From a virus: a DNA stretch of 38,900 nucleotides. This document shows, piece after piece, positions 1-38,900 of the stretch. The position numbers and the translations under genes are program-made. Each line of letters starts with the position of its first letter. Within the stretch, counting starts at the first letter, position 1. The stretch spans positions 1-38,900 of the IMG/VR virus record IMGVR_UViG_3300042309_001427. One strand, given 5' to 3'. Under the pieces are notes generated by a model. It searched no databases, had not been told where the DNA came from, and worked only from the letters and a program-made list of their open reading frames with translations.

Positions 1-2
1 AA

Positions 3-44
3 CTGGCGCGCTTCAAAAAGTATCTGGCTGCGCGGTTGGCATAG
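3..44 (+). CDS. Possible 3' end of a gene entering from the left
   Basis: Read from base 3, the first bases give a short peptide tail ending ..FKKYLAARLA and a TAG at 42-44. This is the most protein-like of the three forward frames. Too little is visible to assign a function, and it may be noncoding. Confidence 0.25.
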   Translation: MARFKKYLAARLA

Positions 45-106
45 CTTCTGCTCAATAGTTGAAGCGTGCTTTTAACTACTGCACAAAAAATGAAAGGAGG
101 ACACCC

Positions 107-238
107 ATGCACCGACTACCCGACAACGGCATCATCTATGTGCCCTACGGCGGCATCGGCTTTGTCCAGCGCATCGAAGCGAGGAAGTCTGCGGACTTTT
201 TCGCGGCGTTGCGTTGGTTTCTAAAGCTGTTTGCGTAA
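107..238 (+). CDS. Small protein of unknown function (43 aa)
   Basis: An ATG follows a perfect Shine-Dalgarno sequence, AAAGGAGG, at 93-100 with a 6-base gap, one of very few strong ribosome sites in the window. The 43-residue product has a Gly/Tyr-rich N-terminal half (VPYGGIGFVQR) and an aromatic, basic C-terminal helix (ALRWFLKLFA), so it may be amphipathic or membrane-associated. No family is recognised. It converges on the leftward GNAT gene. The ribosome site argues that it is real despite its length. Confidence 0.55.
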   Translation: MHRLPDNGIIYVPYGGIGFVQRIEARKSADFFAALRWFLKLFA

Positions 239-290
239 AGAAAAGCGCCGTTTGCTATACACAAGCGCGCATTGCGTATAGCGAAGTTCA

Positions 291-325
291 CACAAAGGGA
301 GGGGGCGACTTGCCTCCTTCCCTTA
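291..325. terminator. Hairpin between convergent genes
   Basis: An inverted repeat (AAGGGAGG... with ...CCTTCCCTT) sits between the converging small gene and the GNAT stop codon. It could end transcription from both sides. It is related in sequence to the element at 971-1003, in the opposite orientation. Confidence 0.4.
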
Positions 326-742
326 AAGACGCTTCCGCAGATAAACCGAACTGCTCCCAGCCCACTTGTCCGCTGGCCTGTAAAACCGATAGCCGCACGC
401 GATGAGCGAGTTCAGCGACGGGCAGTTCCAGTGGGCAACGTAGGTGATGATTTCTTTGATGCCGAGCGCCTTGGCTTCGGCCTCACGCACGCGGATCAAT
501 CGCTTTTGCAACCCGCGCCCGCGATGCTCGGCAAGCACCCCCGCCCGCGAGAGAAACGCTAGCCCCTTGTTCTCATGCCATTGGCACGGACGAAGACCAG
601 CGTAGCCCACAGGCTCCTTGCTGCGCCACACGACCCACCAGAGCGAGTTTTCCAGCGCGGGGCGGTGGTCAGACGGAAAGCACACCTCGTCCAGCGGCAG
701 AACCGCCAGAGGCGTATCGGCGCGCTGGATGCGGTAGGTCAT
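323..742 (-). CDS. GNAT family N-acetyltransferase
   Basis: The 139-residue product has the length of a single GNAT domain, which transfers acetyl from acetyl-CoA to an amine. The CoA pyrophosphate loop is visible as EHRGRGLQ (residues 72-79), after the beta-4 strand AFLSRAGVL. A later strand (EIITYVAHWN) and the NSLIACGYRFYR segment match the end of the fold. The chosen ATG overlaps the stop of the upstream HTH gene (ATGA at 739-742). The same frame stays open for 70 more codons, but those overlap the HTH gene. Substrate unknown. As the last gene of a three-gene leftward operon it may be a phage cargo gene or, if this is an integrated copy, host DNA. Confidence 0.75.
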   Translation of the reverse strand: MTYRIQRADTPLAVLPLDEVCFPSDHRPALENSLWWVVWRSKEPVGYAGLRPCQWHENKGLAFLSRAGVLAEHRGRGLQKRLIRVREAEAKALGIKEIITYVAHWNCPSLNSLIACGYRFYRPADKWAGSSSVYLRKRL

Positions 743-1023
743 TTCAGCTTGTAGTGCCGCAGTGCCAAAACCCTCTGGCCGCACTGAACGCGAAACATCG
801 CCGTCTCGCATCGTCCCTGTTCGGCGGATTTGCGGATGAGCTTCGCCATGTGCGATTCCGACTTTCCGAGCATGGTTGCCAGTTCGCTCATGCGGAGCCA
901 GCCGGGCGGCACTTCGTCGGTGGCGGCTTGGGTCGAGAGGGCCGCGCACCACTGGGCGAGATCAGGATCGAAGGAGGGAGGCAAATTGCCGCCCCCTTTT
1001 GTGGTTGAGGGCCGCGACTTCAT
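739..1023 (-). CDS. Small helix-turn-helix-like protein (94 aa)
   Basis: Residues 45-70 (SELATMLGKSESHMAKLIRK) read as a helix-turn-helix in which the second helix would contact DNA. The C-terminus looks like a short beta wing. The start is the ATG that overlaps the metallophosphatase stop (ATGA, 1020-1023), and the stop overlaps the GNAT start in the same way, so the three genes are translationally coupled. The N-terminal stretch TTKGGGNLPPSF is encoded by a hairpin-forming repeat also found between genes at 291-324. It may have been captured into the coding sequence and is probably a disordered leader. Confidence 0.55.
   Translation of the reverse strand: MKSRPSTTKGGGNLPPSFDPDLAQWCAALSTQAATDEVPPGWLRMSELATMLGKSESHMAKLIRKSAEQGRCETAMFRVQCGQRVLALRHYKLK
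971..1003 (-). repeat. Copy of GGGGGCG..TTGCCTCC hairpin element inside the HTH gene
   Basis: On the minus strand this reads CACAAAAGGGGGCGGCAATT followed by TGCCTCCCTCCTT. It matches the intergenic copy at 291-324 on the plus strand apart from a few indels and substitutions. Its centre can fold (GGCAA..TTGCC). Confidence 0.45.
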
Positions 1024-1760
1024 AGCGGGAGCCTGTAATGGGGGGAAAGCGTGACGAGATTGACCGTGCAGGCGTTGTCGCAGTATTCGCCGTAGGCGAA
1101 GCCATGCGCCCATCCAAGGGTTTGTCGCCTGCCCTTGGCATACCCGACAGCCAGATCAATGCCGCAACCAATGTTGTAGCCGACCACCGGACGCTGGCAG
1201 CGGCCAGCCTCTTGCATCACGCGATGCGTGTGACCAAACACGCAATTCATTCCTAACGCTTCGGCGTGATCGCGGGCTGCGCTGACGTTGTAAAGGACTC
1301 CGTGCAGGAACAGGGCATCGCCAAGCCGCGTGCAAGCCTCCGGGCGAAGTCCCGCATACGGCACGACCCGCGCCTTCATTTCCTTGGCTGCGCCTTCGAT
1401 CCGCGCGAGGACTTGCCCCGCCGCGTAGCTCACGACCGCATTGCCGCTATGCGCGAGGCCGCACAAGCGATCTTCGTGATTGCCGAGGTGAATAACTGAC
1501 GGTTCCAACTCGCGCAGGAACGAAAGGCCAGCGAGCAGGTCATCGGCCATTGATTCCGCGCGGTCGGGGTCATCGGGATCGCGCCTTGCCCCGGCACGAA
1601 GCGCGGCCATGTCTGTGAAGTCTCCGAGGTGCAGGACGGTCGCGGGTTTGTAAGCCTCGCGGAATTTGAGCATTGCCCCGGCAGCCCTTGGATCGGCTAA
1701 ATGCCCGTGCGTGCAACTGACCGCCATCCACTTTTTCCACCGCCGCGTGATCGCCGCCAT
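1020..1760 (-). CDS. Calcineurin-like metallophosphoesterase (246 aa)
   Basis: The order of metal-binding motifs is that of the calcineurin-like phosphoesterase superfamily: SCTHGH (15-20), LHLGDFTD (43-50), GNHED (93-97), LFLHG (150-154) and GHTH (176-179). These enzymes use a two-metal centre to hydrolyse phosphomono- or diesters. One deviation is visible: the first motif, usually D-x-H, is C16-T-H18, so a metal-ligand Asp is replaced. Start 1760 is favoured because a TTGACA box lies 15 nt upstream, as at many starts here. Met12 is an alternative. First gene of the operon with the HTH and GNAT genes. A role in nucleotide or RNA-end metabolism is possible, but the substrate cannot be read. 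Confidence 0.8.
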   Translation of the reverse strand: MAAITRRWKKWMAVSCTHGHLADPRAAGAMLKFREAYKPATVLHLGDFTDMAALRAGARRDPDDPDRAESMADDLLAGLSFLRELEPSVIHLGNHEDRLCGLAHSGNAVVSYAAGQVLARIEGAAKEMKARVVPYAGLRPEACTRLGDALFLHGVLYNVSAARDHAEALGMNCVFGHTHRVMQEAGRCQRPVVGYNIGCGIDLAVGYAKGRRQTLGWAHGFAYGEYCDNACTVNLVTLSPHYRLPL

Positions 1761-1775
1761 TGAAGGCGCGCTTTA

Positions 1776-1781
1776 TGTCAA
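1776..1781 (-). promoter_or_regulatory. TTGACA start-associated box (15 nt before ATG)
   Basis: On the minus strand TTTGACA lies 15 nt before the metallophosphatase start. It is the only leftward member of the box family seen before starts in the late genes. Confidence 0.35.
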
Positions 1782-1885
1782 AGGCTATGGGAGTGTGGGT
1801 GCGGCTCCGGGGCTAAATAGTAACCAGAAAGTAACCACTTTGCTTTCGCTCAATATGAAAACCCCTTAACTAAATTCCTCTGTCC

Positions 1886-1945
1886 GCGACGGACTCAAAA
1901 TCCGTTTCCCGCAAGGGAGTGTGGGTTCGACCCCCTCCGCCGGTA
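1886..1945 (+). tRNA. 3' half of a tRNA-Leu(CAA), partial (attachment core)
   Basis: The anticodon arm ACGGA-CTCAAAA-TCCGT gives anticodon CAA. It is followed by a long class II variable arm (TCCCGCAAGGGA), a T arm with GGGTTCGACCCC and the acceptor 3' strand CGCCGGT plus discriminator A. No D arm or 5' acceptor strand precedes it, so it is not a working tRNA. CCA is not encoded. One T-stem pair appears to be T-T. Phages that integrate into tRNA genes carry just such a 3' copy to restore the host gene. Confidence 0.75.
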
Positions 1946-1954
1946 TATCTTAAC

Positions 1955-1982
1955 CCCCTCATTTTGAGGGGCTTAAGTTTTT
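1955..1982 (+). terminator. Rho-independent terminator after the tRNA fragment
   Basis: A 7-bp stem (CCCCTCA/TGAGGGG, loop TTT, 1955-1971) is followed by CTTAAGTTTTT. It faces away from the tRNA fragment, so after integration it may serve as the host tRNA terminator. It also stands between the integrase and the core. Confidence 0.6.
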
Positions 1983-3039
1983 AGGAGGGCGGAAAGTAAC
2001 CACATTGAAACCACTTTGTCGCGGCGGGTCTTTCAACGTAATCCAAGTAATTTGACCGGACGATCGACTCGCTATTGCCCATCTCCAAAGCGACTTGCGC
2101 GGCGGATTTCACGACCGCGCAGCGATAGGAGCCGTAAGAATGTCGCAGCCCGTTCTTGACCCACTTGACCCCCTTGCGCTTGACCCGTTTGGCAAGGTTG
2201 TCGATCCTCAACCCCTGCGGGCAAACGTGATCCTCCGGGGCGAAGTCCGCTTTGCGGAGCCAAGTCATCAAAGCGGGATGAATCGGAACAAGCCTGCGGC
2301 GTCCGGTGTTCTTTGCGTTCTCCGGTAGAACCTCAAGCAACTTCTTGCCGAGCTTCACTTCGCGCCACAGCAGCTTTTCCGCCTCGCAAGTCCGTAGCCC
2401 CGCCAGACCGCAGATCGCCAGCGGGAGCCGCCATTCCGGGGCAACGGCAGCAAGCAAGGCGCGAAACTCGGACGGGGTGTAAATCGCAGGACGCTTTTTC
2501 GGGACGGGCAAGGCATGGGTGCGCTGCGGGGCGGTCATGGAATCGGGGAGGTAAGACTGCTTGCGCGCCCAAACGAACCACGAAACAAGCGTTGCCCGGA
2601 CATTGTTGTATCGCCTCGGCCCAACCCCTAATGAGTCAAGGTGCAGCTTGACTTGCGCGGCGGTCACATCGGCAATCGGGCCGGGGTGCTTGGTCGTGAA
2701 GTGAGCAAGATCAGCTTCGATTGTCCGCGTCTGCACCTCGCGCTCGGTGAGGTGACGCACGTAATTACGTGCGGCCTCGGCGGTCGCGGGGCTATCGGCG
2801 CGCTGGCCCTGCCACGCAAGGAACTCGGAGAGCAGAGCGGGATCAAGGTTGCCTAACTGGCTGCGCCCGTCTCGCAAGAGGGCAAGTTGTTCCTTTGCTC
2901 GCGCCTTGGCCTTAGTCAATTCCTTGGCAGCGCACATGACCCGTTTGCCGCCCCGGCGCGTGTGCCATTTCCACCGCCCGTCCGATCCGCGCCACAGGCG
3001 ACAGGTGAACCCGCCAACCCGGACGATTTCGCTATTCAT
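1981..3039 (-). CDS. int: Tyrosine site-specific recombinase (phage integrase)
   Basis: The 352-residue length and order fit a phage integrase: N-terminal arm-binding region (about 1-70), SAM-like core-binding domain (about 75-165) and catalytic domain (about 185-345). Visible active-site residues are R216 in GLRTCEAE, K243, R299 and H300 in NGLRHSYGS, and the likely nucleophile Y331 in VRSNYLDY. The first His of box II is Asn (N296) and the usual His/Trp before the Tyr is Asn (N322 in MGNSES). Similar GNS motifs occur in integrases of Verrucomicrobia and Planctomycetes, from family knowledge. It joins attP to the host tRNA-Leu site. The gene ends inside the attachment region, and an arm repeat overlaps its last codons. 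It is probably co-transcribed with the leftward RHH gene. Confidence 0.93.
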   Translation of the reverse strand: MNSEIVRVGGFTCRLWRGSDGRWKWHTRRGGKRVMCAAKELTKAKARAKEQLALLRDGRSQLGNLDPALLSEFLAWQGQRADSPATAEAARNYVRHLTEREVQTRTIEADLAHFTTKHPGPIADVTAAQVKLHLDSLGVGPRRYNNVRATLVSWFVWARKQSYLPDSMTAPQRTHALPVPKKRPAIYTPSEFRALLAAVAPEWRLPLAICGLAGLRTCEAEKLLWREVKLGKKLLEVLPENAKNTGRRRLVPIHPALMTWLRKADFAPEDHVCPQGLRIDNLAKRVKRKGVKWVKNGLRHSYGSYRCAVVKSAAQVALEMGNSESIVRSNYLDYVERPAATKWFQCGYFPPS

Positions 3040-3056
3040 TTGTTATTGTTGCTTGC

Positions 3057-3067
3057 GGGGGGGGGGG
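3057..3067. repeat. Run of 11 G (11 C on the integrase strand)
   Basis: A homopolymer of 11 bases lies 17 nt before the integrase ATG, inside its leader. Tracts this long are prone to slippage, so length variants could alter integrase expression. Confidence 0.6.
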
Positions 3068-3122
3068 ACAGACTACGGATGTCCTACGCCGCTCAATATG
3101 AATACCCCACGACATGAAAAAA

Positions 3123-3386
3123 TCATTCCTCATTCTTTCGGGCCTTGCCGAGTTTGCGGCGGGCGTTGCTTACCTTTCTCTTGCCCTTGGTCTTGGTTGC
3201 TTGGCTCGCTTCCTCCGCAGCCTGTGCGGCCTTTGCCAAGTGCGTAGTGATAAGGTGGCGGGCTAACCCGCTCAACCCCCCGTAGCCCCCCGCCGCAGCG
3301 TAAGCCTTGGCGCGGGTGATGAGATCCCCCGGTAGGGAAATCCCGGTAGGGATGGCCTTTTCGCCGTCCGGTTTTTTGGCGCTCAT
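3123..3386 (-). CDS. Ribbon-helix-helix regulator, leftward (87 aa)
   Basis: Residues 14-50 (TGISLPGDLITRAKAYAAAG and onward) give a beta strand followed by two helices, the ribbon-helix-helix pattern of Arc/MetJ-type DNA-binding proteins, which act as dimers. The C-terminal 35 residues are Lys/Ala-rich and probably disordered. The start at 3386 lies downstream of a good leftward promoter (TTGTCA, 17 nt, TATCTT) with no Shine-Dalgarno. It is divergent from a second, clearly similar RHH gene (GISLPxxxIxxAKxYA pattern in both) and upstream of int. A lysogeny or integration regulator is the likely role. Which of the pair acts as repressor cannot be told. Confidence 0.65.
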   Translation of the reverse strand: MSAKKPDGEKAIPTGISLPGDLITRAKAYAAAGGYGGLSGLARHLITTHLAKAAQAAEEASQATKTKGKRKVSNARRKLGKARKNEE

Positions 3387-3395
3387 GAGAGGGGA

Positions 3396-3424
3396 AAGAT
3401 ATCACACCTTACAAAGATTGACAA
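3396..3424 (-). promoter_or_regulatory. Leftward promoter of RHH-int operon
   Basis: On the minus strand TTGTCA (3419-3424) is followed by a 17-nt spacer and TATCTT (3396-3401). The transcript would begin just before the RHH gene at 3386. The operator-like box ACCTTACAAAG lies inside the spacer. Confidence 0.55.
3406..3416 (+). promoter_or_regulatory. Operator-like box O1 (ACCTTACAAAG)
   Basis: It matches in inverted orientation the two boxes at 3469-3489 (consensus ACCTTAYAARR). It sits in the spacer of the leftward promoter, where a bound repressor would block polymerase. Confidence 0.5.
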
Positions 3425-3459
3425 TTTTTAGGGGGTAGGGAAATACCCCATTTTTTGCC

Positions 3460-3487
3460 TTTACAACCCTTTATAAGGTCTTATAAG
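3460..3487 (+). promoter_or_regulatory. Rightward early promoter
   Basis: TTTACA (3460-3465), a 16-nt spacer and TATAAG (3482-3487) precede the rightward RHH gene by about 18 nt, leaving a very short leader. Confidence 0.5.
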
Positions 3488-3489
3488 GT
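3469..3489 (-). promoter_or_regulatory. Tandem operator-like boxes O2 and O3
   Basis: TTATAAGGT occurs at 3471-3479 and 3481-3489, a 10-bp repeat (one helical turn). On the minus strand both read ACCTTATAA, like O1. They cover the spacer and -10 of the rightward promoter. Tandem half-sites about one turn apart suit cooperative RHH dimers. Confidence 0.5.
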
Positions 3490-3505
3490 GCGCCAATTCT
3501 TAGCT

Positions 3506-3676
3506 ATGGCACATCCCAAGATCCCACCACATCAAAGGGCGCGCGCGGCAGGTATTTCGCTTCCGCCATCCGTCATCAACAAAGCCCGCAAACACGCTTA
3601 CGCGAAGGGACTGAGCCTCTCCGCTTTTGTCCGAATGATTTTGCTCCAGCACCTCAACGGCGCGGCAGAGCAGTGA
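3506..3676 (+). CDS. Ribbon-helix-helix regulator, rightward (56 aa)
   Basis: The ATG at 3506 gives a 56-residue protein. The frame could extend to a TTG at 3455, but that would run through the promoter and operators. Residues 14-48 (AGISLPPSVINKARKHAYAK and onward) form the strand-helix-helix pattern of an RHH DNA-binding protein, closely resembling the divergent RHH protein. The product is close to a bare RHH domain. First gene of the rightward early operon. By position it resembles a Cro-like partner in a two-regulator switch, which is inference. Confidence 0.6.
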   Translation: MAHPKIPPHQRARAAGISLPPSVINKARKHAYAKGLSLSAFVRMILLQHLNGAAEQ

Positions 3677-3689
3677 ACACAGAACAAAC
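3676..3689 (+). promoter_or_regulatory. AACACAGAACAAAC leader element
   Basis: An A-rich 14-mer lies 8 nt before the ATG at 3698, where no Shine-Dalgarno is present. Near-identical copies occur at 5318, 5897 and 14310, suggesting an unstructured translation-promoting leader. Confidence 0.4.
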
Positions 3690-3697
3690 AAAACAAC

Positions 3698-3889
3698 ATG
3701 GACTACATCACCATCATCCTCGGCACGCTGGCGGCAATCAGTGTTGTCGGATTGGCTTGGCTCGGCGGTTACGAGTTAGGTCAGTCAAACGGAATCAGCG
3801 TTGAACGCGAACTCGCGGATCGGCGCATCGCTGGCCTGCTCGCGCAGGAAAACAAACGCAAACCCCGCGCGCGGAGGAAGGTCAAATGA
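3698..3889 (+). CDS. Small single-pass membrane protein (63 aa)
   Basis: Residues 3-25 form one hydrophobic segment (ITIILGTLAAISVVGLAWLG). The rest is a charged, then strongly basic tail (RKPRARRKVK) that should stay in the cytoplasm. No family is recognised. It heads a run of genes joined by ATGA overlaps. Holin-like, superinfection-exclusion or membrane-anchor roles are all possible and cannot be separated here. Confidence 0.6.
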   Translation: MDYITIILGTLAAISVVGLAWLGGYELGQSNGISVERELADRRIAGLLAQENKRKPRARRKVK

Positions 3890-4050
3890 GCATTCGCCCA
3901 ACTATCATTGACCGCAACGGCAACAACCCTTGCATCCCACAAACCGCGTTGCTCATGGCGATGCGGCGAGCGGCAGAAGGTCACGCGCCGTCATTAGCGG
4001 ATCGCGTCCGCAAGGCACTCGCTCAACTCCGCAAGCGTCTCGCGCGATGA
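3886..4050 (+). CDS. Small basic protein (54 aa)
   Basis: ATG at 3886 overlaps the previous stop (ATGA). The product begins MSIRPTIIDRNGNNPCIPQT and ends in an Arg-rich helix (DRVRKALAQLRKRLAR). No family is recognised. The 4-bp overlaps at both ends and the codon use typical of neighbours support it as a real gene. Confidence 0.5.
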   Translation: MSIRPTIIDRNGNNPCIPQTALLMAMRRAAEGHAPSLADRVRKALAQLRKRLAR

Positions 4051-4154
4051 CCCCAACACCCCCGGACAACGCAATCGCGGCAATGGTGCTGCTTACCGCA
4101 ATCGCAATCGGATTGGTTTTGTTAGCCGATCTCGTTGCGGGATGGCTGCGATGA
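4047..4154 (+). CDS. Very small membrane protein (35 aa)
   Basis: ATG at 4047 lies in an ATGA overlap. Residues 10-30 (IAAMVLLTAIAIGLVLLADL) form a single transmembrane helix with a polar N-terminus and a WLR end. Such single-helix peptides occur often in phage early operons, and function cannot be assigned from sequence. The next gene begins in another ATGA overlap. Confidence 0.5.
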   Translation: MTPTPPDNAIAAMVLLTAIAIGLVLLADLVAGWLR

Positions 4155-4438
4155 AAGCATTCCTCGGCAAGCCGCTTCGCAAGGGCTGGAAGACCCCCGG
4201 CAAAGGCGCACCCGCTGGCAACAAGCGCGCAGCGGGGCGCAAGCAGGGTCGAGCCTTTAGCTATCGTCACGAACGGCACGAAGATGTTGCGCCGCTGATT
4301 ACGCGCCGAGGCAAGCGAGATTACCTTCACGCCAATTGCGTTGTCTTGGCTGCGGCGATCTTTGGCCCTTGGGCGGAACAATGGGCGCGGGACTTGCTCC
4401 CGGCAGCGCGGCAACTCGACGCGCGGGGGTTGAAATGA
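4151..4438 (+). CDS. Basic protein of unknown function (95 aa)
   Basis: The start chosen is the ATG in the ATGA overlap at 4151, three codons inside the longest reading. The N-terminal half is highly basic and Gly-rich (KPLRKGWKTPGKGAPAGNKR), possibly nucleic-acid binding. Residues 40-60 are His/Arg-rich. The C-terminal half (ANCVVLAAAIFGPWAEQWAR) is helical. No family is recognised. Confidence 0.5.
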   Translation: MKAFLGKPLRKGWKTPGKGAPAGNKRAAGRKQGRAFSYRHERHEDVAPLITRRGKRDYLHANCVVLAAAIFGPWAEQWARDLLPAARQLDARGLK

Positions 4439-4698
4439 GCGGGGTTATTATGGAAGCCGAGGACATTATCGCCCATTACCGCGCCGAGGCTGAATCCCTG
4501 CGCGAGGAATTGGTGCGCGAGCGCGTGGCGCGTGAGGCAGCAGAACGGGCGCAGGACTTGGCGATTAGCGAGGGACTTAAATGGCAGCGGCAATACGCGG
4601 AGGCGCGCAAGCAACTGCAAGCGTGGGCTGACGAGGCAGACAAGGAAATGAAGCTGGCCGAACTGCGGAGGAAGGAAGTGGAGGCATACGAACTATGA
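4435..4698 (+). CDS. Coiled-coil protein (87 aa)
   Basis: Starting at the ATGA overlap (4435), almost the whole product is charged heptad-like helix (EAESLREELVRERVAREAAE), predicted to form a coiled coil. No catalytic motif is visible. It may be a structural or scaffolding partner of a neighbouring early protein. Confidence 0.55.
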   Translation: MSGVIMEAEDIIAHYRAEAESLREELVRERVAREAAERAQDLAISEGLKWQRQYAEARKQLQAWADEADKEMKLAELRRKEVEAYEL

Positions 4699-4880
4699 GC
4701 GGGCGGGATGAAATTGTTTTAGGCGCGATCACATTCTCGCCCGCTCTTGCCCCGGAAATCATCGACCGCATGGCCGCGTCGATTGTCGATCTTTTAGTCA
4801 AGCTGGCCGATGTCGAGGCCGAACGAGATTTTTACAAGGCAGCAGCAAGCAAGCTCGCCAAAGGGAGGCGAAAGAAATGA
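4695..4880 (+). CDS. Small helical protein (61 aa)
   Basis: It starts in an ATGA overlap at 4695 and ends in one at 4877. An N-terminal extended part (RDEIVLGAITFSPALAPEII) is followed by two helices and a basic tail (KLAKGRRKK). No family is recognised. Tight coupling suggests it is made together with the downstream nuclease. Confidence 0.5.
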   Translation: MSGRDEIVLGAITFSPALAPEIIDRMAASIVDLLVKLADVEAERDFYKAAASKLAKGRRKK

Positions 4881-5263
4881 GCCGCGCGCAACGCGAGAAG
4901 GGAAAGCGCGGTGAAAGGCTTTGGCGAGACGAGCTTCGCGGTTACGGGTTTGCCGCCGAGCGGGCCGGATACAAGCAAGCGCACCTTGGCGCGGGCGGGG
5001 CGGATGTGGAGGACAACAGCGGATGGTGGCCCGAAGTGAAATTTGTCGAGTCGCTCAACGTCCGCAAAGCCTACGAGCAAGCGGAGGCAGCTTGTCCGAT
5101 TGGCGTCCCGCCGTATGTCGCGCACAAGACAAGCGCGAAACCTTGGCTCGCAACGCTGGCAGGATCGGACTTTCTGCGCGTCTTGGCCGAACTGCGCGAG
5201 GCCCGCGCAAATATTTTGCAGATGGAGAAGCAACTCAAGGAGGTCGCTGATCCGCCTGCTTAA
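4877..5263 (+). CDS. PD-(D/E)XK nuclease, Holliday-junction-resolvase-like (128 aa)
   Basis: The N-terminus KGKRGERLWRDELRGYGF and the following GGADVEDNSGWWPEVKFVES match the layout of small archaeal-Hjc/VRR-like PD-(D/E)XK nucleases: a Glu in the first helix, D43 before a turn, then E53-x-K55 on the next strand. PYVAHKTSAKPWLATL would be the last core strand region. Such enzymes cleave branched or flapped DNA. Its place just before the ERF annealing protein supports a recombination role. A C-terminal helix rich in Glu/Arg follows. Family is inferred from motifs and context. Confidence 0.65.
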   Translation: MSRAQREKGKRGERLWRDELRGYGFAAERAGYKQAHLGAGGADVEDNSGWWPEVKFVESLNVRKAYEQAEAACPIGVPPYVAHKTSAKPWLATLAGSDFLRVLAELREARANILQMEKQLKEVADPPA

Positions 5264-5277
5264 CCCACAACAAAGAC

Positions 5278-5305
5278 GCGCCGAGGGCGGCAACCCTCGA
5301 CGCGC
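5278..5305 (+). other. Hairpin in front of the ERF gene
   Basis: CGAGGG (5282-5287) pairs with CCCTCG (5294-5299) around a CGGCAA loop, with an extra GCG/CGC pairing outside a one-base bulge. No T tract follows, so an mRNA-stabilising or attenuating role is more likely than termination. Confidence 0.45.
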
Positions 5306-5314
5306 AATTAGCAC

Positions 5315-5878
5315 ATGAACACAGAACCAACTATGAACACAGTGCAGACGATACCCAAAACTATCGCATCTGCCTTTGTCAAGGCGCAGGCCGCTTTTGG
5401 CCCCGCTTTGAAAACAAGCGACAACCCGCACTTCCGCTCAAAATACGCAGGACTCGACGCCTGTATTGAGGCGGTAATCGACGCGCTTCACGCCAACGGC
5501 ATCGCGCTCATGCAGCGCAATGTCCCGTGCGAAAGCGGCGTGTCGGTTGAAACCATCCTGCTTCACACAAGCGGGGAAACGATAAGCGGCGGCATCTTGC
5601 ACGTTCCGGCCAGCAAGCAGGACGCACAGGGCTACGGCTCCGCGCTGACCTACGCTCGCCGCTACGGGATTCTTACGCTTTGCGGCATAGCCCCGGAAGA
5701 CGATGACGGCAACGCCGCATCGAGGCCGACAACCTACGCGAAGCCCGCCAAACTCGCACCTCGCGTAATCGACGAGCCGATCAACGTCGAGGAAGACAAA
5801 CCGCTGACTTTTGATCGACCGAAGGGCGCAAAGCCCCGCAAGCCGATCATCGACGAGGATGAGCGCATCCCGTTCTAA
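5315..5878 (+). CDS. erf: ERF-family single-strand annealing protein
   Basis: The pattern NPHFRSKYAGLDACIEAV (37-54), HTSGETISG, then DAQGYGSALTYARRYGI (103-119) and GIAPEDDDGN is the signature of ERF-family annealing proteins, which pair complementary single strands during phage recombination and circularisation. The C-terminus after residue 140 is a flexible linker ending in DEDERIPF, an SSB-type acidic tip that may bind replication partners. The start is uncertain. ATG at 5315 encodes MNTEPT from a leader-like sequence, and ATG at 5333 directly after AACACAGAACCAACT may be the true start (181 aa). Neighbours are a PD-(D/E)XK nuclease and a second SSB-tipped protein. Confidence 0.88.
   Translation: MNTEPTMNTVQTIPKTIASAFVKAQAAFGPALKTSDNPHFRSKYAGLDACIEAVIDALHANGIALMQRNVPCESGVSVETILLHTSGETISGGILHVPASKQDAQGYGSALTYARRYGILTLCGIAPEDDDGNAASRPTTYAKPAKLAPRVIDEPINVEEDKPLTFDRPKGAKPRKPIIDEDERIPF
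5318..5331 (+). promoter_or_regulatory. AACACAGAACCAAC leader element
   Basis: This copy of the recurrent A-rich leader lies one base before the ATG at 5333, which favours that ATG as the working ERF start. Confidence 0.4.
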
Positions 5879-5896
5879 CCCACAACGAAACAAGCA

Positions 5897-5910
5897 AACA
5901 CAGAACCAAC
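5897..5910 (+). promoter_or_regulatory. AACACAGAACCAAC leader element
   Basis: This copy ends one base before the ATG of the next gene at 5912, the same placement as the 5318 copy has relative to 5333. Confidence 0.4.
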
Positions 5911-5911
5911 C

Positions 5912-6187
5912 ATGCATAACAAAATCGTAGCAAAAATTGACGTAACCAAGATTGCCAAAGGCGATCTGTTTGAAGGGGCCAAGGGCGTTTATCTCGACGC
6001 CGTATTGATCCCGAACAAAGACGGGCAAAGCAAATACGGCGATGACGGATTCATTGTCCAAGGCTTGCCCAAGGAAAAAAGGGACAAAGGCGAGCGCGGG
6101 GTAATCCTCGGCAACTGGCGTTTCCTTGCGGGAGGCAATCGCAGCAACCAAGCGGAGGGCGGGGACGATTCCAACGTCCCGTTCTAA
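5912..6187 (+). CDS. Small putative ssDNA-binding protein with SSB-like tip (91 aa)
   Basis: The product starts MHNKIVAKIDVTKIAKGDLF, alternates strands and turns, and ends GGDDSNVPF. The last residues copy the acidic D-D-x-x-V/I-P-F tip by which bacterial SSB recruits partners. Size, strand-rich composition and position directly after ERF make a phage ssDNA-binding protein the best guess. A full SSB OB-fold cannot be confirmed by eye. No Shine-Dalgarno is present, and the leader element ends one base before the ATG. Confidence 0.45.
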   Translation: MHNKIVAKIDVTKIAKGDLFEGAKGVYLDAVLIPNKDGQSKYGDDGFIVQGLPKEKRDKGERGVILGNWRFLAGGNRSNQAEGGDDSNVPF

Positions 6188-6190
6188 TCA

Positions 6191-6604
6191 ATGGGTTACA
6201 TTTTCTGGCACGGCCCACGGCGCGAAGACGACAAGTGGGTGACTTGCTCGGAGTGCAACAGCGCGGGAGTTGATTACTCCCGCGACTGCGAGCCGACAGA
6301 CCGAGCGCACTTAGGCGGCGAGACTCCCGCAATGGCGTATCGCGGCTATCTACCGACAAACCTTTGCCCCGCTTGTGAGGGAGCAGGGGGGTATTGGCGA
6401 CCGCAAAGACGGCCTTGGCGCAATCATCGACGCTGGCCGAATGAGGCAGACCGCGAGCGCAACGGCAACGTCATTTCCGAAATTCAATTCTGGCATGACG
6501 ATAAGAACCGCTGGCTGCCAGTTATTACGCAAGAAATGCGTGAGGGCTATGTCTGCGAGTTTGCTGATGACGTAACTGCGCCCGCAGAGGAGGGCGCACA
6601 ATGA
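6191..6604 (+). CDS. Zinc-ribbon protein (137 aa)
   Basis: Two knuckles, TCSECNSAG (residues 18-26) and LCPACEGAGGY (58-68), have the CxxC(x)GxG look of DnaJ-type zinc fingers and probably bind one zinc together. The middle is Arg/Trp-rich (WRPQRRPWRNHRRW) and the C-terminus acidic. Proteins like this are common small phage early products, and neither substrate nor partner is evident. The stop overlaps the next start (ATGA at 6601). Confidence 0.55.
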   Translation: MGYIFWHGPRREDDKWVTCSECNSAGVDYSRDCEPTDRAHLGGETPAMAYRGYLPTNLCPACEGAGGYWRPQRRPWRNHRRWPNEADRERNGNVISEIQFWHDDKNRWLPVITQEMREGYVCEFADDVTAPAEEGAQ

Positions 6605-6783
6605 CCGCCGACGAACGTCGAGCCTGTGACGGCCTCGCCCCGGAGGATGACGCGCCGATTGCCTCGCACATGGATTGGCTCAAGGAGCATTGCGAGCGGT
6701 TGGCGTGGGAGTTGGAATCGACCAGCCGCGAATTGCAGAACGCAACCGCGAAGCTGCGGGAAATGGGAGGGCGTAAGCAATGA
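6601..6783 (+). CDS. Small acidic, coiled-coil protein (60 aa)
   Basis: It begins in an ATGA overlap. Residues 24-55 (DWLKEHCERLAWELESTSRE and onward) form one amphipathic helix. No family is recognised. Kept because both ends overlap neighbours by 4 bp. Confidence 0.5.
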   Translation: MTADERRACDGLAPEDDAPIASHMDWLKEHCERLAWELESTSRELQNATAKLREMGGRKQ

Positions 6784-7022
6784 CATGGCAACCCGAACTG
6801 ACGTTTGCGCCTGCCGAGACGCACAAACGTCCGACACAAGCGGGCCGCATCCTGCGCTTTTTGCAGGAGGGTCACCGACTCACCCCGCTTGACGCGCTGG
6901 AGCTATTCGGATGCTTCCGTCTGGCTGCGCGCGTCCATGAGTTGCGGCGGGAGGGTTGGGCAATCGTGGAGCGCACGGTCGAGACGGCCAGCGGTAAACG
7001 CATCGCGGAGTATTCGCTATGA
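6780..7022 (+). CDS. Helix-turn-helix protein, HTH_39-like (80 aa)
   Basis: Residues 20-62 (QAGRILRFLQEGHRLTPLDA, then LELFGCFRLAARVHELRREG) match the phage winged-HTH type in which LTPLDALELFGCFRLAARVHELR spans the recognition helix. A short wing follows (WAIVERTVETASGKRIAEYS). The gene lies directly upstream of the replication protein and overlaps it by 4 bp. It may help control or load replication, or act as a small regulator. Confidence 0.65.
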   Translation: MTWQPELTFAPAETHKRPTQAGRILRFLQEGHRLTPLDALELFGCFRLAARVHELRREGWAIVERTVETASGKRIAEYSL

Positions 7023-7918
7023 TTTACCTCAACCTCAAAACCTCCACCCTGCGCGCCCCCGAATACATCGGCAGCGAGCCGACCGCGCGGGCAACGTGGC
7101 TTAATCTGCTTTGCTACTCATGCGAGCAAGAGAACGGCGGCGTGATCCCCGGTTGCGCGGCGTGGAAGGACAGGCAATGGCAGCAAACCGCTGGCGTGAC
7201 GCTGGCCGAAGTCCGTGAGGAATCCCCGCTCTGGCAATGGAGCGGGGATGACCTCGCGGTGGCGTTTTACCCCGCTGACAAGGAGCAGGAAGTTAGGCAA
7301 CGCCGGGAGGCTGGCCGCAGGGGTGGAATGGCCCGAACCCAAGCAAAAACCCAAGCAAGCCGGGACAACGGAGCCAAGCACAACCCAAGCAAAACCCAAG
7401 CACAACCCAAGCAAGAACCCAACGGAAAGGAAGGGAAGGATAAGATAAGTAAAGGAAAGGAAGTTGGGAAAACTGTCGCGGAGGTATCCGCGACCAACGA
7501 CAGCGATTGGTTAAAAGAATTGGCTGAGAATCCCGCTTATCGCGGAATTAATGTTGAAGCCGAGCTTGGCAAAATGACGGCATGGTGCGCGGCCAACGGC
7601 AAACAACGCACACGCCGCCGATTCGTGAATTGGCTCAACCGCGCTGAGCGGCCCATCGCCATTACGGCGCAGGGTCACAACGGGCACAACGGACAGCGCA
7701 AGCCTGCGAGCGCATGGGAGATCAAGCAAAGCATCGAAGCCGCGCAGAAAGAGGCGTCCCGGCTGGAGGGCGACCCGCAGAACAAGGAGCCGATTGACCC
7801 CGAAACGCCGTGGGATCGGCGGCTCAAGCCGAGCGTGGCGGTCAAGGTCAAGGAACTGCGCGTCCGAGCGCAAGAATTGACGGGCAAACTTGCGCTTTTG
7901 GGGAAGGAGGCGGCATGA
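7019..7918 (+). CDS. Phage replication initiator-like protein (299 aa)
   Basis: Three parts are visible: a folded N-terminal region (1-95) with a winged-helix feel, a Gln/Lys/Asn-rich low-complexity linker (about 100-150), and a C-terminal part containing GINVEAELGKMTAWCAANGK followed by RRRFVNWLNRAE (about 176-210). That motif is typical of phage replication proteins that recruit the host helicase. The linker is encoded by short DNA repeats with an 11-12-bp period, not a codon multiple, so the gene may carry the replication origin inside it, as lambda O does. It sits at the end of the early operon before a restriction-like nuclease fold gene. Confidence 0.65.
   Translation: MIYLNLKTSTLRAPEYIGSEPTARATWLNLLCYSCEQENGGVIPGCAAWKDRQWQQTAGVTLAEVREESPLWQWSGDDLAVAFYPADKEQEVRQRREAGRRGGMARTQAKTQASRDNGAKHNPSKTQAQPKQEPNGKEGKDKISKGKEVGKTVAEVSATNDSDWLKELAENPAYRGINVEAELGKMTAWCAANGKQRTRRRFVNWLNRAERPIAITAQGHNGHNGQRKPASAWEIKQSIEAAQKEASRLEGDPQNKEPIDPETPWDRRLKPSVAVKVKELRVRAQELTGKLALLGKEAA
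7338..7470 (+). other. Candidate replication origin (iterons plus polypurine tract)
   Basis: CCCAAGC occurs at 7338, 7350, 7384, 7395 and 7406, and a GCCAAGC at 7373, mostly 11-12 bp apart. A purine-only-rich stretch (7421-7470: GGAAAGGAAGGGAAGGATAA and onward) follows. The non-codon spacing indicates selection on DNA. Confidence 0.5.
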
Positions 7919-8103
7919 GGTGGCAACCGAAAGAAGAAGGCGACGAGCGCATCAAAACGCTATTCGCTCTGTTGCCGCGTTGGTTGCCCAACAGAAAAGC
8001 GTATGCGTGGCTGGAGCGAGTCACCGTTCTGCAACGATACGATTGGTGCGGTTTTACCAAACCCCGCCTGTGTTGGAAGACGATACGGGAGGTGGCGCAA
8101 TGA
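7915..8103 (+). CDS. Small protein, unknown (62 aa)
   Basis: It starts at the ATGA overlap with the replication gene. It is Trp-rich (MRWQPKEEGD; LPRWLPNRKAYAWLERVT; RYDWCGF; LCWKTIREV). No family is recognised. The length and helix pattern could suit a helicase-loading or DNA-binding accessory protein, but nothing proves it. Confidence 0.45.
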   Translation: MRWQPKEEGDERIKTLFALLPRWLPNRKAYAWLERVTVLQRYDWCGFTKPRLCWKTIREVAQ

Positions 8104-8630
8104 CCCTTCGCCCCTTCCGTCTGGCAACGATCATGGAGGCCGTCAAGGTTGCCGAGCTTCGCTATCTGGAAGCGCGGGTCGGCGGGATGAACAACGCCAC
8201 GACCTACCAAAGCGATTTTGTCGAGGTCATGTCACGTGACGTTGGCGGCATCCTTGCCGAGTTGGTGGTCGGGCGGAAGTTCTCCCGCACCTTCCTCCCG
8301 GCGGTCAATACGTTCCACAAGCAGGCAGACGTAGGCGAGGACATCGAAGTCCGGTCAACCCCGCACCTTAACGGATCGCTCATCTTGCGGGATAACGACG
8401 ATCCGGGACGGCGGTATGTGCTGGTCATCTGCGACCCCATGACGGGGTTTGAGGTCAAGGGCTGGTGCTACGGCATCGAAGCCATGACGGACGAGTGGCA
8501 CATGAAGGGCGAGGGACGCCCGCATTGGCGCTACAAGGGGCCGCTGCGGGCTTTTTCCACGCTGACGCTGGAACGACCCAAGGACGCACCGACCAACGCC
8601 GAGACGGCCAGCGCGGAGTATTCGTGGTGA
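8100..8630 (+). CDS. Putative PD-(D/E)XK-fold protein (176 aa)
   Basis: The start at 8100 is set by a 4-bp overlap. The centre reads KQADVGEDIEVRSTPH, then LILRDNDDPGRRYVLVICDP and GFEVKGWCYG. The order Asp, strand with I-E-V-R, then hydrophobic strand YVLVI resembles restriction-endonuclease-like folds, with Arg in place of the usual catalytic Lys. Early N-terminal residues (YQSDFVEVMSRDVGGILAEL) could supply the first-helix Glu. Activity is uncertain because of the E-x-R motif. It could be a repair or homing-type nuclease, or an inactive relative. Confidence 0.45.
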   Translation: MTLRPFRLATIMEAVKVAELRYLEARVGGMNNATTYQSDFVEVMSRDVGGILAELVVGRKFSRTFLPAVNTFHKQADVGEDIEVRSTPHLNGSLILRDNDDPGRRYVLVICDPMTGFEVKGWCYGIEAMTDEWHMKGEGRPHWRYKGPLRAFSTLTLERPKDAPTNAETASAEYSW

Positions 8631-8815
8631 GCCAGACGCTTATACGATGGATCGCAGACAACAACCTTGACCCGCGCCTTGTTATGAACGCGCTGCAAGA
8701 TCACGGGAAATGCTCCGACCTATGCGTCGAGGTCGAGGACGTAGGCAATGGGGGCGAGTGCCTGCGGTGGTTGTTGGGGCGGGATGTAAGGGAATACCGG
8801 AGGGCGGGGAAATGA
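8627..8815 (+). CDS. Small protein with GTG start (62 aa)
   Basis: GTG at 8627 overlaps the previous TGA (GTGA), copying the ATGA pattern of its neighbours. The product (SQTLIRWIADNNLDPRLVMN; DLCVEVEDVGNGGE; RWLLGRDVREYRR) looks like a small helical domain with one strand pair. No family is recognised. Confidence 0.45.
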   Translation: MSQTLIRWIADNNLDPRLVMNALQDHGKCSDLCVEVEDVGNGGECLRWLLGRDVREYRRAGK

Positions 8816-9042
8816 GGGAGGCATACAGGCAGAGCGGACATAAGTATCTCGGCAGGAATGTCGGGCGGGGAGGGAGGCAATACAGCAAGATCGTGAAGGC
8901 GCTGAAGGGCATGGCGACATTCCAGTTGCTTGATGCTGTGGCCCGTGAAGACGCCGCCCGCCGAAAGGCGCTTGTGCAAGGAAACTCTTCCGCTGTTCCA
9001 AAAGGGGTAGCACGCGACTCCAGTCATTTTTTGCAGAATTAA
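8812..9042 (+). CDS. Small basic protein (76 aa)
   Basis: ATG at 8812 overlaps the previous stop. Gly/Arg-rich N-terminus (GHKYLGRNVGRGGRQYSK), then a helix (TFQLLDAVAREDAARRKALV), then a polar tail. No family is recognised. It ends the chain of overlapping early genes. A 39-nt gap with no clear signal follows before the terminase module. Confidence 0.4.
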   Translation: MREAYRQSGHKYLGRNVGRGGRQYSKIVKALKGMATFQLLDAVAREDAARRKALVQGNSSAVPKGVARDSSHFLQN

Positions 9043-9081
9043 CCAAAACACCGACAGGTTAACAAAATAGCCCTTATAGAC

Positions 9082-9804
9082 ATGAAACCGCCGACCCTAA
9101 AACAGATAGGAGATGCCCTTGGTATGTCCGCTCCTGCTGTCCACAAATTCAAAAACAAAGGGATGCCAGTGTCTTCCGTTGAAGAGGCCGCTGCGTGGTA
9201 TAAGCGCAACGTAGGCCACCGCCGCAAGGAAAGCGCCAAGTTGACCACAGGGCTAACCGAACCGCTGGCAGGTTTTTCTACAGAGGCAACCGAACCGCCG
9301 CACGATTCCGCTTCAGAAGAACCTGAATCTCCCGGAGCCTCCCCAGGAAATTCTGGCGCGACGCGCGCGGTCGAGGCCGTAAAGCGGGCGGAGGCCGTAG
9401 CCGCCGCCGAAGTTATACCTACCGACTCTGAAAGTTGTCGTGAGGCTTTGAAAGAGGCCAGAGAGCTTCGCAAGTTTGCTCGCCAGATGGTTGCGCGATG
9501 CAATCAAAACGGCGACATGGAAATGGCGAGGCGGTGGACGCAGACGCACCAACAACTTCTGGCGCGGCAGGCCGTCTTGGAAAGCCAGTTTCGCAACCTG
9601 CTCGACAGGGATGGAGAAACAATGCCGTTCTCTGCCGCCGAGGCCCGTTTCCGCACCGTTCTTCAAGACTTGAAGATGTTGGCAGCCGCCATGCCTTCCG
9701 CTCTTGCCGCCAAGGTGAATCCGCAAGACCCACTGCACGCCCAAAAACTTCTTGAAGAATGGCGAGACAAAACGCTGTTCAAATCACTTTATGCAAACAA
9801 CTAA
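9082..9804 (+). CDS. Terminase small subunit, Nu1-like (240 aa)
   Basis: Residues 5-45 (TLKQIGDALGMSAPAVHKFK, GMPVSSVEEAAAWYKRN) form the winged-HTH used by lambda Nu1-type small terminases to recognise the packaging site. A Pro/Glu/Ser-rich linker (60-100) is followed by a long helical part (110-240), probably for oligomerisation and large-subunit contact. The gene precedes the large subunit, but two extra genes lie between. No Shine-Dalgarno is seen, and the stop overlaps the ParB-domain gene start by 14 bp. Confidence 0.65.
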   Translation: MKPPTLKQIGDALGMSAPAVHKFKNKGMPVSSVEEAAAWYKRNVGHRRKESAKLTTGLTEPLAGFSTEATEPPHDSASEEPESPGASPGNSGATRAVEAVKRAEAVAAAEVIPTDSESCREALKEARELRKFARQMVARCNQNGDMEMARRWTQTHQQLLARQAVLESQFRNLLDRDGETMPFSAAEARFRTVLQDLKMLAAAMPSALAAKVNPQDPLHAQKLLEEWRDKTLFKSLYANN

Positions 9805-10423
9805 AACCATCGAAGAATTGGCGACCGACCAACTGGTTCCGTATGCCAAAAACTCACGCAAGCACGACGAGCAACAGGTTGAGGGAATAGCCGCCAGCAT
9901 CCGAGAGTTCGGCTTCTGCAACCCCGTCTTGATTGACGAAAACAATGGCATCATTGCTGGTCATGGCCGAGTTATGGCCGCGAAGCTGCTGCAACTGCCC
10001 ACTGTTCCGTGCTTCCGACTGACTCATCTGACTGACACGCAGAAGCGTGCCTACGTGATAGCCGACAACAAACTGCAAGAGGTGTCTGGCTCATGGGACG
10101 AGTCGCTGTTGAAAGCCGAGGTCGAAGCCTTGTTGGCCGAGGACTTTGATTTGCAAATCATTGGAATTGGCGAAGACGAAATCAGCGATTTGCTGACCAA
10201 CGAACCGGAACAGGGCGGTCTTGAGATACCGCGCATGGAATTGCAGCCCTACGAGAAATACGACTACTTGATGTTCTTGTTTGATGATGTGCAGGAATTT
10301 GAAAACGCCTGCGAACGCTTCAACATCCAGAAGGTCATGGTGCAATACACCGACAAATGCAAGAAGGTTGGCCTTGGTCGCGTGTTGAAAGGATCGCAAC
10401 TGCTGGAGGCGCTGGTCAAATGA
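9791..10423 (+). CDS. ParB/sulfiredoxin-fold domain protein (210 aa)
   Basis: Residues 9-105 match the ParB N-terminal domain: LVPYAKNSRKHDEQQVEGIA, then GFCNPVLIDENNGIIAGHGR with the conserved G-H-G-R CTP/nucleotide loop, followed by the AYVIADNKL helix. In many phages this domain is fused to or beside a DNA methylase. Here the C-terminal half (PYEKYDYLMFLFDDVQEFEN and onward) has no methylase motifs. ATG at 9791 is internal to the end of the small terminase gene. It overlaps the GT-A gene by 4 bp, so the pair is probably made together. A DNA-binding or DNA-modification role is inferred. Confidence 0.75.
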   Translation: MQTTKTIEELATDQLVPYAKNSRKHDEQQVEGIAASIREFGFCNPVLIDENNGIIAGHGRVMAAKLLQLPTVPCFRLTHLTDTQKRAYVIADNKLQEVSGSWDESLLKAEVEALLAEDFDLQIIGIGEDEISDLLTNEPEQGGLEIPRMELQPYEKYDYLMFLFDDVQEFENACERFNIQKVMVQYTDKCKKVGLGRVLKGSQLLEALVK

Positions 10424-11133
10424 AGCTGGTTATTCCAAGCAAGGGCAGGTGGGAAACCGTTGGCGACAAAAGCCTCAAGCTGTTTCCCGATGCCTGGTTG
10501 TGTGTCGGTGAGTCTGAGGCGCAACGCTACGTTGATGCCACGGGCCACAAAAAAATCATGCCGCACGCCGACGACCTTGTTGGTATTGGGCCGCTCCGCA
10601 ACTGGATTGTCGAAAACAGCAAAGAGGACACGGTGGTCATGTTGGACGACGACATCGAGTGCGTTTTTGACCAAACCAAATATCACCGCGTCAAGATTGT
10701 CGCCCCCTGGCATTGCATGGCGGTGTTGGAGCGAACCGCGATAGCTTCCAAGGATGCTGGCTGCAAATTGTTCGGCTACGCGCAAATGCCCACGCCGCTG
10801 AACTACAGGCCGCACAAGCCGTTTAACTTCAACACATGGATGGGCGGGGTTGTTGGCGTTCACGGCAAAACAACCAAATGGGACAACAACCTTTTGTTGC
10901 GCGCCGACATTGACGCCTGCCTTAACAGCTTGATGAAAGATCGCGTCCTTTGGAGTGATGGCCGCTATGTTTTTATCCACAAAAGATTTGTGGGTCGGGG
11001 GGGCAACAACACCAACCGCACCAACGAACGCCACCGCATCGAGATTGATTACGTCAAGCGGCGTTGGGGTTGTTACATCAAAGAGAAACAGGAGAAAGGC
11101 ACGATTCGCTTGATCGTTAAGGTGACGCGATGA
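10420..11133 (+). CDS. GT-A glycosyltransferase, TET-associated (TAGT)-like (237 aa)
   Basis: The start MKLVIPSKGRWETV, then GPLRNWIVENS and VVMLDDDIECV (D76-D78 acidic cluster) give the IPSxGR...RN...LDDD order of phage TET-associated glycosyltransferases, predicted to put sugars on oxidised or hydroxymethylated bases. The middle (FNTWMGGVVGVHGK) could shape the acceptor pocket. No TET/JBP oxygenase or hydroxymethylase is in the window, so either such an enzyme lies elsewhere or the acceptor differs. It lies between the ParB-domain gene and large terminase with 4-bp overlaps on both sides. A generic GT2-like enzyme is the alternative. Confidence 0.55.
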   Translation: MKLVIPSKGRWETVGDKSLKLFPDAWLCVGESEAQRYVDATGHKKIMPHADDLVGIGPLRNWIVENSKEDTVVMLDDDIECVFDQTKYHRVKIVAPWHCMAVLERTAIASKDAGCKLFGYAQMPTPLNYRPHKPFNFNTWMGGVVGVHGKTTKWDNNLLLRADIDACLNSLMKDRVLWSDGRYVFIHKRFVGRGGNNTNRTNERHRIEIDYVKRRWGCYIKEKQEKGTIRLIVKVTR

Positions 11134-12935
11134 AGCTGCTCGACTTGCTGGAGCGCAGCTTGCGCGATGTGTTCGCTCCGCTTGACCCGCGCAGCGTTGA
11201 CGATTGGGCCGAAAACGAGATTGTGTTGTCCCGCCGACAGACCGAAACGCCGGGGCCATATAGCACGTTGCTGACGCCCTACGTCAGAGAGCCGCTGCAA
11301 GCCTTTGCTGATCCGCGCGTGACAGACTTGACGCTGTGCTTTGGCTCGCAAACCAGCAAGACCACCACACTAATGATTGGCACTGCTTGGCGCATTGTGA
11401 ACAACCCTGCGCCGACTATCTGGGTCATGCCGACTGAGCATTTGGCTCGCAGCTTTAGCGAAAATCGTTGGCAACCGATGGTGGACGATTGCTCCAAGTT
11501 GGTTGGCATCAAATACAGCAACCGCTTCAAGGTTTTGGAGCAGCAATTTAGAGATTGCACGATGACGTTTGTCGGATCGAACTCCCCGGCAAACCTTGCT
11601 TCGCGTCCTGCGGGTCTTTTGATTATGGACGAAACAGACAAGTTTGCTTTGCCGTCGCAGCGCGAGGCAGGGGCGGTGGCGCTGGCGGAAAACCGCACCA
11701 AGTCCTACACCAATGCTTTGCGGGTCAAGGCCAGCACGCCGACCACGCAGGAGGGCGAAATTTGGCAGGCGTTCACAGACGGCGACCAAAGATTTTTTTT
11801 CGTCCCGTGTCCGCATTGCGGCCACAAGCAGCGGTTGCTTTGGAAGCAGGTCAAATGGGACGAGTCTGCCAAAAGCGATGAAAACAAATGGGACGAGAAC
11901 GTCATCAAGAAGACGGCGTTCTACGAGTGCGAATCGTGCCAAGGCCGCATTGAAAACGGTCACAAGACGGCAATGCTCCGCAATGGCGAATGGAGGCCAA
12001 CCAATCCTAATGCCGCACTTGGCAGGCGCAGCTATCACCTCAATTCACTGTATGCCCCTTGGAGGTCGTGTGGCTTTGGCGAGTTGGCCGTGTTGTTTCT
12101 TCGCCAAAAGGCATCGCTGCTTGGTCTGCAAGATTTTGTAAATAGTGCCTTGGCCGAGCCGTGGATTGACGATCTTGAAAAAGAACAAAGCAAGCCCGTT
12201 GGGGCGTCTGATTATTTGATGGGCGACAGATGGGAAGAGGCGATGGTCACGTTTATGACGGTGGACGTTCAAGATGCCGGGGGTCGCCACTTTTGGGCCG
12301 TAATCCGCGATTGGGCTTCTGATGGGCGGAGTAAGGGGCGATGGGCGGGCCGTGTTGAGTCGTGGGACGATCTTGAAAAGCTGCGCGAGGACTACGAAAT
12401 CCGACCCGCCTGCGTGTTTGTGGACAGCGCGTTCGCTACCCGCGAGGTCTATTTTGCTTGCTGCCGCTTTGGTTGGGTGGCCCTGCGGGGCAGCGACAAC
12501 GAATCCTTCACTTGGAGCGACAATGGCAGGAAGGTCATGCGCGCCTACAGTCGCCCGGAGCGCGGCGATCCGAGCGGGGGCGGCGGATGGGACACCCGAA
12601 CTCTTAAACTCCGCACCTGTCCTGTTATCAAATTTGCCAAGCCGACCACTGAAGACATTTTGGCCGCTCTGATGAGGGCCGAACCGCGCACATGGGAATA
12701 CCCGCGCGATTTTCCTATCGACTGGCATGAACACATCGCCTCAACGGTGAAGCGCAAGCTCCGCAACGCCATCACAGGGGCCGTAACGCACAAGTGGGTT
12801 GTTGTTCATTCCAAGCCCAATCACCTACGCGACTGCGAGAATATGCAGGTCTGCGCCGCACTACTTGGCAAGCTATTGGCGGTGCGGCCAGAAGTCCGGT
12901 CGCAGCTTGGTGTTGTTAGCAATCAATCGGAATAG
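11130..12935 (+). CDS. Terminase large subunit, lambda GpA family (601 aa)
   Basis: The ATPase domain has a variant Walker A, G72-S-Q-T-S-K77-T, and Walker B LLIMDE with D167-E168, as in GpA-type packaging motors. A zinc-binding insert follows (CPHC 227-230, CESC 267-270). The C-terminal nuclease domain shows D379 in MTVDVQD and D432 in CVFVDSAF. It cuts concatemeric DNA and drives it into the prohead. Length fits the family. The GpA type predicts cos-like cohesive-end packaging. It is followed by accessory genes, not gpW and portal as in lambda. Confidence 0.92.
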   Translation: MKLLDLLERSLRDVFAPLDPRSVDDWAENEIVLSRRQTETPGPYSTLLTPYVREPLQAFADPRVTDLTLCFGSQTSKTTTLMIGTAWRIVNNPAPTIWVMPTEHLARSFSENRWQPMVDDCSKLVGIKYSNRFKVLEQQFRDCTMTFVGSNSPANLASRPAGLLIMDETDKFALPSQREAGAVALAENRTKSYTNALRVKASTPTTQEGEIWQAFTDGDQRFFFVPCPHCGHKQRLLWKQVKWDESAKSDENKWDENVIKKTAFYECESCQGRIENGHKTAMLRNGEWRPTNPNAALGRRSYHLNSLYAPWRSCGFGELAVLFLRQKASLLGLQDFVNSALAEPWIDDLEKEQSKPVGASDYLMGDRWEEAMVTFMTVDVQDAGGRHFWAVIRDWASDGRSKGRWAGRVESWDDLEKLREDYEIRPACVFVDSAFATREVYFACCRFGWVALRGSDNESFTWSDNGRKVMRAYSRPERGDPSGGGGWDTRTLKLRTCPVIKFAKPTTEDILAALMRAEPRTWEYPRDFPIDWHEHIASTVKRKLRNAITGAVTHKWVVVHSKPNHLRDCENMQVCAALLGKLLAVRPEVRSQLGVVSNQSE

Positions 12936-12976
12936 CGCAAGGCGTTGTTGCACAGAGTGTTACGCAAAAAAATCTC

Positions 12977-13006
12977 TTGACAGTTCACAAGGGGGTCTGG
13001 CACATT
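12977..13006 (+). promoter_or_regulatory. Putative promoter after the terminase gene
   Basis: TTGACA (12977-12982), an 18-nt spacer and a weak -10 (CACATT, 13001-13006) lie 47 nt before the next ATG. This spacing suits an ordinary promoter, unlike the close TTGACR boxes elsewhere. Confidence 0.35.
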
Positions 13007-13029
13007 CTAAGCAGAATCAAATTACACCT

Positions 13030-13587
13030 ATGCAACTAAGAACGATACGCGGTTATGTGTTTGGCGAGGTAAGCTCTGCCATGCAAAAAGCAATTCGGCG
13101 CGGCGACACGCAGCTTGCCGGATATTGGGCGTTAGAACTGTGGGCCAGTGGGTTTGGCAATTACGTGTGGAAGCGCTTGCTGACTGTCAGTGCGGAAGAT
13201 TGTTGGGGCATCATCACTGCTGAAGTCAAAGCCCTGCATGACGGTTACGAACTCGTCAATGCTCATCTCAAGGGCAAGCAGGCCAAGGGGCGCATTTTCA
13301 TTTCTAAAGCTGTGATCTTGCTGTGCGCGGCCAAGAAAAATCGTGACGCCGATCACCTGCAAAACTTTGTCTATGACAAGAACATCGGTATTGACCCCGA
13401 CACTTTGGCCGACGAGCTACGCAACGCCCCAGAGTATGCGCCGATCCCAGACTATGCTTATGACTGCCACACCAAGCGCGGTCGCATGGCGGGCCGCACC
13501 AAGGCCGAGTTTTTCCGCGCCGAGCAAGAAGCCCTCAACCCGCTTCAGCTCGGCCTGTTTGACCACCTCGCAACACACAACCAATGA
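13030..13587 (+). CDS. Stand-alone domain resembling RarA/MgsA C-terminus (185 aa)
   Basis: The core SAMQKAIRRGDTQLAGYWAL, then SGFGNYVWKRLLTVSAEDCW resembles the helical segment after the ATPase domain of RarA/MgsA and clamp-loader-type AAA+ proteins (pattern: AxxxxxRGxDxxxAxYWxxELxxxGxxxYxxxRLxxxASED). No Walker motifs are present, so it is only the oligomerisation-like part. The later region (DPDTLADELRNAPEYAPIPD) and C-terminal LNPLQLGLF tail are its own. ATG at 13030 is preferred because an upstream extension would overlap the terminase gene and the promoter. A partner for a polymerase or host clamp loader is a guess. Confidence 0.5.
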   Translation: MQLRTIRGYVFGEVSSAMQKAIRRGDTQLAGYWALELWASGFGNYVWKRLLTVSAEDCWGIITAEVKALHDGYELVNAHLKGKQAKGRIFISKAVILLCAAKKNRDADHLQNFVYDKNIGIDPDTLADELRNAPEYAPIPDYAYDCHTKRGRMAGRTKAEFFRAEQEALNPLQLGLFDHLATHNQ

Positions 13588-13826
13588 ACACCAAATTCTT
13601 GAACGCCGCCACCGAACGGCCCGAACTGCACGAAGCGCAAAACTTTGTCGGCGGCTATGTGCAGCTTGTTGGCTCGCAAATCTATCCGAATACGCAGTTG
13701 CTTGTTGATGAAGAAGGGCTCTGCAAAAACTTGCCGATAAACCCGCTTGCCAGCCGTGTTGCCGGATTCATGGTGGTTGGCCCCGCGCTTGTCTTGACGG
13801 GCGATGCCCGCTGGTTGCCCGATTGA
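13584..13826 (+). CDS. DUF3846-like small protein (80 aa)
   Basis: The sequence AQNFVGGYVQLVGSQIYPNT, then LLVDEEGLCKNLPINPLASR and AGFMVVGPALVLTG follows the pattern of the DUF3846-type proteins of phages and plasmids (VGGxIE..., DEEGLxxxLPxN, IxGxxxV). Function of that family is unknown. ATG overlaps the preceding stop (ATGA), so the two are coupled. Confidence 0.6.
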   Translation: MNTKFLNAATERPELHEAQNFVGGYVQLVGSQIYPNTQLLVDEEGLCKNLPINPLASRVAGFMVVGPALVLTGDARWLPD

Positions 13827-13838
13827 CCGCCTGGCTGG

Positions 13839-13844
13839 TTGACG
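13839..13844 (+). promoter_or_regulatory. TTGACG start-associated box (13 nt before GTG)
   Basis: Exactly 13 nt separate it from the GTG at 13858, the same gap as at five other genes. This supports the GTG as the start. Confidence 0.45.
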
Positions 13845-13857
13845 TTAGCTGTTATGC

Positions 13858-14079
13858 GTGGCGCTGACAGCGAATGATCCGACCGTTCCGAACCGAGTGT
13901 TCTTGCAGGCCGTTGTGAGCGGCCTGTTTTGTGAAATGTGGTCGTGTTCTGAGCGTTCTGCTGTTGCGCGGCTGCTGGAAGCCGAGCCACCCGATGATCC
14001 GATTTTCGCAAATCTGTCAGACCGCGATCTCGATACTTGCCTAAAACAGTCAAAACTCATTTTGGCTGGACGTAAGTAA
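13858..14079 (+). CDS. Small protein, unknown, GTG start (73 aa)
   Basis: The GTG is chosen because of the upstream TTGACG box and because no in-frame ATG gives a sensible length. The product (NDPTVPNRVFLQAVVSGLFC, LLEAEPPDDPIFANLSDRDL) is mainly helical. No family is recognised. A hairpin and the structured repeat region follow its stop codon. Confidence 0.45.
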   Translation: MALTANDPTVPNRVFLQAVVSGLFCEMWSCSERSAVARLLEAEPPDDPIFANLSDRDLDTCLKQSKLILAGRK

Positions 14080-14082
14080 CGC

Positions 14083-14102
14083 GCCCCCTGTTTTTCGGGG
14101 GC
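14083..14102 (+). terminator. GC hairpin, possible terminator
   Basis: GCCCCC (14083-14088) pairs with GGGGGC (14097-14102) around a T-rich 8-base loop, just after the stop at 14079. No T tract follows the stem, so termination is uncertain. Confidence 0.4.
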
Positions 14103-14175
14103 TATACCCATACCCTGCGGCCCATTTTACTCTTATGGGCCACCTGTAAGCCGTGAGGTTTTACGGCTGATAAAC
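14098..14175 (+). repeat. Cassette-flanking repeat, copy 1
   Basis: It opens with GGGGCTATACCCATACCCTG and closes with CGGCTGATAAAC (14164-14175). Copies 2 and 3 at 17490 and 17596 share both ends, but here the inner part is 24 nt longer. It lies upstream of the amidoligase cassette. Confidence 0.6.
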
Positions 14176-14192
14176 GATCTCTCAAATTTGAG
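14119..14192 (+). other. Structured noncoding stretch (three inverted repeats)
   Basis: Three foldable elements follow each other: GGCCCAT/ATGGGCC (14119-14125 with 14135-14141), AGCCGT/ACGGCT (14149-14154 with 14163-14168) and the palindrome CTCAAATTTGAG (14181-14192). The 225-nt gap 14080-14304 may thus encode a structured RNA leader or hold protein sites. Nothing further is seen in 14193-14304. Confidence 0.45.
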
Positions 14193-14304
14193 GGGGCCGT
14201 GTCAGAAACCATGCCAAGTTGTTGAGCGACAGCAAGATGGTGAAAAATATGGTGTGCAGATGGCGATAGACAAAATAGCGCAACCTCCTTATTGTAAAGG
14301 GGTT

Positions 14305-14487
14305 ATGAGAACACAGAACAAACTGAGCGCATGGATTGCAACAAATCCATCCACTCCTGATCGTCAATCAGCTCTGCGCGCTGCGTCAGAGCTTCGTCGG
14401 CGCGGCCACGCTGTTCGAGTCCGCAAAATCAACAACGTCATTGGCACGGGTCGCTGGAGCGCGGTCTGGGTCATTACCAACTCCTGA
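14305..14487 (+). CDS. Small protein opening the amidoligase cassette (60 aa)
   Basis: ATG at 14305 is followed at once by AACACAGAACAAAC (14310-14323), identical to the leader element at 3676 but here inside the coding frame. The product (LSAWIATNPSTPDRQSALRA, then ELRRRGHAVRVRKINNVIGT) looks like helix-strand-strand. No family is recognised. The amidoligase starts two bases after its stop. Confidence 0.5.
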   Translation: MRTQNKLSAWIATNPSTPDRQSALRAASELRRRGHAVRVRKINNVIGTGRWSAVWVITNS

Positions 14488-14489
14488 CC

Positions 14490-15494
14490 ATGAAACCTGT
14501 CGATATCCTCGCGTCAGCCGTTCGCTTCGGCATTGAGATTGAAACATCAATCCCTGTTGCATCGAACGTGTCGGTTGGTCAATATCATCGCGGTATCTCA
14601 GTGCAGTTTGGTCGCCGCGCCAGCGATGGCGCGATGACGGAAGCCCCGCGCTTCTGCCAGACCGATGTTAACGGCGATACCCGCGATGGCGGTGTTTGCT
14701 GGTCTGCCGAGCGCGATGGCTCCATCACGCATGGCTCCGGTCGCATGGCCTGTGAGTTTGTCTCTCCGATCCTGCGTGGCGCGGCTGGCGTTCAAAACGT
14801 CATTGATTTCGTGGCGTGGCTCAATGGCATTGATGCCCACGTTAACGATTCTTGCGGCGTCCATGTGACCGTCAGCGTGGACAGCATACTTGAACGCTGC
14901 GGTGGCACCCCGCCGACCCCAGCGACATTGCAACAGATGCGCGCCGACTTCGCGCAGAAGTTGGCCCACATTGCGCAGTGGCACTCGCGCGCCATATACG
15001 GACAGACTGGCACTGGCCGTCACGAAAACAATTACAGCCGCCAGTTTCACTCGACTGTTGCGATTCACGCTCGCGCGATGGTGCGCAACCCCGACCTGTC
15101 TGCCAAGACGGCTGCGGCCAATGCGTGTGGTCGCGGCATGGTCAACTTCAACAAGCTGTTCAGCCACGGCGTTGTGGAGTTCCGCGCCTTTGCTGGCACG
15201 TTGAACATCCACAAGATTCTTCACCACATCGCCACCGCGATTGGCCTGTGCCGCCGCGCTCATGAGGTGAAGTTGCTTGGCGCGTTCACCAAAAACAAAG
15301 TGCAGCAACGCCGCACTGCCACCGCCACTGATGCACTGCTGTTCATGCATGAGTATCTCGGATGGCGCGGAAGTAAACGTCCGTATGCGCTTGGCCTGTT
15401 TGGGCCGCTGCACACGCAATTTAGGTCGTATCGCAAAACTGCGCTGCAGATGTGCGCGAAGTTTGATGCGCGATACCCGACCGCAAATCTTTGA
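14490..15494 (+). CDS. Amidoligase (COOH-NH2 ligase family, 334 aa)
   Basis: Family marks are in order: VRFGIEIET (11-19), SAERDGSI with D76 and S78, CEFVSPIL with E89, CGVHVTV with H125, and VVEFRAFAGTL with E230 and R232. This is the glutamine-synthetase-like amidoligase family (PF12224 type), which joins a carboxylate to an amine using ATP. The following class II glutamine amidotransferase could supply ammonia, and an AAA+ ATPase completes the cassette. The target could be a small metabolite, a peptide or a protein side chain and is not visible from sequence. Aravind and co-workers predicted such ligases to make unusual peptide bonds or tags. Confidence 0.82.
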   Translation: MKPVDILASAVRFGIEIETSIPVASNVSVGQYHRGISVQFGRRASDGAMTEAPRFCQTDVNGDTRDGGVCWSAERDGSITHGSGRMACEFVSPILRGAAGVQNVIDFVAWLNGIDAHVNDSCGVHVTVSVDSILERCGGTPPTPATLQQMRADFAQKLAHIAQWHSRAIYGQTGTGRHENNYSRQFHSTVAIHARAMVRNPDLSAKTAAANACGRGMVNFNKLFSHGVVEFRAFAGTLNIHKILHHIATAIGLCRRAHEVKLLGAFTKNKVQQRRTATATDALLFMHEYLGWRGSKRPYALGLFGPLHTQFRSYRKTALQMCAKFDARYPTANL

Positions 15495-15549
15495 GCGGTA
15501 TGTGCCGCTCAATGCAACGAACACAGAACACAGAAAGGAACATAATTGT

Positions 15550-16152
15550 ATGTGCGTAATACTGGTAAGCCCCGCAAATGCGCGGCCCGATAGAAAGTTA
15601 ATCAATGCGTGTCACGCAGCCAACCCGCATGGCGCGGGCGTGGCGTGGCGCGAAGGCAAAGAAGTCCACTGGATGAAGAACCTGTCGCCCGATGAGGTCG
15701 AGACACTTGTCGATCAGATTGCTGGCGAGTGCGTGATTCACTTCCGCTGGGCGAGTGTGGGCAAGGTCTGTCCCGAACTCTGCCATCCGTTTCCGGTGGA
15801 TCGCACTGCGTCCACCCGACTGAGCGGCAGCGCACAGCGCGTGTTGTTTCATAATGGCACGTGGTCTGGCTGGCAGGCCGCGCTTGAGTATGTCGAGGAC
15901 AAGCAGGAGCGCAAAATTGGAGGGCCGATGAGCGACACCCGCGCCGTTGCCCTGTTGGTTGCTCAGATGAGCGATCCTAACACCCTCAAGCATATTGCGG
16001 GACGGTTCGTCCTGTTCTCGGCCCTAAGCACCAAACTGTATGGCGATTGGCGCAGCTATCGCGGTATGCGCGTGTCCAACCTCAACTTTATGTATGAGTT
16101 GGAGCGCGACGCCCGCGACTACGCCGAGCCGGAACTCAACTTGGAGGACTGA
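15550..16152 (+). CDS. Class II glutamine amidotransferase (200 aa)
   Basis: Start at 15550 puts Cys2 right after Met (MCVILVSPAN). Met removal would expose the N-terminal nucleophile needed by Ntn-type glutaminases. Further marks are HFRWASVG (64-71), CHPF (78-81) and VLFHNGTWSG (98-107), matching the substrate-holding Arg and the Asn-Gly of the oxyanion site. The protein would release ammonia from glutamine. The adjacent amidoligase is the likely user. The length is that of a lone glutaminase domain. The leader repeats ACACAGAACACAG, then AAAGGA gives a weak ribosome site. Confidence 0.78.
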   Translation: MCVILVSPANARPDRKLINACHAANPHGAGVAWREGKEVHWMKNLSPDEVETLVDQIAGECVIHFRWASVGKVCPELCHPFPVDRTASTRLSGSAQRVLFHNGTWSGWQAALEYVEDKQERKIGGPMSDTRAVALLVAQMSDPNTLKHIAGRFVLFSALSTKLYGDWRSYRGMRVSNLNFMYELERDARDYAEPELNLED

Positions 16153-16155
16153 CCT

Positions 16156-16527
16156 ATGCGTAGCTACAAGATTGTTGCAAGCAGAGGCGACCAAGTTGTG
16201 TTTGATGACCGGATACAGGCCGCCACCCCCCGCGATGCTCGGCGTGAGCTTAAACGCGCCCTCAACGTGGATTCTCTTACGGGCATTGTGTATGCCATTA
16301 CGGAGATTCCGGTGGAACTGATCCGCGCCATCGTGCGCGATGAGATGTCTCGCAAGCACGATGCTCGCGTTGAGCGAGGCAAGCGCCGTAGCGAGGCTAT
16401 TGCCGCCGTCGAGAAGGCGTCACCTGTAGAAAGTCACAACCCCGCAGACGGCGAGGTGCCGCCTGCCGAACTAAAACCCATCCTGCGGCGCACCCGCCGC
16501 ACGGATTCCAAAAAGGAGGACAAGTAA
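16156..16527 (+). CDS. Cassette protein of unknown function (123 aa)
   Basis: It starts 3 bases after the amidotransferase stop. The N-terminal part (YKIVASRGDQVVFDDRIQAA, then RDARRELKRALN) alternates strand and helix. After residue 65 it becomes highly charged and probably disordered, ending RRTRRTDSKKEDK. No family is recognised. Because it lies between amidotransferase and AAA+ genes with almost no gaps, it may be the substrate or carrier of the ligase, or an adaptor for the ATPase. Confidence 0.5.
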   Translation: MRSYKIVASRGDQVVFDDRIQAATPRDARRELKRALNVDSLTGIVYAITEIPVELIRAIVRDEMSRKHDARVERGKRRSEAIAAVEKASPVESHNPADGEVPPAELKPILRRTRRTDSKKEDK

Positions 16528-16529
16528 CC

Positions 16530-17465
16530 ATGCCAAACGATAACGAAATGATGATGGGCGACGAACAGATGCCAGCGGAAGATCACCGCAATCCTCGTCG
16601 CAGGTCGCGCGACCGCGAGCCGCAGCCTAATGAAGTCGGCGTTCATGTTGTGCCAGCAGCACATCACGCGCTCGATCTGTTGGTGTTGCAGGATGAGGTG
16701 CGCGCAGAGATAGCAACAGCCGTCCGCAGCGTAGTGATGGCCGACCAGTTGGAGGCCGCTTGGAAGCTGAGCCAGATCCGCCCGATGCAGGGGCGGTGCG
16801 TGATCAACTTCTACGGCCCATCGGGGACAGGCAAGACCCGCGCTGCGCTTGGCATTGCGTTGCAGCTTGGCAAGCCGCTGTATCAAGTCGATTACAGCGC
16901 GATTGTCAGCAAATACCTTGGCGACACCGCCAAGCACATTGTGCTGGCGTTCAAGCAAGCCAAGGAGGCTGGCGCGGTGCTGTTCTTCGACGAGGCCGAC
17001 TCGCTCTTGAGCCGTCGTGTTGCCACCGGAGAAAGCTGCTCGACCTCGATCAACCAGAACCGCAACACGCTCATGCAGGAACTTGATCGTTTTGACGGCG
17101 TGGTGATTATGACCACCAACCTGTTTGGCAATTACGACGAGGCCATGCTGCGCCGTATTGCGCGGCACGTTGAGTTCAAGTTGCCCGATGAGTCGATGCG
17201 CCAACGTCTGTTCCGGCTGCACCTCCCCAACCCCGAACGCACGCCTGCCGATTTGACCAGCGCGGCTCGCGCGGCAACGGGCTTGTCCGGTGGCGACATA
17301 TTAAACGTGTGTTTGAACGCAATGGAGGCCGCCTCGACCGATCCCGACCCCGCCAACTGGCGCGTGACGGACGATTTGTTGATGGCCCACGTTCGCAAAG
17401 TGAAGTCGGCCAAGTCTGCCCATTCGGGGCAGGACAGGCTGCCCGCACCGACCGGACTTAATTAG
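16530..17465 (+). CDS. AAA+ ATPase, classical AAA clade (311 aa)
   Basis: Walker A is GPSGTGKT (96-103) and Walker B AVLFFDEADSLL with D154-E155. Sensor 1 is MTTN (194-197), likely arginine fingers are R208-R209 in AMLRRIARHVEF, and sensor 2 lies near GLSGGDILN. This is the FtsH/Cdc48/Vps4-like kind that remodels proteins as a hexamer. The first 40 residues are charged and disordered, possibly an adaptor. A strong ribosome site (AAAAGGAGG, 16511-16519) precedes the ATG. It ends the cassette before two terminators. It could unfold or position the amidation target. Confidence 0.85.
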   Translation: MPNDNEMMMGDEQMPAEDHRNPRRRSRDREPQPNEVGVHVVPAAHHALDLLVLQDEVRAEIATAVRSVVMADQLEAAWKLSQIRPMQGRCVINFYGPSGTGKTRAALGIALQLGKPLYQVDYSAIVSKYLGDTAKHIVLAFKQAKEAGAVLFFDEADSLLSRRVATGESCSTSINQNRNTLMQELDRFDGVVIMTTNLFGNYDEAMLRRIARHVEFKLPDESMRQRLFRLHLPNPERTPADLTSAARAATGLSGGDILNVCLNAMEAASTDPDPANWRVTDDLLMAHVRKVKSAKSAHSGQDRLPAPTGLN

Positions 17466-17473
17466 GGTCACAA

Positions 17474-17518
17474 AGCAGCCGCAGGGCGTGGGGCTACCCA
17501 CATACCCTGCGGCTGTTT
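17474..17518 (+). terminator. Strong terminator after the AAA+ gene
   Basis: CAGCCGCAGGG (17476-17486) pairs with CCCTGCGGCTG (17505-17515), enclosing a second 5-bp stem GTGGG/CCCAC. TTTCTGCGTTT follows. The loop contains the start of repeat copy 2. Confidence 0.65.
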
Positions 17519-17543
17519 CTGCGTTTAATTACGGCTGATAAAC
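17490..17543 (+). repeat. Cassette-flanking repeat, copy 2
   Basis: GGGGCTACCCACATACCCTG opens it and CGGCTGATAAAC (17532-17543) closes it. The distance between the two blocks is 42 nt, the same as in copy 3. It directly follows the AAA+ gene. Confidence 0.65.
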
Positions 17544-17563
17544 GGCCCAAAAACTACGCTCTT

Positions 17564-17587
17564 AAAGCCCCTTCTTACGGGCTTTTT
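17564..17587 (+). terminator. Second terminator
   Basis: AAAGCCC (17564-17570) pairs with GGGCTTT (17579-17585), followed by TT. A compact intrinsic terminator between repeat copies 2 and 3. Confidence 0.6.
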
Positions 17588-17595
17588 GATAGGGC

Positions 17596-17648
17596 GGGGC
17601 TACCCACATACCCTGATAGGCCCAAAACGGCCAATTTCGGCTGATAAA
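17596..17648 (+). repeat. Cassette-flanking repeat, copy 3
   Basis: It begins with the same 20 bases as copy 2 and ends CGGCTGATAAA (17638-17648), again 42 nt apart, while the inner sequence differs. The remaining noncoding stretch to 17689 shows no other clear feature. Confidence 0.65.
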
Positions 17649-17689
17649 GGGGCCAAAAGCGGCTGCCCAACATAGCCCAAGACGGCCTT

Positions 17690-17695
17690 TTGACG
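17690..17695 (+). promoter_or_regulatory. TTGACG start-associated box (13 nt before ATG)
   Basis: It ends exactly 13 nt before the epimerase ATG at 17709, which must be the true start because the Rossmann strand begins at residue 2. Confidence 0.45.
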
Positions 17696-17708
17696 CAGGC
17701 CGGATTGT

Positions 17709-18677
17709 ATGGTCGTTGTTACGGGCTGCGCTGGGTTTGTTGGATTTCATGTTTCTCTGGCCTTGATGCGGCTGGGTGAAGCCGTCTTGGGCATTGATAA
17801 TTTGTCCGACTACTACAGCGTTGATTTGAAGCGATGGCGGTTGCGCCACTTGCAAACCAATTCGGCGTTTATCTTTTATGAGTGCGACATTGCCAATCAG
17901 CTTGCACTGCAGCGTTGCGCTTTTTTGAAACAGACTAAATCGTGCATTCATTTGGCCGCACAGGCTGGCGTGCGGCACAGCGTTAGAAATCCACAAAGCC
18001 ACGTTGTAAACAATGTGCTTGGCACGACAAACATTCTTGAAGCGGCCCGAACCTACCGCTGGCGAGGCCTTGTTGTTGCCTCAACTTCTTCCGTGTATGC
18101 CAATCAGCCGCCGCCGTTCCGAGAAGACATTGTTGATCTGCGCCCAATTTCACCATACTCCGCTTCAAAGCTCTGTTGTGAAGTGATGGTTGATGCCTGG
18201 CGGCGCACGCACGACATTCCTGCAAGCGTTGTGCGGTTTTTTACAGTGTATGGCCCCGCTGGCAGACCCGATATGAGCGTTTTTAGATTTATTGAAAACA
18301 CTATTACGGGGCGCAAAATAATCGTGTATGGCGACGGCAACCAGCGCCGAGATTTCACTTACGTCGATGATATTGTTGCAGGAGTGTTGGCCGCTCATGC
18401 GAATCCATCTGTCGGTATAGTCAATCTTGGCGGAGAGCGGTGTTATCCGTTGAGCGTTCTTATTGATATTATTCAGCGGAGCGTTGGCAAGCGGTCGGAA
18501 GTTTTGCACTTGGATGCCGTTTCTTGCGATATGCAGGAAACATTAGCTAACACCACCAAAGCTGCTGATTTGCTCGCATGGAAAGCACAAACTGGCCTTG
18601 CGGAGGGCATTAAAAAAACTGTGGAGTGGCACATTTGCAACAGGAATGTCTTGCAATCCATTATTGATTGTGCATAG
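17709..18677 (+). CDS. NAD-dependent nucleotide-sugar epimerase (322 aa)
   Basis: The N-terminus VVVTGCAGFVG is the GxxGxxG Rossmann loop, followed by D30 (GIDNLSDYY) for the NAD ribose. SSVY (127-130) and YSASK with Y150/K154 supply the short-chain dehydrogenase catalytic triad. The YYSVDLKRWRL stretch and overall length resemble UDP-glucuronate 4-epimerases. It would prepare an activated sugar, perhaps for the phage's glycosyltransferases at 24160-27676 or the TAGT-like protein. Its base composition looks more AT-rich than neighbours, suggesting separate acquisition. The exact substrate is not determined. Confidence 0.85.
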   Translation: MVVVTGCAGFVGFHVSLALMRLGEAVLGIDNLSDYYSVDLKRWRLRHLQTNSAFIFYECDIANQLALQRCAFLKQTKSCIHLAAQAGVRHSVRNPQSHVVNNVLGTTNILEAARTYRWRGLVVASTSSVYANQPPPFREDIVDLRPISPYSASKLCCEVMVDAWRRTHDIPASVVRFFTVYGPAGRPDMSVFRFIENTITGRKIIVYGDGNQRRDFTYVDDIVAGVLAAHANPSVGIVNLGGERCYPLSVLIDIIQRSVGKRSEVLHLDAVSCDMQETLANTTKAADLLAWKAQTGLAEGIKKTVEWHICNRNVLQSIIDCA

Positions 18678-18701
18678 TCCAAAGCATGAACGGTTTCTTT
18701 G

Positions 18702-19322
18702 ATGCGTGGAGCAGTGATAACCCACGCCTCTCCTTTTTCAGATCCCGCTGATTACAACGAAGCATCCTGCGGCCCCGAACTGCCGCACGATACTGCGGAG
18801 GATTTATTTTTAGACGCACGCTGTCGCGTAGCCGCTCCCGCGCAGCTTGCGTCTTTCCGCGCCTTGCTGGATTGGTGGTCGCTGGAAGTCTTCAAGGAGT
18901 TCTGGAAGGACTACGAAGCGCAGGAAGGCGGGGGTCAAGCCTCGCGCACCTTTGGCGATGAGGCGGCGATCCGTCTCCTGCAAGCGTTGACCAACTCGCA
19001 GACCCGGCAGACTGCGATGAAGGCGGAATGTTACTTGGCGGTAATCAACCGCAAGCCCGAGTCGCAGACCGAGATTGCCCGGAAATACGGCGTGACCAGA
19101 GCGGCAGTCTCCAAGGTCATCGTTTCGATCAAGGACGATCTCGACCTCCCCACCGCACGGCACATGAAGTCTGACACCGCCCGCGAATCATATCGAACCC
19201 GCGCCCTGCGGGTTCACCAAATACGAAAAGAAAAATTATGCAAACAACCGAACTCCAACTCATACAACCGTCTCTCGACCTTGCGCTCTGCATTGATGCA
19301 GACACTTGTGCCGCAGAGCTAA
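18702..19322 (+). CDS. HTH protein, possible sigma-like or packaging regulator (206 aa)
   Basis: Residues about 120-165 (ESQTEIARKYGVTRAAVSKV, then IKDDLDLP) are a clear helix-turn-helix of the kind found in sigma-like and small-terminase proteins. The N-terminal part (LLDWWSLEVFKEFWKDYEAQ) is helical. ATG at 18702 is used, and a TTG one codon earlier is possible. The last 28 codons overlap the next gene in another frame, an unusually long overlap for this genome. A late-gene activator or second DNA-recognition protein for packaging are both open. Confidence 0.55.
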   Translation: MRGAVITHASPFSDPADYNEASCGPELPHDTAEDLFLDARCRVAAPAQLASFRALLDWWSLEVFKEFWKDYEAQEGGGQASRTFGDEAAIRLLQALTNSQTRQTAMKAECYLAVINRKPESQTEIARKYGVTRAAVSKVIVSIKDDLDLPTARHMKSDTARESYRTRALRVHQIRKEKLCKQPNSNSYNRLSTLRSALMQTLVPQS

Positions 19323-19783
19323 AACGCTGCGCCGACGAAGCCGACCGCTGCGCGGCCCTTGCCCAAGCCGGGGCCGAGCTTGCTATCCGTCACGCATGGA
19401 ACGCGGGGGCCGTCTGCCTCAAGGCAAAGGAAGTCGTGCCGCACGGCGAGTTTCAAGAATGGCTTGAGGCTAACGCTGGTGAGCGCGGTATCCGCACTCT
19501 GCAAAAATGGATGAAGCTCGCAAAAACGAATCTGGATTCGCTTTTGAACGAGAACCCGAAGGGGCTGAATGACGCTTACCGAATCACGGGCATCCTGCCC
19601 GAACCGGAGCCGAAGGCCGAAGGCGGGGAGGGGGAGAAAGATCGCCCGCCATTCACGCTCTCGTTCAAGACGCAATACCGCTTGCCCTCCGAGTGGCAAC
19701 GAGACGCGGCCCGCGACTTCCTCTACGAGTTCGACCGCTTGGCGAAACTGGCAATGCAACTCAAGACGGAGTTTGGCTTGTGA
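19238..19783 (+). CDS. DUF3102-like protein (181 aa)
   Basis: The segment AIRHAWNAGAVCLKAKEVVP, HGEFQEWLEANAGERGIRTL, QKWMKLAKT (about 48-95) follows the DUF3102 pattern known from phage and plasmid proteins near DNA-binding genes (HAxxAGxxLxxAKxxVPHGxWxxWLxxNxxxSxRTxQxYMxLA). An HTH-like function is suspected for that family. A charged linker and a second helical part follow. It starts inside the preceding gene with an A-rich leader (AAAAGAAAAATT) and no Shine-Dalgarno. Confidence 0.6.
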   Translation: MQTTELQLIQPSLDLALCIDADTCAAELKRCADEADRCAALAQAGAELAIRHAWNAGAVCLKAKEVVPHGEFQEWLEANAGERGIRTLQKWMKLAKTNLDSLLNENPKGLNDAYRITGILPEPEPKAEGGEGEKDRPPFTLSFKTQYRLPSEWQRDAARDFLYEFDRLAKLAMQLKTEFGL

Positions 19784-19902
19784 ACGACCAATCGCGCGGG
19801 AGCATGGCAATCCCGATCTTCCTGTTTTGCTTTGCCGCTCTTGGCTTTGTCTGGTCAGTCGAGGCCACGGCGAAAGTGCTGATGCGCCTGCTTGGCCTTT
19901 GA
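19780..19902 (+). CDS. Very small membrane protein, GTG start (40 aa)
   Basis: GTG at 19780 overlaps the previous TGA (GTGA). Residues 9-37 (MAIPIFLFCFAALGFVWSVE) make one transmembrane helix ending in a basic KVLMRLLGL. Its own stop codon lies within the TTTGACA box. It could be a holin-like or membrane-exclusion peptide. Function unknown. Confidence 0.5.
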   Translation: MNDQSRGSMAIPIFLFCFAALGFVWSVEATAKVLMRLLGL

Positions 19903-19904
19903 CA
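19899..19904 (+). promoter_or_regulatory. TTGACA start-associated box (13 nt before ATG)
   Basis: It lies 13 nt before the gpW-like ATG at 19918 and contains the stop codon of the upstream gene. Confidence 0.45.
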
Positions 19905-19917
19905 GTTTGGCAAAAGC

Positions 19918-20163
19918 ATGGCGCGTTCCGACTTTTACGGCTTACCAACCGCGACTCTTACCGAGTTGCGCGACGAGTATGTCGCCGCCATCAAAGCGAT
20001 TGCTACCAATGGCGTTTCGTATTCCATCGGCGGGCGCAGCCTGTCCCGCGCCAATCTGACCGAGATGCGGAACACGCTTGGCGACATTACCGCCGCCCTC
20101 GACCGCGCTTCCGGTAGCCGCCGCCGCACTCTCTACGCCGACTTCTCTGGCGTCCGTTCCTAA
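19918..20163 (+). CDS. gpW-like head-tail joining protein (81 aa)
   Basis: The pattern YSIGGRSLSRANLTEMRNTL, preceded by LTELRDEYVAAIKAI, is typical of small gpW-like proteins encoded just before the portal gene. These complete the head at the portal vertex after DNA filling. Size and place agree. The stop and the portal start share one base (TAATG), so translation is coupled. Confidence 0.65.
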   Translation: MARSDFYGLPTATLTELRDEYVAAIKAIATNGVSYSIGGRSLSRANLTEMRNTLGDITAALDRASGSRRRTLYADFSGVRS

Positions 20164-21707
20164 TGAACCTTGTTGACCAGACCATCGCCCTGTTTAGCCC
20201 CCGCGCGGCCCTGCGTCGGGAGGTTGCGCGGCAGAAGCTAACGGCCTTCTCGCGCTTCGACGCGGCCAAGATCACCCGCGCCCGCCCGCAGGCGCGGATG
20301 AATATGCCCGCCGAGCAGATCGGGGGAACGACCGAGCGCATCCGGTTAATGAACCGCGCCCGCGACTTGGACGATAACTTCTCCACCGTTCGCGCGATCC
20401 TCACTCATTTCGTCATTCACACGGCAGGCACGCTTTCTTACCAAGCCCGCACGGGCGACACAGCCCTCGACCAAGATGTTGAGGCGTATCTGAATCAGTG
20501 GTTCGCCAACTGCGACTTGACTGGACGCCATTCGCTCCTTTGCCTTACGCAACTGGTCTTTCGCGCCGTGCTGGTCGATGGCGATTGCGGCGTGATCCTT
20601 GTCCGCGACGGAGATGACCTCAAACTTCAGACCGTGACTGCCGACCGGATCGGGCGGGACATTGACCTCGACCTTAACGACACGGCCTACATCGGCGGGG
20701 TGCAGATCGACCCGCGCGGGCGTCCGTTAAAATATCGCGTCTATGAGCGCGACCGCTCCGGGCGTTACTTGAACTTTGAGGAAATCGACGCGGAGAACTT
20801 CTGCCACATCGCCAACTTCACCCGCCCCGACGAATACCGGGGCCGCTCGGTTCTTGCCCCGATGCTTGATGACGCGCAGGACGTAGCCGACTTGATCGAA
20901 TACGAAAAGCTCGCTGCGCGTTGGGCCTCGTCACAGGCGGGCGTAGTGAAGACCGAGTATGGCGCAGACGAGGAACTTGCTTCCGTGCTGCGCGGGGAGA
21001 AAGACCAGTTTGGCAACGAGATCAAGCTGACCGCGCTGGAGCCGGGGCGCATTAACTATCTGAATACGGGCGAGTCGATGGAAGTGTTTGCCAATAGCAA
21101 TCGCCCTGCACAAGCGTTTGCCAACTTTGTGCAATACCTGGAGAACCGAATGTGCCGCGCCCTTGGCACCTCGGCTCGCGTCATTCTTGATCGCCAAAGC
21201 GCCGGGCCAGAGTCGCGCAAAGACTTGCGGCAAGCTGAACGCACGTTTGATTACTGGCGCTACCAGCTTGAAGCGCAATTCTTGAACAAAGTTGTGCGCC
21301 TTGCCTTGATGGACGCTGCCGCCAAGCGACTCCTGCCGAACCGCCCCGAAGTCACGCTCGGCCAATGGCAATGGCCGGGGTCGGTCAGCATCGACGCGGG
21401 CCGCGATGCTCGCGCCGACATTGAACTTTGGCGCATGGGTCTGGCAACCGCCGCCGAACTCTACGGCGAGGCGGGCCACGATTGGCAGGCCAGCATGAGG
21501 CAGCGCGCCAAAGAGGCGGCGTATATCCGCGAGCTTGCGGAAGAAATGAATGTAACTCCCGCCGAGATTAGCGGAGGCATTGAGTCCGTTGCCACCGATC
21601 CGAACCGCGCGCCTGTTGAAGCCCCCGCGCCCCCGCCACAAGCGCAAGAGTCAGAACTTTCCAGCAAACCACAGCGCAAACCAGCGCAACGCCGGAAGAA
21701 AACTTAA
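20163..21707 (+). CDS. Portal protein, lambda family (514 aa)
   Basis: Length, position after a gpW-like gene, and segments such as LMNRARDLDDNFSTVRAIL, VDGDCGVILVRDGDD and RGRSVLAPMLDDAQDVADLI match lambda-type portals, which form the dodecameric ring through which DNA is packaged. The clip/stem region shows the long helix around 285-330. The last 40 residues (EAPAPPPQAQESELSSKPQR) are a disordered Pro/Lys-rich tail. Confidence 0.92.
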   Translation: MNLVDQTIALFSPRAALRREVARQKLTAFSRFDAAKITRARPQARMNMPAEQIGGTTERIRLMNRARDLDDNFSTVRAILTHFVIHTAGTLSYQARTGDTALDQDVEAYLNQWFANCDLTGRHSLLCLTQLVFRAVLVDGDCGVILVRDGDDLKLQTVTADRIGRDIDLDLNDTAYIGGVQIDPRGRPLKYRVYERDRSGRYLNFEEIDAENFCHIANFTRPDEYRGRSVLAPMLDDAQDVADLIEYEKLAARWASSQAGVVKTEYGADEELASVLRGEKDQFGNEIKLTALEPGRINYLNTGESMEVFANSNRPAQAFANFVQYLENRMCRALGTSARVILDRQSAGPESRKDLRQAERTFDYWRYQLEAQFLNKVVRLALMDAAAKRLLPNRPEVTLGQWQWPGSVSIDAGRDARADIELWRMGLATAAELYGEAGHDWQASMRQRAKEAAYIRELAEEMNVTPAEISGGIESVATDPNRAPVEAPAPPPQAQESELSSKPQRKPAQRRKKT

Positions 21708-21775
21708 CGGGGGCGATTGCTTCGACCGACTCTGCGGAGTCTGGCATGGGGGTGAAAACCCCCCGCCTCCACCTT

Positions 21776-21781
21776 TTGACA
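21776..21781 (+). promoter_or_regulatory. TTGACA start-associated box (13 nt before ATG)
   Basis: It lies in the 87-nt gap after the portal gene, exactly 13 nt before the ATG at 21795. Confidence 0.45.
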
Positions 21782-21794
21782 GATTGCGTCTTGC

Positions 21795-22730
21795 ATGACC
21801 AAGACCGACTTCGCTGTTCTGCAAGGACAGATCGACGCGCAGGCTGCGACCATTTCTGACGTTAGCGTTATTACGGTTGGCGAAGCCAAAGGCCACGGCT
21901 TGATGATTGACGAGCAGACGCTGGTCGAAGTGAAGGCCGCTGCCGAGACTTACGCGGGTGGGTTGAAGGTGAAGACGGATCACTACACCGGATTCAACGA
22001 AATCGTTGGCACACTGAAGAACTTCCGCATCGACGGCGATCAGCTACGCGCCGACTTGTTCCTGCTCAAGAATCACGATGCGACCGCTCGCATCTTGGAG
22101 ATGGCCGAGCTTATGCCCGACACGTTCGGTCTTTCGATCTCGTTCACGGGCGAACACGAAGAGAGCGACAACGATATTGTCTTTGCCCGCTGCACGGAGA
22201 TTTACAGCGCCGATTTGGTTGATGCTCCTGCTGCGAATCCCACGGGGCTGTTTAGCGTTAAGGTTGACAGCGAGAAAAAGGCTATGGACGAAAAGCAATT
22301 TGCCGAAGCCCTCTCCGCTGCCCTCGCGCCGATCAACGACAAGTTGAGCGCGTTTGAGGCTTTCATGACTGAGGCCACCACCAAGTTTGCCGCGCTGGAA
22401 TACAAGCCGGAAGACGAGGAAGCCCCGAAGATGGAAGACGGCGAAATGCCCGCTTCCGAAGACGAGGAGAAAGAAGACATGAGCGCCAAGCTCGCCGCCG
22501 AACTCGCGGAGATCAAATCGCTCGTCACCAATTTCGGCGCAAAGCCCGTGGCCGTTGCGGTTCCCGTCGAGGCCAAGACCGAAGAGGTCAAAGAGCCGAC
22601 CAACTTCTCCGAAGCCCTTGAAGTCGTAAAGGCCGAAGGTCTTTCCGGTTCCGCCGCTACGAAGGCTGTCATTGCCCGCTACCCTGAACTTTTCCTCGCT
22701 GCCCGTAACAGCGGCATCCGCACTCTCTAA
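21795..22730 (+). CDS. Head maturation protease fused to scaffold-like domain (311 aa)
   Basis: The N-terminal half (to about 150) has protease-like segments: KVKTDHYTGFNEIVGTLKNF, then PDTFGLSISFTGEH and EIYSADLVDAPAANPTG, the last a recurrent feature of prohead proteases. The C-terminal half is Glu/Ala/Lys-rich and helical (EEKEDMSAKLAAELAEIKSL), like the scaffold that fills proheads. A single gene thus seems to do the work of lambda C and Nu3. Met at about residue 230 within MSAKLAAELAEI could allow internal initiation of free scaffold, as in lambda; this is inference. Confidence 0.75.
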   Translation: MTKTDFAVLQGQIDAQAATISDVSVITVGEAKGHGLMIDEQTLVEVKAAAETYAGGLKVKTDHYTGFNEIVGTLKNFRIDGDQLRADLFLLKNHDATARILEMAELMPDTFGLSISFTGEHEESDNDIVFARCTEIYSADLVDAPAANPTGLFSVKVDSEKKAMDEKQFAEALSAALAPINDKLSAFEAFMTEATTKFAALEYKPEDEEAPKMEDGEMPASEDEEKEDMSAKLAAELAEIKSLVTNFGAKPVAVAVPVEAKTEEVKEPTNFSEALEVVKAEGLSGSAATKAVIARYPELFLAARNSGIRTL

Positions 22731-22743
22731 CTAACTAACTCCT

Positions 22744-23097
22744 ATGGCATCCCAAGTTGATTCAACTAACCGCTCCTTCGTCGCCAACGCGGCGATCAGC
22801 GCCTTCCGCCTCGTCAAGCTTCACACGACCGAGAACGAAGTTGTCGCCGCCACCAACGGTGCGGCTATCGGGTTCACCCAAGATGACGCTTCGGCGGCTC
22901 AAGTGGTGGGCGTCAAACTTTTCCACCCGACCTATCTGGCGACCGTTTCGGGCGCTGGCGTTGCGGCTGGCTCGGCGGTTCATGCGGTTGCCGCTGGCAC
23001 CGTGGCCTCGGCTGGCGGCGTGACTGTCGGCTTTGCCATCAATGCTGGCACGACCAACGACATCATCGAAGTCGCGGTTCCCGTCAAGAGCTTCTAA
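22744..23097 (+). CDS. Head decoration (capsid cement) protein (117 aa)
   Basis: The sequence begins ASQVDSTNRSFVANAAISAF and continues with many short beta segments rich in Ala, Gly and Val (TVSGAGVAAGSAVHAVAAGT). Length, composition and position between scaffold and capsid genes fit trimeric decoration proteins that stabilise the shell. The leader is a tandem CTAACTAACTAACTCCT with no Shine-Dalgarno. Confidence 0.75.
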   Translation: MASQVDSTNRSFVANAAISAFRLVKLHTTENEVVAATNGAAIGFTQDDASAAQVVGVKLFHPTYLATVSGAGVAAGSAVHAVAAGTVASAGGVTVGFAINAGTTNDIIEVAVPVKSF

Positions 23098-23116
23098 CAA
23101 CTAACGACCTACCACT

Positions 23117-24079
23117 ATGGCTTACACTAACTCCAACGCTCTGCCCCGCGCGGAAATCTCGCAAGCGGTTTTTGAGGCGCAGTCTAATTCCGCCTCCCTC
23201 CCGTTCATCGGCCTTGATGTGCTTCCGGTCTATTCGGTTGCTGCTCGCTCCGGTGAATACCTCAAAATCGAACTCGGCGGCGGCGAAGCCTACAATGTCG
23301 ATGCGCTCAAGACCGATCCCGGTGCGGCTCGCTCGCGCGTCACCCGCCGCTTCACCAGCGACACCTACGCCACGACCAGCTACGAACTCGAAGAGCTTCT
23401 GCCCGACGAGACTGCCGCTGACCTTGGCCGCTACTTCGACGTTGAAGTTTCCAGCGCAGCGTTCCTCAACAACAGCTTGCTCATCTCGCATGAGCAGCGC
23501 GTTGCCGACCTCGTTTTCGGTTCCAGCATCAGCGCGATCAGCGCCAATGCCGCTTACACCGCTGGCAGCATCGACACCCTCGATATCGCCAAGGACGTTG
23601 ACGATGCGATGACGGAACTCGCCAAGAAGAACGTGATTGCCGACACGGTGATCCTTTCTCTCCCGGTGTTCAACCGCATCCGCCGCACGACCAAGTTGCT
23701 CAACAACCTTTTCGGCCCGGTGAAAAACTCGGCGCAGGTTCGCCCTGCTTCCGCCGAGGAAGTTGCCGCCGCCCTCAACGTGTCTCGCGTCCTCATCGGT
23801 CGCGCTGCCCGTAACGGTGCGAAGAAAGGTCAGAGCTATTCCGGCTCCTTCATCTGGGGCAACTCCAAGGTTGTCGTCGCCAAGCTCGGCGCTGGTGAGT
23901 TCACCGCTGGCGGTTTGGGCCGCACCCTCCTCTGGAGCGAAGACAGCCCGACCCCGCTGGTCACCGAGACTTACCGTGACGAAGCCCGCCGCAGCAACGT
24001 CATCCGCGCTCGCCACAACACGGCTGAGAAGCTGATCGACACTTCCTGCGCCATCGGCATCGACACCAGCTACGCCTAA
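23117..24079 (+). CDS. Major capsid protein (320 aa)
   Basis: Position, length and the mix of strands and helices fit an HK97-fold shell protein. Examples are SLPFIGLDVLPVYSVAARSG, the E-loop-like stretch TRRFTSDTYATTSYELEELL, and the C-terminal SFIWGNSKVVVAKLG. Codon use is strongly biased to C-ending codons, as expected of the most abundant product. The leader TAACAACTAACGACCTACCACT resembles that of the decoration gene. A strong terminator 26 nt after the stop closes the head operon. Confidence 0.85.
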   Translation: MAYTNSNALPRAEISQAVFEAQSNSASLPFIGLDVLPVYSVAARSGEYLKIELGGGEAYNVDALKTDPGAARSRVTRRFTSDTYATTSYELEELLPDETAADLGRYFDVEVSSAAFLNNSLLISHEQRVADLVFGSSISAISANAAYTAGSIDTLDIAKDVDDAMTELAKKNVIADTVILSLPVFNRIRRTTKLLNNLFGPVKNSAQVRPASAEEVAAALNVSRVLIGRAARNGAKKGQSYSGSFIWGNSKVVVAKLGAGEFTAGGLGRTLLWSEDSPTPLVTETYRDEARRSNVIRARHNTAEKLIDTSCAIGIDTSYA

Positions 24080-24105
24080 ACGACTGTTCTGTGTGTTCAC
24101 TAAGA

Positions 24106-24130
24106 CCCCGCCCGAAAGGGCGGGGTTTTT
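24106..24130 (+). terminator. Strong intrinsic terminator after the capsid gene
   Basis: CCCCGCCC (24106-24113), loop GAAA, GGGCGGGG (24118-24125), then TTTTT. It separates head genes from the glycosylation island, so the island needs its own promoter or read-through. Confidence 0.88.
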
Positions 24131-24137
24131 CGTTTGA

Positions 24138-24143
24138 TTGACA
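24138..24143 (+). promoter_or_regulatory. TTGACA start-associated box (16 nt before ATG)
   Basis: It lies between the terminator and the glycosyltransferase gene, with a 16-nt gap to the ATG, not the usual 13. Confidence 0.35.
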
Positions 24144-24159
24144 GTCTGCCACGGGGCAG

Positions 24160-25848
24160 ATGCAAATTCAGTCGAAGGTCGCCGTGTGCCTTATATGCGG
24201 CAATGAGGAGGCCATTATTGGCCGCGCTTTAGACAGCGCCTTCACCGTCAGCGACACCGTTATTGTCGTGCGTGCTATCGGGGGCCAGAAGCCCGACAAA
24301 TCGCTCCAGATTGCCCGTGAGCGCGGTTGCATTGTCGGGGAATACCACAATAGCCCTGCCACCGCATCGTGGCCTTTCGTGGACGATTTCGCCGCCGCCC
24401 GCAACGAAGCCTTCCGGTTAGCCGCAGTAACGCCCGCCGAGTGGTTCATGTGGATGGATTGCGACGATACCCTGCCCGAAGGGATGGGTGAGACGATCAA
24501 GCAAGCCTGCACCGATACCAAAGAGGATTGGATTCTGGCCGAGTATGAGTTGCCGCAGCATTGCAAGTCCGTCCTGCGCGAGCGCCTATTCCGTCGCGGC
24601 ACGGCGGCATGGTTCAACGGCGTCCATGAAAAGTGCATCCCGGTCACGGAGGACAAAGACAAGGACACCCTGCAAGTGCGCGTCCGCAAGGACATCCGCA
24701 TTGTTCACCAACCCCTCGACGCCAAGACCGGATCACAGGAACGCAACCTCAACATCCTGCTCTGGCGCTATCAAGAGACGCAGCACATCGCCTTTTATCT
24801 GCACTACGAGTTCTTCCTGCTCGGCAAGCGCGAGGAGGCGGTCAAATACGGCTTGCAAGCCCTGCGCCTCGACAATCTCGACGGCGTTTATCGCTACGAG
24901 GTCTTGCTGAACCTCGCCATGATGGCCGAGAAAAACGAACACGGGCAGGATTTGCTGCAACGCGCGATCAAGCTATGTGACTCCCGGCGCGAGGCATATC
25001 ACTTGCTCGCCCTCTTGCAAATGGACGCGGGGCAGACCGCCGAAGCGGTCAAGACTGCCGAGCATTGCCTCACCATCAAGGAGCCGAAGATTTACGAATG
25101 GACGCACCGCCCCGACATCTACGGATGGAAGGGTCTTGCGACTCTTGCTTGGGCGCATCGCGCTAATGGCGACGAGGACAAGGCTGCGGAGATCGAAGAG
25201 AAGATGCTGGAAGACGGCGGCAAGCCCCGCATTTCCCTATTGCACGCCACCCGTGGCCGCTGGTCGCAAGCAATACAGACAATGAATCTGTGGGTGTCCC
25301 GCGCCACAAACCCGATGGCCGTAGAGCATATTTTCGCCATAGACGAGGATGACGAGGAAGCCAACGAAAAGCTGGCGCGGTTCCGGGGTGTAATGTCTCA
25401 CAGCAGTTGCTCGGTAGGGGCGTGGAATGCTGCCGCCGATCATGCTTCTGGCGATGTGCTGATCCAGATTGCCGATGATTTTGAACCTCCGGTCGGTTGG
25501 GATCGCCTCATTGTGGATGCGTTAGGCGGCGACATTTTCGCACCTAAAGTGCTGCGCGTTTCGGACGGCAATCGCACGGACGGGTTAATCACTTGCGCCA
25601 TCGTCACTCGCCGCTGGCACGACATTCACGGACTGTTCCACGGGGAATATCGCAACGTCTATTCCGACAACGATCTGACCGCAACCGCGACCAAGGCCGG
25701 GGCAATCATCGAAGCCCCGCAAATCGTCATCCGCCACCATCATCCGTTCTTTAACGACAAGGTGAAGATGGACGCGACTTATGAGCGCGGCAATGACCCC
25801 GCCGAATACGAAAGAGCAAAGGCAATCTTTCAAGCCCGCCACCCATGA
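24160..25848 (+). CDS. Two-domain glycosyltransferase with TPR-like middle (562 aa)
   Basis: The N-terminal GT-A domain (1-180) starts VAVCLICGNEEAIIGRALDS and holds the metal-binding WMDCDDTLP (D100, D102, D103), as in GT2 enzymes. Residues about 200-330 are helical pairs resembling TPR repeats (REEAVKYGLQALRLDNLDGV; AEAVKTAEHCLTIKE). A second GT-A-like domain (about 355-560) begins ISLLHATRGRWSQA and has IDEDDEEA and QIADDFEPPVGWD. Such proteins glycosylate proteins or surface polymers. Being made with late genes, virion components are plausible acceptors. The next start overlaps its stop (ATGA). Confidence 0.78.
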   Translation: MQIQSKVAVCLICGNEEAIIGRALDSAFTVSDTVIVVRAIGGQKPDKSLQIARERGCIVGEYHNSPATASWPFVDDFAAARNEAFRLAAVTPAEWFMWMDCDDTLPEGMGETIKQACTDTKEDWILAEYELPQHCKSVLRERLFRRGTAAWFNGVHEKCIPVTEDKDKDTLQVRVRKDIRIVHQPLDAKTGSQERNLNILLWRYQETQHIAFYLHYEFFLLGKREEAVKYGLQALRLDNLDGVYRYEVLLNLAMMAEKNEHGQDLLQRAIKLCDSRREAYHLLALLQMDAGQTAEAVKTAEHCLTIKEPKIYEWTHRPDIYGWKGLATLAWAHRANGDEDKAAEIEEKMLEDGGKPRISLLHATRGRWSQAIQTMNLWVSRATNPMAVEHIFAIDEDDEEANEKLARFRGVMSHSSCSVGAWNAAADHASGDVLIQIADDFEPPVGWDRLIVDALGGDIFAPKVLRVSDGNRTDGLITCAIVTRRWHDIHGLFHGEYRNVYSDNDLTATATKAGAIIEAPQIVIRHHHPFFNDKVKMDATYERGNDPAEYERAKAIFQARHP

Positions 25849-26444
25849 GCTATTCACAGAACAACGAAGAAGCGGTCTTGCTCGAAAACTTTGGCGACAA
25901 GGCAGACGGCACATTTTTGGAGATCGGCGCATTTCATCCGACCCGCCACTCCAACACTCGCGCGCTGATTGAGCGCGGCTGGTCTGGCGTCATGGTCGAG
26001 ATGTCGCCCTACGCGCTGGTCGATCTGATCGAAGCCTACAAGGACAACCCGCGCATTCGCATTGTTGCCGGGGCCGTGACGATTAACGCGCAACCGCCCA
26101 CATCGGTATGGCTGATGCCAAAGGATGCGGACAATGACGGCGCGATTAGCACCACCGAGACATGGCATCGGGATAAATGGGCGGGGCGCGTGAGCGGAAA
26201 GCACATTGCCATGACCGCCGCGACGATCAGCATGACCGAACTCATGTGGCTGCTGCCTCCGCAAATCGACCTCGTGAGCATCGACACCGAAGGAACCAGC
26301 GCGCAAATCGCCAGCGCATTCGACTTTGACCGCTTCGGAGTCAAGGCCGTAGTTCTGGAGCATGACGGCGCGCAAGAGATTGCAATGCCCGCCTCCTTCC
26401 GGGTCGCCGCGATGAACGCCGAAAACGTGATTTTCCTACGATGA
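25845..26444 (+). CDS. FkbM-like SAM methyltransferase (199 aa)
   Basis: SYSQNNEEAVLLENF leads to the SAM-binding loop GTFLEIGAFHPTRHSNT (22-38) and VMVEMSPYAL. IDLVSIDTEGTSAQI carries the acidic VSIDTEG motif typical of FkbM-family enzymes, which often O-methylate sugars. Between two glycosyltransferase genes, it probably methylates a sugar that they add. Overlaps on both sides are 4 bp. Confidence 0.78.
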   Translation: MSYSQNNEEAVLLENFGDKADGTFLEIGAFHPTRHSNTRALIERGWSGVMVEMSPYALVDLIEAYKDNPRIRIVAGAVTINAQPPTSVWLMPKDADNDGAISTTETWHRDKWAGRVSGKHIAMTAATISMTELMWLLPPQIDLVSIDTEGTSAQIASAFDFDRFGVKAVVLEHDGAQEIAMPASFRVAAMNAENVIFLR

Positions 26445-27025
26445 AGCGCGCACCGACACCCGATCTGTCCGTCCTCATCCCGACCATCACCGAACGGGAG
26501 GCCGAGGCAAATGTCCTCTACCGCTCGCTGGAGAAGCGCGTTGCGGGCCGGGATGTCGAGATCCTCATGCTGCGGGAAAACCTCTTGTGCGGCATCGGGG
26601 AGGCCCGCAACAAGCTCCTGCGCGCAGCGGGCGGGAAATATATCACGTTCCTCGATGACGATGATGCGCTGCTCGACGGATACTTTACCCTCGTTCTTTC
26701 CGCAATCGCGGAGGATGCAGACGTAATCACCTACGACCAGCACGCCGTTGTGGACGGAGCCGAAGGTCAAATCACTTGCTTCCTCGGGGCGCAGCTTCAA
26801 GCCTTCCGCCCCGGTGGAGTAGCGACCCGACCTCCGTGGTTCTGGTGCGCGTGGCGGCGGGAGTTAGCTTGCGCTTACGCCGTTCCGCAAGTTCGTCGCA
26901 ACGAGGATGTTCTTTGGCTGCGGCATCTTTGGGCCGAGGCCGAGACGGAGACGCACATCGACCAAGTGCTGCACCGCTACCAGTTCGATTCGGCCAAGAC
27001 TACTCTGCAAAAGCCCAACGCATGA
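26441..27025 (+). CDS. GT2-type glycosyltransferase (194 aa)
   Basis: The chain LSVLIPTITEREAEANVLYR, ENLLCGIGEARNKLLRAAGG and ITFLDDDDALLDG (D72-D75) gives the GT-A nucleotide-sugar fold with a strong acidic metal site. It is shorter than many GT2 enzymes and ends soon after the acceptor region (RNEDVLWLRHLWAEAET). It is coupled to the methyltransferase by an ATGA overlap. Acceptor unknown. Confidence 0.75.
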   Translation: MKRAPTPDLSVLIPTITEREAEANVLYRSLEKRVAGRDVEILMLRENLLCGIGEARNKLLRAAGGKYITFLDDDDALLDGYFTLVLSAIAEDADVITYDQHAVVDGAEGQITCFLGAQLQAFRPGGVATRPPWFWCAWRRELACAYAVPQVRRNEDVLWLRHLWAEAETETHIDQVLHRYQFDSAKTTLQKPNA

Positions 27026-27031
27026 AGGGGC

Positions 27032-27676
27032 ATGAAGTGTTCTTTTAACTTTTTGGTTTGCCGCGCCCTGCACAAATCTCGCACCCGTCAGCTTTGGGAC
27101 ACGACTTGCGCCATGCTGAAGCGAGATCATCCGGACTGCTCGGTGACTCTGCTCGGCGGCTTTGACCCTGTGGACGAGATCCCTGTCGTTCGGGTTTGCG
27201 ACTCCGACGATTACGATTCCTGCCACGATAAGGTGTGGTCTGTGCTTCAACGCAACACAGGCGAGGAAGCCGAGTGGTTTATCATTGCGGACGATGACAC
27301 ATGGTTCAACCTCCCGAATCTGGCATCCATTCTTGCGGTCTTGCCGCAACAAGAAGCGGTGATCTGCGGACACATCGGACCCGCGCCTGTGGGAAACAAG
27401 GTCATTCTGCACGCGCACGGCGGCTGCGGGATAATTGTCTCTGCTTTGGCCCTGCGAGCATTGCGCTCTGTGTCTATGCCTTGGCCTCGGCACACAATGT
27501 TTAGTGACGTTACCCTTGCGATTTTGGCCAATATGGCTGCAATCCGCTGGTGCAGCATTGTGAATATGCACGGCCCCGGGGCACCTATCGACAAGATTGA
27601 TTTGAGGGACACGGTATCCGTTCACGTAAAGGATCGGGTCAGTTTTAGTAGGCTATACGAAGCCTTGACAGTGTAG
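27032..27676 (+). CDS. Fringe/GT31-like glycosyltransferase (214 aa)
   Basis: EWFIIADDDTWFNLPNLASI (81-100) copies the DDD metal motif context of Fringe and beta-1,3-galactosyltransferases (WFxxxDDDTxxxxxNLxxxL). HAHGGCGIIVSALALRAL matches the GGAGxxxS acceptor-site segment and FSDVTLAI the later acidic motif. In animals Fringe extends O-fucose. A phage member would extend another sugar. Short for the family but all core motifs are seen. Last gene of the island, just before connector genes. Confidence 0.6.
   Translation: MKCSFNFLVCRALHKSRTRQLWDTTCAMLKRDHPDCSVTLLGGFDPVDEIPVVRVCDSDDYDSCHDKVWSVLQRNTGEEAEWFIIADDDTWFNLPNLASILAVLPQQEAVICGHIGPAPVGNKVILHAHGGCGIIVSALALRALRSVSMPWPRHTMFSDVTLAILANMAAIRWCSIVNMHGPGAPIDKIDLRDTVSVHVKDRVSFSRLYEALTV
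27665..27670 (+). promoter_or_regulatory. TTGACA start-associated box (13 nt before ATG)
   Basis: It lies inside the last codons of the Fringe-like gene, exactly 13 nt before the connector-gene ATG at 27684. Confidence 0.45.
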
Positions 27677-27683
27677 CCGTAGC

Positions 27684-28007
27684 ATGGCCCTCGACACGGC
27701 GCGGCTCGCTACCGAACTCGACAGCATCATTGCGGACTTGCCCGCAACGGTGACTTTCGGTTCGTCCACGTTTAGCGCGGCGGTCACACAGGGAACGGTC
27801 GGCAGCGACATTGCCGAAGGCGGCTTTATGCCCTCCCGCGACATTGGCCTGCACGTGAAGTCCACGACAGACACGCGCGCGGTCAAGGTCGGAAGCAAGC
27901 TGACAGTCCTGTCGGCGGGCGTCACTAAGACCTACCGCGTTATCAGCATTGAACGCGCCCAAGATGGGCAAGAACTCATATTCTCATGCCAGAGTCCGTC
28001 CCGCTAA
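27684..28007 (+). CDS. Head-tail connector/joining protein (107 aa)
   Basis: The product starts MALDTARLATELDSIIADLP and turns into strand-rich sequence (VTFGSSTFSAAVTQG; KVGSKLTVLSAGVTKTYRVI). Size and order, first of the tail-side genes, suggest an FII-like joining protein. Individual motifs are weak. The next gene begins 22 bases before its end. Confidence 0.5.
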   Translation: MALDTARLATELDSIIADLPATVTFGSSTFSAAVTQGTVGSDIAEGGFMPSRDIGLHVKSTTDTRAVKVGSKLTVLSAGVTKTYRVISIERAQDGQELIFSCQSPSR

Positions 28008-28483
28008 GTTATCAGTCGATCAAACGCCGTGCGCCGGAACCTTTGGAGGAGGCGGTCGAGAAATGCGTGGCCGACACGTTTAGCTTTACTCTGCGCGGCT
28101 ACGGCATGGCAGGCGTTACCGTGGCGCGCGGCGATAGCGGCGACGATCTTGAACTGCCCGCCATCGTCATCCGCGCGGCCCGCCTGCGCGAGTCGATCCC
28201 GACTGGGGATGTTTACGAAGTCGAGGTCACAGTTAGTCAGCTAACCCTCGCGGATCAAGACGAAGAGCAGTGCGACAAACCGCCGCAGGAATTTACCGAT
28301 CAGCTTTGGTCGGCTTGCGTGGCCTTAATCGAAGACCCACAACTGCTGGCCGTCTTGCAAGGCTCTCGCGCCTCGGTCACTTGGCACGGCTTGGTTCGCC
28401 AAGGGTCGATGGAGTTTAGCCGTCAAGAGCGTCACTCCGTCCGCAGCTACCGATTTAGCGTCCACGTTTCGCGTCTGGTGTAA
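27986..28483 (+). CDS. Tail completion or terminator-like protein (165 aa)
   Basis: It contains EEAVEKCVADTFSFTLRG, the strand-rich VYEVEVTVSQLTLADQDEE and a C-terminal SYRFSVHVSRLV. An acidic turn followed by long strands, 165-residue length and place directly before the tail tube match tail completion or tail terminator (Z/U-like) proteins. Distinguishing these is not possible by eye. Confidence 0.45.
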   Translation: MPESVPLSYQSIKRRAPEPLEEAVEKCVADTFSFTLRGYGMAGVTVARGDSGDDLELPAIVIRAARLRESIPTGDVYEVEVTVSQLTLADQDEEQCDKPPQEFTDQLWSACVALIEDPQLLAVLQGSRASVTWHGLVRQGSMEFSRQERHSVRSYRFSVHVSRLV

Positions 28484-28486
28484 CGG

Positions 28487-28492
28487 TTGACA
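28487..28492 (+). promoter_or_regulatory. TTGACA start-associated box (13 nt before ATG)
   Basis: It lies 13 nt before the tail tube ATG at 28506. Here a GGGAGG sequence is also present within the gap. Confidence 0.45.
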
Positions 28493-28505
28493 GGCAGCGG
28501 GAGGT

Positions 28506-28886
28506 ATGCCCGCGATCACCATTACCTCTTCCTCGTCTGCCGCCGTTGTTTTCGGCTGCACAGCGGAAACTGGCATTATCATCAATTCTTTCACCCGCAC
28601 GACTTCACGCGAAAAGGTCGAACTGACCAACGATCAAGGCGATGTCGTGGCCGTCTCTTACTACAAGCCGATGGCGGCAATCACCATCGAAGGCGTTGCC
28701 AATGGATTGACTACGGGCCTCGGCCTCGCGGCCCCCGGTGTGGCGCTCACGATCAACAACACAACCAGCGCCAACGGCATTACTTCAGGCTCGGTCTTGG
28801 TCAACAGCACGACCCGCTCGCAAACGAGCGAAGCCTTTGCGGCTTTCTCGGTCGATGCCAGCCAATACCCGCTGATCACCGGATAA
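28506..28886 (+). CDS. Putative major tail tube protein (126 aa)
   Basis: Ser/Thr-rich beta sequence with FTRTTSREKVELTNDQGD and VAVSYYKPMAAITIEGVANG, a layout common in tube proteins whose sheet lines the tail. The position between tail completion and chaperone genes supports this. Both a box and a ribosome site at the start, and a stable hairpin after the stop, suggest high expression. Confidence 0.55.
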   Translation: MPAITITSSSSAAVVFGCTAETGIIINSFTRTTSREKVELTNDQGDVVAVSYYKPMAAITIEGVANGLTTGLGLAAPGVALTINNTTSANGITSGSVLVNSTTRSQTSEAFAAFSVDASQYPLITG

Positions 28887-28904
28887 CCTTCCCTCTAACG
28901 CGCC

Positions 28905-28928
28905 ACGGCGGGCGCGAAATCCCGCCGT
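28905..28928 (+). other. Hairpin after the tail tube gene
   Basis: ACGGCGGG pairs perfectly with CCCGCCGT around an 8-base loop. No T tract follows. It may protect the abundant upstream mRNA end or partly terminate transcription. Confidence 0.5.
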
Positions 28929-28940
28929 CCAAAATAACAA

Positions 28941-29384
28941 ATGACTACTGACACGGAAAAAGGCGGCGAAGTATTCGTCACAACCTCCACGCGCCTCGCC
29001 ACGGCGCTCCTCTCTTTGGGCGAAACCCTGCAACGCCCGCCTTGCACGCGCCAAGTTCGCCGCGATGGCAGCACAGTAGTCACCTTTCTCTTTGAACCGG
29101 GGAACTGCGGCAAGCACGCCGTGCAATGGTTTAAGATCGAAGAGCAAGATCCCGGCACCGACACGCCCGCCGACTTACAAAACCGCATCACTTGGCTGCG
29201 CGAGTTGAGCGAAGAACCCGATCCGGTCAAGACGGCTTACATCAACGCCGCGTGGCGCGACATTGCCTTGATGATCGTGAAGGCCACGCCCCGCATGGTC
29301 GCTATCCACGGCGCGGGGATGATGGGCTTTGTGCGCGAAGACGCATCCAAAGAAGAAATCCGACAAATCCAAAGACAACTATGA
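28941..29384 (+). CDS. Tail-module protein, unknown (147 aa)
   Basis: N-terminal FVTTSTRLATALLSLGETLQ, a central FLFEPGNCGKHAVQWFKIEE and a C-terminal helix (SKEEIRQIQRQL). No family is recognised. Its end overlaps the tail chaperone start by 4 bp, so it belongs to the tail assembly operon. Confidence 0.5.
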   Translation: MTTDTEKGGEVFVTTSTRLATALLSLGETLQRPPCTRQVRRDGSTVVTFLFEPGNCGKHAVQWFKIEEQDPGTDTPADLQNRITWLRELSEEPDPVKTAYINAAWRDIALMIVKATPRMVAIHGAGMMGFVREDASKEEIRQIQRQL

Positions 29385-29869
29385 GCAACGAAATCCTAAC
29401 CGACGAAGAAGTGCTGGAAAGCATTGCGCCCCGCGAGGCCATGCTGACGCGCGCAACCGCCCCCGGCAGTCGCCGCCTTGGCGAATTGATGCTGCGCCCG
29501 CTAACCAGCGAAACGCTGACTTACCTGTGGCATACGAAGAACTTTTTCTTGGGCGGCGGGACAGGGGATACCGTAGTCAGCGCCAACCCGATGTGGTCAA
29601 CCGCCGAGTTTATTTACATCCACGCCGCCGATATTGATGAAGTGGCGAGCGTTATTTGGGATAGCGCCCTGCTCAAACAGAGGGTCAGCGAATTTCTGCG
29701 CGGGCCGTTGAGCGACCCGCAACTGATGACCCAAGGGCTTGAGGTTATTACAGAAATGCTCAACGAGCATAAGGCCGCACAAAATCAATCTGCCGCTGCG
29801 TCGAAGCACGCCCCAATCGTCCCTTCGCCGGGAAAAAAGCCAGCCCGTGCTGGCAAGCGACTTACATAG
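29381..29869 (+). CDS. Tail assembly chaperone, short form (162 aa)
   Basis: The zero-frame product is helical (EVLESIAPREAMLTRATAPG; FLRGPLSDPQLMTQGLEVIT) and lies two genes before the tape measure, the place of lambda G. Its 3' end holds a classic slippery heptamer A-AAA-AAG, so part of the ribosomes should make the longer form. These chaperones coat the tape measure protein during tail assembly. Confidence 0.65.
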   Translation: MSNEILTDEEVLESIAPREAMLTRATAPGSRRLGELMLRPLTSETLTYLWHTKNFFLGGGTGDTVVSANPMWSTAEFIYIHAADIDEVASVIWDSALLKQRVSEFLRGPLSDPQLMTQGLEVITEMLNEHKAAQNQSAAASKHAPIVPSPGKKPARAGKRLT

Positions 29870-30069
29870 GTCTGCTCGCAAGTCACACGGGCTGGAGCTA
29901 CGATCACATTCACCGCCGCCTGCCGATCGCCTTGGGGTTGCAAATCATCCTCCTCCACGATCTGCGCGAGGGGCGGAACATGGTGTGGTCTTGCGACTTG
30001 GACGGAGAGGACGAGTCGGGGGTGGACATCTTCGATCAGATGCAATCCACGCTTGCCAAAGCCCGATGA
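29381..30069 (+). CDS. Tail assembly chaperone, -1 frameshift fusion (229 aa)
   Basis: Slipping -1 at 29833-29839 joins the first 153 residues to a 76-residue extension (starting ASPCWQATYIGLLASHTGWS, ending DQMQSTLAKAR) that stays open until TGA at 30067. The extension has well-formed, Trp/His-rich helical sequence and no start codon of its own. The next gene begins by overlapping its stop (ATGA). This copies the lambda G/GT arrangement. Confidence 0.75.
29833..29839 (+). promoter_or_regulatory. Programmed -1 frameshift site AAAAAAG
   Basis: In zero frame it reads A AAA AAG, the heptamer used by E. coli dnaX. It lies 30 nt before the short form's stop codon. Confidence 0.75.
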
Positions 30070-30974
30070 AGATCACCGCTCACGTTGATACCAGCGACCT
30101 CCGCTCCCGGATGGCGGAATATGCGCGCATCGTCGGCAAGGATGTGAACGTGCAACTTCGCCGCCACGCGCGCCTTGCCTGCGTCGAGCTTGCCAATACC
30201 ACACAACCCTTCGGCAAAGACAAATCTGCCCGCGAGCTTGGCGAGAAGGCTGTCGAGGTGGATATCAGCAAGGTTTTCTACACGCCGCAGAGCGAGGGCT
30301 ATCCGGCGCGCTTGGAGGAAATTGCCAAGCGGTCTTATATCTATCGCCAGAACATGAGCAAAAAACGCTTTGGCGAGTCGCGTTTTAATGCTGAAAAAGC
30401 CACTCAAAAATTCAGCGATCGCGTGCGCGGATATGTAGCATCCAACAACACCCGCGCGCTAAAGAAGCTCGCCAAAGACTTCAACTGGCAAGGTGTGGTT
30501 AGTGAACCCGATCCCGCGATTCACCAAGCTGCGCGCGGAGGCTCGCGGATGAAAGTCCGCAAGCAGCGCGGCAATATGCACTTGATCTTGGGCGGTCGCA
30601 AAGGGGCGCTGCAAACCTACATCAACAAGGTTAAGAAGCGGGTCGGCATGGCTAAAGCGGGTTGGGCTGTCTGTGCCGATCGCATCCCCGACACCGGACT
30701 TGCCAGCGGCGGAACGCGCGGCATCCCGCAATGGGTCACGCGGAACAAAGGAGCGACCGCCCCGCAGAAAAGCCGCGTCGATGCCTCAACGACCTACGGC
30801 CAACACAGCAACCCGCGCGTGGTAATGACCAACGCCGTGCCGTGGACGAGCCAGAACCTTGCCCCCTCCGCTGCCAACACTGCTTTGCAAATCGCCCGTG
30901 GCAAGTTCCTCAAGATGATGAATATCCAGATCCGCTACGTCCTGCGTCAACAGGCAAGGTTGAGAGCGGGCTGA
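30066..30974 (+). CDS. Tail protein between chaperones and tape measure (302 aa)
   Basis: ATG overlaps the frameshift product's stop. The product is basic and mixed in structure (MKITAHVDTSDLRSRMAEYA; QRGNMHLILGGRKGALQTYI; RIPDTGLASGGTRGIPQWVT). No family is recognised. By position it could be a minor tail, tail-completion or baseplate-hub component, but nothing decides it. Confidence 0.5.
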   Translation: MKITAHVDTSDLRSRMAEYARIVGKDVNVQLRRHARLACVELANTTQPFGKDKSARELGEKAVEVDISKVFYTPQSEGYPARLEEIAKRSYIYRQNMSKKRFGESRFNAEKATQKFSDRVRGYVASNNTRALKKLAKDFNWQGVVSEPDPAIHQAARGGSRMKVRKQRGNMHLILGGRKGALQTYINKVKKRVGMAKAGWAVCADRIPDTGLASGGTRGIPQWVTRNKGATAPQKSRVDASTTYGQHSNPRVVMTNAVPWTSQNLAPSAANTALQIARGKFLKMMNIQIRYVLRQQARLRAG

Positions 30975-30981
30975 ATGGTAA

Positions 30982-33006
30982 ATGGCTGACGTAACATCAA
31001 CATTTGCGGCAAAGGATGTCGGGTTCACTTCTACAGTGAACCGGATGCAGCGCAGCTTGGCGGGGTTTCAGAATGGCATTGGCGCTTTCGCCGTCAAAGC
31101 AGCGGGGCTTGTCACTGCTTTCGTTGGCGTTCAACAGTCCTTTGCCGCTTTCAATAAGGCGTTGAGTATGGGCGGGCAGTTAGATGACCTATCCAAGACA
31201 ACTGGAGCCTCGGCAGGCGAACTGCTTTTGCTGCAAAAAGCCTTTGAGTTGGCGGGCTCATCGGCGGATGCGGTTGGCCCCGCGATTGCGCGCCTCAATA
31301 GGTTTATGGTTGAAGCCAAGAGCGGAGGCACGGCGCAGATTGAAACGATGAACAAGCTCGGCTTGTCCTATGAGCAGCTTAAAAGCCTCACGCCGACCGA
31401 TCAGATGCGATTGCTTGCCAAAAGTATTATGGCCCTACCGACACCAGCGGAGCGCACGGCGGCAGCAATGGATATTTTCGGGCGAAGCGGTGCAACACTC
31501 ATTCCTCTTTTTGCCAACTTTTCCGGTGAACTCGACAAGGCGCAGGGCTATCTCGGCTCACTGCCGGGACTCCTCGACGAAAGCGCGGGAGCAATGGCCG
31601 ATATGGAGGACGATATTGGCGCACTGGGCGACAAGTTTAATCAATTCGTCGCGGGCTTGATTGCCGGGGCAGCGGGCGCAGACAACTTTGCTTCGGCACT
31701 TGCCAAGATCGACACGGCGGGCATTGGCGCGGGCCTTGGCGAGCAGTTGCGCGTAGCTTTTGACGCTCCCTTAGAAACCGCCAAAGCGATTGGCTACACG
31801 TTGCTGACGGGAGCAAAAGAGGCAGGCAATGCCCTAATCAATGCGGCAATGTTTGCTGGCGAAGCATGGGTCAACACCGTTTCAGCCAGCAAATACATCG
31901 CCGGACTTGGCAAGCGTCTTGAAGGGGCCGTGCTGGTCGCTGGCTATGGATTTATCCGCGTAATGCAGGAAGGTATCGAGCGGATTTACAAGCTCATTGC
32001 ACAGCTTCCGGGGCCATTTGGCGAAGCCGCTCGTCAAGACCTCCAAGACATTGAAGGATGGCAAAGCCGACTTAATGCCCGCATCAAAGAAGGGCAGGAC
32101 GCATTGGCGGAAGGCGCGCGCCTTATTCAAGGATCAATAGACGATGCCGTTAATTCGACCGAGATACTTTCAAAAGATTGGCTCGGCGTTGAGCAATCCG
32201 CCGCCGATGCTGCCCGTCACCTTTTAGAAGCCCAAAAAGTTAGCGACGAAATCCGCGCCAACTCCGAAAAAACTGCCGAAAACTTTGGCAGGGGCAGCGC
32301 GGCCTTGCGCCAAGCGCTCAACGAGGTGCGCGGCTTTGATTTGACCCCCAAGGAAGGGCCAGAGCAAAGCCCGGATTGGACGCGCAGCACGCAACCGCCG
32401 CCAACATCTACCTCGACCCCGGATGCGGCAAGCAATACGGGCGGCAGCACTTTTACCACCAAACCCACCACCGCCCTTGACCGCCTCCGTGCCGCCGCAG
32501 AAACCGACCCCAACGCCCGCGCCGAACTTATGCGCCTGCAAGACCGCGAAGCGCGGGACATGGCGCGCGCGGATCAAATGCGCTCGCTTGGTCGATTCGG
32601 AAGCGCCGCCCGCGCGCAGATGGCCGCTGAAACGCGCGCTGAAGCAAGTGCCTCGCGCGAAATGCAAAAGCAATTCATGCAATCAAGGTTCGGCGCGCGC
32701 AACGTCGGCGATGCTTTCCGCAATCTTGGGCAAGAGGCTTTCAGCGCAGGAATGTCTCTTACCGAAGTCATGCGCCGCATGGAAATTGAGCAACAGCCCG
32801 GCGAATCGCAAGCTGAAGCATTCCAACGCTTCGTGGAAGAACAAGGCAAAACCGAGGCGCAGCGAAAAGAAGAAGCGGCTCGTGGTGGTGAGTCTTCCGG
32901 CGCGGGACAAAGCCCCGCCGATCCAATGGGCGAGGTCATCGGCAAGCTGGAGCAAATCATCCAAGAAATCACTGACCGCCTGCCGCAAAACGCGCTGGCC
33001 GCTTAA
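30982..33006 (+). CDS. Tail tape measure protein (674 aa)
   Basis: The N-terminal 200 residues have typical tape-measure sequence: GGQLDDLSKTTGASAGELLL, LNRFMVEAKSGGTAQI, LPTPAERTAAAMDIFGRSGA. A middle hydrophobic part (GLIAGAAGADNF; AKAIGYTLLTGAKEAGNALI) is followed by a Pro/Thr-rich linker near 470 and long charged helices. Tape length sets tail length. At about 0.15 nm per residue, 674 residues suggest a tail near 100 nm, which is an estimate. Confidence 0.88.
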   Translation: MADVTSTFAAKDVGFTSTVNRMQRSLAGFQNGIGAFAVKAAGLVTAFVGVQQSFAAFNKALSMGGQLDDLSKTTGASAGELLLLQKAFELAGSSADAVGPAIARLNRFMVEAKSGGTAQIETMNKLGLSYEQLKSLTPTDQMRLLAKSIMALPTPAERTAAAMDIFGRSGATLIPLFANFSGELDKAQGYLGSLPGLLDESAGAMADMEDDIGALGDKFNQFVAGLIAGAAGADNFASALAKIDTAGIGAGLGEQLRVAFDAPLETAKAIGYTLLTGAKEAGNALINAAMFAGEAWVNTVSASKYIAGLGKRLEGAVLVAGYGFIRVMQEGIERIYKLIAQLPGPFGEAARQDLQDIEGWQSRLNARIKEGQDALAEGARLIQGSIDDAVNSTEILSKDWLGVEQSAADAARHLLEAQKVSDEIRANSEKTAENFGRGSAALRQALNEVRGFDLTPKEGPEQSPDWTRSTQPPPTSTSTPDAASNTGGSTFTTKPTTALDRLRAAAETDPNARAELMRLQDREARDMARADQMRSLGRFGSAARAQMAAETRAEASASREMQKQFMQSRFGARNVGDAFRNLGQEAFSAGMSLTEVMRRMEIEQQPGESQAEAFQRFVEEQGKTEAQRKEEAARGGESSGAGQSPADPMGEVIGKLEQIIQEITDRLPQNALAA

Positions 33007-33011
33007 ACACT

Positions 33012-33719
33012 ATGGCCGCAGTCATTCGCTCCACTTCAGAATTTGCCAGCGGCCAGATTGTGCTGACGCAGCATTCCGCATCCACGCGCCTCAACGGCTT
33101 GGTCGAAGCGTCAATGGAGTTTGCCTGCATGGGAACGCAATCGGCTATCGCGCGCAATATGTCCCTGTTTTTGCCGAACACCAGCCCCCCTGTGGCTCTG
33201 CCCGAAGACCTTGCCAACGCCCCCTTAATCAATGGCAACGTGTTTCTGCACGAGTTCACCACGCGCACGCAAAACGGCATTTGCTACGTTTCGGCCAATT
33301 ACGTCGGCGTCAATTCAACAAGCGAAGGCCAAAAAAGCGAAAGCTCCACAACAAAAAGCATTCTTGTGACAACGCGCAAGCAAATTACCGTGCAAGGCGG
33401 CGGGACGGGATTTATTTTTGTCACCTTGGCTTTTGATTATTTGGCGGTTGAAGCTCGCATTCAGTATTGTGCGTTTGACCTCAAGAACAGAAAAACTCCG
33501 GGCGGGCGCATTGAGCAAATCAGGAACATCAAACGCTATGCGGGCGGGACACAGCAGCAACAGGCGCAAGTCGCCGCTGTCAATCCATACACCCTGCCGC
33601 GACGAGATGCTATTGCAATGTCCTTTGAAAAAATCGGGCCTGTCTATGTAATCACAGAATCCGCTTCGCCGGAATTTGGCGGGGGCTTCGATACGGGCAT
33701 CGGCGGGCAAATTGTGTAA
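33012..33719 (+). CDS. Distal tail protein, unknown (235 aa)
   Basis: Follows the tape measure by 5 bases. Strand-rich with FLHEFTTRTQNGICYVSANY, a conspicuous ITVQGGGTGFIFVTLAFDYL and a C-terminal Gly-rich end (FGGGFDTGIGGQIV). Position corresponds to minor tail or distal tail proteins in siphoviruses. No family is recognised. Confidence 0.5.
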   Translation: MAAVIRSTSEFASGQIVLTQHSASTRLNGLVEASMEFACMGTQSAIARNMSLFLPNTSPPVALPEDLANAPLINGNVFLHEFTTRTQNGICYVSANYVGVNSTSEGQKSESSTTKSILVTTRKQITVQGGGTGFIFVTLAFDYLAVEARIQYCAFDLKNRKTPGGRIEQIRNIKRYAGGTQQQQAQVAAVNPYTLPRRDAIAMSFEKIGPVYVITESASPEFGGGFDTGIGGQIV

Positions 33720-33724
33720 ATCCG

Positions 33725-33985
33725 ATGAGCAACGGACTACAGCCATTTAGCGACGATCTAAAAGACAATCCGCCGCGCGTGGTCAGCGCGTCAAAGCTCG
33801 ACGGCAATTTTAACGCCTGTATGCCAGCAAATCGCGGCTTCTTGCGTTTGCTGGCCCTGAGCTACGACCGCAACGGCTGGTATTGCGACTTCCCCAATCC
33901 GCCCAACGGCACGGTTGTTCTCGGCGCAATCAACGGCATTGTGCAATGGATACCGACGCAGGGCTGCGAAGAAGCGGAGGAATAA
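33725..33985 (+). CDS. Small tail-module protein (86 aa)
   Basis: Sequence includes RVVSASKLDGNFNACMPANR and GTVVLGAINGIVQWIPTQGC, ending in EEAEE. No family is recognised. Three bases separate it from the next gene's GTG, so the two belong to one transcript. Confidence 0.5.
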   Translation: MSNGLQPFSDDLKDNPPRVVSASKLDGNFNACMPANRGFLRLLALSYDRNGWYCDFPNPPNGTVVLGAINGIVQWIPTQGCEEAEE

Positions 33986-33988
33986 GCC

Positions 33989-34681
33989 GTGGCGGCGACA
34001 GTCAAACTTTCTGCCGATGGCAACATTTTGCTGAAAGACGGCAGGGTGTCCTGCACTTGTTGTCCGGGCGAATGTTGTATGTGGCCCGCGCAAGCTCTTC
34101 TTGACGGACTTTACAACATAGAAGACTTGCCCGAAACAGTATATGGAATTGGTCAAAGCGACTCGCCTTACACTGTTACATTTGAAAGAACAGGGACCGA
34201 TTCGCCATACTACGAAGGAGATGACGAAACAAGAATTGTAATCGTTCAATCCAATAATGTCGCTCTGTGGCAGCTACAATCCAACGACAATGGATCGTGG
34301 GTTGAATTTCAAGATCGCGGCGGCGGCGATGAATGTTTGGTGCAAGAGGAAGTCGAGGTTGGAGGCGTCACCTTGGCCCGCACTGCAGATGACTATCAAG
34401 ATACCTACACGGTTAATGTATACAATGAAGTTATAGAAGGCGATCCAGTAAATACCTTTACCATAACGCGAGAGTCATTGTGTCAGTGGTCAAATGAAGA
34501 TGGATCATTTCTGCTACGCTACGGATCATTCGTGGGACAACTTGAGTATTACGCCGATAGTATTTGGAGTGCTGGGCCAGACGCGGGTTTTGGAAAATTT
34601 GGAGGTGGCGAACCCGGAACAAACGATAGCCCCATTGGATCTTATTCAGACGCCAATTTTATTTGGGACGTTGTTGCATGA
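33989..34681 (+). CDS. Cys-rich, beta-rich tail protein, GTG start (230 aa)
   Basis: GTG at 33989 is used because no ATG precedes the Cys cluster. Residues 20-32 carry CTCCPGECCMWP, a metal- or disulfide-type cluster. The rest is acidic and strand-rich (YTVTFERTGTDSPYYEGDDE; NEDGSFLLRYGSFVGQLEYY). From about 34090 the base composition turns clearly AT-rich, as if the segment had been exchanged with another phage. An adhesin or distal tail role is inferred from position. Confidence 0.5.
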   Translation: MAATVKLSADGNILLKDGRVSCTCCPGECCMWPAQALLDGLYNIEDLPETVYGIGQSDSPYTVTFERTGTDSPYYEGDDETRIVIVQSNNVALWQLQSNDNGSWVEFQDRGGGDECLVQEEVEVGGVTLARTADDYQDTYTVNVYNEVIEGDPVNTFTITRESLCQWSNEDGSFLLRYGSFVGQLEYYADSIWSAGPDAGFGKFGGGEPGTNDSPIGSYSDANFIWDVVA

Positions 34682-34899
34682 TTTGTCTTTACCAATCCCG
34701 CACCCGCGCCAAAGGACAATTTGACTGCGCCCTCGGCTGGTATGGCGGCAGGCCGTGGCTCGGCAACTGCTTTGATTGCGTGAAGCGCGGCGACAACACG
34801 CCAGAGGCCAAAGCCGCCTTTGATGCCAGGGCCGACCGCGCCCATCCCGGCAACCGCCCGCGCCTGTCGGGATGCTGCGACAGGGCCGACCAAGCCTAA
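34678..34899 (+). CDS. Small Cys-containing protein (73 aa)
   Basis: ATGA overlap with the preceding gene sets the start. Cysteines at C3, C17, in NCFDC (CxxC) and GCCD could bind metal. GC content returns to the high level of neighbouring genes. No family is recognised. It may act together with the upstream Cys-rich tail protein. Confidence 0.5.
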   Translation: MICLYQSRTRAKGQFDCALGWYGGRPWLGNCFDCVKRGDNTPEAKAAFDARADRAHPGNRPRLSGCCDRADQA

Positions 34900-34906
34900 G
34901 ACGGCT

Positions 34907-34912
34907 TTGACA
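34907..34912 (+). promoter_or_regulatory. TTGACA start-associated box (19 nt before ATG)
   Basis: TTTGACA lies in the 32-nt gap before the 34932 gene, with a 19-nt gap to the ATG, the longest of the set. Confidence 0.3.
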
Positions 34913-34931
34913 CCTATCGGCTTCTAAAGCA

Positions 34932-36014
34932 ATGGAGCCGCGCCGTTTCTATCTCGACACCGCCAAAAGGGCGTTTGTGGCTTCGCCCGATGCCACGATT
35001 CCCGCGCCGTCCAACGTGTTTTTCAGAGAAGACGTTGAATCGATTGAGCTTTATTTCCTCAAGCCAACCAACAACGCCGCGCAGCCATACGAGTTCCGAA
35101 ACTATTCGGCCAACACCGTGAATCTGGCGGTCGGCGTGACGGCTCCCGCCGCGCTGCAAACAACTTGGTCAAGCCTCTCGACCGCCATCACCCCTTCGGT
35201 GACGGTGGTAACTAACGGAGGCAGCGGTGCCAATGAGGTGCAAAGAATTAGCTTTGCCGGGAACGCCCCTGTTTCTGGCAATTTTTCAATCACACTCCCG
35301 TCCCGCAACGTCACGGTCAGCAGCGTCTCGGCGGGGGTTTTCACGGCAGTAAATCACGGCCTGCTCAACGGCCAGCCGGTGACCTTAACCGCCTTCAGTA
35401 TCAGCGGCTCCACCTTTGCCAACAGCGGCTACGTTGTTATTGACCGCACGAAAGACACTTTCAAAATTTCCACAAGTGCAGGCGGCACAGCCATTGCGGC
35501 GGCAGTGACAAGCGGCGGCGGCACGGCTGCTCTGGATGCCATCACAACGCCAGCCATTCAAGAAGTCACCGCCTCGGCCATCCAGCAGGCTTTTGTCGAA
35601 GCGGGGATCGTCCTTGATAACGCTCCGCAAATTATTGTCACGGGCGACTATTCGCAGGGTTTCCTTCTGAGTTTTGCCAATACGCAGGCCAACATCAACT
35701 TCTCCACCGTTACCGTAGCCTCGACGCTGGCTTCCGGGGCGGGCCTGTCCGCTCAAGTCAATTTCAACACCGCGCAAATTGCCTCCATCATTTCCGCAGG
35801 GCAGGCGAGCAACTGCGTTTTGGAAATTGAAGTATCGGGCGGCGGGGCGCGGCAAACCTACCAACAGGCGGCAAGCGTGGCCGCTGACATCATCGCCTCG
35901 ACATCGCCGACGCCAGTTTCGGCCAATGCGAGCTTTGTCCTGCAATCTCCCGACGCAAGCCAGTGGCTCGTCACCATCGACAACGACGGCATTTTGACTG
36001 CCACCAAACAATAA
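34932..36014 (+). CDS. Beta-rich tail/baseplate protein (360 aa)
   Basis: After an N-terminal attachment-like part (RRFYLDTAKRAFVASPDATI; FFREDVESIELYFLKPTN) come Thr/Ser/Ala-rich strands. One part resembles an Ig- or ubiquitin-like bead with a repeated SGxxxAxAAAV style (FSISGSTFANSGYVVIDRTK, TFKISTSAGGTAIAAAVTSG). Composition and place fit an upper baseplate or fibre-anchor protein. No catalytic motif is seen. Confidence 0.5.
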   Translation: MEPRRFYLDTAKRAFVASPDATIPAPSNVFFREDVESIELYFLKPTNNAAQPYEFRNYSANTVNLAVGVTAPAALQTTWSSLSTAITPSVTVVTNGGSGANEVQRISFAGNAPVSGNFSITLPSRNVTVSSVSAGVFTAVNHGLLNGQPVTLTAFSISGSTFANSGYVVIDRTKDTFKISTSAGGTAIAAAVTSGGGTAALDAITTPAIQEVTASAIQQAFVEAGIVLDNAPQIIVTGDYSQGFLLSFANTQANINFSTVTVASTLASGAGLSAQVNFNTAQIASIISAGQASNCVLEIEVSGGGARQTYQQAASVAADIIASTSPTPVSANASFVLQSPDASQWLVTIDNDGILTATKQ

Positions 36015-36022
36015 TCACCGCC

Positions 36023-37096
36023 ATGAAACTCTTCTTCAGCATTCTTCTCGCCACTCTCTGCGCGGCCACCGGCTACAGCCAGACGATGAAGGCGTTGGCT
36101 TACAATACAACGAACGGCGTAATAATTTACACAAACACCAATAATTTAAGATTTTCAAACAATGTTGTTGTTGAGTCCATTGAAACCCACAGATTAGACA
36201 TTCAAAGCGGAACAAATCTTTACATACTGCTCGATGATGGGATTGCTGACTTCAATGTGGCGGCTTCATTCAATCATCCAGATGGCATACAGTTTACAAC
36301 CAACACTGGTGCCGCCGCCACCCGCACCAACCTCGGCCTCGGCGCAACATGGCTCACAAACACCAACGTCACGAATTTTAGGACGGCGATTGGGTTAGGA
36401 TCAACCAATCTGGTGACGTTTAGCGAGGTTTCAACAACATCAGTTCTTCGTTCTCCTTATGTAGAAAGCTCAGAGTTTTATATATTTGAAGACGGAAGTA
36501 TTACGTTTGAAAGCACGGGAACAATAAATTTCGGAGCCGCTGCTCCGTCTGTCCGCACCAACCTCGGCCTCGGCGGAAGCAACATTGTCACCTTCGCTGG
36601 CCTAATCAACAACGGCGATATCACGATCAACAGCACCACGGCCAGCAACGGCCTGCTCTACATCCGCCGCACCAACAACGAACCTTTTCTTGGCCTCGCC
36701 AACCTTCTCGCCAGCAACAACACGACTGTCAGCAATGAAACGCTTTTTCGTGTAGGTGTAGCCGAGGCTACCAACCGTTCGGCGCAGTTTGGTTTCCGCT
36801 CAACTAACACCAACGGCAACGGTGTGGCTGTGTTCAGCGTGTTTGGATTCGACGCACTAATGATGATCGGGGCCGATGCCTCGACCAATGCCGTGATCTA
36901 TTCGGGCGGCGGCACGAACAACGAAGTGATGACCTTGATTCGCGACGGGGCCACGGAGTTTGCCCGCCCGATTCGTTTTTCGACCAATGCCTCAACCCGC
37001 CCTGAGACAAACGCCCCAGCCAACACGACCAATGTGGCGGCGTGGGTCGAAATTCGGATCGGCACTAATTCCTATCGCGCCCCGTTGTATCAATGA
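36023..37096 (+). CDS. Tail fibre-like protein with signal-peptide-like N-terminus (357 aa)
   Basis: The start MKLFFSILLATLCAATGYSQ has the basic-hydrophobic-polar layout and A-T-G-Y-S-Q end of a Sec signal peptide, odd for a virion protein. The rest has fibre-like repeats, TRTNLGLGATWLTNTNVTNF and VRTNLGLGGSNIVTFAGLIN, and many Asn/Thr-rich strands. A 23-bp direct repeat (36322-36344, 36553-36575) encodes RTNLGLG in both. The region between is AT-rich. It might be exported to coat the host surface, or the hydrophobic end may be an assembly segment cleaved later. Confidence 0.6.
   Translation: MKLFFSILLATLCAATGYSQTMKALAYNTTNGVIIYTNTNNLRFSNNVVVESIETHRLDIQSGTNLYILLDDGIADFNVAASFNHPDGIQFTTNTGAAATRTNLGLGATWLTNTNVTNFRTAIGLGSTNLVTFSEVSTTSVLRSPYVESSEFYIFEDGSITFESTGTINFGAAAPSVRTNLGLGGSNIVTFAGLINNGDITINSTTASNGLLYIRRTNNEPFLGLANLLASNNTTVSNETLFRVGVAEATNRSAQFGFRSTNTNGNGVAVFSVFGFDALMMIGADASTNAVIYSGGGTNNEVMTLIRDGATEFARPIRFSTNASTRPETNAPANTTNVAAWVEIRIGTNSYRAPLYQ
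36322..36344 (+). repeat. 23-bp direct repeat, copy A (encodes RTNLGLG)
   Basis: Identical to 36553-36575. The offset is 231 nt, exactly 77 codons, so recombination between the copies would keep the frame. Confidence 0.75.
36553..36575 (+). repeat. 23-bp direct repeat, copy B (encodes RTNLGLG)
   Basis: Second copy of the GC-rich repeat at 36322-36344. Together they flank an AT-rich insert. Confidence 0.75.
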
Positions 37097-37278
37097 GCCT
37101 CCACGCCGCCACAGACTTTATCAGCCGCCCGCTCGTCGGCGTCTCCACTTCGCTCGGTAGTGTGATTGTAAGCCTGCTGCCGCACCTTGAGGCTGCCGCA
37201 CGTTTAGGAGTCCTTGGACTCGGCCTCGTCGCGGGACTGCTGACCGTTCGCAAAGCCTGGAGGGATCGGAACAAATGA
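37093..37278 (+). CDS. Small membrane protein, holin-like (61 aa)
   Basis: ATGA overlap at 37093. Two hydrophobic stretches (residues 13-30 VGVSTSLGSVIVSLLPHL, 34-50 AARLGVLGLGLVAGLLT) and a basic tail (VRKAWRDRNK) suit a class II type holin, which would make the lysis pore. No endolysin is seen in the window, so this remains a guess. Other single-operon membrane peptides look similar. Confidence 0.45.
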   Translation: MSLHAATDFISRPLVGVSTSLGSVIVSLLPHLEAAARLGVLGLGLVAGLLTVRKAWRDRNK

Positions 37279-37637
37279 GCGACCTTTACGGCAAATGCCC
37301 CGCGCAAGTGGATCTCTGTCTGCCCCAAGGCCAGACATGGGACACAACCCTGCTCTGGGAGGCAGACGGCGACCCCGTGAACCTCACAGGCTGGACGGCG
37401 CGCATGATGCTCCGAACCACGGCAGAAGCGGCATCGCCCACCGTCTCACTTTCCACCGCGACCAGCACAATGACCGCCGCGAGCAATGGCGTGATCGGTC
37501 TTTCCTATTCGGCTATCTCGTCTGCCACGATCACGGCGGCGACCTATCTCTACGACCTTGAAGTGGTCAACCCATCCGGCGCTGTCCGCAGGCTCATGGA
37601 GGGCCGCGCCGTGGTGAGCCGCGAAATCACCCGCTAA
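37275..37637 (+). CDS. BppU-like/Ig-like tail protein (120 aa)
   Basis: The pattern GQTWDTTLLWEADGDPVNLT, GWTARMMLRTTAEA, VIGLSYSAISSATI, TYLYDLEVVNPSGAVRRLME matches small phage proteins with an immunoglobulin-like or upper-baseplate domain: QGxTWxxxLxW, then VNLTGxTARMxxR. It is encoded just before the fibre gene, so it probably links the fibre to the tail tip. Confidence 0.6.
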   Translation: MSDLYGKCPAQVDLCLPQGQTWDTTLLWEADGDPVNLTGWTARMMLRTTAEAASPTVSLSTATSTMTAASNGVIGLSYSAISSATITAATYLYDLEVVNPSGAVRRLMEGRAVVSREITR

Positions 37638-37641
37638 CGTC

Positions 37642-38900
37642 ATGGGCGAGACGATCACCATACGCACGGGCGCGGCGACCGAAGTTATCAAGGTTGTCGA
37701 GCAAGGCCCGCAAGGGCCAGTTGGCCCAAAAGGCGATCCAGGCGATGTGGCGGGCCTGCCGCTTACAACAACGGGCGACACGCTTTACCGGGCAAACTCA
37801 ACCACCAATGCCCGTTTGCCAATCGGCGCGGCAGGGCAAGTTCTCAAAGTCGCCGCCAGCGGAATACCAGAATGGGGCAACGAGTCGGGGGCGGTAAGCT
37901 CCGTAGCGGGCCGCACCGGGGCCGTGACGCTCGCTGTGGCCGATGTGTCTGGGGCGGTTGCCTCGACCGACACCCGCCTTGCAGACTCCCGCCAGCCCAC
38001 GCTTCACGGATCAACTCACCACACAGGCGAGACGGATGCCCTCGCCGCGCATCAAATTAACGGGCAAACGATTTTCTCGGTGACAAGCGTCAATTATAGC
38101 GCCGATCAAACGCTGCCAGCTAATCGCGCAAGGCAGCTTACTGTTTCCAACACCAATGCAAGCGGCATCACGCTGACATTGCCGACACAAGCAGAAGGCA
38201 CCCTGAATGGCGACACCTACGTCATTGTAGGTGGCAACACAATGAGCGGGCCGATTACGGTTCGTGGCGTGGCAAATCTTTCGCCGCTTGTTTACAATAC
38301 GCTCGTCACAATCACGGCCACAGGGCAGCAATACCGCTTGCGTTCGGGCGGCGGCTCATCTGGAAATTGGTCGCTTATCCCCGTCGATACCCACACCCAC
38401 ACAGGCTCCCAAGTAACTGTCGGCACCACCGCCAACCTCCCGCTCAAAACAGGCACAAACGGCGTAGTCGAGGCGGGTTCTTTCGGCACGGCGGCAGGGA
38501 GCTTTTGCGAGGGGAATGATGCGCGGCTTTCGGATGACCGCGACCCGAATCTTCACGCCGCCAGTCACCTCCCTGATGGCGCTGATGAGATTTTTGACCA
38601 GTCGTTGAATACTACGGATAGCGTTGAGTTTAACGCCCTTAAAATTTACACAGCAGCATCTCCCACCGTTGATAAGCAGGTTTTGGTGGCCGATGACGAG
38701 GGCAATATTCTTTCCATTACTGGCAACGAAGCGGATGCAAGGGCATCACTCGGCCTTGGAGACGCAGCCGTAGAAGATACCACAGCCTTCGCCGCCTCTG
38801 GCTCCATCACAACATCTGGCCTCACGCAAGCCACCGCAAGAATTTTAGGCCGCACGACCGCGAGCACAGGAGCCATCGAGGAGATCCAAATCGGCTCGGG
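37642..38900 (+). CDS. Tail fibre with collagen-like segment, partial (419+ aa)
   Basis: The reading frame opens at 37642 and stays open to the window end. Residues 22-33 (GPQGPVGPKGDP) are Gly-X-Y collagen-like, forming a short trimeric stalk. Then come typical fibre elements: TTTGDTLYRANSTTNARLPI, VSSVAGRTGAVTLAVADV, THTHTGSQV and a C-terminal ASLGLGDAA. The fibre should bind the host receptor. The end is missing, so the receptor-binding tip cannot be judged. Confidence 0.75.
   Translation, partial: MGETITIRTGAATEVIKVVEQGPQGPVGPKGDPGDVAGLPLTTTGDTLYRANSTTNARLPIGAAGQVLKVAASGIPEWGNESGAVSSVAGRTGAVTLAVADVSGAVASTDTRLADSRQPTLHGSTHHTGETDALAAHQINGQTIFSVTSVNYSADQTLPANRARQLTVSNTNASGITLTLPTQAEGTLNGDTYVIVGGNTMSGPITVRGVANLSPLVYNTLVTITATGQQYRLRSGGGSSGNWSLIPVDTHTHTGSQVTVGTTANLPLKTGTNGVVEAGSFGTAAGSFCEGNDARLSDDRDPNLHAASHLPDGADEIFDQSLNTTDSVEFNALKIYTAASPTVDKQVLVADDEGNILSITGNEADARASLGLGDAAVEDTTAFAASGSITTSGLTQATARILGRTTASTGAIEEIQIGS

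Follow-up and report, generated by a model that had tools for sequence, protein, structure and literature searches.

Association of a phage amidoligase-glutaminase pair with a packaging-linked ParB-TAGT gene module

What does an amidoligase paired with a glutaminase act on when both are encoded beside the packaging genes of a phage? Phage amidoligase-glutaminase cassettes have reportedly been known since the work of Iyer et al. in 2009, where those of RIO-1, phiEco32 and LUZ24/tf/PaP3-like phages are said to have been proposed for peptidoglycan modification. The substrate of such cassettes has so far been guessed, as peptidoglycan or metabolites. The cassette studied here lies in a whole virus record of 38,900 bases (the window); its five open reading frames occupy positions 14305-17465, with intergenic gaps of 2, 55, 3 and 2 nt. 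The cassette and the intergenic elements around it are as follows.

14098-14184, plus strand: copy 1 of an intergenic element, upstream of the cassette
14305-14487, plus strand: 60-aa ORF, a doubtful gene for which no homologue was found
14490-15494, plus strand: amidoligase (AL), 334 aa, a predicted carboxylate-amine ligase of the glutamine synthetase/GCS superfamily (PF12224, invariant motifs, AlphaFold model)
15495-15549, plus strand: AL-GAT gap of 55 nt, with the Shine-Dalgarno-like AGAAAGGA ahead of GAT
15550-16152, plus strand: stand-alone class II glutaminase (GAT), 200 aa, nucleophile Cys2 (conserved residues, model, PDB matches)
16156-16527, plus strand: P4, 123 aa, a member of a conserved phage family reduced to the N-terminal domain; it lacks the C-terminal HTH seen in its relatives
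16530-17465, plus strand: classical AAA ATPase, Cdc48/VCP-like, with a pore-loop-like SKYLGDT; a frequent but optional partner
17490-17552, plus strand: copy 2 of the intergenic element, downstream of the cassette
17596-17658, plus strand: copy 3 of the intergenic element, downstream of the cassette

An earlier note on this DNA had described AL, GAT, the 123-aa protein and the AAA ATPase as tightly packed. Their coordinates and gaps proved correct and the genes are real; since the set recurs in many other phages, chance is excluded. The AL-GAT gap of relatives is mostly 12-83 nt, so the 55-nt leader is ordinary. A comparison of the intergenic element with Rfam gave no credible family match.

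AL scored 38.9 bits against Pfam Amidoligase_2 (PF12224), above the curated threshold of 22. Neither AL nor GAT found relatives when scanned as a single sequence, and profiles were used thereafter. Among 50 AL homologues (22-62% identity with the window protein), G14, E16, E18, W71, D76, S78, E89, S92, P93, G123, H125, N219, E230 and R232 are invariant; this covers all of the residues named earlier (E16, E18, D76, E89, H125, E230, R232). Structure prediction, which the earlier note had proposed as a check, gave a ligase fold of the GS/GCS/PafA type (pLDDT 95.5, pTM 0.94). AL and GAT profiles had no match among PDB sequences, and a fold search was used instead. The top PDB matches of the AL model were the bifunctional glutathione synthetase GshF, glutamine synthetase, PafA, GCS and YbdK, with Dop also among the matches beside PafA; they are low-scoring, yet all belong to one superfamily. 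The best viral matches are other phage amidoligases. AL thus combines the GxExE, His and ExR motifs of Amidoligase_2 with a GS/GCS-type fold.

GAT scored 17.2 bits against GATase_4, below the cut-off of 23. In 52 homologues, C2 is at least 90% conserved and R66, N102, G103 and D129 are invariant. The AlphaFold model (pLDDT 95.9, pTM 0.90) matched the glutaminase domains of GFAT, GlmS, PurF and AsnB in the fold search, with E down to 2.8e-7 and a probability of 1.00. Although sub-threshold in Pfam, the assignment of GAT to the class II glutaminases is confirmed by its predicted fold and active-site residues, in line with the Ntn glutaminase with Cys2 that had been claimed. The loss of key residues in relatives, which the earlier note had set against its own reading, is not seen: those of AL are invariant, and those of GAT invariant or nearly so.

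Taken together, these motifs and modelled folds make it likely that AL and GAT are an ATP-dependent, amide-forming pair with glutamine as nitrogen source. GAT would hydrolyse glutamine via Cys2 and pass the ammonia to AL, which would activate a carboxylate with ATP and then form the amide. The conserved adjacency of the two genes also favours this part of the earlier proposal; its other part, peptide tagging, does not hold up, as discussed below.

Profile scans recovered AL at 53 viral and 43 genome loci and GAT in 98 viral stretches. After near-identical AL loci were merged (97% DNA clusters), 108 distinct viral or prophage loci remained. In at least 83 of the 92 loci where the sequence extends far enough, GAT is the next gene downstream of AL; of the nine exceptions, three are ORF-start artefacts, and the others include cut or broken loci. 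Most AL loci share ancestry, and these counts describe conservation rather than independent trials. Of 10 contigs found in a scan with the AAA protein, six carry AL, GAT, P4 and AAA in an unchanged order. The suggested search for the same gene set elsewhere came out in favour of the earlier note. The genome loci of AL are nearly all from Verrucomicrobiota (Akkermansiaceae, Prosthecobacter, Chthoniobacter and others), with one from Planctomycetes. This suggests a Verrucomicrobiota host, and phages carrying the AL-GAT module probably infect members of this phylum.

Upstream of the cassette, the window encodes the following genes.

9791-10423, plus strand: ParB-N domain protein (PF02195), which adjoins TAGT in relatives
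10420-11133, plus strand: TAGT, a TET-associated GT-A glycosyltransferase (PF20691, E=3.5e-13; DDD motif)
11130-12935, plus strand: terminase large subunit of the gpA type, TerL (PF05876, PF20454)
13030-13587, plus strand: RarA/MgsA C-terminal-like protein (PF12002, E=0.0014, below cut-off), conserved beside TAGT

TAGT was present in 60 and ParB in 58 of the 77 AL loci with at least 6 kb of upstream sequence, and a RarA-like AAA in 40 of the 60 loci whose downstream sequence was long enough. Most often the order is TerL(-)-ParB-TAGT-RarA_C-ligase-AL-GAT-P4-RarA_AAA-AAA. The same set also occurs reshuffled, as ParB-TAGT-RarA_C-AAA-AL-GAT-TerL, ParB-TAGT-AL-GAT-RarA_C or RarA_C-AL-GAT-P4-ParB-TAGT. 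Judged from gene content and order, AL-GAT belongs to a packaging-linked module with ParB, TAGT, RarA-like parts, DNA ligase and TerL. In a divergent clade, ParB-TET/JBP-TerL is found, with TAGT-AL-GAT further on in two records (G015 and G016); TAGT there is directly upstream of AL-GAT and apart from ParB. TET/JBP occurs in 3 of 22 records, all of this clade. The earlier placement of the cassette in a packaging module was sound; what it overlooked is that ParB-TAGT, RarA-like genes, DNA ligase and terminase constantly accompany the cassette, as does TET/JBP in one clade. This link points to DNA or sugar modification and not to protein tagging, and the association with packaging and TAGT hints that AL-GAT decorates viral DNA.

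In T6-type phages, TAGT is reported to act as second DNA glucosyltransferase and to put a further glucose on glucosylated hydroxymethylcytosine (PMC13216743, PMC13390438). The reading of the locus preferred here couples AL-GAT to TAGT and takes phage DNA as the likely target; it is held tentatively, at somewhat less than even confidence. AL-GAT would tailor the product of the ParB-TAGT-RarA-like-TerL module at packaging; the resulting modification would carry both a sugar and an amide and would plausibly sit on phage DNA. P4 relatives with their HTH, the AAA protein and RarA-like ATPases may help in DNA access or remodelling. A possible source of the acceptor lies just downstream of the cassette:

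17709-18677, plus strand: NDP-sugar epimerase with UDP-glucuronate 4-epimerase-like motifs (GVRxS, RFFTVYGPxGRPDM), a possible sugar supply

These two motifs are shared with PDB entries 6zl6 and MoeE5, which we take to be UDP-glucuronate 4-epimerases, although their PDB names do not state this; the best-scoring PDB chain is 5u4q, labelled dTDP-glucose 4,6-dehydratase. Several relatives, like the window, have an epimerase with GVRxS and GPxxRPD downstream, and a Microbacterium phage has the order ParB-TAGT-UDP-glucose dehydrogenase-like-AAA. A uronic acid, made with the UDP-glucuronate 4-epimerase-like enzyme, would give the amidoligase its needed carboxylate. The more specific proposal, that TAGT puts such a uronic acid on a base and AL-GAT turns it into a uronamide or amino-acid amide, is a long shot; no description of a DNA base of this kind was found in the literature surveyed.

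The main weakness of a DNA target is that the source of the TAGT acceptor is unexplained. TET/JBP is absent from the window, hydroxymethylase (PF00303) from all 22 records including the window, and C5 methyltransferase (PF00145) was found in 1 of 21 relatives and not among the Pfam hits to window genes. No known enzyme here thus makes the hydroxyl for TAGT, and for the window canonical TET-TAGT chemistry was rejected on this basis. The link of AL-GAT to TAGT may also be positional. ParB-TAGT-RarA phages without AL-GAT are common, so that AL-GAT appears as an add-on to the ParB-TAGT-RarA module, and AL-GAT is found elsewhere without annotated TAGT or ParB (PMC3890496).

The remaining cassette genes bear on protein tagging, in which a protein would receive ammonia or a small protein from a PafA-like ligase and the AAA would unfold the product. 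PafA and Dop are indeed among the fold matches of AL, and the last cassette gene has an AAA domain (E=1.7e-24) that resembles Cdc48 and proteasomal ATPases. It adjoins AL-GAT in several gene orders; the fact that it directly follows AL in one locus (L012) and precedes AL-GAT in another clade indicates that it is probably a partner of AL-GAT. It is not essential, however, being found in only 24 of the 60 loci with enough downstream sequence, so the AAA protein stays in the earlier picture as an optional partner. The 123-aa and 60-aa proteins, named earlier as possible substrates, are supported neither as substrate nor as tag, and both were rejected as a tag. P4 is present in 64 of the 108 distinct loci; its relatives are about 200 aa long and end in an HTH (a weak HTH_30 match in the homologue of locus L008), which the window copy lacks in the alignment. 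P4 thus looks DNA-binding. For the 60-aa ORF, tblastn against the related loci gave no homologue (best E about 1) and codon-position GC showed no signal, so that it may not be a gene. A conserved small tag protein is thus missing, no Pup-like protein or protease was seen in the window, and GAT has the full set of glutaminase residues rather than peptidase features. Protein tagging appears improbable on this evidence.

Two other explanations were considered. AL-GAT may serve small-molecule nitrogen metabolism and make a soluble amide metabolite for host or phage, a reading offered for the planctomycete phage ZRK32 (PMC10945688); the tight link to a packaging module, in phages with few metabolic genes, makes this quite doubtful. 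The AAA protein may instead mark an IetAS-type anti-phage system with AL-GAT as an unrelated neighbour. IetA/IteA profiles do match it, but the score of 102.6 bits is far below the cut-off of 510, and no subtilisin-like IetS was recognised in the window; membership of IetAS was rejected on these grounds, and the explanation is scarcely credible.

If AL-GAT does act with TAGT on phage DNA, the link predicts that virion DNA contains a modified nucleoside with an amide. This would be a new tailoring chemistry for phage DNA modification and would explain a widespread orphan enzyme pair. A literature search that covered part of the subscription literature found no paper linking an amidoligase with DNA modification or ParB.

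Among known systems, the IetA protein has an AAA domain similar to that of the window; the window AAA falls far under the family cut-off and stands without IetS. PafA/Dop-Pup-Mpa has a ligase of the same broad fold superfamily and an AAA partner; the window differs in having a glutaminase in place of a Pup-like protein or proteasome, and in that its AAA is optional. The TET/JBP-TAGT-ParB loci for DNA hypermodification, such as those of Nonlabens phage P12024L and Pelagibacter phage HTVC112P, have ParB and/or TAGT in common with the window, and TET/JBP with some of its relatives. In contrast to them, the window has no TET/JBP or recognised C5 methyltransferase, and AL-GAT is not annotated in those two phages.

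The closest comparison is with the AL-GAT cassettes of RIO-1-, LUZ24- and phiEco32-like phages, which PMC5498523, PMC3890496 and PMC10580990 read as peptidoglycan modification. They likewise place an Amidoligase_2 ligase and a class II glutamine amidotransferase close together in a phage. By analogy with such cassettes (as interpreted in PMC5498523 and in PMC10580990, which cites Iyer 2009), AL-GAT would amidate a carboxylate on the host's peptidoglycan or surface sugars and thereby block superinfection. GT2, FkbM-like and Fringe-like genes after the capsid region of the window, and the nucleotide-sugar epimerase, are consistent with this. However, none of 22 records has the defining GGCT partner (PF06094), while control genomes match, and membership of this cassette class was rejected accordingly. 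For COOH-NH2_lig (PF14395), 0 of 22 records matched, but the control was silent too. AL-GAT is located in the packaging module and not in an early region, and its conserved neighbours (ParB, TAGT, ligase, RarA-like, terminase) are DNA-related. An action on peptidoglycan or surface sugars is thus considered unlikely. The window further differs from these cassettes in its minimal 200-aa GAT domain and its neighbour P4 of an HTH family. AL-GAT is therefore not assigned to the peptidoglycan cassette class, though it may work along similar lines. What is new relative to the known cassettes is an AL-GAT set that dispenses with GGCT and accompanies ParB-TAGT, RarA-like genes and AAA, tied to terminase and sometimes TET/JBP in about 100 distinct phage or prophage loci and in several gene orders.

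The window has three copies, against 0.11 expected by chance, of an intergenic, structured-looking element with the pattern GGGGCTAYCC...CATACC ... CGGCTGATAAA; they bracket the amidoligase-glutaminase cassette:

14098-14184, element, first copy
17490-17552, element, second copy
17596-17658, element, third copy

In related loci (L019, 6408; L027, 6414; L164, 6406; L192, 7797), the element sits in the gap between the genes for the RarA/MgsA C-terminal-like protein and DNA ligase, or in that between the ligase and the amidoligase. A comparison with Rfam gave no credible family match for it.

In L006 (5813-6574 and 28-297) and most relatives, the RarA/MgsA-like protein is apparently in two pieces, its AAA part being separate from its C-terminal part; only the latter is kept in the window. 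In Chthoniobacter flavus Ellin428 (L063 and L189), the amidoligase gene reads as two ORFs and the terminase large subunit gene as three, and thus this prophage appears to be degenerate. Relatives of the cassette's AAA ATPase were also found on large virus contigs of 100-356 kb (L013, L014, L015, L156, and L157), where the fetched flanks contained neither amidoligase nor glutaminase.

The capsid region of the window is followed by genes for which a role in virion or DNA glycosylation is possible:

24160-27673, GT2-TPR protein, FkbM-like methyltransferase, second GT2, and Fringe-like glycosyltransferase

In the divergent amidoligase-glutaminase clade carrying a TET/JBP oxygenase, the capsid genes are likewise followed by a GT2-TPR gene.
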